DNA of 64,000 nt from Vicia villosa (Eukaryota > Streptophyta > Magnoliopsida > Fabales > Fabaceae), in the NCBI RefSeq assembly GCF_029867415.1, contig NC_081183.1, forward strand, positions 31,769,806 to 31,833,805, in the 5' to 3' direction. Shown in pieces: positions 1 through 64,000 of this stretch. The notes under the pieces are model-generated. The model was not told where the DNA came from. It worked only from the letters and a program-made list of their open reading frames with translations, and searched no databases. How positions within the stretch are numbered: the first letter of the stretch is position 1; every line of letters begins with the position of its first letter. The position numbers and the translations under genes were made by a program.

Positions 1-1073
1 TGATATAATTGTGATTTGACGTTATATGTGGTGTGAATTATATATGGTATAATTGTAGATGGTGCTGAAACCGAATATATCATTTGGTGTTGCTTTTGGT
101 GAGTTATTGGTAATGACACTGTTCATTTTGATCATGTGGTGATTGTTGTGATCGTATAATGATAATTGATTTGTTTTGAATGATGCATGATACATGTACA
201 TACTTGTTGGTGATAACTATGTTGAGTTATGTGAGACGATGTTGTTCATCGGATCGGTAATGTTGTAAATATGTCATATGTGTGCATTCATTCATATGCA
301 TTTTGGTGATGGATCCCGGTGATGTTGTGGATCAAATGGTAGGCATAATTCCCATTGTGTGGAATTTGTGCCGGATGGGCTGTATCTCGGTGATGAATAG
401 ATCAGTCGGATGGGTTTAGCCCATGTTTGGTACCACATGCATAAGAGTCTGCATGGTCTTTGTATAAATTGTGACATGTCAGGATGAAATCCGGTGTTAT
501 GATTGTGTTGTGTTATTGGTGCATACTATTGACTTGTGCTTGTGATTGGTATGAATTGATTAATCTGAATATGCTAAGTAGGATGGATAATTGTTTATGA
601 ATTCTATATATGATGATTTATAATGCTATTTAATTTATGATGTAGTCTCACCCTTACTTTGATGATTTCAGATTGAAGTAGCGGCTTAAGCGATCGGTGA
701 GGATGGCTTGTAAAGTCATGTCTTTAGTTTTAATAAATAGGTGTCAGTGTCATGCTCTGAGACTTGTAACACTGGGGGAACGCATGTTTTTAGAGTTATC
801 ATACTCTTTTATTTCTTTATTATTTGGTTTGGATAATTCTCTTTTGTTGGAAGAAAAGGCTTAGATCCTTATGAATGATGTTTTCATGGAGTATCCAAAT
901 ATTTTTTATTTTCCGCTGTGATAAAACATGAGTTTGAATTAATTACATGTTGTTTTCTCAGTAGAGTATGATTACACCTGGAATGTATAATTGTTTTAAA
1001 TTGTGACGCCCTTGAATTCATGTTTAACTCTGATTTTGTACTATGTTTTCGGGGTATTTAGATGGGTGTTACA
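1..1073 (+). mobile_element. Truncated LTR (3' part), + strand
   Basis: The stretch ends in ..GGGTGTTACA at 1073. It reads as a diverged reverse-complement relative of the LTR at 1283-3618: both share the 'agcatgacac / gtgtcatgct' block beside 'cactgggggaac' (about 745-785 here; 1546-1590 in the other) and the end 'tttagaNgggtgttaca'. It is therefore the right end of a gypsy-type LTR on the opposite strand. The left end lies outside the window, so solo LTR and full element cannot be told apart. No coding sequence was recognised. Confidence 0.7.
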
Positions 1074-1282
1074 AACGACAACTCGAATATCGTTCTCACA
1101 AGGATTCTTGTAATATTATCAACCAATTGAAGTTTTGATTGGGGGGTTTAAGTTTCGTTTTAGGACTTTAGGAAAAATAAGCGATTAAGTTAAGTGATTA
1201 TAAAATAAGTTACAACGACAATTCTACTGATTCGGGTACCGACTTATCATTGGTTCATAAAACTGTAATCCCATAAGCGGAT
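1074..1282. repeat. Host DNA of the gypsy insertion, left part
   Basis: This short stretch continues at 9269 on the far side of the element and shares CGGAT (1278-1282 and 9269-9273) as the target duplication. Together with 9269-9990 it looks like an older LTR, with phrases such as 'cacaaggattcttgt'. No coding capacity is visible and the family is not identified. Confidence 0.4.
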
Positions 1283-3618
1283 TGTAACACCCTTCTAAAC
1301 CCCGCGGAAATTAATAAAACAATTCAGAGTAAAACATGAAAACAAGGGTGCCACAATTCAATTATAACAAATTTTCATAAATCAATTGTCATGCTTCACT
1401 TAGGGGAAAATCATCCATTTAACAGAATCATGTTTCTATACAGCGGAACAATAATCAACAGATAGGCATAACATCATCTATGCAATATCTCACAAAATTA
1501 CTCCAATAACAACAAAACAGAGTATCATCATCAACTCTAAACTAGCGTTCCCCCAGTGTTACAATATCAGAGCATGACACCGACACCATACTTAAACAAA
1601 CTGGCCTATGAGCTATCCTCACCAGAGCCAAAAGCCGCTACTCGCCAATCTGAAATCATCAAAGTAAGGGTGAGTCTCATTCTCAATTAATCAATGTTAT
1701 GCATTCATAAGCAACAAAACATCATAATATATCATTCACCCAATTTGTCATATATTCAGATTCACATCTACTATTCATCAATTCACACAATAAAAGAATA
1801 CATTACCAAAAGACAACACCATAACAATTACACCGTCATCAAATATTATAACATTGGACAATCTTCCATTCATGTTATAATTATACACAACAACCTAATG
1901 CAAATGCAACTATATGCATGTGGTACCAAACATGGGATAACCCATCTCACCGATCCACCACCATAAAGATTCGGCTACTTCTCTCACCAATTCCACACAA
2001 TGGGAATTAGCTACCGCTGTCCCACCACCATAAGGGATACAGCCCACAACATGATTATGAAATGCATGTATCAACCATAACATGCTCACCATCAACATTA
2101 AACAACCAAATGTCATAATCATCAACAACCACGATAATCAATAGCCACACACAGTTATGCTATTTCTCAACCATAAATAAATACATATTTTACATCAACA
2201 ATATATGTATATCAATTACCATTTACAACCACGACATCATAACAGATAAAACATTCACCACACAGTGCAACAACAATAACACCCCTCACAATCGTGTACC
2301 AAGTACAACAAATCAACCCAACAACAACAGAGCGTTTACATCATCATTCATCAAGGCACATGATAACCATATTTACCATGAATAACATCCATTTTGCATA
2401 ACAAGCAGAAACAATCACATTATAACAACACCCATCATTGCACCTATTCAATTATGCAAAACAAGAATAAACCACATTTGGAGAAAACGATACTTTTCAA
2501 AAGAAAATCAAGTTATTGTTGTTATATTTATTTTATATGGTAGAACATTCAATTTAAGGAACAACGTCCAAAACGGCGTCTAAAACGGACTTACGGTTTG
2601 AAAGTTACACATTTTTACATTTTTCAAAGAAAATAATTATCGCTACAGCACGCGGCGCCAACCGGGTTCGCGGCGCGAAACGAGAAAAACTTACGCCTTC
2701 GCGGCGCCAACACATGGACGCGGCGCGACCTGAGCGTATCACAACTTCCTAGTTTTCTGCCCAACGGTTCGCGGCGCAAACAGTGGTTCGCGGCGCGACC
2801 TGGCGATTTTGCAGAATTACGGGTCTACATTCAGACTCTGCGATTTCACATCCTTTTCACCCAAAAACGATTCCATACATCGCATACAAGCATATAATCA
2901 TCGAATTTCTCATCACACATCATTATACATCAAAACAACACATCAATAACCAACAATCTATACAAATTCATCAATTATCCCAATTCATAACATACCTAAC
3001 AATATCAAATCCCAATATACCAAATCGAATCGAATCATACGTTAATCCATCTCATTACCCATAATCACATAATAGAAATTAACCGGAAGAGTCCCCCCTT
3101 ACCTTAGCCAAGAATCTGGACTTTTTCCCTTCTTCTTCATCAAACCCGTAAGCCCTTTTCCCTCAAATTCAGCAAGAATCTCTCATCTTCAAACTCGCTT
3201 ATATCCCTCATCGAGAACCTCCCTGACACGAATTAATATATCAAATCGAAGGAAATTTCGTGTAGAATCCGAATCTTCGAGAATTACCTGATTTGGAGTT
3301 ACGAGCCGAGAGTTATGACCCATTTTGTGAAGGCTGCACCATGAATACGAAAATGCTCTTGTCCATGACTTCTCCATCTCTCCATGTTAGGTTTTTCTCC
3401 TCTATTTTTCAAATTCTTTTTATTTTCTTATTTTATGAAAACATAACATAATTTAGTAATGGGTTCCTTCATATTAACACCCCCACATTACTAACTCCAC
3501 CAATGGCCCAACAACTAACATTTTATTATTTCCAATTAATTTCAATAAAATGCTAATTTCGCGTAATTAATTTAAAACTTAATTAAATTAATTAAATAAT
3601 AATTTTCGGGATGTTACA
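1283..3618 (-). repeat. 3' LTR of the 1283-9268 element
   Basis: Starts TGTAACACCC and ends ..GATGTTACA; 2336 bp. It contains a GC-rich cluster (2651-2800) with six copies of a 'cgcggcgc' core in otherwise AT-rich DNA. Short ORFs inside it recur at the same offsets in the partner LTR and are not genes. Confidence 0.93.
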
Positions 3619-6600
3619 ACTCTCCCCCACTAGAAGAGTTTTCGTCCTCGAAAACATACCTCAAGTAACCAGCTCGCATAAGAGTACTTCACCTGACTCT
3701 CCAGCTCCCAATTAACAGTACCATCAGTCAATCCCAATTAACATAACCAACAGGAACCATGTTTCGTACATTCAAATCCCAGTTCTTACGTCGCATTTGA
3801 CTATCCAAAAGTTGTACCACTCATTATATCTCTAAAAGGTTAACTACAATAGAACATTGAGACATAACCTATACAATACACTCAACAACTGAGTAATACA
3901 ATTACACAATCCATAGTATGATCACACTGATCAACACTGCAGTAATGCATTCCATCTACCAAACATACCAACCTTAGACACACTTTTCCATCTAAGTGAT
4001 AATGTAATACTTACATTTTTCATCAACCACTTCCTTCAAGAAACTCAATACTCGTATTCTTATACCATTGAATTCCAATTATCTGACTCCCCTTAAGTCA
4101 CACCAGTAATTATCCAACACGTTACATTCCGCTTTTTCCGCACTACTCTGACTACTCATCACAATCACCTATACCAAATAGATTTCTGAGTTTTACCCGA
4201 TTCCGACTCTCTTTACTCATTCGTTTCAAGAATCATTCTTCATCATTCATGGTACTAATCTACCATTTAGCAATCCTTACTCGCATCCAACGAAAACCAA
4301 TTCCCGATTCACTTCCTCTATTTAAACATCCTAACCGTCAGAACAAGTACACACTCATCAGCCTCAATATACCATCGCTTACAAAATAGCTCAACTAAGT
4401 CACGCTCTCTACTAAGAATCAAATCAACTCCGTCCTTCATAGAGTGTAATTCCTCATTATATCTGGAATCCACAATATCACCTCAATAACGGCACAAAAT
4501 TATTACAGCATCATATATTATCAATCCTTCGTTTTAATTTCGCCGAATACATACTCGTTAACTACGTACAACCGTAATGACATATTCATCACCTCGAAAA
4601 TTATTCAAAAGAGTTATAATTCTTCGACACGACATCCTTACATCCAATGGATTCTAAAACCAACATATAAATCAATACATATTCTCTATGTAGGCTTCCT
4701 ACATATTAATTCCTTACTTCCCGCGAGTAGTACTCATAACACTACTCCACATCACACTTTCGCTGCGCGACTCTGATTACCCGTTTTAAGTCATTTGCCC
4801 ATCATGATGCACTCTTCCATATTCACTTCTTCATAATTTCACACACATAGCGAGTGATTATTCTTCACGGCTTAGTATTCATCATATCTTATACCATTAA
4901 GGTAACAAAACAAGTTCATCTCATTTATATGATTTCCGTCTACTACCAACAAGAGATTAAGGGTGATCAAGTCCTCAATTTGTCAATAGATAGTTAAAAA
5001 TCATATTTAAGCATAAACCGTCGTTACTACATAATAGTGTCCATTTCCGAGTTTGCACCCAAACTCATTAACATCGTCATAATTCAATAATTCAATACGG
5101 TGTCCTTCTTCTAGAATATTCTTCCGAAGCTCAAAACATCAGGAACACAAATTCAACCACTCAACCTCATTATACTATTCTCGTTGATTCTGAATCCACC
5201 GCCTCTACCTTGGTAATTCAAAGTCAACCTGTCGATCAACTCAGCATCAGCTTTCTGACCTTCTCTAATCTCGTCAAGAATACCACTAATCATCTTTTAG
5301 CATACTCAACCTAACACTATTAGGAGTGCCTTCACATACCAACTCAAGTCTCTAAATTGTCCAATTAAATCCAACTCATCCATCATTAGCACTGACATTT
5401 TAAGACTTCTTACGCAACACAATAGCACAACATTCATAACGTGTGGTTTTACTCCAAATTCTATGACATCTTTCGTGCCCAAATATCATCCCACTCGACA
5501 TCTCAACAAAGTCTCCCTCATATTCAATAGGTGTCAGAAATCCTCTAAAATTCCTCCGTTATACTTATCGTTACTCTGCCATCACAAATACGGCTCCAAG
5601 AGTTCTAAAGTTTATTCCATCTTTACTACTAATGCACTCTTCACTAAAATTTATCGGCACTCGAACCATCTTTATTACCGAACATCTCATCAACCTATTC
5701 ATCAACAACATGTTCCACTCGATTTTCTGTTCAAACAATTCGCGGTAGTAGGCATTCTTATTCAACAAGTTTCACGCTTCCTTAACCGTCTTCAGAATAT
5801 CTCCTCATAGGATCAATCTACTGTACTTATAACTTTCCCATAATGTAGAACATAATCTCTCCTCTTCATAGGTTCAAACGGCACGTTAATCCGACACTCG
5901 GAACTCAAGTTATGAATTTTCCAATCGTTGCCCGAAAAATGCAACACTGACATCATGCAGCGACACTCTATACGATATATCCAAAACTCCTCAATTGGTA
6001 AATTCAATTCTTACAATTACTCCTCAACAAACCTTCTAATTATTCCTTCGATCCATTCAACACTGACACTGACATCCCGTGCAGTACCAATAAACAAGTC
6101 TAGTTATAAGAACAAGAGTAACCGCAACTTCGCCTCCTTCCAACGTCATCCTGTCACAATTAATTATGTTACAGCTGCTGCAACCATTTTTATAACAAAG
6201 TTCATCTCGTTAGCTTTCCGACGCTTCAAACGGAACTCAAATCGGATGTCCAGAACTCCAGTTATGAATTTTCGAAGTTCCGCAGCTATTCAGCAATTTT
6301 CCTGCGTTTTGCTTACGAAAATCTCTCTCCAAAACTCATTCTCTTCAACTCTATCACATTCCAAACAGCCCCTTATCATATCTCTTCACTTCCAAACATC
6401 CTTATAACTTAAGCGACACATTCCTCCGCCGAAGTCCGCTTCCTGCAACATCACGACAACAATCCTCCTTGCAAACTCGTAACTGAACCTCTTCCGAGAC
6501 GTAAGGCTACTCAACTGACAACTTCGCAGCACACCAGCAGAGCTGACACATTGCAACTTTCCAATTTTCCTTCTCTTACAATAAATGTCAATTACCTCTA

Positions 6601-6932
6601 ATCATCTTCCTTCAAGATGTTCCAACTCAATTCCCAGTGAAGTCTTAATTCTAAGTCACCTTCAACTCGCGAAACAACAAACTCCAACAACGCTCGCACT
6701 GTTGCCAACAACAGCCTACTGAATCAATCTTCTTCAACTGAAACATAACCGAGAAGCGAAGCTTCTCCCCCACTTGTTTCAATCCCACACCTGCAACAAA
6801 CAACCAAGTACCGACAGTGATTCACTCACATGTCGCATACCAAGGAATAATATGCCGACAGTATTCAACCGTCGTGCAACTCAACTGACTCGACTATTGG
6901 CCGGACGGACCGACCTGCTCTGATACCACTAT
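3619..6932 (-). pseudogene. Degenerate interior of the non-autonomous gypsy element
   Basis: There are no ORFs above about 160 codons and no recognisable catalytic motif. The PPT lies at 3619-3631 and the PBS at 6914-6928. Segments near 4919-4985, 5250-5300 and 6740-6775 resemble the interior of the 40458-52584 element in the same order, so both descend from one gag-pol ancestor. Gag, protease, RT and integrase are all beyond recognition here. Confidence 0.75.
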
Positions 6933-9268
6933 TGTAACACCCTTCTAAACCCCGCGGAAATTAATAAAACAATTCAGAGTAAAACATGAAAACAAGGGTG
7001 CCACAATTCAATTATAACAAATTTTCATAAATCAATTGTCATGCTTCACTTAGGGGAAAATCATCCATTTAACAGAATCATGTTTCTATACAGCGGAACA
7101 ATAATCAACAGATAGGCATAACATCATCTATGCAATATCTCACAAAATTACTCCAATAACAACAAAACAGAGTATCATCATCAACTCTAAACTAGCGTTC
7201 CCCCAGTGTTACAATATCAGAGCATGACACCGACACCATACTTAAACAAACTGGCCTATGAGCTATCCTCACCAGAGCCAAAAGCCGCTACTCGCCAATC
7301 TGAAATCATCAAAGTAAGGGTGAGTCTCATTCTCAATTAATCAATGTTATGCATTCATAAGCAACAAAACATCATAATATATCATTCACCCAATTTGTCA
7401 TATATTCAGATTCACATCTACTATTCATCAATTCACACAATAAAAGAATACATTACCAAAAGACAACACCATAACAATTACACCGTCATCAAATATTATA
7501 ACATTGGACAATCTTCCATTCATGTTATAATTATACACAACAACCTAATGCAAATGCAACTATATGCATGTGGTACCAAACATGGGATAACCCATCTCAC
7601 CGATCCACCACCATAAAGATTCGGCTACTTCTCTCACCAATTCCACACAATGGGAATTAGCTACCGCTGTCCCACCACCATAAGGGATACAGCCCACAAC
7701 ATGATTATGAAATGCATGTATCAACCATAACATGCTCACCATCAACATTAAACAACCAAATGTCATAATCATCAACAACCACGATAATCAATAGCCACAC
7801 ACAGTTATGCTATTTCTCAACCATAAATAAATACATATTTTACATCAACAATATATGTATATCAATTACCATTTACAACCACGACATCATAACAGATAAA
7901 ACATTCACCACACAGTGCAACAACAATAACACCCCTCACAATCGTGTACCAAGTACAACAAATCAACCCAACAACAACAGAGCGTTTACATCATCATTCA
8001 TCAAGGCACATGATAACCATATTTACCATGAATAACATCCATTTTGCATAACAAGCAGAAACAATCACATTATAACAACACCCATCATTGCACCTATTCA
8101 ATTATGCAAAACAAGAATAAACCACATTTGGAGAAAACGATACTTTTCAAAAGAAAATCAAGTTATTGTTGTTATATTTATTTTATATGGTAGAACATTC
8201 AATTTAAGGAACAACGTCCAAAACGGCGTCTAAAACGGACTTACGGTTTGAAAGTTACACATTTTTACATTTTTCAAAGAAAATAATTATCGCTACAGCA
8301 CGCGGCGCCAACCGGGTTCGCGGCGCGAAACGAGAAAAACTTACGCCTTCGCGGCGCCAACACATGGACGCGGCGCGACCTGAGCGTATCACAACTTCCT
8401 AGTTTTCTGCCCAACGGTTCGCGGCGCAAACAGTGGTTCGCGGCGCGACCTGGCGATTTTGCAGAATTACGGGTCTACATTCAGACTCTGCGATTTCACA
8501 TCCTTTTCACCCAAAAACGATTCCATACATCGCATACAAGCATATAATCATCGAATTTCTCATCACACATCATTATACATCAAAACAACACATCAATAAC
8601 CAACAATCTATACAAATTCATCAATTATCCCAATTCATAACATACCTAACAATATCAAATCCCAATATACCAAATCGAATCGAATCATACGTTAATCCAT
8701 CTCATTACCCATAATCACATAATAGAAATTAACCGGAAGAGTCCCCCCTTACCTTAGCCAAGAATCTGGACTTTTTCCCTTCTTCTTCATCAAACCCGTA
8801 AGCCCTTTTCCCTCAAATTCAGCAAGAATCTCTCATCTTCAAACTCGCTTATATCCCTCATCGAGAACCTCCCTGACACGAATTAATATATCAAATCGAA
8901 GGAAATTTCGTGTAGAATCCGAATCTTCGAGAATTACCTGATTTGGAGTTACGAGCCGAGAGTTATGACCCATTTTGTGAAGGCTGCACCATGAATACGA
9001 AAATGCTCTTGTCCATGACTTCTCCATCTCTCCATGTTAGGTTTTTCTCCTCTATTTTTCAAATTCTTTTTATTTTCTTATTTTATGAAAACATAACATA
9101 ATTTAGTAATGGGTTCCTTCATATTAACACCCCCACATTACTAACTCCACCAATGGCCCAACAACTAACATTTTATTATTTCCAATTAATTTCAATAAAA
9201 TGCTAATTTCGCGTAATTAATTTAAAACTTAATTAAATTAATTAAATAATAATTTTCGGGATGTTACA
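6933..9268 (-). repeat. 5' LTR of the 1283-9268 element
   Basis: Same length as the LTR at 1283-3618 with a constant offset of 5650 bp. Every short ORF in one has an identical twin in the other. The GC-rich cluster recurs at 8301-8450. Followed by the CGGAT duplication at 9269-9273. Confidence 0.93.
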
Positions 9269-9990
9269 CGGATTATATTCCCTTACCGATTACAACACCA
9301 ATTACCAAGCGAAATTGACATTATTAGATTTCATTCCTATTTTCCGAATAAAGAAAACTGATCAGCACAACCACAAATTAAGCAAACGTGATTCTAACAT
9401 ACGTAGTTTAACGATTAAGCAACAATAAATTACGATAAAAGTAAAGGAATATCAATCAATCGTTATAAATCAATTGTATTCTATATAACTTAAATTAAGC
9501 AAACAAGAAATATAGATTAATATTGAAAGGGAAAAGAAATTGGATTAAAGATTAAAAACCTCAAAGTATGTGGAAACCGTAACCAGCAGAATTTGCCTCA
9601 GGATTAGTTCCTCATGATTAGTACAAAGCTTTTCGAAATATCTTGTGAATAGTTAAAAACATGCTAATGAACAGTAGCGGCTGCCTAGGTATAGGAGAGA
9701 AACAAGGAATTTGGGTCATAACCCAATTGGGCAGAAATATGAAAAACCTGGCCCAAAAACCGGTCCAAAATTAATTGTTTCTTATGACTAAAACTTCAAC
9801 GACTTTTTCGAAGCATCTATGATCCAAATCAGCTTCTGGCTTTAACATGAAAGTTGTAGCTCTTTCTCTTAACTTTCCAACGATTACTAGAACGCCTCAA
9901 TCCGATTTCTGTAGCTTCAATTAGGAATTTTTCCGCAAAAGCTACTAATACTGAAAATTAAATACGAAGTGCATCAAAATGTACTGATCA
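9269..9990. repeat. Host DNA of the gypsy insertion, right part
   Basis: Continuation of 1074-1282. About 720 bp without an ORF, containing stretches such as 'cttcaacgactttttcgaag' that read like an old plant LTR. The family is not identified. Confidence 0.35.
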
Positions 9991-10008
9991 ATTATCAACT
10001 GTAGTGAT

Positions 10009-10012
10009 ATAC

Positions 10013-10103
<91 letters not shown>

Positions 10104-10150
10104 TTGTGTGTGTGTTCGCGTGTGTGAGTGTGTGTGTGTATGTGTGTGTC
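10009..10150. repeat. Compound microsatellite (ATAC)n(TA)n(TG)n
   Basis: ATAC repeats run to 10025, TA repeats 10025-10064, TG repeats 10064-10100, then interrupted TG to 10150. Translations on both strands are artefacts of the repeat. Confidence 0.97.
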
Positions 10151-10410
10151 ACAACGGTTGAACAAAGCAACCATAGTGATATTTTTTTAATAAATAAAAA
10201 AGAAAAGACGCGCCTTAACGTTAAAGGAATAAAATCTTTTTGGCGCTGAGGTTCGCACCCATGAAAACTTGAATGTATCACCAAGGTGAGCTTAACAACT
10301 TTGATTATATCTTAACAGCCTTTAATTGAAAAATAAATAAAATATTAGCGCCTGAGTTTAGATATGTCACAACGGTGTTTGGAAGAACCGTGGTGACTTG
10401 GGCGTTGTTG
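10148..10410. repeat. Hairpin-bearing repeat, probable DNA-transposon debris
   Basis: Near 10149-10180 an inverted repeat reads 'cacaacggttg' ... 'caaccatagtg'. A related inverted pair, 'cacaacggt' ... 'accgtggtg', occurs near 10366-10396. Between them is a repeat-like stretch with 'gaggttcgcacccatgaa'. This looks like ends of a non-autonomous DNA transposon. No target duplication could be assigned and no coding sequence is present. Confidence 0.35.
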
Positions 10411-11689
10411 GTTGTGTTATGTAGTAGTGCATGCATCACTCAATTGAAATATGGTTACATTAAAAGAGACCGAATAAAACATATTTCTCCAAAGTTCCTT
10501 TTCAATCATGATATTCAGAAAAATGGTGATATAAGCATCCAACGAATTTGTTCATGTGAAATCTTCTAAACCTTTTCTCAAAGTCACATCCAAATAGAAC
10601 TCTTAACCAACATGTACGAAAGATTTGTCTTTATCATCGAAGAAATTATCGTTCAGTTGCAAGAGAGAAACTAATTTATCTTAAAATGATATTGTACTCT
10701 TTTTTCTTTCACTAGATTTTTTTCGCTGGATTTATTCTAGTAAAATTTAAATGAGACATATCCTAAACAAACATCCAATGGGAGCGTTATGAATAATGGA
10801 TTTTACATATGATTGTCTTCCAAATAATTTCCTTCCTTATTTGAAATAATTTGTATTAGTTAGTAAAGAGTCAATTCCTTAACAAAGAATGTTGTACTCT
10901 TTTTTCTTCACTAGAATTTTTTTATAAAAATTTTTCTATTTAAGATTTTAATGATTCATATTTTTTATGAACATCCAAGAAGGAGTGTTATAAATTGAAT
11001 AATTATGGATGTCCATTAATAAGAGAATTTCATATTGATGTTCCATTTAAGATATATATCTTATAGATAGGACTCATTCTGTATTTAAAATTGACACAGA
11101 TAATGAGAATAATACAATATACAATATTCTTCTCTTTTTTCTCTTTTATTATTTTGTTTAATTTTATAAGAGATTCAATATTATTGATAGTTAATATTAT
11201 TGATAGTTGATAAATCATAATTAATCGTATAAAATTTTAGCTTAAATTAAAATGCTTTTTAATATTTTATAAAAAAAATTGTCAAAGATATGGATACATT
11301 TGCTATCATCACAAGAGTTTGAACTCAAAACTTTACAATTATATGTATAATAAATTATCTATAAATTGTAGTGGTTATTACTTATTACCACTTTCCTAAA
11401 AAAACTCTAAAATTCCCTTTAAAATGTGATAAAATTGTGGATCTGGATTTACACCACTATGCAACAAACCTAGACTTCACCGCTCAACTATCAACTTTTA
11501 TTTTTTTAATCCCTAAAATACCCTTTTACTAATCAACTATTCCCAATGAGTCTTCAATAAATCACAACAATTTACAATGCATCCAACTTTCCATGAGTAA
11601 TTGTATAACAATATTCAATATTAACTACATAAAAATTGTCAACAAGAGAAAGAACACAAAATAGAAAACTCTTTTCTTGATTTCTTATC
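10411..11689. other. AT-rich intergenic DNA and upstream region of thioesterase gene 1
   Basis: No credible gene. From about 11450 to 11690 the sequence resembles the region upstream of the second thioesterase gene: 'aatccctaaaatacccttt' occurs at 11508 and again near 30971. The duplicated unit therefore included promoter DNA. Confidence 0.5.
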
Positions 11690-12717
11690 ATGGAGAACAA
11701 AACATCATCATTTGCAAAACTAAAAACTATTGATTTGGATGTACCCCTTCATACAATAGGGTTTGAGTTTCAAGATATATCTGCAGAGAAAGTTTCTGGC
11801 AATCTTCATCTCACCCAAAAGTGTTGCCAGGTCAAACATTTTTTCTCTCCCTCTTTAAACAATTATTTGTTAGTTTAAGATTTTTCGTGATTTCGGTCTA
11901 GGTAAATATGTTATATTTTTTTTATTATAGTCATCGCCGTATGAATTAATCGCAATGAATAATGAATATTTCCTATGATTTTCGATAACATTGACATAAT
12001 AATAACGATATTGGTACCTATACAGTTTTAACGCGGTATCAGAAGGTGTCAATACCAATATTCTCTAGGGTTCTAAATGCTCTATTATAAAGTTTGATAC
12101 TTTTTCTTATTTGAGTTTGGATATGATTGCAGCCATATAACATGCTTCATGGAGGTGTATCAGCATTGATAGCTGAAGCACTAGCAAGTATTGGAGCACA
12201 TGTTGCTTGTGGTTATAAAAGGGTTGTAGGAGTTCAACTTAGCATCAATCATCTGAAACCAGCTGTGATTGGTGACTTTATCCATGCTGAAGCCACACCT
12301 TTGACCGTTGGCAAATCCATCCAGGTTCATGCTCCTCTTATTATGATATGGTCTCTACAGATGTTACAATACTGATTGCGGTCGTTAAATTAGTTACAAT
12401 TTGTTCATCTTGGTTCTTTATCATAAAAACGGTGAATAACGATTGACCCCTACCAATAACTTTTTGTCGTGACTGTTTTCACGGTAGCAGACCGTTTTTT
12501 AAAACCTTGATCTTGACCATTTAGATAATACCTCTTATCATTACTTATGTAGGTATGGGATGTGAGAATCTGGAAGATTAATCCTTCAAACTCACAAAAC
12601 AGATTGTTGATAGCATCTTCTAGAGTTACTATTAAAAGTAACATGCCCATGTCCATGTCTGTTCCTGAAAATGTAAAAGATGCCGGCGATTGGCTAAAGA
12701 AACACGCAAAATTGTAA
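11690..12717 (+). CDS. DHNAT: 1,4-dihydroxy-2-naphthoyl-CoA thioesterase, copy 1 (3 exons)
   Basis: Hotdog-fold acyl-CoA thioesterase expected to release CoA from dihydroxynaphthoyl-CoA in phylloquinone (vitamin K1) synthesis, in peroxisomes. Exons: 11690-11830 (47 codons), 12133-12324 (64 codons), 12553-12717 (54 codons plus stop). Introns of 302 and 228 bp start with GT, end with AG and are all phase 0. The product is 165 aa. Exon 2 carries the family signature [10 protein letters not shown] (His53, Gly54, Gly55, likely catalytic Glu62) and the SINHLKPA block. The last residues AKL form a peroxisomal PTS1 signal, as in known plant DHNATs. Compared with copy 2 it has a 4-residue insertion (MSMS region) in exon 3 and replacements at 49-51 just before the active site. 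The reading frame is intact. Function is inferred from family resemblance. Confidence 0.88.
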
Positions 12718-12906
12718 ATGTCATATATAATACAGGTCATGTTCAAGATGTAGATCATGATTCATGATAGATTATGATAGACTTTGTGGTTTGGAGGTAA
12801 TGAGATTTTAACCAAACACCTTATGTTTACTTGATTCAAGGTTTAAAATTGTTGTTCACATCGTGTGATGCTCGTAACTGCATCGAGCCGCAATCGCAGT
12901 TTGAAT

Positions 12907-12960
12907 GGTAGACACAAAGAAAAGTGAATTGATGGTAGACACAAAGAAAAGTGAATTGAT
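12907..12960. repeat. Tandem duplication, 27 bp x 2
   Basis: The unit beginning 'ggtagacacaaag' is repeated exactly, at 12907-12933 and 12934-12960, 190 bp after the thioesterase stop codon. Confidence 0.95.
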
Positions 12961-14137
12961 ATAAGCAGCATAATGGATTCAACTATCACATGAAGCTGCA
13001 ATAGACTATGTAGTACTCTTTTTGTTATCCTCCTTCTCTTTACATCATTCATTTAGAGAGTATTTAAAGAATTATCAATTTTAAGTGATTACACCCCTAA
13101 GTGAATTGGCGAGTTTGTATACACTAAATGTTATGCTAATTAAATTAAAATCATGTTGCAGCACTAGTAGCCACGGCTGTAGTCAAAATTACAAATATCA
13201 TTTTAAACTATCAAAACTTCTGGTGGCGTTATAGACTTCATAACTTATGGGAAAGTATAGTAGATTTTCTCAGTGGGCTTTTATTGTAGAGATTTAGGAT
13301 TTTAAGAGACCTATAACTTTTTTGCTTTGGAAATTTGTATGGAAGGACAAATGTTAGAGAATCCTTGACGGTGTGATGTGACAGTTTTGCACCTTCCAAC
13401 TACTCTAATTAGGTGTGCATTTATGGTAAATCCATCTTAGGTTTAGTTGTACTAAAATCTTCATGGTGGATAATTTCTCCAATAGAGTGATGTTATCAAT
13501 ATTTCGTCATTGGATGATGTCAACAGTTCTTGATTTCTTGTTTTGTCATCCCTTTGGGTGGGGTTTATTCACGATCCTCATTCATTTTAACTCATAAAGA
13601 AATGTTGAAAATTTAGGGATCTCACATGATCAGATAGACGGATCAGACAGTGTATGAGTTAGGGTTATTATATGGATATTTTGGTCTGCTGAATTTAACC
13701 GGATTGAGAGAATGTGTGATTGGACACTTACTCTCCTGTTATTTATGAGAGCATGGTTAACTTTCCACTAACATCTTCCACACCGTTATGGACCAGGGAC
13801 ACATCACATCCAACGTTTGCACGCTTCAGGCGAGTCGCCTAGGAAGTAGGCGATGTATTCGAGGAAAATGCACCAGATCTAGTCATTGGGCGCTCAATCT
13901 TGAAAATGGGAAATCAGGAAGACATTGAGGGTGAGATGTTACATCAATTTTCTCTCATGTCGCCCCTTGTGGGTCTTTCACAAATATAACAATACATGGT
14001 TCCTCGAGCACGAGGGCTTGGAAAGGGCAAAGTGATTCAGTTATCTTTCTTTCCTCTCTATTTGGGTAACCCCTACAACATTCTTAGGTTGAGTCCCTCT
14101 TGTATAAGGTGAGTCGCTGTTATATGAGGCAAGTATA

Positions 14138-14139
<2 letters not shown>

Positions 14140-14211
<72 letters not shown>
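14140..14211. repeat. (TA)n microsatellite
   Basis: About 36 uninterrupted TA units. Confidence 0.98.
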
Positions 14212-14214
<3 letters not shown>

Positions 14215-14225
14215 GATAAATCACA

Positions 14226-14340
14226 TATTAGTAAGTTGAAGGAAATCAAATGTAAGTCAACCGAGGAAAATCAAACGTTAATCAACTAAGAGGAATCAAA
14301 CGTCAGTCAGTTAAGGGAAATCAAACATCAATTAAGGAAA
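14226..14340. repeat. Degenerate tandem repeat, about 28-bp unit
   Basis: Four imperfect units built on 'aagtcaaccgaggaaatcaaacgt'-like text follow each other directly after the TA tract. Spacing and core 'aaatcaaa' are kept; other positions drift. Confidence 0.7.
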
Positions 14341-15002
14341 GTGTGTGTTACATTGAATGTGATAGATGATGATTTTCCTCGGGAAGTCAAATTTGGATTT
14401 ACTTCTAAAATGGAAACATATGACAAATGTTTCAACGTCAAAGACTTTACACCCCTGTATTTTAACGATGAGAGGATAACTTTTTTATCAATGCCAAATC
14501 AGACATTGCAACATTAGACCTAAGAGCAATGGGATTTTAAAACCATACTTTGATAGGGAAGGGGTCAATATGCCTTCCCTGGATGGCTCGCCCACCCTCT
14601 ATTTCTACACGCATCCCAATACCATTCATGGTTTAAGAGTCTTAACACCTTTCACACCGTTAGAAGCCGAGTTTCAAGTGATTGCAAATGTCACTTCTTC
14701 TCAAGTTACACCCAACATCTGGGGTAAAAAATCTCAAATTCAATTTCACTTCATTATTCTTTCTCATATACTGACTTGAGCGTTAGAATGTTAACATTAC
14801 ATGTCTCCCACCCCACCACATCGGAAGCAGCAATTTGCCATCACTGTTGTTCCTCTTTTCATTTCTAATTTCATAATAAAACAAAAAGATATATGCAAAT
14901 TTATTGATGATTTATTAATAATTAACACTTAATAGTTTTTTTAGTTTTTTATAGCCTTTTATATTTCTAATAGGCTAGGTAGGTAGGCCCAAAAAATTCA
15001 TT

Positions 15003-15003
<1 letters not shown>

Positions 15004-15085
<82 letters not shown>
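15004..15085. repeat. (TAA)n microsatellite
   Basis: About 27 uninterrupted trinucleotide units. Confidence 0.98.
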
Positions 15086-16254
15086 CTTATCAATTGTTTG
15101 TTCATAACAGTGCCTTGTCATTTCCTCTTCTCATATGTTACGCATTGCACTATACTTTATTGCATCTCTCTCTATATATGTATTGTTAAAACATTCAATT
15201 TTATTTATCAAATGAATAAAGAACAACAAAGGAATTGAGAATATTTTTTTACTTTGATTTTTCGACAATAATGTGTACTACAGTGATTAGAGAAGGAAAT
15301 CAAATTGAAAAATATTTTAATTCAAAATGAAACCCTTTATCGTATGTTTACAAATCAAAAGCAACATTTGATCCGACCTTAAAAATAATGTAAGCCGTCA
15401 ATTTTTAATCGATTTTTGACCGATTTTCTAGTTTAAATCCCGATTCTTCTACACATCCCAATCTTTAAATCCAAATAAAGAGTTAGGGTTCTAATTTTTG
15501 ATCTGACCGATCGAACAAAGGCAGTCCAACCTAATTTTGATTACCATGATATTATTCATATGAAAGGAGACGAATTGAGTATTAACTCTAATTTTTTTTA
15601 ATCATTTCATTGTTTCAAATTTTTTGTGCACACTTACTCTTGCAAAAAATTGGATATTTTTAATAAAATAATACATTTTGATATTTATATTTTAAAAATA
15701 ATTTTTTTAAACATATATTACTAAAATATTTTTTATTGATTGAAATTTATACGAATTCCACTATATTACAAAGGTTTTATACAAACTTCATGATATCTAT
15801 AAATTTTATTAACTAATATTATTATATTTTTGAAACGTGTATAAGAATGTGTGTTGCTAACAAAATTTAATCATGCTCGTTCTAAGAAAAAATAGTCATT
15901 TAAAAAGTTTAATAGTTTTAAAAATAAAATTTATATTTTTAAACATGTGTTTTTTGTCCATTTAATAAATAGGAAAAAGATAAAATATAAAACTTAGTTT
16001 TCACGCAATTGGATTGCATTAAAAAATAATATACTTAAAAAAATTTAAAAACATATTTAAAAAAATATATTTTTACTCTTAATTATGGCAAAAGGTATGA
16101 AATCTGTTAAAAAAATAATAAAAGATATGAAATATTTATCATAAAAAAATATTAAATATTATTAAAATTTGAATATACATCAATAAAATAGATGATTTTC
16201 AATGGATAGTTATTCTTATTTATAATTTTTTTATTTTAATCATTGGATGTTTAA

Positions 16255-17567
16255 AGTGGACTTCGAAAAGACATATCATTCGGGAAATTCACAATACTTC
16301 GATTTTGTCATGGGTAGAATGTAAAATGGTGGAACTGAATTTATAAATGCCTTCGTACAAATCAGATGTCAATTTTGGTAAATGGGAGTCCTACTCAGGA
16401 GTTTACTTTCTTAGAGAAAAAGATCCCTTATCGATGTTTCTCTTTTTAATAGTGGCCGAGGGTTTGAATTTAATGATGTCAAAAGCAATTCAATTGGATA
16501 AGTTTGAAGGTTACCAATTTGACACATTGGTCATTGGGAAAAAGAGTTGGAAAAATGCATGGACAATTAAATCAATTCTTTAATTATTTGAATTGGTGTC
16601 GAGCTTGAAGATAAGTTTTCATAAATTAGTTGGCGTTAATATACAATTGGCATGGCTAAAGGAGGCAACTATGGTCCTGTCCTGAACTGTAAAATCATAA
16701 CTTGCCATTTAAATACATTGGACTTCCAATTGGGATTAACCACATAAGAGAATGAATATGAAAACAAGTTTTAGATTCGGTTAGACGAAGACTATTCGGA
16801 TGGAATAACAAACATTTATCAACCGGTGGTCATGTTGTCCTCTTAAAATTGGTCATGTATGCAATACCAGTTTACTTCCTTTCTTTCTTTAAATCACTGT
16901 CAGGTTTTACTTCCAAACTTGAATCCTTATTTAAAAAGTTTTTATGGGATGAGAGTGTGGAAGCTAAGAAAAGCATTGGATTCAATGAGATAAGGTGTCT
17001 CGAGAGAAGGCGGAAGAGAGGTTAGGCATAAAAAGTTTAAAATCTTTTAACTTAAACATTATTAGGCAAATGGAAATGACGTCTTCTTTTAGACAAAAAT
17101 AATTTATGGTATAGAGTTTTAGCAAGTAAGGTAAGGAAATGGTAGGATTGTCGGAGAAGGGGAAAATTGTCCAGTATGGTGAAAGGACATCCAAGGTGTC
17201 AAAAATAGAACATGGGGGATTTGTTTTGGATTGAATGCCTATAAAACTCAAAGGATTGATAGAAAATGAGAGAACATGTTTTTGTGGCTAGATCTTTGGT
17301 GTGAGGAATTACCACTAAAAGATAGATTTTGAAATTTCTTATAATTTATGAAGATAAAAACTTAAAAATAAAGGAACTCGGAGTAAGTGCATGCTAGTGG
17401 AATATCAATTGGAATAGAGACATATCACACGAAAAAGCTGTGTTAGAGAATGAGTTACAGGAAAAGTGACGGATGGGTGTCCATTACTTCAAGGAGGGCG
17501 GATAATTGGGTTTGGGGCTCAAGAACTTATTTCGTTAAAGAAGTTTATAATACACTTATGGAGAAAT
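16255..17567 (+). pseudogene. 5'-truncated L1-type LINE reverse transcriptase remnant
   Basis: Read across frames, the segment shows the order of a plant L1 ORF2: VDFEKTYHS near 16255, DPLSMFLFLIVAEGLNLMMS near 16420, TLVIGKKSWKNAWTIKSIL near 16525, then the thumb and connection region with RRLFGWNNKHLSTGGHVVLL near 16790 and SLFKKFLWDE near 16930. The catalytic FADD box is gone: a small deletion joins GYQF directly to DTLVIG. There are several stops and frameshifts, so it is dead. It runs into the SIRE-like LTR at 17568, which inserted into it; the rest of the LINE was not found on the other side. Confidence 0.85.
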
Positions 17568-18703
17568 TGTTAGAACAAGATTTGTTCTGATCAATATTCT
17601 TAGTTTTGATGATAACAATGTATATGAATTTTGTATGAGATAATGTGGTACTCTAATACTATGCAATTTCCATTTCAGGAATTATATAAAGAGTATGCAC
17701 AAAATCAGCGCAAGAAGCACTGACTCAAAAGGTTCAGCATGCAACATCAGAACATGGTCTGGCAAGACATCAGAAGATGGTCAAGCAGAATCAAAACATG
17801 GTCTATGGAAGCATCAGAAGGACTTGAGATCAGAAGCAGAAGCACTGAAGTTCTCATGGTATCACGCTCAGAAGCACTTCAAGGTCAGAAGACAAGAAGA
17901 TGCTCTGCACCAAGCTGTTTGACTCTGATGATATTCAAACGTTGTTTACACAAACATCAGATCAGAAGCAAGTACTAGCTGGCAGGCTACGCTGACTGAC
18001 AAAAGGAACGTTGAAAGCTATTAAAGGCAACGTCAGTAGACACAGGGAAAGCAAGGCTCGAGGTAGTTGACAAAAGAGTGAAACATTAAATGCAATGTTG
18101 TACGGAATACGCAAAGCATTAAATGCTCCCAACGGTCATCTTCTCAAACGCCTATAAATATGAAGTTCTGATGAGAAGCAAGGTTACGAATTATGAACTC
18201 TGAACAAACTTGCACAAACGTTGTTCAAATCAAAAGCTCTCTAACTTCATCATCAAACTCACTACATTGCTGTTGTAATATATTAGTGAGATTAAGCTTA
18301 AACTTAAGAGAAAATCACAGTTGTGATAATAGCTTTATAAGAACCATTGTAACTCTTAGAATTTGTTTACATTAAGTTGTAAGAATTAGAGTGATCAGGT
18401 TGTTGATCAGCATACTCTAGAAAGTCTTAGAGGATATCTAAGCAGATTGTTCCTAGAGTGATCAGGTTGTGATCAGTATACTCTAGAAGACTTAGAAGTT
18501 GTCTAAGTGGAAAACCATTGTAATCTTGTGTGATTAGTGGATTAAATCCTCAGGTGAGGTAAATCACTCCAAGGGGGTGGACTGGAGTAGTTTAGTTAAC
18601 AACGAACCAGGATAAAAATCATTGTGCAAATTTTTTTTATCTTACAAGTTTTAAAGCTACACTTATTCAAACCCCCCCTTTCTAAGTGTTTTTCTATCCT
18701 TCA
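17568..18703 (+). repeat. 5' LTR of SIRE-like copy A
   Basis: 1136 bp, TGTTAGAAC...CCTTCA, closely matching the 1135-bp LTR at 60604-61738. It holds a TATA box and a repeated motif of the form 'agagtgatcaggttgNgatcag' (18379-18480). Confidence 0.92.
18152..18160 (+). promoter_or_regulatory. LTR TATA box
   Basis: CTATAAATA inside the LTR. The same word sits at the matching place in copy B (61188-61196). It probably marks the retrotransposon promoter, with the transcript starting about 25-35 bp downstream. Confidence 0.7.
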
Positions 18704-18705
18704 AT

Positions 18706-18722
18706 TGACATCGGAGCGCCGG
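18706..18722 (+). other. Primer binding site (initiator tRNA-Met type)
   Basis: The sequence after the LTR, ttgacatcggagcgccggt, is a drifted version of the plant iMet PBS TGGTATCAGAGC. Copy B has ttggcattagagcgctggt at the same place. Confidence 0.65.
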
Positions 18723-18789
18723 TTCTAAGGTGCAAGCACTTAACCGTGTTTAGAAAAGATTCAGGAAGAGAAAAACGCTTCAGTACAAG

Positions 18790-20712
18790 ATGGCTGGTGA
18801 AGATCCATCACATACATCTACATCTGGCTCAACTGAGCAATACAATGGAAATGGTAACAATGGTTATACTAGACCACCATTATTTGATGGTGAAAACTTT
18901 GAATACTGGAAAGATAAACTTGAAAGTTACTTCCTTGGTCTAGATGGTGACTTATGGGATCTTCTTATGGATGGTTACAAACATCCAGTAAAAGCTACTG
19001 GCGTAAGGCTTACAAGATAAGAAATGAATGATGATCAAAAGAAGCTTATCAAAAATCATCATAAATGTAGGACTGTTTTGCTGAATGCTATCTCTCATGC
19101 TGAGTATGAGAAGATATCTAACAGGGAAACTGCCTATGATATATATGAGTCATTGAAAATGACCCATGAAGGAAATGCTCAAGTCAAGGAGACCAAAGCT
19201 CTTGCTCTAATCCAGAAATATGAAGCCTTCAAGATGGAGGATGATGAAAATATTGAGAAGATGTTCTCAAGATTTCAAACACTAACTGCTGGATTAAGAG
19301 TTCTGGACAAAGGCTACACCAAGGCTGATCATGTAAAGAAAATTATCAGAAGCTTGCCCAGAAGATGGGGTCCAATGGTGACTGCATTCAAGATAGCAAA
19401 GAATCTGAATGAAGTCTCTTTGGAAGAGCTAATTAGTGCCTTGAGAAGCCATGAGATAGAGCTGGATGCAAATGAGCCTCTGAAGAAAGGTAAGTCTATT
19501 GCATTAAAATTTAATTATAAAAAATGCACTAACGCTTTTCAGGCTGAAGAAGTAGATTCTGAAGAATCAGAAGAAGAAGAAGATGAACTGTCCATGATCT
19601 CCATAAGGGTAAACCATCTCTGGAAGAGCAAGCAAAGGAAGTTCAAGAGCTTCAGAAGTTCAAAGAAGCCTGAAAAAGGAGAATCTTCTGGAGGCAGAAG
19701 ATCTGACAAGAAGAAGGTCATCTGCTATGAGTGCAATGAGCCTGGACACTTCAAGAATGAATGTCCAAAATTTCAGAAGGAGAATCCCAAGAAGAAGTTC
19801 CATAAGAAGAAAGGTCTTATGGAAACATGGGATGATTCAGAATCAGAATCAGAATCAGATTCTGAAGGCGAGCAGGCAAACCTTGCACTGATGGCCACAG
19901 TGGATGACGGATCAGAATCTACATCAGAATCAGATTCTGAAGAGGTATTTTCTGAACTATCTAGAGAAGAGTTAGTTTCCAGTTTAACTGAACTTCTGGA
20001 ACTCAAGGCTCATCTTAGTATCAAATACTAAAAGCTGAAAAAGCAATTTGAATTTGAAACTAAGAAGCTGTAAGTGGAAAATTCTGAACGGAAGGAAAAA
20101 GTTTTAAAATTATCCAAAGATATTGGATCTCCTTCTGAATCAGAAAAATCCATTCCTAGTCTCAATCATATTCTAAAAGAATATGACTCGAGCTTCAGAA
20201 AGTTCCTATCTAGAAGTATTGGCAGAAGCCATCTTGCTTCTATGATATATGGTGTATCTGGAAACAAAAGGTTTGGTTTTGGCTATGAGGGTGATACCTC
20301 ACACAAATTTGAACCTGTTGATGATTTGAAAATCACATACAAGCCATTGTATGATCAGTTCAAATATGGCCACTCACATGATATTAGGCTCACTTCACAT
20401 GCCAAAAGCTTTAACACTACACACACCAAGAAGCATGTGACACAACCTAAAAAATATCATGCTGCCAAACTTAAAGAATATCATGTTTTTCCTCCTGTTA
20501 CTTATAATGCTAAACCCAAGCTCAATCATAACTTGAGGAAAACTAACAAGAAAGGACCCAAGAAATTGTGGGTACCTAAGGAGAAGATAATTTCTGTTGT
20601 AGATATCCTTAGCAGCAAAGAAGACAAAGCACAAAATGTCATGGTACCTGGACTCTGGGTGCTCGCGACACATGACGGGAAGAAGGTCTATGTTCCAAGA
20701 CCAGGTGCTTAA
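18790..20712 (+). pseudogene. Gag of SIRE-like copy A, three in-frame stops
   Basis: Structural capsid protein of a Ty1/copia element, 641 codons in one frame. The N-terminal part carries the copia gag core (YWKDKLESYFLG near residue 38). A CCHC zinc knuckle (CYECNEPGHFKNEC) starts at residue 312. Acidic Ser/Glu-rich stretches flank the knuckle. Stops interrupt the frame at 19018-19020 (TAA where copy B has CAA), 20029-20031 and 20071-20073. The start was chosen at the ATG after the PBS, matched in copy B. The C-terminal end overlaps pol in a different frame. Non-functional as written. Confidence 0.9.
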
Positions 20713-22183
20713 ATCTGGTGGAGAAGTCAAGTTTGGAGGAGATCAGAAGAGCAAGATTATTGGCTCTGGAACCATAAGTATTGGTAACTCTCCTTCCATA
20801 ACTAATGTACTTCTTGTAGAAGGATTAGCGCATAACTTATTGTCCATAAGTCAATTAAGTGACAATGGTTATGACATAATCTTCAATCAAAAGTCTTGCA
20901 AGGCTATAAGTCAGAAGGATGGCTCAATCCTATTTACAGGCAAGAGAAAGAACAACATTTATAAGATTGATCTTTCAGATCTTGAGAAGCAAAAGGTGAC
21001 TTGCCTTATGTATGTTTCTGAAGAGCAATGGGTCTGGCACAGAAGATTAGGACATGCTAGTTTGAGAAAGATTTCTCAGATTAACAAACTAAATCTGGTC
21101 AGAGGACTCCCAAATCTGAAATTCAAATCAGATGCTCTTTGTGAAGCATGTCAGAAGGGCAAGTTCTCCAAACCTGCATTCAAATCTAAGAATGTTGTCT
21201 CTTCCTCAAGGCCGTTAGAACTTCTGCACATTGATCTGTTTGGACCAGTCAAAACAGCATCTGTCAGAGGGAAGAAATATGGATTAGTCATCGTAGATGA
21301 TTATAGCCGCTGGACATGGGTAAAGTTCTTAAAACACAAGGATGAGTCTCATTCAGTGTTCTTTAAATTCTGCACTCAGATTCAATCTGAGAAGGAGTGC
21401 AAAATCATAAAGGTCAGAAGTGATCATGGTGGTGAATTTGAGAACAGATTCTTTGAGGAGTTCTTCAAAGAAAATGGTATTGCCCATGATTTCTCTTGCC
21501 CTAGAACTCCACAGCAAAATGGAGTTGTAGAGCGAAAGAATAGGACTCTACAAGAAATGGCCAGAACCATAATCAATGAAACCAATATGGCTAAGCACTT
21601 CTGGGCAGAAGCAATAAACACTGCATGTTATATTCAGAATAGAACCTCTATAAGACCTATTCTAAATAAGACACCTTATGAATTGTGGAAGAACAGAAAG
21701 CCCAGCATTTCATATTTTCATCCTTTTGGATGTGTTTGTTTTATTCTGAATACTAAAGATCATCTTGGTAAGTTTGATTCTAAGGCACAAAAATGTTTCC
21801 TTCTTGGATATTCTGAACGCTCTAAAGGCTACAGAGTATACAATACTGAAACATTGGTTGTAGAAGAATCAATCAATATCAGATTTGATGATAAGCTTGG
21901 TCTTGAAAAGCCAAAGCAGTTTGAGAATTTTGCAGATATAGATATTGATATATCAGAAGCTGTAGAACCAAGAAGCAAAGTTTCAGAAGCTGAAAATCTC
22001 AGAAGCAAAGAATCAGAAGATCAAGTTGCTGCATCTTTAGAGAATCTCAGAATTTCTGAAGAGCCAACAGTCAGAAGATCTTCTAGACTCATTTCGGCTC
22101 ACTCAGAAGATGTGATCCTTGGAAAGAAAGATGATCCTATCAGAACTAGATCATTTCTAAAGAATGGCAGCCAGAATCAGTAA
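20603..22183 (+). CDS. Protease-integrase part of SIRE-like pol (RT and RNase H missing)
   Basis: The frame opens after a TAG at 20600-20602, is +1 relative to gag, and overlaps gag by 110 bp. Counting from the first Met (20636): the aspartic protease motif YLDSGCSRHMTG comes at 4-15. The integrase zinc finger is His135, His140, Cys169, Cys172. The catalytic triad is Asp200, Asp263, Glu299, with normal D-35-E spacing (HIDLFGP, RSDHGGEF, NGVVERKN). The copia integrase tail with FGCVCF and GYSERSKGYRVYN follows. The frame ends just after RTRSFLK, where a full element would enter reverse transcriptase. What remains is open and could fold, but it cannot drive transposition alone. Confidence 0.9.
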   Translation: MSLAAKKTKHKMSWYLDSGCSRHMTGRRSMFQDQVLKSGGEVKFGGDQKSKIIGSGTISIGNSPSITNVLLVEGLAHNLLSISQLSDNGYDIIFNQKSCKAISQKDGSILFTGKRKNNIYKIDLSDLEKQKVTCLMYVSEEQWVWHRRLGHASLRKISQINKLNLVRGLPNLKFKSDALCEACQKGKFSKPAFKSKNVVSSSRPLELLHIDLFGPVKTASVRGKKYGLVIVDDYSRWTWVKFLKHKDESHSVFFKFCTQIQSEKECKIIKVRSDHGGEFENRFFEEFFKENGIAHDFSCPRTPQQNGVVERKNRTLQEMARTIINETNMAKHFWAEAINTACYIQNRTSIRPILNKTPYELWKNRKPSISYFHPFGCVCFILNTKDHLGKFDSKAQKCFLLGYSERSKGYRVYNTETLVVEESINIRFDDKLGLEKPKQFENFADIDIDISEAVEPRSKVSEAENLRSKESEDQVAASLENLRISEEPTVRRSSRLISAHSEDVILGKKDDPIRTRSFLKNGSQNQ

Positions 22184-22457
22184 CCAGAATCAAAAAATGA
22201 AAAGCTCTCTTCATCATCAGAAGCAAATGCAATACAACACAGCTGTCATCAAGTGTTTCTGATGGTGAACACGTGTTTGCACGAATGGTAAAAGCGTGAG
22301 TGAATCTGATGGGACGCCGCCCTAGGTAACTGTGTAAATCATTTCAATTACCACGTTCTCTCACCTAACGTCACTCATCATTTAATGCAGTTGATTTCAT
22401 TTGATTCTGTAACCGTTCATTCTCATAATTTTATTGCATTTTTTTTCAAATCCGTCT

Positions 22458-22466
22458 CTATAAATA
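22458..22466 (+). promoter_or_regulatory. TATA-like box ahead of the env-position ORF
   Basis: CTATAAATA occurs 139 bp upstream of the ATG at 22605, followed by a pyrimidine-rich leader (ctctctctc near 22505). This is the layout of a plant promoter and 5' UTR. It is the same nine bases as the LTR TATA box. Use as a promoter is inference. Confidence 0.4.
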
Positions 22467-22604
22467 CATTTCAAATCATAACGTTTATCTTTTTCGCTCC
22501 CATTCTCTCTCTCCTTATGCATGCATTTTTGTAACCTCTTTGCCCTTTTCTCTAACCCTAAGCGCAAACCCAGAATTTGTTCTTGCAATCTCAGTATTGT
22601 TTCA

Positions 22605-25600
22605 ATGGCTGCCCCATCATCTCTCAATGCTAGTTCATCTGCTCCTCTCCATCTTCAAGAAGAAGATCAAGAACTTGTTCCAGTTATCTCCTGCTCTATT
22701 CCCAAAAAGGAGTTAGAAGTTATCTGTGAACTTATGGTAGACTTTGACAGTCTTGAAGAACATGGGTATCATCTTAAAAAAGATATCATCTTTCAAGGAT
22801 GGACCTCTTTATTTGCTGAGATCTGTGGACCGGTTTACCCAGATCTTGTAAAGGAATTTTGGGTGCATGCTGTTGTTGCTCCTAAATCTATTCTGTCCTT
22901 TGTCCATGGGAAGTTTGTAGTTGTTACTGAAAACATCCTGAGAATGATGTTTGATCTAAGAAACCCTGAGGGTGCTCATGAAATTGATCTAAGGGCTGAA
23001 TGGGATGAAGTATTGGCTACTCTCTATAAAGATGTGAAGAAAACTGATCGTGTCAAGGGCATGAAGGATCTCTACAAAATCTGGACCAAGATTCTTCTGG
23101 GGTGTTTTTATCACAGGAAAGCAACCCATTCTGCAGATTTTGTCAACAATGAGCAGAAATACATTCTATATTGCATTGCCACTCAGAAGAAGGTTGATGT
23201 TATCTACATAATCTTCAACCACATGTGGAATGCTGTGAGGGATTCCAGAAATGCTTTCAGAAAGAAGAAGTGTACTATTATTCCTTTTGGAAGAATTATT
23301 ACAAATCTTCTAGTTCATTCCAAGATTGTTGAGGACCTGGAAGCTCAAGGGACAATCAAATATCTTGTTGTTGATACTGGAAGTTGCTTGAATGCTCTCA
23401 CTTTGAGAAAGATGAGTGTTATTGATGTTGTTGTTCAAACCCCTCAACCTCTTGCTGGAGCAAGAAGCAGAAGAGATCCTGTTCTTACTGACTTTGAGTC
23501 TTTCTTCAGAAGTGAGCTGCCAGAAGTCAGAACTATCTATCTGAACTCACTCAAAGAAGAAGAAGGCAAAGTTGCTCCTGCTAAAGGTGGTCGCAAGAAA
23601 GTTTCCACTTCCAGGCCTGCTGTTTCAGAAGATGTTTCAGAAACAGCACCTGATGCTGTTGTCAAGAAGGAAAGAAGGACAAAGAGAAAATTTGATCATC
23701 CTTCTGTTAACCAGGAAAAGGTTGTCCAAAGTGTAGCTGCTGCTACTGAAGTTGTTGAGAAAGCTGCTCAAGAAGAAGTTGTTGCTGAAGAAGTTCAGAA
23801 AGCTGTAGTTGAAAAAGAGACTGCTGAGAAGAAAAAGAAGAAGAAGAGAAATATGAAAAATAAGAATGTGGAAAGTGAAAAGGCTGTTGAAAAGAAGGAG
23901 ACAAGAAAAAGAAAATTAATCATTAATGATTTGGATGCAGAAGAAGAAGCTCAAGAAGTTGTGAATCAGCCAGAAGGAACTATTCAAGGACCAACAACTC
24001 AAGTAGTTGAAGGTCAGAAGGCTGCTGATAATGAGAAGGAGAGATTGGAATCTGCCAGAAGAAGAGAAATTTCTCTTGGAAAGGCAAAGATTGTGGAAGA
24101 GCAGAAGAGTAAGAAGCAGAGGAAGCTGGAGGCTGTGTTTGAAACAGTTCAGAAGGTGTCCAAAGGTATACATCTCTCTGAACCTAATTCTGTTCCTGCT
24201 TTACGTTCAGAAGTAGCACCAATAGTTGTTGCTCAAACCCCTGAACCAGTAAATCAACCAGAAAAAGCCCCATCAGAATCACCCATAAACATCCATGTTC
24301 TCACACCTCCTTCTTCTCCTGTAACCAAAACTCTTACTCCTCCTCATTCACCCATCACAAATGTTCCCATTCCTTCATCTCCACCCACAATCAACCTTGC
24401 TTCTGACCAGGCCCTTGAAAACCCTGTCCTTGATATACCACCCCTTCAAACTCTCTTTCCACCTCACACAAATATATCCACTTCTCAACCCCCACCTCAT
24501 GCAAACTATGAACCCATTCCTTCCACCTCCCAAAATAATCCTTTTGTATCAGATATTCCAGATTCTGCATCACATGAGCAATTGCTCTGTGACTGCAATT
24601 ACACACCCAAGCCTCGTCCTGAAGCTGAGATGGTAGTGTTAGATTCTGAGAATGAAGCAGAATCATCTTTTCGTTTGGATAGAGAGCCTCAACCCTATTT
24701 TGTCCCAAACCTAGATTCCCCCATAACCAAAATAAAATCCCGCCGAGCATACCCTATTGGTGTAATCTATGAAATGGTAAAGAGGAACGTCAGAAGAGTC
24801 TTTGATACTCTCAGAATAGTTGAACATGCTGGATTAAATGATGTTGCTATGCGAAAATTCATGAGAATCTTCCGAAGAAAAGCAGATGCTTATTTTGAAG
24901 AACTTCAGGAAATTTGTGTAGAACTCGCTCCACGACCTTGTGGAATTCTGAGACCCTATGAAGACTTCTGGTTCAGTCGTCTTGGAGGGAGATATATCTT
25001 TGAAGAGAAGGAATTCACTGATGAACTTGTAGAAGCACGAATTGCTGCGGATATGGAAGCTAATCCTTGCAGAGAGATTGTGGTCTGGAGACTTAAGTAT
25101 CCAGTTCTGACTGGAGACTTCAAGTCCTTGTTCGACTTTCTGAGGGAAAATTCTTCTGAGAAAGACCCCAATTTGGTCATTCCAGAAGTTGTTGACCCAC
25201 CAGAAGTTGAAGGTCCTTCTGCCCCAAGGAATCTTGCTGCCATTCTTCAAGCTCTTGAGAATGGAGATTCTGATCTTCCTGCTGCAGAATATGATGGAGA
25301 TGCTTCTATGGAAGAAGCTGATGCTGAAGATCATCCTGCTGGGACTATTCCTGTTGAGGAAAATCAAGGTGATGATCTAACAATGGAAGCTGCAGTTCAG
25401 AATGTTGTCCCTCTGAACAAAAGTTGTGAAGCTTTTTCTGGTGAACGCTCTCTTCTGGTGAAGACTCTAGAGGTTATTCAGAAGAACCAAGCTGAGCTAT
25501 CTTCTCGCATGGACGCGCAAGATACTACCAATGCTGAGTTCCGCACTTTCATGGAGAGGCAGGCTGAGAGCAATGCTGGGATTCATGACATGCTGGCCAA

Positions 25601-25697
25601 GATTATGTCTAAGCTAGGGTCGTCTTACTCCTTTTGTGTCTTAGTAGTTTCTTTCTTTCTTGCATCTGTCTTCTATGCATCTTCCTTGTACTTCTGA
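22605..25697 (+). CDS. Env-position ORF of SIRE-like element (plant transposon protein family)
   Basis: Long intact ORF, 1030 aa from the ATG at 22605. The context tcaATGGc is good; an upstream in-frame ATG at 22521 would add 28 residues. The N-terminal third (about 25-300) resembles the domain of 'putative plant transposon' proteins (WTSLFAEICGPVYPDLVKEF). A Lys/Glu-rich charged region follows (about 310-560), then a Pro/Ser/Thr-rich stretch (about 560-680), a second globular part (about 720-860), a coiled-coil candidate (about 950-1005) and a hydrophobic tail (CVLVVSFFLASVFYASSLYF) that could span a membrane. Pro-rich region, coiled coil and terminal hydrophobic segment are the features described for SIRE env-like proteins. 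Its function is unknown, and an env-like role is inference. It is intact although gag beside it has three stops. Confidence 0.65.
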   Translation: MAAPSSLNASSSAPLHLQEEDQELVPVISCSIPKKELEVICELMVDFDSLEEHGYHLKKDIIFQGWTSLFAEICGPVYPDLVKEFWVHAVVAPKSILSFVHGKFVVVTENILRMMFDLRNPEGAHEIDLRAEWDEVLATLYKDVKKTDRVKGMKDLYKIWTKILLGCFYHRKATHSADFVNNEQKYILYCIATQKKVDVIYIIFNHMWNAVRDSRNAFRKKKCTIIPFGRIITNLLVHSKIVEDLEAQGTIKYLVVDTGSCLNALTLRKMSVIDVVVQTPQPLAGARSRRDPVLTDFESFFRSELPEVRTIYLNSLKEEEGKVAPAKGGRKKVSTSRPAVSEDVSETAPDAVVKKERRTKRKFDHPSVNQEKVVQSVAAATEVVEKAAQEEVVAEEVQKAVVEKETAEKKKKKKRNMKNKNVESEKAVEKKETRKRKLIINDLDAEEEAQEVVNQPEGTIQGPTTQVVEGQKAADNEKERLESARRREISLGKAKIVEEQKSKKQRKLEAVFETVQKVSKGIHLSEPNSVPALRSEVAPIVVAQTPEPVNQPEKAPSESPINIHVLTPPSSPVTKTLTPPHSPITNVPIPSSPPTINLASDQALENPVLDIPPLQTLFPPHTNISTSQPPPHANYEPIPSTSQNNPFVSDIPDSASHEQLLCDCNYTPKPRPEAEMVVLDSENEAESSFRLDREPQPYFVPNLDSPITKIKSRRAYPIGVIYEMVKRNVRRVFDTLRIVEHAGLNDVAMRKFMRIFRRKADAYFEELQEICVELAPRPCGILRPYEDFWFSRLGGRYIFEEKEFTDELVEARIAADMEANPCREIVVWRLKYPVLTGDFKSLFDFLRENSSEKDPNLVIPEVVDPPEVEGPSAPRNLAAILQALENGDSDLPAAEYDGDASMEEADAEDHPAGTIPVEENQGDDLTMEAAVQNVVPLNKSCEAFSGERSLLVKTLEVIQKNQAELSSRMDAQDTTNAEFRTFMERQAESNAGIHDMLAKIMSKLGSSYSFCVLVVSFFLASVFYASSLYF

Positions 25698-25791
25698 CAA
25701 TTCTCTTTTTTTGCGATCAATGAAAGTTATCTTCTTTTCTCTCATTTTGTTTTGTTTTTCATTTGAATCTTTTGTGTTTTTGATGTTATGA

Positions 25792-25809
25792 CAAAAAGGG
25801 GGAGAAAAT
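25792..25809 (+). other. Polypurine tract candidate of SIRE-like copy A
   Basis: caaaaagggggagaaaat, the usual SIRE polypurine form, lies 95 bp after the env-position ORF. The next bases, gtgataaatgatc, are not the LTR start, so the 3' LTR is missing or replaced. Confidence 0.55.
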
Positions 25810-25830
25810 GTGATAAATGATCTGATTTAT

Positions 25831-26800
25831 ATTATCAGTTGCTGGGAGAAAGTCTCCACATTTCTAACAAGAAATTGCAAGTTCTGTGTCTTTGAGTGTT
25901 TTGCAGGAAGTGAAGATCTACTTAAAAGCTCAACATGAGAAGCAAAGACATGGGAAAAGCAATTCTGTATGGAATCAAGCTCATGGAATTTGAAGCATGC
26001 TGAGTGCTATAAAGCTTCAAGATTAGAAGCAAGAAGGAAGAATGTTATGATATTCTAATGATAGAATATTCTCTAACACATTCTTATTCCTTATATGTTC
26101 TGATGCATGTTTTAGTTCTAAATATGCTCTAAAACATAATTGTTTTTGCTCTGATACATATTATATGTTCTGATACATATTTTATGTTCTGATTCATTCA
26201 TGCTCTGACTTTTGTCGTTTAGCTTATTCTGTAACATTTCAGGATGTAGAGATGCTCTGATGATGCTCTGGTACATTCAACAATGTTCTGATACAATCTA
26301 GCATGCAAATGATTCAAGAAGAAATTCAAGCTCTGAAGCTGTCCTATGGAAGCAAGAATCAATTGGATTGTTCCTATGGATGTGGGTTGATAGAGAGGGG
26401 GTGTTCAACAAAAATCAATTGGATTGTTCCTATGGATGTGGGTTGATAGAGAGTGTTACTCTCTTTTTTTTTTGTCATTTAAATATGCAGGTGTGGTTCA
26501 AGATTCTCCGATAGTTAAACATATCTAATGTGATGCACAATTTTGTCATATCAAATATTTATCAGTTTAGAGGGTTGCGCAAACCGGAGAAAAATGAAAC
26601 AAAAAAATTTGATGTAATTTAGTTTGCTAGCATTTGAATAATGTGGAAAGGGTGTAATGAAAAAATAATAGTTAGAGTTAGGTTTGATTCTTAATCAAAC
26701 GACTTGTAATGGCCTGAGTCAATTATGTTACTTGGCAGTTAGCACTACACTTTAGTTTTAGAGTTTGGTTTAATTCTTAATCAAGTTTGGCTAGTATATT
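25831..26800. other. Downstream SIRE-like sequence and intergenic DNA
   Basis: 25831-26350 is non-coding and rich in 'gttctgatacat'-like phrases, perhaps the element's 3' untranslated part. 26466-26800 shows nothing recognisable apart from a 'taattcttaatcaa'-type doublet at 26675 and 26769. Confidence 0.35.
26357..26453. repeat. 41-bp direct repeat pair
   Basis: The unit beginning aatcaattggattgttcc and ending gatagagag occurs at 26357-26397 and again at 26413-26453, 56 bp apart, with no mismatch seen. Confidence 0.95.
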
Positions 26801-27101
26801 TGATAGAGAAGAGAAATTATTTAGATAAATAATTTAGTTAGTTAAATTAAGGACTAATTTATATTAGGAGTACTTTTATTCCTATTGTTATGTAATCGGG
26901 CTTTGTATAGTGTTTGGGTCTTCTAGTTAAGTATCCACTATGAGTACTATATACGTAATCCTTTGAGACTTTGAAGAGTATCAATCAAAAATCAATGAAA
27001 GTTATTTTATTCTCTTTTTCTTTAGTTTGCTTTTTAATGTCTTTCTAGAATTTTTAGTTATTTTCATAGTCTTGTTAGGATTCTAATCCAGCATCCTAAT
27101 A
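26801..27101 (+). repeat. 5' LTR of the gene-capturing element
   Basis: 301 bp, TGATAGAGAAG...CATCCTAATA. Preceded by target copy ATATT. Confidence 0.92.
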
Positions 27102-27141
27102 ATTGGTGCTTTCATTTTTGATCTCACTTTTGCTTAAAGTC

Positions 27142-27561
27142 ATGACGATATTATTGTTTGATGGGGAAGAAGATGCCTATTGGTGGATTATATGTTTGGA
27201 GAAATTTTTCAAGGAGCATGAAACACCCAAATCATTGAAGGTTTTAAAAGTTGTTGGAGCATTGAGAGGTTCTCCTTTCACATGGTGGATATGGTAGTGT
27301 TGTGTTCATCCGAGATATAATTGGGACACATTTACAACAACATTCCTATGGCGTTTTAAACCTGAATGGCGAGAAATTTTACCAATTTCGGGTGAGGAAG
27401 AGGAACCGATTGAAGAGTCTTCATCCTTGGTAGAGCAAAGTGTTACGGTAGATGTAGATTTCTCAAAATTTGTTGAGGATTTTGACAAATCAGAGAATGA
27501 GGATTTTCACGATGTTGCTGATTTCATGATTCCACTGGAACCTCCAGATCCAAACCCTTGA
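27142..27561 (+). pseudogene. Gag N-terminal remnant with one stop
   Basis: The frame reads LLFDGEEDAYWWIICLEKFF, then LRGSPFTWW, then after a TAG at 27295-27297 WDTFTTTFLWRFKPEWREI, ending at a TGA at 27559. This is the order of a Ty3/gypsy capsid domain (FDGED...WI...EKFF...W..F...F..RF). It breaks off where the captured host sequence starts and is not functional. Confidence 0.7.
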
Positions 27562-27567
27562 ACTATT

Positions 27568-27975
27568 GTGGAAGCCCTAGAAGAATCATTCAATCTATAT
27601 AGATCACAACAAGAGCAATCCAATCTATATAGAAAACATCACAGCGTCTCCGAACTCAAAACCCTAGGTAACGAACTTCTATCATCAGCCTCAAACATCA
27701 ACAATCTTCACTCTTCTTCCACCAAATTCGATTATGCAGAATCAGAGAATCTCCCGATTTCCAGACGCATTCTCTACATCACTCTCACTTCACTTTCTCT
27801 CGCTGCTGACGAATCCCTAGATTCCGACAACCACGGACAATACTCTGTTTTCCGTAACAAAATCTCTATCTCTACACGCCTCAAGTCGAATCCGTTCATT
27901 CCACTACCCAAGACGTTTTCTCCCTCGATGTCGTCGGAGAAGCAGAAGACAAAGACACCCTCATCGAGCCTATGA
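27568..27975 (+). CDS. ORF of unknown origin inside the capture element
   Basis: 136 codons in the same frame as the gag remnant, opening six bases after its stop. Composition looks like plant coding sequence (SELKTLGNELLSSASNINNL), so it is probably a captured exon, but the parent gene was not identified. The next ORF starts inside its last codons in another frame. Confidence 0.4.
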   Translation: MEALEESFNLYRSQQEQSNLYRKHHSVSELKTLGNELLSSASNINNLHSSSTKFDYAESENLPISRRILYITLTSLSLAADESLDSDNHGQYSVFRNKISISTRLKSNPFIPLPKTFSPSMSSEKQKTKTPSSSL

Positions 27976-29315
27976 CGCCAGTGCTAGGGAAATTGATTCA
28001 ACCACAGTTGTCTCCACTTCCAGAACCGCCTAATCCAATCTCGGTGCCAGTCTCACTGCTGCCACTTGAACTAACTCACCTTTTGTTTGATGAAATGCCA
28101 GAACGAGAAGCTTCCAGATTCTTCGCCGCAGCGGTGTTGCACATCATCTCTATGACCTACAGTCCAGGTCCCTTCAACGACGACAAGTTTCATGATGATG
28201 TCGATTTTGAAATTCCACTAAAACCACCAAATCAGATGGTCATTCAAACATCATCACTTTTTTTGTCATATTTTTCAAAACAATTCGTTCATCACTATCC
28301 TGAGAAGGCAGAGAAAGAGCATTCGACCTCGCTAAAACCACGATTCAATACGCTTAATGATCCTTGTGTTAATTGGATTGAGATTACTTGTAGTGATGGG
28401 AACATTAGTGTTGTTAATTTTCAGAAGATGGGTCTTAGTGGTGTGATATCTTCCGAGTTGGTTAAGCTTAAGTCGCTGCAAAGACTTATTCTTTGGGATA
28501 CCAATATCACAGGTTTGGTTCCTAATGAGCTTACTGGTTTGATTCCTAATGAGCTTACTAATTTGCCTATGCCTACTCATTTGAATGTTACAAACAATTA
28601 TCTATATGGAAAACCACATAGTTTTACGAAGGATGTAATTGTTACTACTAGTGGGAACATTGATATGGGGAAAGATACGAGTAACCTTTCACCTCAGGGT
28701 TCACTGTCTCCTAATAGTACCACTTTGAATGATGGAAATGGTGTTTGGCCTGAATCAAAGAGTTATAATGATGAAGGGTTTGGACCAATTCCATCCAAGT
28801 GGAGAGGGATCTGTGAAAAAGGGTATGATCTTGCTTTCCGCTGCAACAGGAAACTAATCGGGGCAAGGTATTTCAACAAAGTCTATGCTTCGAGGTTATC
28901 TACACCGCTCAACCCGTCCTCTAACATTCCCCGTGACAACGAAGGCCATGAATCTCATACATTATCGACAGCCGGTGGAAACATGGTACCTGATGTAAGT
29001 GTCTTTGGCCAAGGCTATGGAACAACAAAAGGTGGTTCACCGAAAGTGAGAGTTGTGTTATACAAATTTTGTTGGAATCCGATTGATGGTGGCGAGTGCT
29101 GTGATGCAGCCATACTTGCAGCTTTTAATATGGAAATCCATGAAGGGGTTGATGGTTTGTCTTTGTCACTTGGTGGATTTGCTTCTAATTTTTTTAATAA
29201 TAGTGTTGCTATTGGATCTTTCAATGCTGCGAAGAAAGGCATTGTTGTAGTTTGTTCTGCTGGAAATAGTGGACCGAATGAGGCTTTGGAGTTTTTTAGG
29301 CAGAAGAGAGGATAG
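27972..29315 (+). CDS. Chimeric ORF: LRR receptor-kinase fragment fused to subtilase fragment
   Basis: 447 codons without a stop. Residues about 1-129 are Pro-rich and unidentified. Residues about 130-250 match the second LRR block and spacer of TMK-type receptor kinases (DPCVNWIEITCSDGNISVVNF, LSGVISSELVKLKSLQRLIL, NVTNNYLYGK). From 257 the ORF switches to a plant subtilisin-like protease of the SBT5/AIR3 kind (GVWPESKSYNDEGFGPIPSK, CNRKLIGARYFNK, RDNEGHESHTLSTAGG, GIVVVCSAGNSGPN) and stops near 440. The catalytic Asp is lost at the junction, the Gly after the active-site His is Glu, and the Ser domain is missing, so no protease activity is expected. The subtilase part runs without introns, suggesting capture from mRNA. 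Expression is unknown. Confidence 0.8.
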   Translation: MTPVLGKLIQPQLSPLPEPPNPISVPVSLLPLELTHLLFDEMPEREASRFFAAAVLHIISMTYSPGPFNDDKFHDDVDFEIPLKPPNQMVIQTSSLFLSYFSKQFVHHYPEKAEKEHSTSLKPRFNTLNDPCVNWIEITCSDGNISVVNFQKMGLSGVISSELVKLKSLQRLILWDTNITGLVPNELTGLIPNELTNLPMPTHLNVTNNYLYGKPHSFTKDVIVTTSGNIDMGKDTSNLSPQGSLSPNSTTLNDGNGVWPESKSYNDEGFGPIPSKWRGICEKGYDLAFRCNRKLIGARYFNKVYASRLSTPLNPSSNIPRDNEGHESHTLSTAGGNMVPDVSVFGQGYGTTKGGSPKVRVVLYKFCWNPIDGGECCDAAILAAFNMEIHEGVDGLSLSLGGFASNFFNNSVAIGSFNAAKKGIVVVCSAGNSGPNEALEFFRQKRG

Positions 29316-29328
29316 ATTCATAAAGGTA

Positions 29329-29470
29329 TGTTACTGGTTCATATAGGTATAACATGTTGGCATTGGATGTTATTCAACATGACAGAGAAAATTGGGCAGA
29401 AAATTGTCATGAATTTAATCCAATGAGATTTAGCGAACCTCATAAGTATTTAGCTGCATTTCTTTCCAAG
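29329..29470 (+). pseudogene. Captured cytochrome P450 fragment
   Basis: One frame reads DRENWAEN, then EFNPMRFSEPHKYLAAF (codons from about 29382 to 29465). This is the PERF region of plant P450s that lies just before the heme loop. The heme-binding cysteine motif is absent because the segment ends there. It follows the subtilase piece by under 20 bp. Confidence 0.7.
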
Positions 29471-30052
29471 GTACAACCATCCATTCAATTATCATATTTG
29501 TGAATTCAATTAATGAAATATTTCCTTGGAACATACAATGTGTTTACTTTATTTTGGAGACAACACCTTTCCTTGGAATATTCCAACTTGTGCCACATAT
29601 ACTCTTTGATAGCAGTGTCATTAAATGGAAACCAACTATACTAATTGCTACTAGCTTTATTGCAAGTTTAGACACAAAGATGAAGCTAGTTTTGTCAACT
29701 AGTATGGATCCAACCTGTTACAGTATTGAGGAATTTTCAACTTTTCCTCTAAACCTTAAATGGAGTTCTATTATGTGTGTCTTTTATCATTTAAGATTGG
29801 TTCGATATTGTGGAAATGGTTTAAAGAAAAATTTGAAGGTATATACTCAAGTTGGTTTCTGTTGAAGGTGATGCAATTTTCAAACTCAACTTTTAGAGAC
29901 AACATTCACACATATCTTTGGAAAGAAATGCTTTTAGTTGCTCAAATTGTAAAGAATAAATTGTCTCAATTTAAGAGGTGGGATCAGGGGAAAAAATGGT
30001 GACATTATTATTACAACCTTGAGGACAAGGTTGATTTTGAAGGGGTGAGTAA
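29471..30052 (+). other. 3' interior of the capture element with purine tract
   Basis: A 122-codon ORF (29500-29865) has no recognisable family. The end reads 'cttgaggacaaggttgattt' and then gaaggggtgagtaa (30039-30052), the typical 3' untranslated end and PPT of a gypsy element. Other captured pieces may be hidden here. Confidence 0.5.
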
Positions 30053-30361
30053 TGATAGAGAAGAGAAATTATTTAGATAAATAATTTAGTTAGTTAAATT
30101 AAGGTCTAATTTATATTAGGAGTACTTTTATTCCTATTGTTATGTAATTGGGCTTTTTATAGTGTTTGAGCGTTCTAGTTAAGTATCCACTATGAGTACT
30201 ATATACATAATCCTTTGAGACTTTAAAGAGTATCAATCAAAAATCAATGAAAGTTATTTTATTCTCTATTTTTTTTATTTTTTTAGTTTGTTTTTAATGT
30301 CTTTCTAGAATTTTTAGTTATTTTCATAGTCTTGTTAGGATTCTAATCCAGCATCCTAACA
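30053..30361 (+). repeat. 3' LTR of the gene-capturing element
   Basis: 309 bp, 8 bp longer than its partner because of a longer T-rich run; followed by ATATT. Confidence 0.92.
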
Positions 30362-30591
30362 ATATTGGTCAGAGGTTATAGTTTTGTTGCAGCCATGAAA
30401 TATATTTCAATTTTGGCATTCAATATTGCACTTATTATGTGGTCGTTTCATCTTTGAATGCCATTTGTTTATGCAACTCATTCTTGTTAGTTAGGTGGGG
30501 GGTATTTTGATTTTATGAGTTTACTTGAGGCAGCTTTGCATCGGAGATTTTATATCTTCTGCATCATATCATGTGTTTCAAAATTTATTAA

Positions 30592-30772
30592 GGGTCATGC
30601 TAACATGTGCTCTTAGGGCACATGTTAAGGATATTATAATTAGAAAAAATTAAATGTAATTAAATGCAATAAAATCATATTTAAAATTTCGATACATTGA
30701 ATGCACGTGTTCCAAAAAAATATTTCTATAAATATCTCATTATCTTGTGTCAGGCACATGTTAGCTTTTCCC
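30592..30772. mobile_element. Mutator-like MITE, 181 bp
   Basis: Perfect 9-bp target duplication ATTTATTAA at 30583-30591 and 30773-30781. Terminal inverted repeats GGGTCATGCTAACATGTGC and GCACATGTTAGCTTTTCCC pair over most of 19 bp. AT-rich core, no coding sequence. A 9-bp duplication points to the Mutator superfamily. It lies about 390 bp upstream of thioesterase copy 2. Confidence 0.85.
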
Positions 30773-30781
30773 ATTTATTAA

Positions 30782-31159
30782 ATCTTTTCAAAAAAAAATC
30801 TCCTCCGTTGATATCACATCGAGCAGGCAAAACAAATTCATGAGTCAAATCCAAAGTCATAAAGTTGAGTAAACCATGACGTGGTCATTACACCACAAAT
30901 GTTCTATTTTCTACAATCCACCAACCAATAACACTTCACCTACCATCCAACTATCACCTTTCTTTTTTTTAATCCCTAAAATACCCTTCTAATCAACGAC
31001 TCTCAATCATTCAATCATTCATTGAAATTTTCCATGAGTTGTATAAGTTTGACCCATTTTGTCAATATAAATAAAATCACTATTCAATGATGATAACTAC
31101 ACATTATTTGTGAACAAGAGAGATCAAAAAAAACAGAAAACCCTTTTTGATCTCTTATC
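30782..31159 (+). promoter_or_regulatory. Upstream region of thioesterase gene 2
   Basis: It shares 'aatccctaaaatacccttt' and the leader 'cttatcATGGA' with the region before copy 1, so this is the duplicated promoter and leader. No single core element can be fixed with confidence. Confidence 0.45.
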
Positions 31160-32998
31160 ATGGATAACAAGACATCATCCTCGTCAAGACCAAAAACTGC
31201 TGATTTGGATGCACCTCTTGATACCATAGGATTTGAGTTTGAAGATATATCAGCTGAGAAAGTTTCTGGAAATCTTCATCTTACCCAAAAGTGTTGCCAG
31301 GTCAACCCTCTTTTCTTTACATCTTATAACAATTATTTACTATTTGTTTTTGGTACTACTAGGATTCGAATCCTGATGATTACTTACAATTTAATAATAT
31401 CGGTGTCCGTCAATTGAGTTAGAATTTACGAATAATTATTTGATGATTTTTTTATCCGTGGTAACCACTAGAAATTCACAAAGACAATTGTGAATATCAG
31501 GATTCGAATCCTGGTAATAATTATATACCACTTCTGCCAGTTGAGCTAGAATTTGTGGATAATTATTTGACGATTATGAATATTTTATTATAAAGTTTCA
31601 TTTTTTTTGGTTTTGATTTGATTATGGATATGGTTGCAGCCATTTAAGGTGCTTCATGGAGGTGTATCAGCATTGATAGCAGAATCACTAGCAAGTATTG
31701 GAGCACATATTGCTTGTGGTTACAAAAGAGTTGCAGGAATTCAACTTAGCATCAATCATTTGAAAGCGGCTTTTATTGGTGATTTTATTCATGCTGAAGC
31801 CACACCTTTGACTGTTGGGAAATCAATTCAGGTGATTGTAGTCTCTTCTCTCATTGGTGATTTTGTGTATATAATTTTTGTTGTTTTTAGTTTAGTATAA
31901 ATGTTTTGGTTTGCCTCATTTTAGTTGATTATTGGTATAGTTTTGGTTGGAGTAGTTTGAGGGGATAAGATCTTATCCCAAAATGATAGGTGTTGTTTGC
32001 TTGGTTTTTCTTTTTTTTTAATTTCCCCTTTAATCTTGAGCACATAGATTTGAAGTTATTGATCCTGACATCTCAAAAACAATGTGTAGTTGTGTCTAAA
32101 ATTGACATTCTTGTTATTAAGTTTAATTTTGTTAATTTTTTAAAATTATTATTAGTGTTGATTTCGTGTTTCCAGTGTCCTGAGAGATTTTAAGTGTTGG
32201 GTTCAATTTAATGGATATACTAAGTGTATGTTTGGATTAGCTTTTGGAATGGCCAAAAGCAATTCTAGAGGTGTAGAATTGCTTTTGGGTGATTTTAATA
32301 TGTTTGGTTAGACAAAAGTAGAATTGATTCTGCCTCCAGAATTGATTCTACTTGAAGCTACAATTTGTAGCTTATGCCTCCAGAATTGATTTTGGGTAAT
32401 TTTTACACTGAAATTTATTGTTCAACTCACTTTTACATAAATGTATCCAAACATACATCAATTCTGCTAAACTCAATTATGCTAGAATCAATTCTATCAA
32501 ACTCAATTCCGCTAGAATCAATTCTCTCCACCGCCAATCCAAACACACCCTAAATTATATTGATTTTATTCATTCAGTATTTATGAAATTTAATTATGGA
32601 TAACAGTTATTTTAGTAAAATATTAAAGAGAAATGAAAATAACAGTTGTCTGAATTGTAAAAAGTAAGATCATAATGGTCCTTAAAAATAATCCAACTGT
32701 ACAACTCATCATTCAATGTTTTACTATCCAAATGTGAATTTTGGATATAATATGGAACAGATTTATATTTCATTACAATATTCATTACTTTTATTTTTCA
32801 ATAATACACGTTCATTTACTTATATAGTCTTTCTCTGTGTATCAGGTGTGGGATGTGAGAATCTGGAAGGTTGATCCTTCAAATTCACAAGACAAAATGT
32901 TGATAGCATCTTCTAGAGTTACTCTTAAAAGCAACATGCCAGTTCCAGAAAATGCAAAAAACGCCGGAGACTTGCTAAAGAGGCACGCAAAATTGTAG
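31160..32998 (+). CDS. DHNAT: 1,4-dihydroxy-2-naphthoyl-CoA thioesterase, copy 2 (3 exons)
   Basis: Second peroxisomal hotdog thioesterase of the phylloquinone route. Exons: 31160-31300 (47 codons), 31640-31831 (64 codons), 32846-32998 (50 codons plus stop). Introns of 339 and 1014 bp begin GT, end AG, phase 0. The product is 161 aa. Active-site block [15 protein letters not shown] has His53 and Glu62; [10 protein letters not shown] follows; the C-terminus is AKL (PTS1). Exon sizes 1 and 2 equal those of copy 1. This copy keeps PFKV before the active site, as I recall from Arabidopsis DHNAT, and lacks the 4-residue insert in exon 3, so it is likely the more ancestral-like version. Intron 1 holds two tRNA-like repeats and intron 2 a PIF-type MITE, which explains their size. 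Confidence 0.9.
31355..31578 (-). repeat. Two tRNA-derived SINE-like repeats in intron 1
   Basis: On the - strand each copy has an A-box-like tagctcaactggc (31536-31548; weaker at 31409-31422) followed by a B-box-like ggattcgaatcc (31500-31511; 31362-31373). The two units lie 137 bp apart in the same orientation, each about 90 bp, and look like pol III-type, tRNA-related repeats. Confidence 0.6.
32224..32550. mobile_element. PIF/Harbinger (Tourist-like) MITE in intron 2
   Basis: Ends GTGTATGTTTGGATTAGC and GCCAATCCAAACACACCC are inverted repeats, flanked by TAA on both sides (32221-32223, 32551-32553), the PIF-type 3-bp target. The 327-bp body is non-coding, with many 'agaattgatt' words. A degenerate relative lies near 58955-59420. 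Confidence 0.75.
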
Positions 32999-33487
32999 AT
33001 GTTTATTTGAATAATCCAATTTAAGTTAAATTCAATAATGCTTGAATGGAATTACAAATAATCATGGAGTCATAAATATATACAGATTCATGATAAACTT
33101 TGTAGCTTCTTTTTTGGTACTAAGGAGGCAATAAGATTTTAAACTAGGACTTCATGCTTACTTGATTCAAGGTTTAAAATTGTGGTTGCAGACACGCCAC
33201 AATTACAATGTGAATGATAGTTTAAAAAAAATTGTTGTGATACAAATGTGAATGTATGGCGTAACTTCTAATAGACTCTGTAACTTCTAAAATTCTTGCA
33301 ACTTAATTAAGAAGTGTGACACTGATAAGTTGTTTACAGATGTTCAATACGAAATTTAACCTCCATTTTTAAGGTTAAGAAGTCAAATTTGTATCACTTA
33401 CCAACATCTCACAGACACTTGGGATCATAATTGAAATGGTCCATACGACACATGTTAGGTGAAGCCAAAACCCCAAATGAGCCAAGA
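32999..33487. other. 3' flank of thioesterase gene 2
   Basis: No gene. The first 200 bp resembles the copy 1 flank. From about 33420 the tandem-duplicated block of the next gene begins. Confidence 0.45.
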
Positions 33488-33640
33488 CTTTTTTTTTTTT
33501 TTTGATAAGCAATGGTACATGATTTCATTCAAAAACTGAGTACAAGGGGTACTCGCCCGTATACAAAAATCATTACATTAGCATCGACTCCAACGGGTTT
33601 TGACACCACAAAATAGGTCCATTGCTTATCAATGCCATTA
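33488..33640 (-). mobile_element. Short poly(A)-tailed retroelement end
   Basis: On the - strand the piece ends in a run of about 16 A, and is absent from the otherwise similar block at 34205-34500. Inverted words gataagcaatgg / ccattgcttatc mark its two ends. Probably the 3' end of a LINE or SINE. The 61-codon ORF over it is not a gene. Confidence 0.45.
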
Positions 33641-33710
33641 GTATACTGGTCCTCAGGATCAAAATAGGTCCCTCGTGAAGCAGCTTTTCTCATTATTTTG
33701 CAAAGGCGCT

Positions 33711-33780
33711 TCAAAACTGAGAACCCTCGATCTCAGTGCTTCCACCCTTCTTTCCAAAGCCAAACCCAGAAATTTTATAT
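33711..33780 (-). CDS. Distal alternative last exon (B)
   Basis: Follows the acceptor gaaatttag. Completes AG|A (Arg) and reads YKISGFGFGKKGGSTEIEG, ending SQF and TGA. It is the paralogue of exon A, 814 bp away. Its tail is acidic rather than basic. Confidence 0.6.
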
Positions 33781-35984
33781 CTAAATTTCTCCCGACAATA
33801 AACCATTATTTTATAAAGTCAGTCGAAGTCAAAGTCACCAACACATAGACACCAGATCCAGATTACATGTCTTTAGCGCGCTAAAGTCACCTGACTTTTG
33901 CTCAGATCAATCTCATGCTTTCACACAGTGCCAAGTGTCTTATTAAGTGTTATCGGCGTGAGAAAATTTTTGCCACATGACACCATTTCAAGTGTTGGAT
34001 TGATCTGATGGTGCAGACTGAGCGAAAGTCAGGGGACTTTGGGGCACTAAAGTCATGTAATCTAAATCCCATAGACACCGAAATTGACGTAATTTTGAAC
34101 CACATATCTTATTGTGAGTCATATATTGATAACAAGACACATCTTCAATTTAATATAAACAAAAAAAAAACAGTATGTTACTTCAATCTTTTTAACTGTT
34201 TTGTTAGTTTTAAATATGAAATGGTCCATACCACATGCTAGGTGAATAAAAATACCAAATTTAACTGTTGTTCTCATTGCATGAATGAGGCAAATCGGAT
34301 TGGAAGCAATCATGGTCCATAAAATGGTCCATACCACATGTTAGCTGAATCCAAAAACTCAAACGAGCCAACAGTTACTCAATGCCAATAATTTTACTGC
34401 TCCTCGGGATCAACATAGGACCTTCATAGAGCCACTTTTCTCGATGCAGGCAAAATTCTAGAAACAAATGCTCACAAAACACACCTAAGCATTTGTCACA
34501 ATTTCAGGAAGCTGAGTTGTTCTTCTTGCGAAAGGATCTTGATCTCATACCAGTTCCATTCTTCTTTCCAATGGCAAAGCCAGAAATTTTATGCCTAATT
34601 ATTTTTTGCACAACATTATCAGAGGTAGACTAACATTCTAAGGAAAAACAACCAAAGGCAGCAGCTAACATAATCTAAAAAGCACCAACATAGACATGAA
34701 TTCAACACTAAGACATAGACACCGGTACCATGGTTTAAAATTGCGGTACGTAACCGCGATTGCGGCCGCAGTATTGCTAAAGTGGTATATATTATAAACT
34801 ATGAAGCACGAACTCCAACACAGACACGCGGGATACGACACCGACACCCTGACACGTAGTCTAACACTTATAATGTAAAAACATCGGATATCGACACCGC
34901 TACATATATGATAATATTTGAGCTTCATTTATCCATCTAATTTTAAAAGAATTAAAAATATTCTAATCAAAATTGATGTCTTTAATTCTTCATTGATAAC
35001 ATTGTTTCAATACATGTTTAACCCTCTTAAACGTGTGATATTTGTTAAAAAATTATATAAGATGTGTTAAAGCAAAGGGAAAAACAATTTATTCTTGAAA
35101 TATTGGTCTGAATTGTCTAACACATGATGTATAATTGTCATACGAGTGTTAGACACCGATTCATAGAGTGTCTAATCAAAGAAATAAACAGTATTTCGGA
35201 GAAAACTTATGTCACTTTTCCAACACGTGTCGAACAAGTGTCAGAAACTAACACGCGTCAGAGTACATCTCAACATTCCTTCTTCTATAGGTGTCCATGC
35301 TTCATACATTATATAAAGAAAAAAAAAATTGTGCATTACCTGATAGTGGTCAATTGTTGGGTCAAATCATTGATCTCCAATCCAGAAAGCTTGAGAGAAG
35401 TTAAAGTTCCAGGTACCTCTTCAGAACAAACCTTAGACAATTTCTTAACAGAATCTCCTAATCTTCCAAAAGCCTATACAACAAATAAACACCAACAATT
35501 AGTTCTATATTATATCAACCATTCAAGATTCAACAAATCAATTGAAATTCACAACACAAAAACCTACCATTAACGTTGGAATAGAAACTAAAACCACTGA
35601 GAAAAATGACCCAAAAACCTGCAAAATCAGAAAACACAAAATTAGGGTTTGGTTTATTTGATCGTCAAAAAAAATTAATTTCACTAAGAAACCAAAAAAA
35701 AGAAGAAAATTTTGTGGTACCATGGAAAATACGAACAAGTGTGAGAGAAGTCCCAATTCAGGGGTGGGATGAACCGCTGCAATTTCGGGCGGCGGTGTGG
35801 CTGTGAAAAGGGATGGTGAATGAGTCGGCGGATTGGGTGAAGACTGGGCTGAGATTGACGGTGGCGGTGAGGTGGTTGAGGTGGTTGCACGGATGGAGAA
35901 TAGGGTGGTGCGTGAAGATGAGTGGGGGTGTATTTTGGTGAAGTTGAAAGGTCGTAGTGAGTGTGATTGAATTTGAAGCGACAT
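33711..35984 (-). CDS. Putative plastid membrane protein with two alternative last exons
   Basis: Exons on the - strand: 35733-35984 (84 codons), 35568-35618 (17 codons), 35340-35473 (44 codons plus 2 nt), then a last exon at either 34504-34594 or 33711-33780. All junctions are GT..AG and both last exons restore the same phase and give Arg at the split codon. Products: 175 or 168 aa. The N-terminus (about 1-60) is rich in Ser, Thr and Pro with few acidic residues, like a chloroplast transit peptide. LLSHLF joined to VFGSFFSVVLVSIPTLM forms one transmembrane helix across exons 1 and 2. A helical domain follows (RLGDSVKKLSK, EEVPGTLTSLKLSGLEINDL). I recognise it as a conserved plant protein but cannot name it. 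A MITE lies 26 bp upstream of the ATG. Confidence 0.72.
34504..34594 (-). CDS. Proximal alternative last exon (A)
   Basis: Follows the acceptor aataattag. Completes AG|G (Arg) and reads HKISGFAIGKKNGTGMRSRS followed by a basic tail and TGA. It shares KISGF..GKK with exon B, and the 3' flanks are also alike. Confidence 0.6.
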
Positions 35985-36009
35985 TGATGCTAAAGTTTAT
36001 GGGTTGATG

Positions 36010-36190
36010 GACTTGGATCATCTCCTTCAATATTCTCTCCTTCCCTCTCCTTCCTCTCTATCTCTCTCTTAATTTTACTCTCACTCATCATTAAAAAACA
36101 TAAAATAATTAAGAGAGAGAATAAGATTAAGAGAGAGATAGAGAGGAAGGAGAGGGAAGTAGAGAATATTGAAGGAGAGAATCCAAAGTG
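36010..36190. mobile_element. Mutator-like MITE with long inverted arms
   Basis: Flanked by a perfect 10-bp direct repeat TGGGTTGATG (36000-36009 and 36191-36200). Arms of about 60 bp (36010-36072 and 36130-36190) are nearly perfect inverted repeats (ttctctccttcaatattctc and its complement) around a loop of about 55 bp. A transcript would fold into a long hairpin. It is placed in the 5' UTR or promoter of the - strand gene starting at 35984. Confidence 0.88.
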
Positions 36191-37314
36191 TGGGTTGATG
36201 CTATGTTTTGTGGTAGTTTGATTTGTTTTTGTTTTTGTTTTGATTTTCTAAATCTAAACTAGCTTCACCAATGTAATAGATTATGGTACTTTATTTTTGT
36301 ATTTATTTAATCTACTAGTAAAAAGTGTTCTACTCACTTATGAACAAGTGAACTTCCACTAAGTCATAACACATAGGGAGTATAACCTCCATTTTTATCA
36401 CCTCAAATATATTTTGATTTAAGTTTGCAATAGTTTCATTTTTAACATATATTATTAATTTGAACATTGAAATTTTAATCTTGCATGTACCTCTTCTTAG
36501 GTTATTGGAAATCATAACCACCGCATCCCAAATTTTGCCATAGTGGACATCTTTATACTTTTATCTATTATGTTCTACTAATGTGGAATAATGGCACCGC
36601 ATGTGAGAATCGTCTTTTGATTTTCACGAATTAAAAGAGGGATTTTTCAGTGATGGAGTTCACGAATTAAACGGGGACTTAAACTAATACCCATAACAAG
36701 AGCTTTTTAAGAAATTTAACTCCCAACCAAAACAATCACTTCCTAAAAAAAGAATGATTTACTCTAGAGAAAAAATACTCTTGGTATATTTTCAATTATA
36801 CCCTCACACAAAACACTATTCTCATTAAGTCTCAAGAATACTCAAAAGCATTAAGGCTAAAATATGTGAGAAAAATATGAATGATTTGGAGAGGTTATGA
36901 GATAAATGAAAGGTAAGATTTTTTATGTTTTCTAGATGTTTTGAAATGATAGATAAACTCTTTATTTATAGGCCAAGAAATTGTGTAAATTTGAAAATAA
37001 TCCATGGGACAAATAAGTAACCAGATCAATTAGGCTAATTGATTAGGCAATGCCAATAATCGATTATGGCTGCCCAAAATGGAAGTTTAGATATAGAGTC
37101 GTTAACGATCGTTAAGATAATATCATAATCAATTATAAACTCGATTAGGCATCATTTAATCATTTAGGCTTATAATCCAATCAATTAAACAGTTTACAAA
37201 CCTAATCAAATAGACTGCCTAGGCTTTAAAAACATTTTTAGGTGATTTTAATTAAAAATTAGAGGTTTCTCAATGTTTTGTGTGTGTGTGTGTGCGAGTG
37301 AGAGAGAGAGAGAG

Positions 37315-37361
<47 letters not shown>

Positions 37362-37892
37362 TTTAGTTATAATACTTCCAGAAACACCCTTGTGTCTCTA
37401 GAATATAATGATCATTCAACCAGACACAATCAATCGAGCTTTCACACTTCCTCTCTTTCACACTCTGAAGCCTTAAGTCTTGACATCATTATATTTGATT
37501 TTAGCATCCTTGAGTCTTCTTGATGAGGCTTGAGATATTTCCATGTTAATTACCATCATATGAGATGTTGAAAGTTTAAACCAATGGTCATCATAAACCA
37601 TAAGTCTTCACTTGAGAGTCATTGGACTACAGTGTTAACTTTAAACAAATGTATTTTAGCTTGATCAACTGTAAGTATGAAGTTCGCCTAAGAGCGGGGA
37701 AGAATTAGGTTCTTTAAAATTTTATTAGTTTTTAGTGAAGATGAAATTATTTTTCTGGTTTATGGTGAGGTTATGGAAGAGGTAAAGTGCAGAAAAATAA
37801 ATGACACAAGGATATATCCTGGACCCCCTCACAATCCGGTAGTACTCCAGTCCTTTTACGCAGTAAGAGATTTCACTATAGTTGGTAACTTG
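36191..37892. repeat. Probable old LTR sequence, family unresolved
   Basis: No ORF. From about 36700 the text has features of legume LTRs (repeated 'aatcgattat'-type words at 37035-37140; 'ggaccccctcacaatccggt' near 37832). The 3' gypsy LTR at 37893 inserted in it. Contains the microsatellite at 37279-37360. Confidence 0.35.
37279..37360. repeat. (TG)n(GA)n(TG)n microsatellite
   Basis: TG repeats, then GA repeats (37300-37318), then TG to 37360. Confidence 0.97.
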
Positions 37893-38877
37893 TGTAACAC
37901 CCTAAAGTGCCCCACGTAAATATATAGGAAATTAATAGTAATTAAAATATAATTTCAAAAACATTTAGGATGCTACCTTCATAAATCCACAAAAACCTCA
38001 TAAAGTAGATACGCAACACATAGCACAAATTAATCATGTCTAAAATCCTTTTATCTTAATCGTAGTGGATAATAACAGTACAAATCATTCGCAAATTTTC
38101 AACATCAAACTTAAAACATAACTTGACAAAATCGTCTTTAGAATAAGTACCAACATAAAACACTAATAGAAAATTCAGCAATGGAGTTTATAAAGATTTA
38201 CTCCCAAATTAACAAAACAAACGTAAAAAGCCCCCGAGTGTTACGTATCAGGGTAACATAAGGGTATCTCCATGTTACCAACATAAGGGTAACATTCAAA
38301 CAAAAGGGGTGAGATATCATAATATTATAAACGGAAGTATAATAATGAGCAGATCGAAATACAAGTTCACATGATCATACTCCATGTTATTCCATTCATT
38401 CACTACATTTGTCATAAAATATTACAACATACCAATACACATACATCCACATCAAAGAATCACAATTATCAAACCAATAGTAATAACAATGATATGAAAT
38501 GAGACCGACTTCCTAATATGCATGTGGTACTCAGGGCATCGGCCCATATCGCTTTGCCAATTTTAGGCATAATCAAGCCAAGCTCACGTCACTTTGCTAA
38601 TCTAGGCCACGTCATCGTCCCTATTTTCCTATTTTCCTCCTTTTATTAATCTTTCACTAATTATTTCCCTTTATTTGAGCTTAACATTCACACTCCCTTA
38701 TTACTCATGCTAACTCACATTCACGACCCAATTACTACTTATCTAGCACTCTCTTATTATTATTATTATTATTATTATAACATAAAACAATTATATCAAA
38801 CACCGAGGATTCCTAATTTCGCTATATAATTCAACTTATGCGAATTAAATAATTAAATAAATATTACGAGCGTTATA
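37893..38877 (-). repeat. 3' LTR of the Tekay-like host element
   Basis: 985 bp, TGTAACACCCTAAAG...GAGCGTTATA (the usual end GTTACA has changed to GTTATA). The PPT on the - strand reads attctaagtgggggaaagt (38878-38896). Contains a short (TTA)n run at 38754-38778. Confidence 0.85.
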
Positions 38878-38896
38878 ACTTTCCCCCACTTAGAAT

Positions 38897-40457
38897 ATTT
38901 TTGTCCTCGAAAATTTACCTGATTCAAACAACTCGGGATAGGATTCCCGCATCTTGCTTTCCAACTCCCACATCATGCTTTCCCCGACAGCTCCTGACCA
39001 GACTACTTTCACCAAGGCATTCTCCTTGCCTCTTAAAGTTTTCATTTCATGATCCGCGATCCGTATAGGCATTGTGTCGCACCCCAATTTTTGACCTACA
39101 ATATTTCATTCATTTTGTCAAATCACATTCATGTTTCATGCGCATTCATCATTCATTCATCGCATCGTTGCATATCGACTTTCATCAAAGTCAACAAAAA
39201 CAACTTATATTTCACATATTTTTAGTCAAGTTACTTTGTTATCGAACTTTTTTTTACTTTTTACTTTCCATAGAGTTTAGTTTTTCTTATCATTACCTTT
39301 CTTATTAAAAAGTATTAAAAAATAATTAGTTTTAGAGTTTTAGTTTAAATTTTGATTACTTTTGTTTATTTTGTTTATTTATTACTTTTGATTGTTTATT
39401 ATTAGTTTAGATAAAAAATAAGAAGGCTTTTTGTTGTTTAGGCCCAAATTGGTTTTATAAAGTCCACTTATCATTTTTTTTTACAGTAAACAAAAACAAA
39501 CAAGAATGATACAATTTTAACAAAAAAAAAGAGTTTGTCTTCTTCTGCTTGCACCCTATCCCACGCCCTGTTTCTTCTGCCATGCTATATCACTATCCCA
39601 CCAACTTGCTGCTCCCCATGCCATGCCAAATATGGCATCAAAATGGAACAACAAATCTGCATAAACAAAAGCAAGAAATCAGTTTCCATAAGTGTTCAAA
39701 TTCCAACCAAATTTCCCCCCAAAAACCCTTTAGGTCCCTCTATATAACGAAGAACAACAGGCAAAGAAAAGGGGAGGCTCCACAAAAACTCTGCAAAACA
39801 TTAACATACATTCATCCATTTCAAAACCTTCACAAAGTCCAAACTCACAACAAACTCCAAAAAAAATAGATCTACCTTCATCAAATTACCTTCATTCAGT
39901 AGCTGATTCCATAGTCACCATGTAACATTCATCATCATACCTTCAATCTCCTCTATGACGTAAACATTACGCTAACACTCAAACACTAAACTAACTAAAT
40001 GGGTCCCATCGAGTACGATGGAGGTGAGGGGTGCTAATACCTTCCCCTTGCTTAACCGACTCCCGAACCCTAATTTGGTTGCGATGACCATCTTATCCCT
40101 TTTCTTTTACATTCGTGGGTTTTATCGATATTTTCCCTTTCCTTCTTGGAATAAATAAAGTTCGGTGGCGACTCTGTTGTACTTTGAGCGCGCGATAAAC
40201 GCTCGAGTCACATTTTTACCGCTACACATTGTCTCCACAGTGATATTATCCCGTACTTGCACATCATCCATATGAATCATGTGGGACGGATCTGAAATGT
40301 ACTTTCAGAGTTGTGACACATGAAACACGTCATGCAAATTCGAAAGGTTAGGAGGTAAGGTCACCCTATAAGCAACATTTCCAACTTTGTCTGAAATCTG
40401 ATACGGACCAATAAAACGAGAAGTGAGCTTCTTAGACTTCAATGCCCGCCCAACACC
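38897..40457 (-). pseudogene. Tekay-like integrase C-terminal region, split by a solo LTR
   Basis: On the - strand, 40457-40227 reads GVGRALKSKKLTSRFIGPYQ, then a region with FHVSQLRKYI. 39074-38890 continues MPIRIADHEMKTLRGKENAL and VKVVWSGAVGESMMWELESK. This is the integrase tail and C-terminal end of a Tekay element. The split is caused by the 39075-40226 LTR with its CATTG duplication. Confidence 0.85.
39075..40226 (+). mobile_element. Solo LTR, 1152 bp, Ogre-like ends
   Basis: TGTCGCACCCCAATTTTTG...CCGCTACA with perfect 5-bp duplication CATTG (39070-39074, 40227-40231). Near its end it carries 'gttcggtggcgactctg', a phrase shared with the solo LTR at 42844-46539 ('gtcggtggcgactcatg'), so the two belong to related families. 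No interior sequence is left. Orientation is assumed. Confidence 0.9.
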
Positions 40458-42843
40458 TGTAACACCCCAATTCTACCCAAGCATTTAGGTAAGAAAATAT
40501 CAGAGTATTAAAATTTCATACAACACAATTAGGATGTTACACTAAGTAACCAAACAAACACCTAGAAAACAAACGGACATCAGCGATGCCAAAAGCATAC
40601 AACACCTGCCAATAAAACGATACATAACACACGAAAGATATGAACATATAAATGTATGTATAGCTCTCACTCTCAAAGAGGAGTTTTCCAAAACAAAATG
40701 TTTACAATACACATCATCACATCATCACATATACATGTTCAAAAGAGTCATATACAAATAAATAACAACAGACTCCCGACTACCCGGTGTTACGTATCAG
40801 AGCAACTGACAAGACCGACTGGAGAACTACCTCTTCCAAAAGACTCCCAAAGCGGCTAATCTGCAGGATGCCACTCAAGCATCAAATCAGCAGAAGGGTG
40901 AGAATATAATTTATAATGAAGAAGCATGATAAATATAGTAATGCCAACAAGTATCATCAAGAATCATACAACAAAGTAATCCACTAAGTCAACCACAATC
41001 AATATATAAGTAATGCGACACATGAATGATAACATAAATTATAAAGACAGACAATGATGAATGAGACTCGACTGTGCATATGCATGTGGTACCAAATCCG
41101 GAGTAAACTCCTCCTTGTCATGATGACAAATACACCTTTGCCGAGCATTATGCTGGGACTTCTTTCCCTCAGGAAAATACACCTTTGTCGAGCGGTAAGC
41201 TACGACTAATCGTCATCGAGCATTTCGCCCCCACTGATGACCTCTTGCCACTCGGGCAAATACACCTTTTTACCGAGCATTAAGCTCCCACTGGTAATAA
41301 TTGCCAATTCAGGCCACCTGTTAATAGCATTCCGCCATTAACGTATTGAAATGTTATGATGTGCAAATATATGACTCTATTACATGACAACAACATCATC
41401 AACAATATAACACGGTCACATACTCACGTTACACCGTTTATATTATATCCAAAAGGATACATCACCAATTAATAACATCGTTATCAATTATATCACACCA
41501 TAATTACCACACAGGCATTAATAAGCACACAACACACATTCACCGTCAAAACATACTGGCCACATCGGCATAGATGAACGTATAACACACTTATACACAT
41601 CAAGTTAATATTGGTCATCGGCCCACAACTTCATCAATACATCATCAACAAGTTGTAATAACAACAATTCAACATTGATAATACATCTTTCTCATAACAA
41701 CAATTACTTGCCATAAGGCCACACATCATGTTAACAACAAACAACCAAACATCGTCACATATCAAGAATGAATATTCATTAATACATAACACATACGAAC
41801 ATGATTTCATGTTAATCCACACATCAACAACAATTGCAACCAAGCACTATGATTGTTTACCAATCATATCGCGCATATAAATAATTATGTGTTTTCATCA
41901 ACAACACCTCATAACAAATTAATAACAAGCTAACCAAGCCTATACTATCATATAGAACATCCAACTAGCTTCCTAACGCTTCGAACGACGTATGAAACGG
42001 AGTTACGGATCAAAAGTTACAAGGTTTCAAAGTTTGGATAATTGAACATACTACACAATTCATCACTTGATCCTAATAAAAATAATGGGATACTACATCC
42101 TATGAATCATTTAATTAGATAATAATATAGTTCATTGCGTTAGTTTTCCGACGCTTCGAACGGCGACAAAATCGGAGTTACGGTTCAGAAGTTACGAAGT
42201 TTCGAAGTTTTGGAAAAACAGAAAATGTTGTTGGCCGCTTGAGCTCCGCTCAGCGGACCCTGCCAGAAGCGAGCCAAAGAAAACTCCGCTCAGCGGACCC
42301 CCCTCCGCTCAGCGGACCTGCGAGAACCCAGAAAAAACCAGCACGAACCAGAACTGTTCTAATCCCCTTATACCCACCAAAACCACTCCAAAACATCATT
42401 ATAACACCAATACAACACATACATACCATATAAACAACATAACATCAAACTTTTCATGGTTGATTCATCATTGTTTCTCAAAACCTAACTTTTTCTCCAA
42501 CTCCAATCAATCCATAGAAATGGAAAACAAACATGATCAATCACCATAACACAACAAGGATATGATTCTATACAAAATACCAACCAAGACATGTTTGAAT
42601 CTTACTATATCATGAAAACATCACAACTTCTTACAAAACAAGTAAGAATGGAAAACATGGAAAGGATGAAGAAGATGAACAAGAACAAGACTATAAGAAT
42701 CATACATTCAAGATAAATTAGATTCACCCCCTTATCTTGGTTTGATTCTTCATCTTCTCCAAAATCCCCTTCTTCACTTTCTCTCCATCTTTGCTCTTCT
42801 TCTTTCTCTCTTCCCTTTCTTTCTCTTCTTTTTCTTTCCACCC

Positions 42844-45800
42844 TGTCATACCCCAAAATTTGCCCATACATTTCCTCCTATTCAAAATCAGATCAATGCG
42901 CAAAACTCATAAGACACATTCTCCTATACAAAGGCTCTGAACTAGGGTTTGATTCTTTCAAAGGAAAATCACTGAATCAATGGCTTCCAAGCATCTCATA
43001 TGGCTCAACATGTCTCACATTACCTCCATGACAAGTATCAAGACATATCTCAAAGTTCTGGTCACTCAAAAGTTCAGAAAGTCAACAGTTGACTAAGTTA
43101 ACCTAAAAGTCAACTGAACTTTGACCAGCAATAACTCTCACATGGAACATCAGAAATTTCCCATCCAAAGCTCACTTTGAAGGAAATTTGATTCTCTACA
43201 AAATTGTCTCTCACATGCCAAGTCCAAAAATGCTTCATTTGAGAGATATGGACTAAAACATTATAGGTCCTTTTCAAAGGTCAACAAAAAGACATTTTTT
43301 TCAAAAGGACATAAAATGAGAATGGAAAATGATTTTGATATGAGACCAAAGACACTGGTTAGAGGACTCTCTGAGGTTTCTAAAAAGTCCTAGAACACTT
43401 CCATACCTCAAAAATTGAGAGAGATAGGCCTTGTCAAAGTTGAGCTATTTTGGAGGGAAAAATATGAAAGAATTTGAATATTTTTGCAAATGGGCCCAAG
43501 ATATTTTCATTCAAACTTGATCCACAAGTCATCTAAAGCCTCAAACCCAATTCCCACGAAATTTTGGCTTTTATTTGATTTTATATGAATTTTTTATCAT
43601 TTAAATGTGATAAATAACTTATATAAATCATGAAAATCAAAATATTCAATTAAAAGGCCAATTCCAATCAAATCTAATCATCATAATATCCCATAATCAT
43701 ATAAATTTCGTGCAAAGTGGAATTGGGATGATTGAATCATATATTGGCCAAAATTGGAAAGAGTGAAAATCATATTTTCTCAAATTTTCAATTATAGATT
43801 TAAAGAGATTTTGGCCAAGTTTGTTAACCTATTCTCCTCTCTATAAATACTTGAAGCAATCCTAATGCTAGGGGGACGAAAATTCTGCTCCAAGAACCAC
43901 CTTCAAACTCTCCAAAATTCAAGAGAATTGCAAAAATCGTTTTGTAATTACAACTCAATTCAAAGAGTTTTGAAGATCCAAGAACATTCCTGAAGCATCA
44001 CTGAGTGTTTTACAACCATTCTCAAGCCGTGAAGCATCAAGAACAATCACCAATACCTCACGGTTTGACAAACTTTTTCCAATTCCGATTTCAATTTTTT
44101 GTGCATTATAAATGAATTTTGATTGCACAGTCGTGTTTACAATGATGTTATGAGTGATTCTGGAAATTTAATTGCGTTTATTTGCTTGCACACGGAATCC
44201 ACCATTGTTAGGGTTCCAAGCTTTGAATTGGGATTTTTTAACATGAATGAAATTGGACCATAATAAGAGCATAGTTACATTCGGGATGCGATTTTGAGTC
44301 GATTTATATCATTATATCTTATTTATTCATCGTATTCCATGAGATTGATTTGTGCAAGGTTGAGGAAGAACACAATTTTCACGAAGAAGAAAAAGGAACA
44401 GTAATGGCGCGTTAGTTTTTTTTAAAATCTTCTTTGCGTCATTTTAATGTTTATCCAGATTGCGTCCCGTTTCATTATCAGCAATTGCAGCTGGCTCAGT
44501 TGGTGGAAGCGTTTCAAGGATATGCGTGAGGCCCTGGGTTCGAACCCTACCCTCCACGCTATTATTTTGGCTATTTTTTGTTTTGACTTGCAGGAAGATC
44601 CGGTGGTCATGCTGCCCATGTGAGGTCCATGCACCTTTATTAAGCTAACCGTCAGATCACAGCGCCTTCTAATCCAATGCATACAAACACGCCAGTCCAT
44701 CATGCGCCTCCTCAGGCCCACCACGCATGATTACCAGCTAAGAATTCTTTAATATTTCTTTATTTTTATATACAACTTATTTTTTATATATTTGTTTATA
44801 TATTGTTTTTTAAATCCTTTTAGTTTTTTTTCTCTCTTAACAAAATTATTATTATTCTAAATTCTTTTTTTATAAAAAATATTAAATTTAAAATATTTAT
44901 TGTTATTAGCCTTTTGATTTGAATTGGTTAAATTTATCTAAATTATTTAATTGATTGTTAATGCCTTTATTAATTATTTAAAAATATATATTAGGGTTAG
45001 GATATTTAATCGAAACCCTATTTTCACCGATTTAGTTAATTATGTTAAGAAAACCAATAATTAATTGAGTTGATTATTTATTTTATTAACCATGGTTAAT
45101 TTACACCCAAATCAGGATTTACGAGAATTAGTCCTACACTAAAAAATGTTATTTTTCTGTGTCCTTTTCAGGGTTGACTTTTCCGATGCCTTCCGACTAT
45201 GCGCTACGTCAAAAGAACGAAGCTAAGTTCTAAACCCCTTTTCTATTAATATTATTTACCATTTATTTTGTTTAATTAGGATTTAATTTCCTCGCACATA
45301 GAATTTCTCTTACACTGATTCCTTCCTTTTTCTTTGCTAATTCTCCGAGGGTCAGAGTCAATGCTTCAGGCAACCTCCGCCCATCAACCTTCATCAATCA
45401 AAGCTAAGTACCTATTATTTGGTTGTTTTAATTTCTGTTATCTTCTTACTTTTAGGGTTAGTAACGTTTTCCTCCGAACTATAATGCACTCACCCCTTCT
45501 GTTTATTTTTCCTTTTCCAATTTTCAGGGTTGACCAACCAGTCAAAGCTCCGGTGTCCGGTAACACTAAAACTTAACCTCATTTATTTTCTGTTTTAATT
45601 ATTACCTGTGTCAAACCTATTACTATCCGCTGGTTTCATTTTCCCCCTCCCCTTTATTGCTTTATAACTGCGTGGTTAGTAATTTAGGGAGTGCAAGATT
45701 GTAATTGACTTAGAATAACTAATTACAAGATAGATAACTGAATTGAACCACGTGATTGTTGCACACACGCACTCTTTTGGGGTAACCTCTCTGTTGCCTT

Positions 45801-46539
45801 GTTGCCTGTTGTCGGTTGCCTGTTGCCTTGTGTTTTTTTGCAGAATAAGCCACGTCCCTCGAATACGAGGATACCTCAGCCATGTTGCCTCGATATGTAA
45901 AGGTCATACGACCCTAAATGATGCTGCCTTCGATACACAAATATGACCTCGACCCTCGGAAGTTGCCTACGGAAAAGGCTGAGGTATCTTTTAGTTGCCT
46001 ACGAAAGGCTATTCTGATCCTTCCCCTTAGACTACCTGCCTCTCTATGGCATGGGTCAGTCTTTGGGCGAATGATAATTCGATGACCCTTCTACCTCCAA
46101 ACGAAAGGCTTCCTGCCCTCTTATGGCAAGGACTGACCCTTTCATTCTGAAAGGCTAAAAAGAGACCTATCATCTGAGTTTAAGGTAATTGCCCCTAATT
46201 GCCTTGCCATGCTCTATTTTCTATATTCTTTCTCAAAATTCTTCAAAAAAAACTGGCTACGCTCATTTACGAGCTAAAGTCCATTTTTTCCTCTTTCATC
46301 TACATTTTTCTGAAAACGAGCAAGCAAAGCAATTAAGAGCCCATAGAAAACCATGGATGCAAAGGGTGCCTTACACCTTCCCTTTGCATAAATTACCCCC
46401 CGAACTTAGATTTCTTTAAAAGGTTTTTTTTCTGTTTCTTTTAGCCTTTCTGAATTTGTTTGGATAAAATAAAAGTCGGTGGCGACTCATGCTTAACCGC
46501 GACATTTCGATCGATAAAAAGTCAGTTCACCGTATTACA
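42844..46539 (+). mobile_element. Solo LTR, 3696 bp, Ogre-like
   Basis: TGTCATACCCCAAAATTTG...CGTATTACA with 5-bp duplication CACCC (42839-42843, 46540-46544). The uninterrupted target is visible in the partner LTR near 52310. Length and ends fit the long LTRs of Ogre elements in legumes. Contains a tRNA-like segment and 'gttgcctacg..aaaggct' repeats (45960-46010). No ORF of note. A solo LTR left by LTR-LTR recombination is the simplest reading. Confidence 0.85.
44487..44560 (+). other. tRNA-like segment within the long solo LTR
   Basis: A-box TGGCTCAGTTGG (44492-44503) and B-box GGTTCGAACCC (44537-44547) are at normal tRNA spacing. The flanks do not pair as a clean acceptor stem, so this is a tRNA-derived relic or SINE head rather than a working tRNA gene. 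Confidence 0.5.
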
Positions 46540-46822
46540 CACCCTTTTTCCTTTCTCACAAATATCTCTTTCTTATAAAGAAAATATCTACCCCGCGAAA
46601 ATGACCAAAATGCCCCTACGCTCAAATATCGTTCAAACGCCCCCAAAACGCGGAATATTACCTTAATAATATTTCTAGTACCAAAAATATGAAAACCTTC
46701 AATTAAATATTAGTCCGCCATCCCGAACTAATACCGACTGAAACGACTCCAAAAACGGTAAAATTCCAATAAACGTCACAAACGTCCAAATCAAGCATAT
46801 ACTTATTTTTCCGGGCGTTACA

Positions 46823-49800
46823 ACTCTCCCCCACTTAGAACATTTCCGTCCTCGGAAATATCCCAAACGCAAACAAACCTGGACACGCTCTCGCATCCGA
46901 CTAACCAACTATCAAGCCACGGAAGCAACGACACAATCAGCACCAACAACGAATCACTCTAGCTAAAAGCAAAACAACCAAAACACAACAACGACAACGA
47001 GATGCAATGCCCATACAATGCACTCATCGACTAACACAAAAACACAAGAAATAACCAAGACACAGACAACAACCCGGTCGCACAACATCCAAACAACCAT
47101 GCCAAGACATAGCAGTCAAACATGTAACCAAAACATCTGGTGGTCTTATAATTCCTACCACATCCACTGTCCACAATTTGAACTCTAACAATTCATACAC
47201 ATACGAACCGCGTCATTTCACGCTTCCGATGCACACTCTGATTTCCCACAACAAACAGATTTACCAATTACATATCCAACTTCCAGCCTTTTCTAGTATT
47301 CACCAGAAACTCATTGTTCTCTCTTAACATACTCAACCTCTTAATATGTTGTGTTAGCTTGCACATTAGACAAAAGTCTTTGTATTATCCAATCAAAGGC
47401 AAAAAGCTAATCCAAACACATCCTTGTTTCACAACACAAGCCCTCATAGATCCTTAAGTGATCAAATTGTCCTCTCAGCCTGACCATCCGTTTGAGGATG
47501 AGACGCCAATCTCAATGCAACTTCGTACCCAAAGTACTTTGTGAACCTTCTCCAAATTCCCGAAATAAACCTCGGATATCAGTCTGAACGTTACCTTACG
47601 AAACATCATGCAAATAAACAACCTGACCAATATACAACTTGCAAGTACTTCCATCGGTTAATCCATTCTTATCTGAATAAAGTGAGCATATTTCGTCAAT
47701 ATATCCACAATAACCCAAATCACCTCACAATTACTCGAAGTCCTCGGCAAACCAAAAACAAAATCCATAGAAATGTTATTCCGCTTCCACTCAGGAATGG
47801 ATGACCGTTACATCAAACTAGACGACTTCTGACAAGTCAAACACAAATAAACAAATCCCTTCATATCCTTCTTCATTACCTTGTCACTAAAAATGACCTT
47901 CTCAAATCTTGATACATCTTAGTAGCATCAGGGTGAATACTCAAATCACTATGACACGCTTCATCCAAAGTCCTCTTTTCAAATCCGAGCATTAGGAACA
48001 CAAACTTGATCATGACATCCCATGACATTGTTCTTATCAATCCGAAGATCACTATCTTTATCTTTGACAAATCAATTTTCATCTTATTAACCCATTCAAA
48101 TCCGATTTCTGACCTTTTCTAATCTCATCAAGAATACCATAAGTAAGCTTTCACATATAAAGCTCAACACCTGAAGAAGTCTCTTTACAAACCAAACTCA
48201 AATCTCACAACTGTTTCAACAATCACAATACTCGAATCATCAACATAGACGTATGCAATGGTTTCTCATATTCAACTCGTTCTGATCAAACGAATACTTC
48301 AAACTCTTGTAGTCACTTACACACACAAATCTAGATCCAAAAAATTAGTGCCTTCAAATTTCCCAAACAGAAATAACAACTGCCAACTCTAAATCTTGTG
48401 ACAGATAAATCCTTTCAAAAATCTTAACTCGCATAAAAGCATAAACCTCCACTTACCCCTTGAACATTCACTTCACTCAACCAAAAACTCACACAAGGAA
48501 ACTTAGCAAACAACTTCTTCTTCCCAACACGGACAAAACAATTCTCAAGTACTTAGCATGATCATTTTCACACTGATGATACCTATACCTCAAATCAAAC
48601 TTGCAAAACAAACAAGCTCAAACCAATTTGATCCATCAAAATATCAATCCTCGAAAGTGGATACTTTTCCTTAATTGTCACTTTTCTCAATTGTCTAAAA
48701 TCGACACAAAGCCTCATAGAACCTTCCTTCTTAACCAAAAAAAACACATGCACCCTACGGCGACACACTTGAGCGAACAAACCTCTTCTCAAGAAAATCC
48801 TTAAGTTGACTCCTCAACTCTTTCAACTCAGAAGTTGGCATCCGATACGGAACCCTCGACAAAACAATAGTTCTAGGAACTAAATCCGTCAAAATAGAAC
48901 TCCCAGACGAAATTCCCCTTTTTCTACGACGAATCACTTAAACCTTCAAGAAACACTTATACAAATGCACAACTATCCGCAATTCCCACAATTGCTATTC
49001 CTCAAGAACATCCAAAGTCGTCGACAACATAAACAACATCGTACCACCTTGCACCAACTCATTCACTTCCAATATTATCAAACTAGCCAGATAAGCCTAT
49101 CACGTCCAATACGATCCCGTCTACTATCAACAAGAGATTAAGGGTGATCAAGTCCTCAATTTGTAAATAGGTAGCCGACAATCATAATAGAGTATAAACT
49201 ATCAGTACCAACATTAATAATATTCTTTTCCAACTTTTGCTCATAGCACAGAAGCACTATGATTCCATAATTCACAACTCTCCCAAGATTACCTGAGCCA
49301 GCTAACACTGACGTTCGGTAGCTACGTACCAAAACACTTCTAACAATATCTCAAAACAAAATACCTGAGATCCTACTCATCTCTTCATATTCCTAATTCT
49401 TACTCGAGTTTCAGAACATTTCCAACAACGTCAATAACTCCTACCACTGTCCCAATTACTTACAAAAAATCCTACAACCAGGTCTACCACAATACTTTCC
49501 TAAATCACTGATCCAACAAAGACACCTCACACAAGGCTACTCAAAAAACAACTTCACAGTCCATCAGCAGCGTTAGAGCATCACAACTTTCTAAATTCCA
49601 TTCTTTAGAAATAACCAAAATCTACTCCGAGACACTCCAACTTGATTAACAATCAAAGTCTTAAGTCCAAGTCACCTTCACTTCAGAAAATAACGAATTC
49701 CAACAACACTAGTACTTCTGCCCTCAGTAGCATACTAACATCTTGCAACTGAAACATACCCGAGAAGCATATCTTCTCCCCCACTTAGCTTCAAACCATT

Positions 49801-49926
49801 CCTGCATACAACTGACTAGAGGCACAACAAGTACTGACATTGCTCCACACACTTATCACGTACTGAGGAATTAAACAACATTAGACAACACTGGCCGGAC
49901 AGACCGACCTGCTCTGATACCACTAA
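46823..49926 (-). pseudogene. Broken gag-pol interior of the nested gypsy element
   Basis: Read on the - strand from 49926 down, gag and protease are not recognisable. 48937-48760 reads [20 protein letters not shown], and 48740-48600 [20 protein letters not shown] with [15 protein letters not shown] (RT fingers; the catalytic YxDD box was not found), in another frame. Near 48000-47880 follows the integrase zinc-finger region (DLSIHPDATKMYQDLRRSF). Order is correct but stops and frameshifts abound, and 3.1 kb is too short for a full interior. Confidence 0.8.
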
Positions 49927-52584
49927 TGTAACACCCCAATTCTACCCAAGCATTTAGGTAAGAAAATATCAGAGTATTAAAATTTCATACAACACAATTA
50001 GGATGTTACACTAAGTAACCAAACAAACACCTAGAGAACAAACGGACATCAGCGATGCCAAAAGCATACAACACCTGCCAATAAAACGATACATAACACA
50101 CGGAAGATATGAACATATAAATGTATGTATAGCTCTCACTCTCAAAGAGGAGTTTTCCAAAACAAAATGTTTACAATACACATCATCACATCATCACATA
50201 TACATGTTCAAAAGAGTCATATACAAATAAATAACAACAGACTCCCGACTACCCGGTGTTACGTATCAAAGCAACTGACAAGACCGACTGGAGAACTACC
50301 TCTTCCAAAAGACTCCTAAAGCGGCTAATCTGCAGGATGCCACTCAAGCATCAAATCGGCAGAAGGGTGAGAATATAATTTATAATGAAGAAGCATGATA
50401 AATATAGTAATGCCAACAAGTATCATAAAAAATCATACAACAAAGTAATCCACTAAGTCAACCACAATCAATATATAAGTAATGTGACACATGAATGATA
50501 ATATAAATTATAAAGACAGACAATGATGAATGAGACTCGACTGTGCATATGCATGTGGTACCAAATCCGGAGTAAACTCCTCCTTGTCATGATGACAAAT
50601 ACACCTTTGCCGAGCATTATGCTGGGACTTCTTTCCCTCAGGAAAATACACCTTTGTCGAGCGGTAAGCTACGACTAATCGTCATCGAGCATTTCGCCCC
50701 CACTGATGACCTCTTGCCACTCGGGCAAATACACCTTTTTACCGAGCATTAAGCTCCCACTGGTAATAATTGCCAATTCAGGCCACCTGTTAATAGCATT
50801 CCGCCATTAACGTATTGAAATGTTATGATGTGCAAATATATGACTCTATTACATGACAAAAACATCATCAACAATATAACACGGTCACATACTCACGTTA
50901 CACCGTTTATATTCTATCCAAAAGGATACATCACCAATTAATAACATCGTTATCAATTATATCACACCATAATTACCACACAAGCATTAATAAGCACACA
51001 ACACACATTCACCGTCAAAACATACTGGCCACATCGGCATAGATGAACGTATAACACACTTATACACATCAAGTTAATATTGGCCATCGGCCAACAACTT
51101 CATCAATACATCATCAACAAGTTGTAATAACAACAATTCAACAATGATAATACATCTTTCTCATAACAACAATTACTTGCCATAAGGCCACACATCATGT
51201 TAACAACAAACAACCAAACATTGTCACATATCAAGAATGAATATTCATTAATACATAACACATACGAACATGATTTCATGTTAATCCACACATCAACAAC
51301 AATTGCAACCAAGCACTATGATTGTTTACCAATCATATCGCGCATATAAATAATTATGTGTTTTCATCAACAACAGCTCATAACCAATTAATAACAAGCT
51401 AACCAAGCCTATACTATCATATAGAACATCCAACTAGCTTCCTAACGCTTCGAACAGCGTATGAAACGGAGTTACGGATCAAAAGTTACAAGGTTTCAAA
51501 GTTTGGATAATTGAACATACTACACAATTCATCACTTGATCCTAATAAAAATAATGGGATACTACATCCTATGAATCATTTAATTAGATAATAATATAGT
51601 TCATTGCGTTAGCTTTCCGACGCTTCGAACGGCGACAAAATCGGAGTTACGGTTCATAAGTTACGAAGTTTCGAAGTTATGGAAAAACAGAAAATGTTGT
51701 TGGCCGCTTGAGCTCCGCTCAGCGGACCCTGCCAGAAGCAAGCCAAAGAAAACTCCGCTCAGCGGACCCCCCTCCGCTCAGCGGACCTGCGAGAACCCAG
51801 AAAAAACCAGCACGAACCAGAACTGTTCTAATCCCCTTATACCCACCAAAACCACTCCAAAACATCATTATAACACCAATACCACACATACATACTATAT
51901 AAACAACATAACATCAAACTTTTCATGGTTGATTCATCAATCTTTCTCAAAACCTAACTTTTTCTCCAACTTCAATCAAGCCATAGAAATGGAAAACAAA
52001 CATGATCAATCACCATAACACAACAAGGATATGATTCTATACAAAATACCAACCAAGACATGTTTGAATCTTGCTATATCATGAAAACATCACAACTTCT
52101 TACAAAACAAGCAAGAATGGAAAACATGGAAAGGATGAAGAAGATGAACAAGAACAAGACTATAAGAATCATACATTCAAGATAAATTAGATTCACCCCC
52201 CTACCTTGGTTTGATTCTTCATCTTCTCCAAAATCCCCTTCTTCCTTTTCTCCATCTTTGCTCTTCTTCTTTCTCTCTTCCCTTTCTTTCTCTTCTTTTT
52301 CTTTCAACCCTTTTTCCTTTCTCACAAATATCTCTTTCTTATAAAGAAAATATCTACCCCGCGGAAATGACCAAAATGCCCCTACGCTCAAATATCGTTC
52401 AAACGCCCCCAAAACGCGGAATATTACCTTAATAATATTTCTAGTACCAAAAATATGAAAACCTTCAATTAAATATTAGTCCGCCATCCCGAACTAATAC
52501 CGACTGAAACGACTCCAAAAACGGTAAAATTCCAATAAACGTCACAAACGTCCAAATCAAGCATATACTTATTTTTCCGGGCGT
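49927..52584 (-). repeat. 5' LTR of the nested gypsy element (4 nt short)
   Basis: 2658 bp. It matches the left LTR across the site where the long solo LTR sits (near 52310). It ends ..CCGGGCGT, then runs straight into host integrase instead of the expected TACA. Confidence 0.92.
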
Positions 52585-54107
52585 CTACTTTAAGAAGTTT
52601 TCATTTTCTCTCGAGTCAATTTCACCTTCTCGGTAGTCTCTCGAACAATTTCCGGTCCAAGTACTACATTTTCTCCAGATTCATGCCAACACAACAGAGT
52701 TCTACATCTTCGACCATACAACGCTTCAAACGGTGCCATTCCAATACTAGAATGGTAACTGTTATTATAAGTGAATTCGATCAATGGAAGATAAGTATCC
52801 CACGAACCTCCCTGCTCAAGAACTCACGCTCTCAATAGATCCTCTAACGACTGAATAGTCCTCTCTGTCTGACCATCCGTCTGATGGTGATACGCTGAAC
52901 TCAACCTCAACTTAGAACCCAACGCCTCTTACAAACTCTTCCAAAAATCAAAAGTGAACCTCTGATCTCTATCCGACACAATACACAAAGGAATACCATG
53001 CAACTTAACACTTACGCTAGTATAAATCTGTGCCAACTTCGACACTGGATAAGTGATATTAATAGGAATTAAGTGATCCGAATTCGTAAGCCTATCAACA
53101 ATCACCCAAATAGAATCATTTCCTCTCACAGTATTTGGTAATCCTGTCACAAAGTCCATTGAAATGCTATCCCACTTCCATTTTGGAACTTATAACGGTT
53201 GGATCAACTCTGCAGACTTCTGATGTTCAACTTTAGATTTCTGACAAGTTAAACATGCATACACAAACTGCACTACGTCACGCTTCATTTCAGGCCACCA
53301 AAATAACTTCTTCAAGTCTTGGTACATTTTAGTAGCTCCTGGATGAATACTCAAATTGCTTCTATGACTTTCCTCAAGTATCACTCTCTTGATTTATCCA
53401 TTATCAGGAATACAAATTCGATTACAGAATCTCAACACACCTTACGCATCTAATTTGAAATCATTATTCTCATACTGATCAATCCCAACCATCGAATCTA
53501 CCAATTTCACATCTAACTTCTGAGCTTCCTTGATATTGTCCATAAACTCATTATTAATTGTAAGCATTCCCAACATAACGCTCTTCGGTGTCACCTTGCA
53601 AAATAAACTCATATCTATGAACTGCTCGATTAATTCCAACTCCATAACCATCATTGGCGACATATGTAAAGTCTTCCGGCTTAAAGCATCAGCCATTACA
53701 TTAGCTTTACCTAGGTGATAATTCAAACCGAAAATCGTAATCTTTTAATAACTCCAACCATCTCCATTGTCTCGTATTCAATTCTTTCTAGTCGAATAGA
53801 TACTTTAAACTCTTATGGTCACTAAATACTTCAAATCTAGAACCATAAAGATAATGTCTCCAAATCTTCAGCACAAAAACAACTACAACCAGTTCTAAAT
53901 CATGGGTAGGATAATTCTTTTCATGAACTCTCAATTGCCTTGACGCATAAGCAACTACCTTATCATTCTGCATAAGCACACCTCCTAAACCCATCTTTGA
54001 AGCATCACAATATACTACAAAGGATTCTCCCGGATCATGTAACGTCAAAATCGGAGCCGGCATCAATCTCTTTGAAATTCTGGTGACACCAGACTCAGAT
54101 GTCATAT
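52585..54107 (-). pseudogene. Tekay-like RNase H and integrase with stops
   Basis: From 54107 down: RNase H ([57 protein letters not shown]). The integrase zinc finger follows (HRSNLSIHPGATKMY.. with CLTCQKSK), then the catalytic core ([16 protein letters not shown], and an Asp/Glu-containing QTDGQTER stretch) and the segment FEALYGRRCR. At least four stop codons lie in it. The 5' side ends abruptly near 54107 at other repeat sequence. Confidence 0.88.
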
Positions 54108-55330
54108 AAGGATGTCTTGAAATATGATCTGACATTATAAAACAGACAAGGTAAGAGTACAAATAACAGTGCAGGAAAGCAATAAAAACACAACAGAATT
54201 GTTTACCCAGTTCGGTGTGTAACTAAACCTACTCTAGGAGCTACCAAGCCAGGGATGAAGTCCACTATTAGCAGTATCAATTAAGAGCTATACTCCCAGT
54301 TTACAACTCCTCACTTAATAACTACCTAACGACCCTTCTACCTAGGTCCTCCCTAGATATGAGAAACCCCTCTCACTCCCAATCATCGCAATGATGTCTA
54401 GCAGTCAACACCTCAGCCACTACATCAACAGCCCTTCACCAACATTCTAAGCACATATACAAAGTCAACTTGAAGTTGCTTACAAGCTTTCTCCAAGAAT
54501 AAAACTTCACTCATTGCTTCATAGCTTCTGAGTGAGTAAAACAAACCTCTTGCCTATAGGCTTCGAGGCACAAATCAGTGACCATCCCATAAACCGGGTG
54601 GTTCACTTACATGGCTAACCCTAAAAACTACATCTTATCAATACTCGGCTAGCTTACTAAAACTAGGTTAGAACTACTTATTTATAACCTATTACCCAAC
54701 TGGATTTGGGCCTTCAATTACAACCTTATTTGCTGTTACAAAACAGCATAAAACTTCTGCTAAAAGAAAGGTTTTTAATCATAAATTTCCTAAATTGTCT
54801 CCATAATTAGAAACTATATGATCTTCAATATTCTGAATTGATTCTTTTGACCTTTAAATTGTAACAAATTGACATAACAAACTGTTGCTAAAATTTCTCC
54901 ACAGTATAAGCTCCAAGATATTCTCCACAAAAATCTCCATAAAATATGCTCCAAGTAACAACAATAAGTTGTTACACTTTTGCAATAGATCCTCCTATAA
55001 AATCTTTCAACATTTAGTTTCCTAAATGTTCTCCTTGATCTCCTTAGATATAGCTCCACATAGGATTCAATGTTTTAGAAATATTCTATTTTTGTTATAA
55101 CAGAATTCAAACTTTCAGCTCAAATACGATGTCACGACATCTTCTTCGACATGTTGTTCCAGATGTTGAAACATTTTAACACAACATGTTTCTCCATTAA
55201 ATAGAACTTCAACCTGCTTTCTCTTACAAGTTATAATTCTATTTAACCTATTGTTGCTAAATTAGTTTCACCAAACATAAAGCTAATCTGAAAACATCTA
55301 CACTCTTCTTCAATTCAGTAAAACTTTCTT
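54108..55330. repeat. LTR-like sequence, probable copia, boundaries unresolved
   Basis: No ORF of value. The text 'acccagttcggtgtgtaact' and 'ctaggagctaccaagcc' is of the kind seen at the ends of plant copia LTRs. It abuts the truncated RNase H, so it either inserted there or was joined by a deletion. Confidence 0.35.
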
Positions 55331-55499
55331 CACATTGAATGTCACATACAAACGCTTTACCTTTACAAGTCAGCTGCGTCTATGGAAGTGTCAACTTAGA
55401 AAAACCTTCGATAAACCATCTATAATAATGATTAATGGAAGGGTAAGTATGAAGTTGTTACCAATGATCTTACTGAACTTCAAGAAAAAGTGTTTGGGC

Positions 55500-57166
55500 A
55501 TAAAAACTGGTGTAGAGGCTAGAGAAGGAGGTGGATAGTCTGTCTAGTCTCCAAAAGGAAGTGAACACTGTTAGGTGCCAAATTGTGTTAATATTTGCTC
55601 TTGTATTTGGTACCTGTCGACTAATTTATCGCATATTCTTGTGATCCCCGTTTATTTTGAAGTAAATAATAGTAGTTAGTTAATTAAGCTTTTGTTTTTT
55701 GTTAATCTCTTTTCTAGTTGATTTTTGTACAGGTTTTCTCTTTTAGGTGGAACTTGAGGCTTGAAAAGATGAAAGAATTGCAAAGAAGAAATTTCAAAGT
55801 CAGCCTCAAGGGCGCGTCGCGCGCTGAAGAGATATTTTTGGGTCAAATTCCAGGGGCTTGCGCGCGCCGCGAGCTAAGAAGCGCGCGATGCGCGCTTTAG
55901 GGCGGTTTGATCATTAATGAGGTGGGCGCGACGCGGGCAAGAGCGCGCGACGCGCGTTGGACAGAACTTGATTTTTGTATAAATAGATCAGTACTGTTTT
56001 TTAGAATGGTTACACTATTTTGAGAGCCAAGGAACCCTAATACCACTGTAGCAACATAGAATCGGATAATCGGAGCATTGATCGTGGAGAAATCACCATT
56101 GATGCTTGCTATTCTTCATCCTTTCCTTCTTGTGCAAGCTACCATGTCTATGGATAGCTAAACTCTTTTGGTGTCAAGGCTTTGATGTAATCTTCCTTAC
56201 CTTTTGTATGTTTTCCGTGTGAATATTGTGTAATGAACAAGTTATTAATCAATATAGATGATCTAGTTTGTTTACTCTTGAATTTCTATGGTTTAAATGT
56301 TTGTGAAATACAATATTTCAATCTTGAACTAACTCTATCATCTATCAAACATTAAGTCTAGACATGGAATTAATGGTTGATAATCACTTTGTATCGGTTT
56401 ATAAATGTTATTTGTATTGTTCAAACGGTTGAGAAATCATTGGTTGAACAATACGGTAAATCTTGCTATAACGTTGCGGAAACGAACGGTATAGACGAAC
56501 GATACGTGAAGTATTGATTGATAACGAATTCTTACGCATGTTTATAGGAAGACATACAATATTAGGTCGATTGGATCAAGTCTTGATACTTTTCTTTAAA
56601 CTTAGAACTTTCCTAATTTTAATCTTTGCTACTAAACTTGTGAATGATCTTTTACCAAACCAAACCCAAAGTAACTTTAACTCAAGACAATATAAACTAT
56701 AGAACGGCGGTGATATCGCACCAATCCCTGTGGAAACGATAAACTAAAAGTACTCCAAAAATACTTTCAACAAACACCCACGATATTTCTTCCAACTTGG
56801 TTGCCAATATGACCAATCTGGAGGGATCTTTGGATGATAAAGAAAAGGCCCTAAAAAGCGTTGACTTATGAGGAAAAGTTGTCCTTCTGGGTTACTTTAG
56901 TTGAAAAGGCCTGGAGAAGGAGAAAGAAGCCCATAAGGAGCAGGTGGCGGGGTTGAAAAATGAATGTCACAATTATGTTGAAGAAGATCTCAAGGGAGTC
57001 TTCGATGCTTTCAAGAATGCTTACGACCAAGTGGAGGTGTTGTGTCCGGGTATCCAGAATCCTCGGCAAATGATGCACATCAGAAGAAGGTTGTTGGTGG
57101 GGAGATTGTCAATGACCACGAGACTGGGGAGAAAGAAGGATGATTTCGTGATCTTTTTAATATTGT
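55500..57166 (+). pseudogene. Decayed coiled-coil ORF split by a solo LTR
   Basis: Before the LTR one frame reads KEVDSLSSLQKEVN. After it, frames read DISSNLVANMTNLEGSLDDK, then AGLKNECHNYVEEDLKGVFD, then VGEIVNDHETGEKEG and a stop near 57140. Heptad-like leucines and charge suggest a coiled coil, similar to ORFs found with plant retroelements. Stops and at least one frameshift show it is dead. Host family not identified. Confidence 0.55.
55569..56772 (+). mobile_element. Solo LTR, 1204 bp
   Basis: TGTTAGGTGCC...CTTTCAACA with perfect 5-bp duplication AACAC (55564-55568, 56773-56777). A GC-rich cluster of 'gcgcgacgcg' words (55811-55955) precedes a TATA box (TATAAATA, 55978-55985). Near its end is 'atatcgcaccaatccctgtg', a phrase common to plant gypsy LTRs. 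Orientation follows the TATA box. Confidence 0.9.
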
Positions 57167-57179
57167 TGAGGCTTTGATC

Positions 57180-58593
57180 AGTCGTGTTTTCATTGGTTTA
57201 ACATGTGTTTTTATATTAATTCTTAGTATTTTTTATTAAATTTTGTTCAATTTACTTTCATTTTTCTACTTTTATTTGTGTTTTAATTAAGTGTTTTGAA
57301 GATGCAAAAGTCGAAGTATAATGTGCATTGGAAGAAAAACCGGGGAAGAACGCACAAAAGGAGGGTGCCATAAACCTGACTAAAGCCCATTACATCCAGG
57401 CGGTAGTGGTTGTTACGATCATAACAGGTGCAAAATCTCCACCTTTCCAAATCAGGTTCCCAATACAAAAGTTCATAGAGCATTACGGCCAGACCATAAT
57501 GGTTGTTACGGGTCATAATGCGTGCAATGAAAACATATGATTCCATTTTCTATGCTATTTTTCTTCCACCTCTTCAATAATTTCCTGTTACAAACGGCAC
57601 ATTAAGGCCTCATTACATGAAATTATGCATCTCTTAATGGTCCTAGACCTATAAATTGCCTCATGAAATTATGCATCTCTTATAATGGTCCTAGACATAT
57701 AATAATAATTTATTTTTTTAATTTCTTTTAATAATTTATAATTTAATTTAAGTTATTATTAGTTTTTATAAATATAATAATTTATATTATTATTAAAATG
57801 AAAAAACAATATAAATGACATGAAATTTTAAATAGACCTATCAAACATATCATATCACGTCATCAATTCAATTGTTCCCTGGTAAAAATAACACTTAAAT
57901 AAAATGAGAAACTAAAATCTCAAAAAGTTAAAATAAATAAAAAGATTAAAATACCAGTTTTTAAAATAGAGGGTTCAACACCTTTTAAAAAAATGAAAAT
58001 ATGAGAACAAAGTTACATTTAAATCTACAAAATATGTGTTAATTAACATTTAATGGTACCTGATGCATATAATTAATAACGAGTTTTCGTCTATAAATTC
58101 TAGTTTAATTGAAAGAAATCGATATTGATAAATCATATGTTATCATTAAAATACAAATTCTGATATTCAAGATTATATGTGTAAATTTTTAGTAGTCATT
58201 CTGTTCTTAAAAAAACACTTGAAACTCCAAAAGTAAAATAGTATTAGTGTCTGTATAGAAAATTATTAAATAATTCATCCTTTGAATTTTGAAGTAGTTG
58301 TTGTGGATAAGCAGGTGAGACAAAGCACTGGTTATGGATAAGCAGGTGAGACAAAGCACACACACACGTGGAGTATTTATATTTATTAAGTAAAAGTCGA
58401 AGGAAGGAGTATGAGAAGATGTACGTAAAATATCCAATGATGAATGCCAATGTGTTGGATAAGAGTTGCTGGCATGGGATAGCATAGTTGACGCAGATTC
58501 TATGGGAATTGGAAGTTAAGATAAAGATGACAGGTTTTAGATTAAGAATGAATCAGCATTGGTCAAAAGTGATAGTTAGATCGATATACTTTT

Positions 58594-58600
<7 letters not shown>
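57180..58600. other. Intergenic repeats, no gene recognised
   Basis: 57387-57530 holds two diverged units with 'tggttgttacg..tcataa' about 92 bp apart. 57615-57700 has a direct repeat with 'atgaaattatgcatctctta'. 58306-58356 has a 24-bp near-tandem pair (ggataagcaggtgagacaaa). The rest is AT-rich. Confidence 0.5.

Positions 58601-58602
<2 letters not shown>

Positions 58603-58679
<77 letters not shown>
58603..58679. repeat. (TA)n microsatellite
   Basis: About 38 uninterrupted TA units. The overlapping 103-codon ORF is an artefact. Confidence 0.98.
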
Positions 58680-58682
<3 letters not shown>

Positions 58683-58954
58683 ATTATCGATTTATTTAGT
58701 GTATTTTTTTTTTCCTTTCAAAATCGGTATAGTTTGAGTTGGATTAGTTTTAGTATCAAGTGGTATGCTCCTTTCTTAATCGCTGTTGTGGAAAATTGAA
58801 TTGTAATTTTTCTTATCAAGTTCAGTATTAATCACCATTAGACCAATTATGTTCAGCGTCAATCACCACTAGACCAACTAACTATGAGCTGATTTAGTGT
58901 ACTTTTAGTTTCATATTTAGAGCTCTTATAATTAATTTTGAATGTATAGTATTG

Positions 58955-59420
58955 ACTTGGTATGTTTAATTGTTCTCTCAAGTAAAATTGATTATATATT
59001 TTAGAATTGATTATATTTATAGTTAAAATTTATAAATTTTTTGATTAAACATAACTTTTATATTAAAATTTATGGTTGAGCTCATTTTTTACAAGATTTT
59101 ATTAAAATATGAATTATTTTATCTTAAATTCACTTTTAAACATAATTAATTTAATAAATCAATTTATTTAAAATGATTTTTTTTTCACCGCAGAATAAAA
59201 AACATGCTTATTGTAAGTTTGATTTCACGTTTGGAGTTATCAAAATTGATTTCAGATGTGTATAATTGATTTTGACATATTTGAATGCTCTCTAATAGAA
59301 TTGATTATATTTTTCAAAATGAATTCTAATTAAAAATTGTAATTTTAATTTTTGAGTGATTTTTACACTAGTATTTATTGTACAAATCATTTTTACATAA
59401 ATTTATTCAAACATAAACCA
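58955..59420. mobile_element. Degenerate MITE related to the intron 2 MITE
   Basis: It shares words such as 'gatttttacactagtattt' and 'tttttacataaattta' with 32395-32460, along with the many 'aattgatt' units. No clean inverted ends or target duplication can be set. Confidence 0.4.
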
Positions 59421-59552
59421 CTTTACCTTCAACTTATTTTATTCTCATTTTGATCATATACTAAACGATAGACAAATCAGTTGCCATTTTAAATTGGTGT
59501 TTTGGTTGATAGTGTTTATTGTATTGTCCTTTGTCTAGACTTAACCAGTGTT

Positions 59553-59745
59553 GGTTGTTATTCCATAATCAATATGTCTTAAGTTGTTAAGTGACAAGTA
59601 GTTTAAGAACTAGTTAGTTGTTATTCCATAATCAATATGTCTTAAGTTGTTAAGTTACAAGTAGTTTAAGAATTAGTTAGTTGTTATTCCATAATCAATT
59701 ACGTCTTTAAGTTGTCAAGTGACAAGTAGTTTAACAACTAACTAA
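59553..59745. repeat. Tandem repeat, about 63 bp x 3
   Basis: Three successive units start with 'ttgttattccataatcaat' (about 59555, 59618, 59681). Units 1 and 2 differ at a few bases; unit 3 has small indels. Confidence 0.92.
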
Positions 59746-60603
59746 TCTAGTTAGTTAGTTGAGTTGATTATTTAACCAACGAGTTATATAAAGTTGTTGT
59801 TCAATTTAGTTTTCAATTAATGTAATAATCCATTCACTTTCAACACCACTTCATCTTTTCCATTTGTATATGTATTATTTCTTACATCACAAGAAACAAT
59901 AGAGACACTAATAGTTGGCATGAAGAGTTTAATTTGATCTTAGGGAAACACCAGAGAATTTTGAGGGGTTATGCCATTGAAAAACATATTGTGAGGAGTG
60001 AGATTTAGTATTCTTATACACAAGAATGATTCCACCAAACATCTTAGTTCTTGATTGAAGTAATTGAAAAACATGGACTACTTTGATTAAATCTTAGTTT
60101 GGAGTTCAAAAAATGCCTTGGATGGTGCAAAATGTTGAACATGTGACTTCACACATAAGATGGGGTGAATTGTGTGTTTTAGAAAAATTTGATTTTGAAA
60201 AACTTTTAGAATTAATTTCAAAGTTCAAAATGGTATTATAAAGGTTTTGGAAATAAGTAGTAGAAATTTAAATAGCGGAAAGTAAAAGTTAAGGGAAGAG
60301 AGAAGATACCAGAAATTATATAGGTTCAGTCAAGAAGACTTCGCTTTGTCCCCAAGATTTGATCTTGAGAGTATCCAATAAAATTTAAGAGCTTTTAGTG
60401 GGTTGAACCCCCTTATATAAGAAAAATGAAGTTTGTGGTTAAATTTTAACCAAACAATAAACACAAAGTGAAACACTTAGTCTTCCTTCCAAACGATGGA
60501 CCGAAGAGGTTAGTCTCCTTTCCATAATAAACTTGAATCGATTAGTCTTCAAGATTTAAACCAAGATTTTACATGGCCTGATCTTGAACTTGAGTGAGCT
60601 TTT
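59746..60603. other. Non-coding DNA with LTR-like debris
   Basis: No gene. From about 60140 'agatggggtgaattgtgtgt' and 60320-60600 read like a plant copia LTR or 5' leader remnant. The SIRE-like copy B inserted at 60604. Confidence 0.35.
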
Positions 60604-61738
60604 TGTTAGAACAAGATTTGTTCTGATCAATATTCTTAGTTTTGATGATAACAATGTATATGAATTTTGTATGAGATAATGTGGTACTCTAATTCTATGC
60701 AATTTCCATTTCAGGAATCACATAAAGAGTATGCACAAAATCAGCGCAAGAAGCACTGACTCAGAAGGTACAGCATGCAACATCAGAACATGGTCTGGCA
60801 AGACATCAGAAGATGGTCAAGCAGAATCAGAACATGGTCTATGGTAGCATCAGAAGAACTTGAGATCAGAAGCAGAAGCACTGAAGTTCTCATGGTATCA
60901 CGCTAAGAAGCACTTCAAGGTCAGAAGACAACAAGATGCTCTGCACCAAGCTGTTTGACTCTGATGATATTCAAACGTTGTTTACACAAACATCAGATCA
61001 GAAGCAAGTACAAGATGGCAGGCTACGCTTACTGACAAAAGGAACGTTAGAAGCTATTAAAGGAAACGTCAGTAGACACAGCGAAAGCAAGGCTTGAGGT
61101 AGTTGACAAAAGAGTGAAACATTAAATGCAATGCTGTACGAATCACGCAAAGCATTAAATGCTCCCAACGGTCATCTTCTCAAACGCCTATAAATAGATG
61201 TTCTGAAGAGAAGCTGAATACAACACTTTGCGCAAACTTACAGAAACGCTGTCAAATTCAAAAAGCTCTCAAACTTCATCTTCAACCTCACTACATTGTT
61301 GTTGTAATATCTTAGTGAGATTAAGCTTAAACTTAAGAGAAAAATCACAGTTGTGATAATAGCTTATTAAGAAGCATTGTAACTCTTATAAGAATTTGTT
61401 TACATTAATTTGTAAGAACTAGAGTGATCAGGTTGTGATCAGTATACTCTAGAAAGTCTTAGAGGGTATCTAAGCAGTTTGTTCCTAGAGTGATCAAGTT
61501 GTGATCAGAATACTCTAGAAGACTTAGAGGTTATCTAGGTGGAAAACCATTGTAATCTTGTGTGATTAGTGGATTAAATCCTCAGGTGAGGTAAATCACT
61601 CCAAGGGGGTGGACTGGAGTAGTTTAGTTAACAACGAACCAGGATAAAAATCATTGTGCAAATTGTTTTTATCTTACAAGTTTTAAAGCTACACTTATTC
61701 AACCCCCCCCCCCTTTCTAAGTGTTTTTCTATCCTTCA
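60604..61738 (+). repeat. 5' LTR of SIRE-like copy B
   Basis: 1135 bp, TGTTAGAAC...CCTTCA, with a TATA box at 61188-61196. It differs from copy A by scattered substitutions and small indels (for example after the TATA box). Confidence 0.92.
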
Positions 61739-61823
61739 ATTGGCATTAGAGCGCTGGTTCTAAGGTGCAAGCACTTAACCGTGTTTAGAAAAGATTCAGG
61801 AAGAGAAAAACGATTAAGTCAAG

Positions 61824-63749
61824 ATGGCTGGTGAAGATCCAACACATACATCTACATCTGGCTCTGCTGAGCAACAAAATGGAAATGGTAACAATGGTTA
61901 TTCTAGACCACCAGTATTTGATGGTGAAAACTTTGAATATTGGAAAGATAAACTTGAAAGTTACTTTCTTGGTCTAGATGGTGACTTATGGGATCTTCTG
62001 ATGGATGGTTACAAACATCCAGTGAAAGCTAGTGGTGTAAAGCTTAAAAGACAAGAGATGAATGATGATCAAAAGAAGCAATTCAAAAATCATCACAAGT
62101 GTAGGACTGTTTTGCTGAATGCTATCTCTCATGCTGAATATGAGAAGATATCTAACAAGGAAACTGCCTATGACATATATGAATCATTGAAAATGACTCA
62201 TGAGGGAAATGCCCAAGTCAAGGAGACTAAAGCTCTTGCCTTGATCCAGAAATATGAAGCCTTCAAGATGGAGGATGATGAAAATATTGAGAAGATGTTC
62301 TCAAGATTTCAAACGCTAACTGCTGGATTAAGAGTTCTTGACAAGGGATACACAAGGGCTGATCATGTCAAGAAGATCATCAGAAGCTTGCCAAGAAGAC
62401 GGGGTCCTATGGTGACTGCTTTCAAAATTGCCAAGAATCTGAATGAAGTCTCTCTTGAAGAATTGATCAGTGCTCTGAGGAGTCATGAAATTGAGCTGGA
62501 TGCTAATGAACCTCAGAAGAAAGGTAAGTCTATTGCATTAAAATCTAATTATAAAAAATGCACTAACGCTTTTCAGGCTGAAGAAGTAGATTCTGAAGAA
62601 TCAGAATCAGAAGAAGAAGATGAACTATCCATGATCTCTAGAAGGGTAAACCAACTCTGAAAGAGCAAGCAAAGGAAGTTCAAGAGCTTCAGAAGTTCAA
62701 AGAAGCCTGAAAGAGGAGAATCTTCTGGAGGCAGAAGATCTGACAAGAAGAAGGTCATTTGTTATGAGTGCAATGAGCCTGGACACTTCAAGAATGAATG
62801 TCCAAAACTTCAGAAGGAGAATCCCAAGAAGAAGTTTCATAAGAAGAAAGGTCTTATGGCAACATGGGATGATTCAGAATCAGAATCAGAATCAGACTCT
62901 AAAGGCGAGCAGGCAAACCTTGCACTAATGGGCACAGTGGATGATGGATCAGAATCTACATCAGAATCAGATTCTGAAGAGGTATTTTCTGAACTATCTA
63001 GAGAAGAGTTAGTTTCCAGTTTAACTGAACTTCGAGAACTCAAGGCTCATCTTAGTATCAAATACATAAAGCTGAAGAAGCTATTTGATTGTGAAACTAA
63101 GAAGCTGGAAGTGGAAAATTCTGAACTGAAGGAAAAAGTTTTAAAATTACCCAAAGATATTGGATCTCCTTCTGAATCAGAAAAATCCATTCCTAGCCTC
63201 AATCATATTCTGAAAGAATATGACTCGAGCTTCAGAAATTTTCTATCTAGAAGTATTGGCAGAAGTCATCTTGCTTCTATGATATATGGTGTTTCTGGAA
63301 ACAAAAGGATTGGTGTTGGCTATGAGGGTGATACCCCACATAAATTTGAACCTGTTGATGATATGAAAATCACATACAAGCCATTGTATGATCAGTTCAA
63401 ATATGGCCACTCACATGATATTAGGCTCACCTCACATGCCAAAAGCTTTCATGCTACACACACCAAGAAGCATGTGACACAACCTAGAAAATATCATGCT
63501 GCCAAACCTAAAGAATATCATGTTGTTCCTCCTGTTGCTTATTATGCTAAACCCAAGTTCAATCAGAACTTGAGGAAAACTAACAAGAAAGGACCCAAAA
63601 AGTTGTGGGTACCTAAGGAGAAGATAATTTCTGTTGCAGATATCCTTCGCAGCAAAGAAGACAAAGCACAAAATGTCATGGTACCTGGACTCTGGGTGCT
63701 CGCGACACATGACGGGAAGAAGGTCTATGTTCCAAGACCTGGTGCTTAA
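61824..63749 (+). pseudogene. Gag of SIRE-like copy B, one in-frame stop
   Basis: 642 codons in one frame, the same protein as copy A. The CCHC knuckle starts at residue 313. A single TGA at 62658-62660 replaces the TGG found in copy A; the two copies thus carry different stops. Its C-terminal end overlaps pol in another frame, exactly as in copy A. Confidence 0.9.
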
Positions 63750-64000
63750 GTCTGGTGGAGAAGTCAAGTTTGGAGGAGATCAGAAGGGCAAGATAATTGG
63801 CTCTGGAACCATAAGTATTGGTAACTCTCCTTCCATAACTAATGTACTTCTTGTAGAAGGATTAGCGCATAACTTATTGTCCATAAGTCAATTAAGTGAC
63901 AATGGTTATGACATAATCTTCAATCAAAAGTCTTGCAAGGCTGTAAGTCAGAAGGATGGCTTAATCCTATTTACAGGCAAGAGAAAGAACAACATTTATA
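63628..64000 (+). CDS. Start of SIRE-like pol (protease), partial
   Basis: Frame +1 to gag, open from after a TAA at 63625-63627 to the window end. First Met at 63673, followed by the aspartic protease motif YLDSGCSRHMTG. Continues past the edge. Confidence 0.85.

Follow-up and report, generated by a model that had tools for sequence, protein, structure and literature searches.

How did pieces of several unrelated cellular genes come to lie, all in sense and partly within one open reading frame (ORF), between the long terminal repeats (LTRs) of a single element in Vicia villosa? The window analyzed in this study is a 64,000-nucleotide stretch of the genome of this species, and all positions given below refer to it.

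Structure of the window element

Positions 26801-30361 hold a complete LTR element flanked by ATATT duplications (Table 1). These duplications and the paired LTRs are present as the initial annotation had described them, and across 312 aligned columns the two LTRs show 93.3% identity. The paired TG..CA LTRs and the 5-bp target duplication are those of an LTR retrotransposon, with the 5' LTR of this copy now ending in TA. At a substitution rate of 1.3e-8, the LTR distance of 0.07 gives an age of about 2.7 million years, and the window copy is an old, damaged family member. Its longest surviving ORF comprises a family module, the TMK and subtilase pieces and the start of the PPR piece, which contains the end of the ORF; the 485 codons compare with a maximum of 174 by chance (100 first-order Markov resamplings of the interior).

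Only a gag stub had been credited to the element itself. The leader is indeed weakly gag-like, but this account was incomplete, and the 5', middle and 3' modules of the window element are common to other elements. The module at 27646-28098 may resemble the start of a NOC4-like protein. The stretch at 27562-27972 (137 aa) had no Pfam match and a best PDB match of E 0.63. In two relatives (L009 and L021), similarity to the window element ends at 28367.

Table 1. Features of the window element and its flanks (window positions).
Feature	Position	Strand	Remarks
Target-site duplication ATATT, left	26796..26800	.	
5' LTR	26801..27101	+	TG start, TA end; 93% identical to 3' LTR
PBS-like motif ATTGGTGCTTTCAT	27102..27116	+	adjoins 5' LTR
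gag-like leader	27142..27390	+	interrupted by stop codon
Family module, donor-less so far	27646..28098	+	82-84%, common to L011, L012, L024, L027
Family module 5' of TMK join	28184..28355	+	
TMK receptor-kinase ectodomain piece	28356..28740	+	donor-type gene L037 (85%)
Subtilase (SBT5.3-type) piece	28740..29285	+	two exons fused without the intron of L013/L014
PPR-gene piece	about 29281..29359	+	donor-type gene L050 (85%)
Cytochrome P450 piece	29357..29468	+	donor-type gene L049 (86%)
Family 3' module	29466..30050	+	L015 (88%); partly L025, L026, L028
Purine-rich tract, end of 3' module	about 30039-30049	+	
3' LTR	30053..30361	+	CA end
Target-site duplication ATATT, right	30362..30366	.	
Longest surviving ORF	27858..29315	+	485 codons, stop to stop

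Origin of the captured pieces

The window element contains at least four host-gene pieces, all in sense as had been proposed, derived from genes of TMK receptor kinase, SBT5.3-type subtilase, PPR and cytochrome P450 type. A search for donors located a related intact gene for each piece elsewhere in the Vicia villosa genome. The initial annotation, which had claimed at least three host genes, was right about several donors, but its count overlooked the PPR piece between the subtilase and P450 pieces. The interior is thus not an ordinary single host gene found without LTRs, the donor-type genes lying elsewhere; several unrelated cellular genes are represented inside one pair of LTRs.

Similarity to the proposed gene families survived proper searches. 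The window ORF, which carries the TMK and subtilase segments together as first described, matched cucumisin (E 4e-46) and TMK1 (E 3e-35) in the PDB, as well as Peptidase_S8 above and LRR_1 below the Pfam cut-off. When searched alone, the P450 piece (48 aa) had no Pfam match and a PDB E of only 0.26. Its identity, also claimed at the outset, holds because its DNA matches a P450 gene (86% to L049, whose translation scores PF00067 with E 5e-31), not because of a protein search.

The subtilase piece, correctly read from the start as intron-free, lacks the GT..AG intron of the related genes (358/361 bp in L013/L014), with the loss falling exactly at the splice sites; it therefore derives from spliced mRNA. 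This is the one piece for which a spliced origin was found. The TMK piece lies within one donor ORF and the matches of the P450 and PPR pieces are uninterrupted, so these are uninformative on splicing. On incidental inspection, no intron-containing captured pieces were recognized in young elements. Against this reading, an AACAG repeat flanks the subtilase intron, and a deletion could use this repeat too.

All five joins of the window element have overlaps of 3-7 nt, and the native reading frames of both partners are kept at every one of them. The overlap is AATGATC at the left join of the TMK piece and AGGCT at that of the PPR piece, which is in frame with the subtilase piece, while the P450 piece has TTG on its left and CCA on its right. 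The window element and L010 share the TMK-subtilase fusion, together with a 24-bp duplication, despite their different LTRs. Multi-gene capture via spliced RNA and template switching, as originally suggested, is supported by the donor-type genes, the exact intron loss and the short overlaps at the joins.

Extent of the family

When other copies of the element were sought, a motif spanning the LTR end and PBS gave 473 matches in the genome, whereas the reversed control gave none. Interest shifts from the window copy to a family of multi-gene chimeras in long frames. The PBS-like motif is present in the 10 relatives compared, with one base differing in L009. Some members are very young, with LTR pairs up to 100% identical. 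Five-bp duplications flank 10 of the 20 loci of the first set, plus L029 and L030 among eight later loci. The first set includes two subtilase genes (L013 and L014) and eight loci with no clean target duplication (L016-L023), which were excluded from the ORF and phase counts. The ends of L028 (5.4 kb) are doubtful, L031-L036 are without confirmed duplication (L032-L035 touch the edge of the fetched stretch), and L046-L048 serve for description only. Relatives retrieved by resemblance to earlier members are non-independent.

Six of seven leaders from the family matched Retrotrans_gag, with a best E of 0.0015 and one score of 15.4 that is under the cut-off of 24.1, and there were also weak Ty3_capsid matches. 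A profile of the gag leader found nothing in the PDB (best E 1.4). The ORFs scanned yielded no pol-domain match, leaving nothing to place in a reverse transcriptase or integrase phylogeny; the sole match of this kind is the weak gag-like one of the leader. We regard the LTR family as non-autonomous and probably Gypsy-type.

Chimeric proteins of this kind are present at NCBI, 11 from Vicia villosa and one from Lathyrus sativus, and eight of the 12 contain host-gene domains above cut-off. Many of these proteins have recurring leaders and a recurring C-terminal QWDPG-like motif, and one is named 'isoform X2'. At least 11 'uncharacterized' vetch gene models are thus likely transposon chimeras. Literature titles and abstracts, with most subscription papers beyond reach, yielded no description of the Vicia villosa family.

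Long open frames across relatives

The interiors of the relatives are mosaics of sense host-gene pieces, mostly in one reading frame. The longest sense ORF reaches 718-1123 codons in 13 of the 18 dissected relatives. Among eight elements chosen by position, four have a longest ORF of 784-932 codons and four are without a 700-codon ORF. In Markov resamplings of 26 interiors, the longest ORF never exceeded 243 codons. Unrelated host-gene domains lie within the long sense ORFs of relatives; in L030, for example, Cse1, RPN1, AAA_2, HSP70, FmdA, MCM and RSE1-type domains share a single 1063-codon ORF, with seven genes joined. Five elements (L009, L024, L026, L039 and L044) carry different gene sets, each with its frame open; L009, for one, has RRM/SF3b1 pieces. 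Phase was kept in 212 of 216 inter-element alignments, and sense ORFs are split over two frames in L010, L015, L027, L036 and L043.

As a control, 152 ORFs of 60 aa or more that were off-frame or antisense were scanned in 15 elements, and the only strong match was an antisense transposase in L038. The remaining matches, among them MIS13 and DUF6568, were weak (E 0.001-0.004), and those other than MIS13 and DUF6568 fell below their cut-offs. L040 (23 of 82 off-frame ORFs) was excluded from this control and five of its ORFs were scanned apart, two of which, both antisense, have MATH domains (E down to 9e-32). L040 has no detected LTR pair, and these two ORFs may therefore lie outside any element.

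Elements trade both modules and LTRs with one another. The interiors of L011 and L012 differ by 3.6% and their LTR-bearing end segments by 22 and 26%; the LTR pair within each element is 100% (L011) or 99.0% (L012) identical.

Substitution patterns and possible explanations

Across ten pairs of elements, 15 stops were observed compared to 34.1 expected (P 0.0007), and 493 missense changes compared to 496.6 expected. The omega-like ratio was 0.885 over these non-independent pairs, two of which gave values above 1. Constraint at the amino-acid level is weak or absent; substitutions look neutral and stops are depleted. In the L026/L025 pair, depletion was not clear under the mutation-spectrum control (1 stop versus 1.8 expected). 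Purifying selection on amino acids was considered and rejected, as Nei-Gojobori omega values of 0.46/0.50 became 0.73/0.94 once the mutation spectrum was controlled for.

The explanation that we hold with good confidence is a non-autonomous, probably Gypsy-type family that undergoes microhomology-guided template switching onto host mRNAs and is under selection chiefly for an open frame. Several observations weigh against this explanation: the weak or absent amino-acid constraint, the damaged window copy, the five elements with sense ORFs in two frames, intron loss seen for a single piece, the four position-chosen elements without a 700-codon ORF and the antisense MATH ORFs of L040; no autonomous partner, transcript or particle was observed. 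In this model, the RNA of the element would be packaged together with host mRNAs in particles from a putative autonomous relative, where reverse transcriptase may switch template at short matches to produce new captures and at long matches to produce module and LTR swaps. The substitution statistics suggest that multiplication would be largely confined to products whose long frame is unbroken, while their amino-acid sequence would matter little. The likeliest candidate reason is that translation almost to its 3' end would keep the RNA stable, letting it escape the nonsense-mediated decay of long 3' UTRs, or would be required for its packaging. For the wider proposal, in which the lineage selects openness regardless of content, replacing and extending its coding region with in-frame pieces of host mRNAs that are traded between copies, and perhaps holds hundreds of multi-gene ORFs, we consider the chances evenly balanced.

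It is also possible, though unlikely, that the chimeric proteins are useful, as domesticated genes or a functional Gag-fusion, and that selection at the protein level holds the frame. The 12 NCBI proteins, the 'isoform X2' label that hints at transcript support, and the recurrent leaders and C-terminal motif are consistent with this; however, the middle of the protein varies between elements and missense changes are at neutral expectation. It is less likely still that several captures took place in one unusual lineage and that the long frames were inherited from one or a few lucky ancestors, with no selection for openness. Although many relatives share modules by descent, homologous exchange preserves phase without selection and the L026/L025 pair lacks clear stop depletion, this scenario is at odds with the five elements that are open despite different pieces, the native frames preserved at all five window joins, and the depletion of stops across the ten pairs. 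Mosaics made at the DNA level without reverse transcription, whether through insertion of transposons, recombination or errors of assembly, are very improbable. Duplications and evenly spaced copies do exist, but the sense orientation of the pieces, the exact loss of an intron, the LTRs flanked by target duplications, the short join overlaps and the TMK-subtilase fusion shared with L010 under different LTRs all argue against them.

Implications and comparison with known systems

Gene capture by LTR elements has so far been represented mostly by single cases or catalogues. The young members and the 473 sites of the vetch family allow capture rate, mRNA choice and template-switch sites to be measured, and the family lets one ask if a retroelement RNA has to be translated in order to spread even when the protein is meaningless. 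As the family stitches host-gene pieces into long frames, it is a natural machine for chimeric genes. If the wider proposal of openness regardless of content is true, a plant genome would be running a natural exon-shuffling experiment.

TRIM elements are very short and without coding capacity, while the vetch elements are about 3-4 kb with ORFs up to 1123 codons. LARD elements have a large non-coding interior, whereas vetch interiors hold long ORFs.

Comparisons with published systems refer to the available portions of each report. Maize Bs1, in which an LTR element encloses parts of three cellular genes together with a chimeric gene (PMC13317346), is the closest precedent. Both are LTR elements that contain several pieces of host genes along with a chimeric frame; unlike Bs1 as described there, vetch members carry differing gene sets (seven genes in L030) and exchange modules and LTRs. 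In pepper, spliced host mRNAs of NLR genes were captured in LTR elements, many of them non-autonomous (PMC5664825); that report concerns duplicated resistance genes, whereas short unrelated pieces are concatenated in frame in vetch. Host genes inside LTR elements have been surveyed genome-wide in rice and sorghum for counts, expression and selection (PMC3726574), in contrast to the vetch family with its continuous multi-gene frame. Pack-MULEs and Helitrons also carry host-gene fragments, sometimes transcribed as chimeras (PMC13317346), but these are DNA transposons, in contrast to the LTR-flanked vetch elements with their spliced piece.

Structure of the window element and its candidate donor genes

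In the window element, a PBS-like motif and a gag-like leader open the interior, and a purine-rich tract (PPT) closes it; the element's limits and longest frame are given in the table below. DNA searches of the Vicia villosa genome found intact related genes for four of its pieces: L037 for the TMK receptor kinase piece, L013 and L014 for the subtilase piece (SBT5.3-type), L050 for the PPR piece and L049 for the P450 piece. These genes are best or near-best matches (85-96% identity) and are candidate donors, or possibly relatives of the donors. The initial annotation had named TMK, subtilase and P450 segments, each of which has a donor-type gene, and had missed PPR. It had also described the subtilase part as intron-free, and the captured piece indeed consists of two exons joined between CAACAG and GAAA, where a GT..AG intron of 358 bp (L013) or 361 bp (L014) is absent.

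Coordinates of features in the window and at related loci of the same genome (G000)
Feature	Location	Strand	Observation
Short tandem array	window, about 15004-15085		Matches step by 6 bases
Copia-type gag and integrase domains	window, 19021-22180	+	Retrotran_gag_2, rve, gag_pre-integrs
1071-codon ORF	window, 22482-25694	+	Transposase_32 (putative plant transposon protein), E 7e-17
LTR element	window, 26801-30361		ATATT target duplications; LTR pair 93.3% identical
Longest frame of LTR element	window, 27858-29312		TMK piece fused to subtilase piece
Second Copia-type gag	window, 61818-63746	+	Zinc knuckle; near window end
Motif copies on C1	G000:C1:251361535-251367407		Three copies, equal spacing 2926 bp
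Motif copies on C2	G000:C2:213192218-213199352		Three copies, equal spacing 3557 bp
L040, ORFs 1299-2126 and 2069-2752	G000:C2:22690620-22694550	-	MATH domain, antisense to motif, E down to 9e-32
L048	G000:C7:104709800-104712600		Duplicated chimeric ORF with TMK stretch

The sequences on the two sides overlap at all five joins (AATGATC, GGTG, AGGCT, TTG and CCA), the second overlap shrinking to GTG when the subtilase exon alone is counted. Random junctions among the four donor sequences have a mean overlap of 0.72 nt; the share with 3 nt or more is 6%, with 5 or more 0.6% and with 7 or more 0.05%. At the left join, the uncaptured sequence is visible in the related element L009, which has no TMK at that point. 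With frames counted as found and no sequence mended, the two sides of each join match in native frame at five of five joins, although the last is less certain because of a one-base length difference from L049 just before it. The element, the TMK and subtilase pieces and the beginning of the PPR piece share one frame, while the final part of the PPR piece, together with P450 and the 3' module, is in a second; since the two split inside the PPR piece and both sides agree at every join, the shift lies within that piece and not at a join. The shared stretches remain open in relatives of the window element.

Family size and long frames in relatives

The window element is a member of a family, not a singleton. 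The search for other copies proposed in the initial annotation found many relatives, and the motif formed by the LTR end and PBS has 473 matches in the genome (reversed control, 0). No description of this family was found in the literature searched, to which any claim of novelty is limited. Target duplications were present at 10 of 20 loci fetched by match to the interior, and four of these 10 (L009, L011, L024 and L027) have LTRs that are 100% identical. In 13 of 18 relatives (these 10 and eight fetched later), the longest sense ORF spans 718-1123 codons, and in the other five 330-696. Seven relatives (L009, L011, L024, L026, L030, L034 and L035) have a single ORF that extends over essentially the entire stretch between PBS and PPT, while the long ORF is split by an in-frame stop in L012, L025 and L032, and ORFs switch frame in L010, L015, L027 and L036. 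The equal motif spacings on C1 and C2 suggest LTR elements in tandem arrays.

Eight further sites were hand-picked by position only from roughly 100 motif places listed, avoiding loci already fetched. Four of them (L039, L042, L044 and L045) have ORFs of 784-932 codons, and these are the four in which the LTR pair aligns with 99.6% identity or better across more than 200 bp. L043 has an ORF of 551 codons and another of 280 in a different frame, and ORFs are short in L038 (291 codons), L040 (150) and L041 (365). Sense-ORF host domains occur in five of the eight sites (MatE and kinase; kinase; HSP90, annexin and ammonium transporter; histone deacetylase; HSP70), and none was above the cut-off in the sense ORFs scanned from L038, L040 and L041. 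No LTR pair was found at L040, where antisense ORFs with a MATH domain would speak against the sense rule if located within an element and be neutral if they belong to a neighbouring gene.

Host-gene content of relatives

All within one ORF, L030 matches Cse1, RPN1, AAA_2, HSP70, FmdA, MCM and RSE1/DDB1-type domains. Other relatives carry SEO, KH, SF3b1 and three RRM matches (L009); PPR and ketol-acid reductoisomerase (L024); WD40 and DXS (L025/L026); Cse1, RPN1, amidase, mannosidase and RRM (L031); COG4, Cse1 and ThiF (L034); or COG4, Cse1, AAA_2 and a HEAT repeat (L035). Judged by eye, L048 also has pieces like SF3B1, PPR and a P5CS-like kinase. Twelve NCBI proteins (11 from Vicia villosa, one from Lathyrus sativus) match one or other of two leader queries; host domains are above the cut-off in eight (P0122-P0126, P0129, P0131 and P0132), P0128 has a kinase match below it, and the same scan found none in P0121, P0127 and P0130. 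Compared by eye, P0128, listed by NCBI as 'isoform X2', is missing an internal portion of the 869-codon ORF found in L042, a hint that an element transcript is spliced.

Strand, phase and probable selection on the open frame

As a control, 15 elements were scanned for domains (E <= 0.01) in their off-frame or antisense ORFs of 60 aa or more, 152 in all. The only match in 93 of them was weak (MIS13, 0.0039), and the other 59 yielded a transposase in L038 (5e-17) and five weak families (0.001-0.0035), three of these on one stretch; the antisense transposase indicates that a DNA transposon probably interrupted L038. Where ORFs of different elements align, 212 of 216 alignments are in phase; these are not independent, and homologous exchange alone would keep phase. 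The four exceptions are alignments of L025 and L026 with L028 and L036 in the 5' LTR/leader. The joining of unrelated host genes in their native frames is the stronger argument.

Substitutions in ten element pairs were compared with a control keeping the mutation spectrum. There were 210 silent changes (187 expected), 493 missense changes (497 expected) and 15 stop changes (34 expected): stops are depleted approximately 2.3-fold (P 0.0007), silent changes slightly exceed expectation (P 0.025) and missense changes are neutral. These P values are optimistic because the pairs overlap, with L030 used three times and L009, L011, L034 and L035 twice, and because the damaged window copy is part of one pair. 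Single pairs gave omega-like values of 0.54 to 1.24.

In plants, nonsense-mediated decay tends to act on RNA with a far-upstream stop, and so a long 3' UTR. A frame running to the PPT would avoid such decay, a candidate reason for its openness. A packaged Gag-fusion is an alternative candidate, although leaders vary from element to element and middle parts are unrelated.

Exchange between elements and probable repeated capture

The interiors of L011 and L012 have 103 differences in 2898 positions, whereas the ends holding their LTRs are 22 and 26% different. Blocks of 0.9-1.9 kb are common to L027 and each of L029, L031 and L032, which otherwise differ from it. The TMK-subtilase fusion is found in both the window copy and L010, as is a 24-bp duplication, while flanking modules and LTRs of the two differ. 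The extent of TMK differs among window/L010, L011/L012, L046/L047 and L048; TMK was therefore probably captured more than once. Two pairs of otherwise alike elements (L034 vs L035, L011 vs L027) differ at a corresponding point by the presence or absence of a segment of about 26 codons (SVFWCMLPYKRLIVADF...), which leaves the frame intact.

Elsewhere in the window, the Transposase_32 ORF sits just upstream of the LTR element, and the short tandem array is similar to 38 bp of the LTR of L009.
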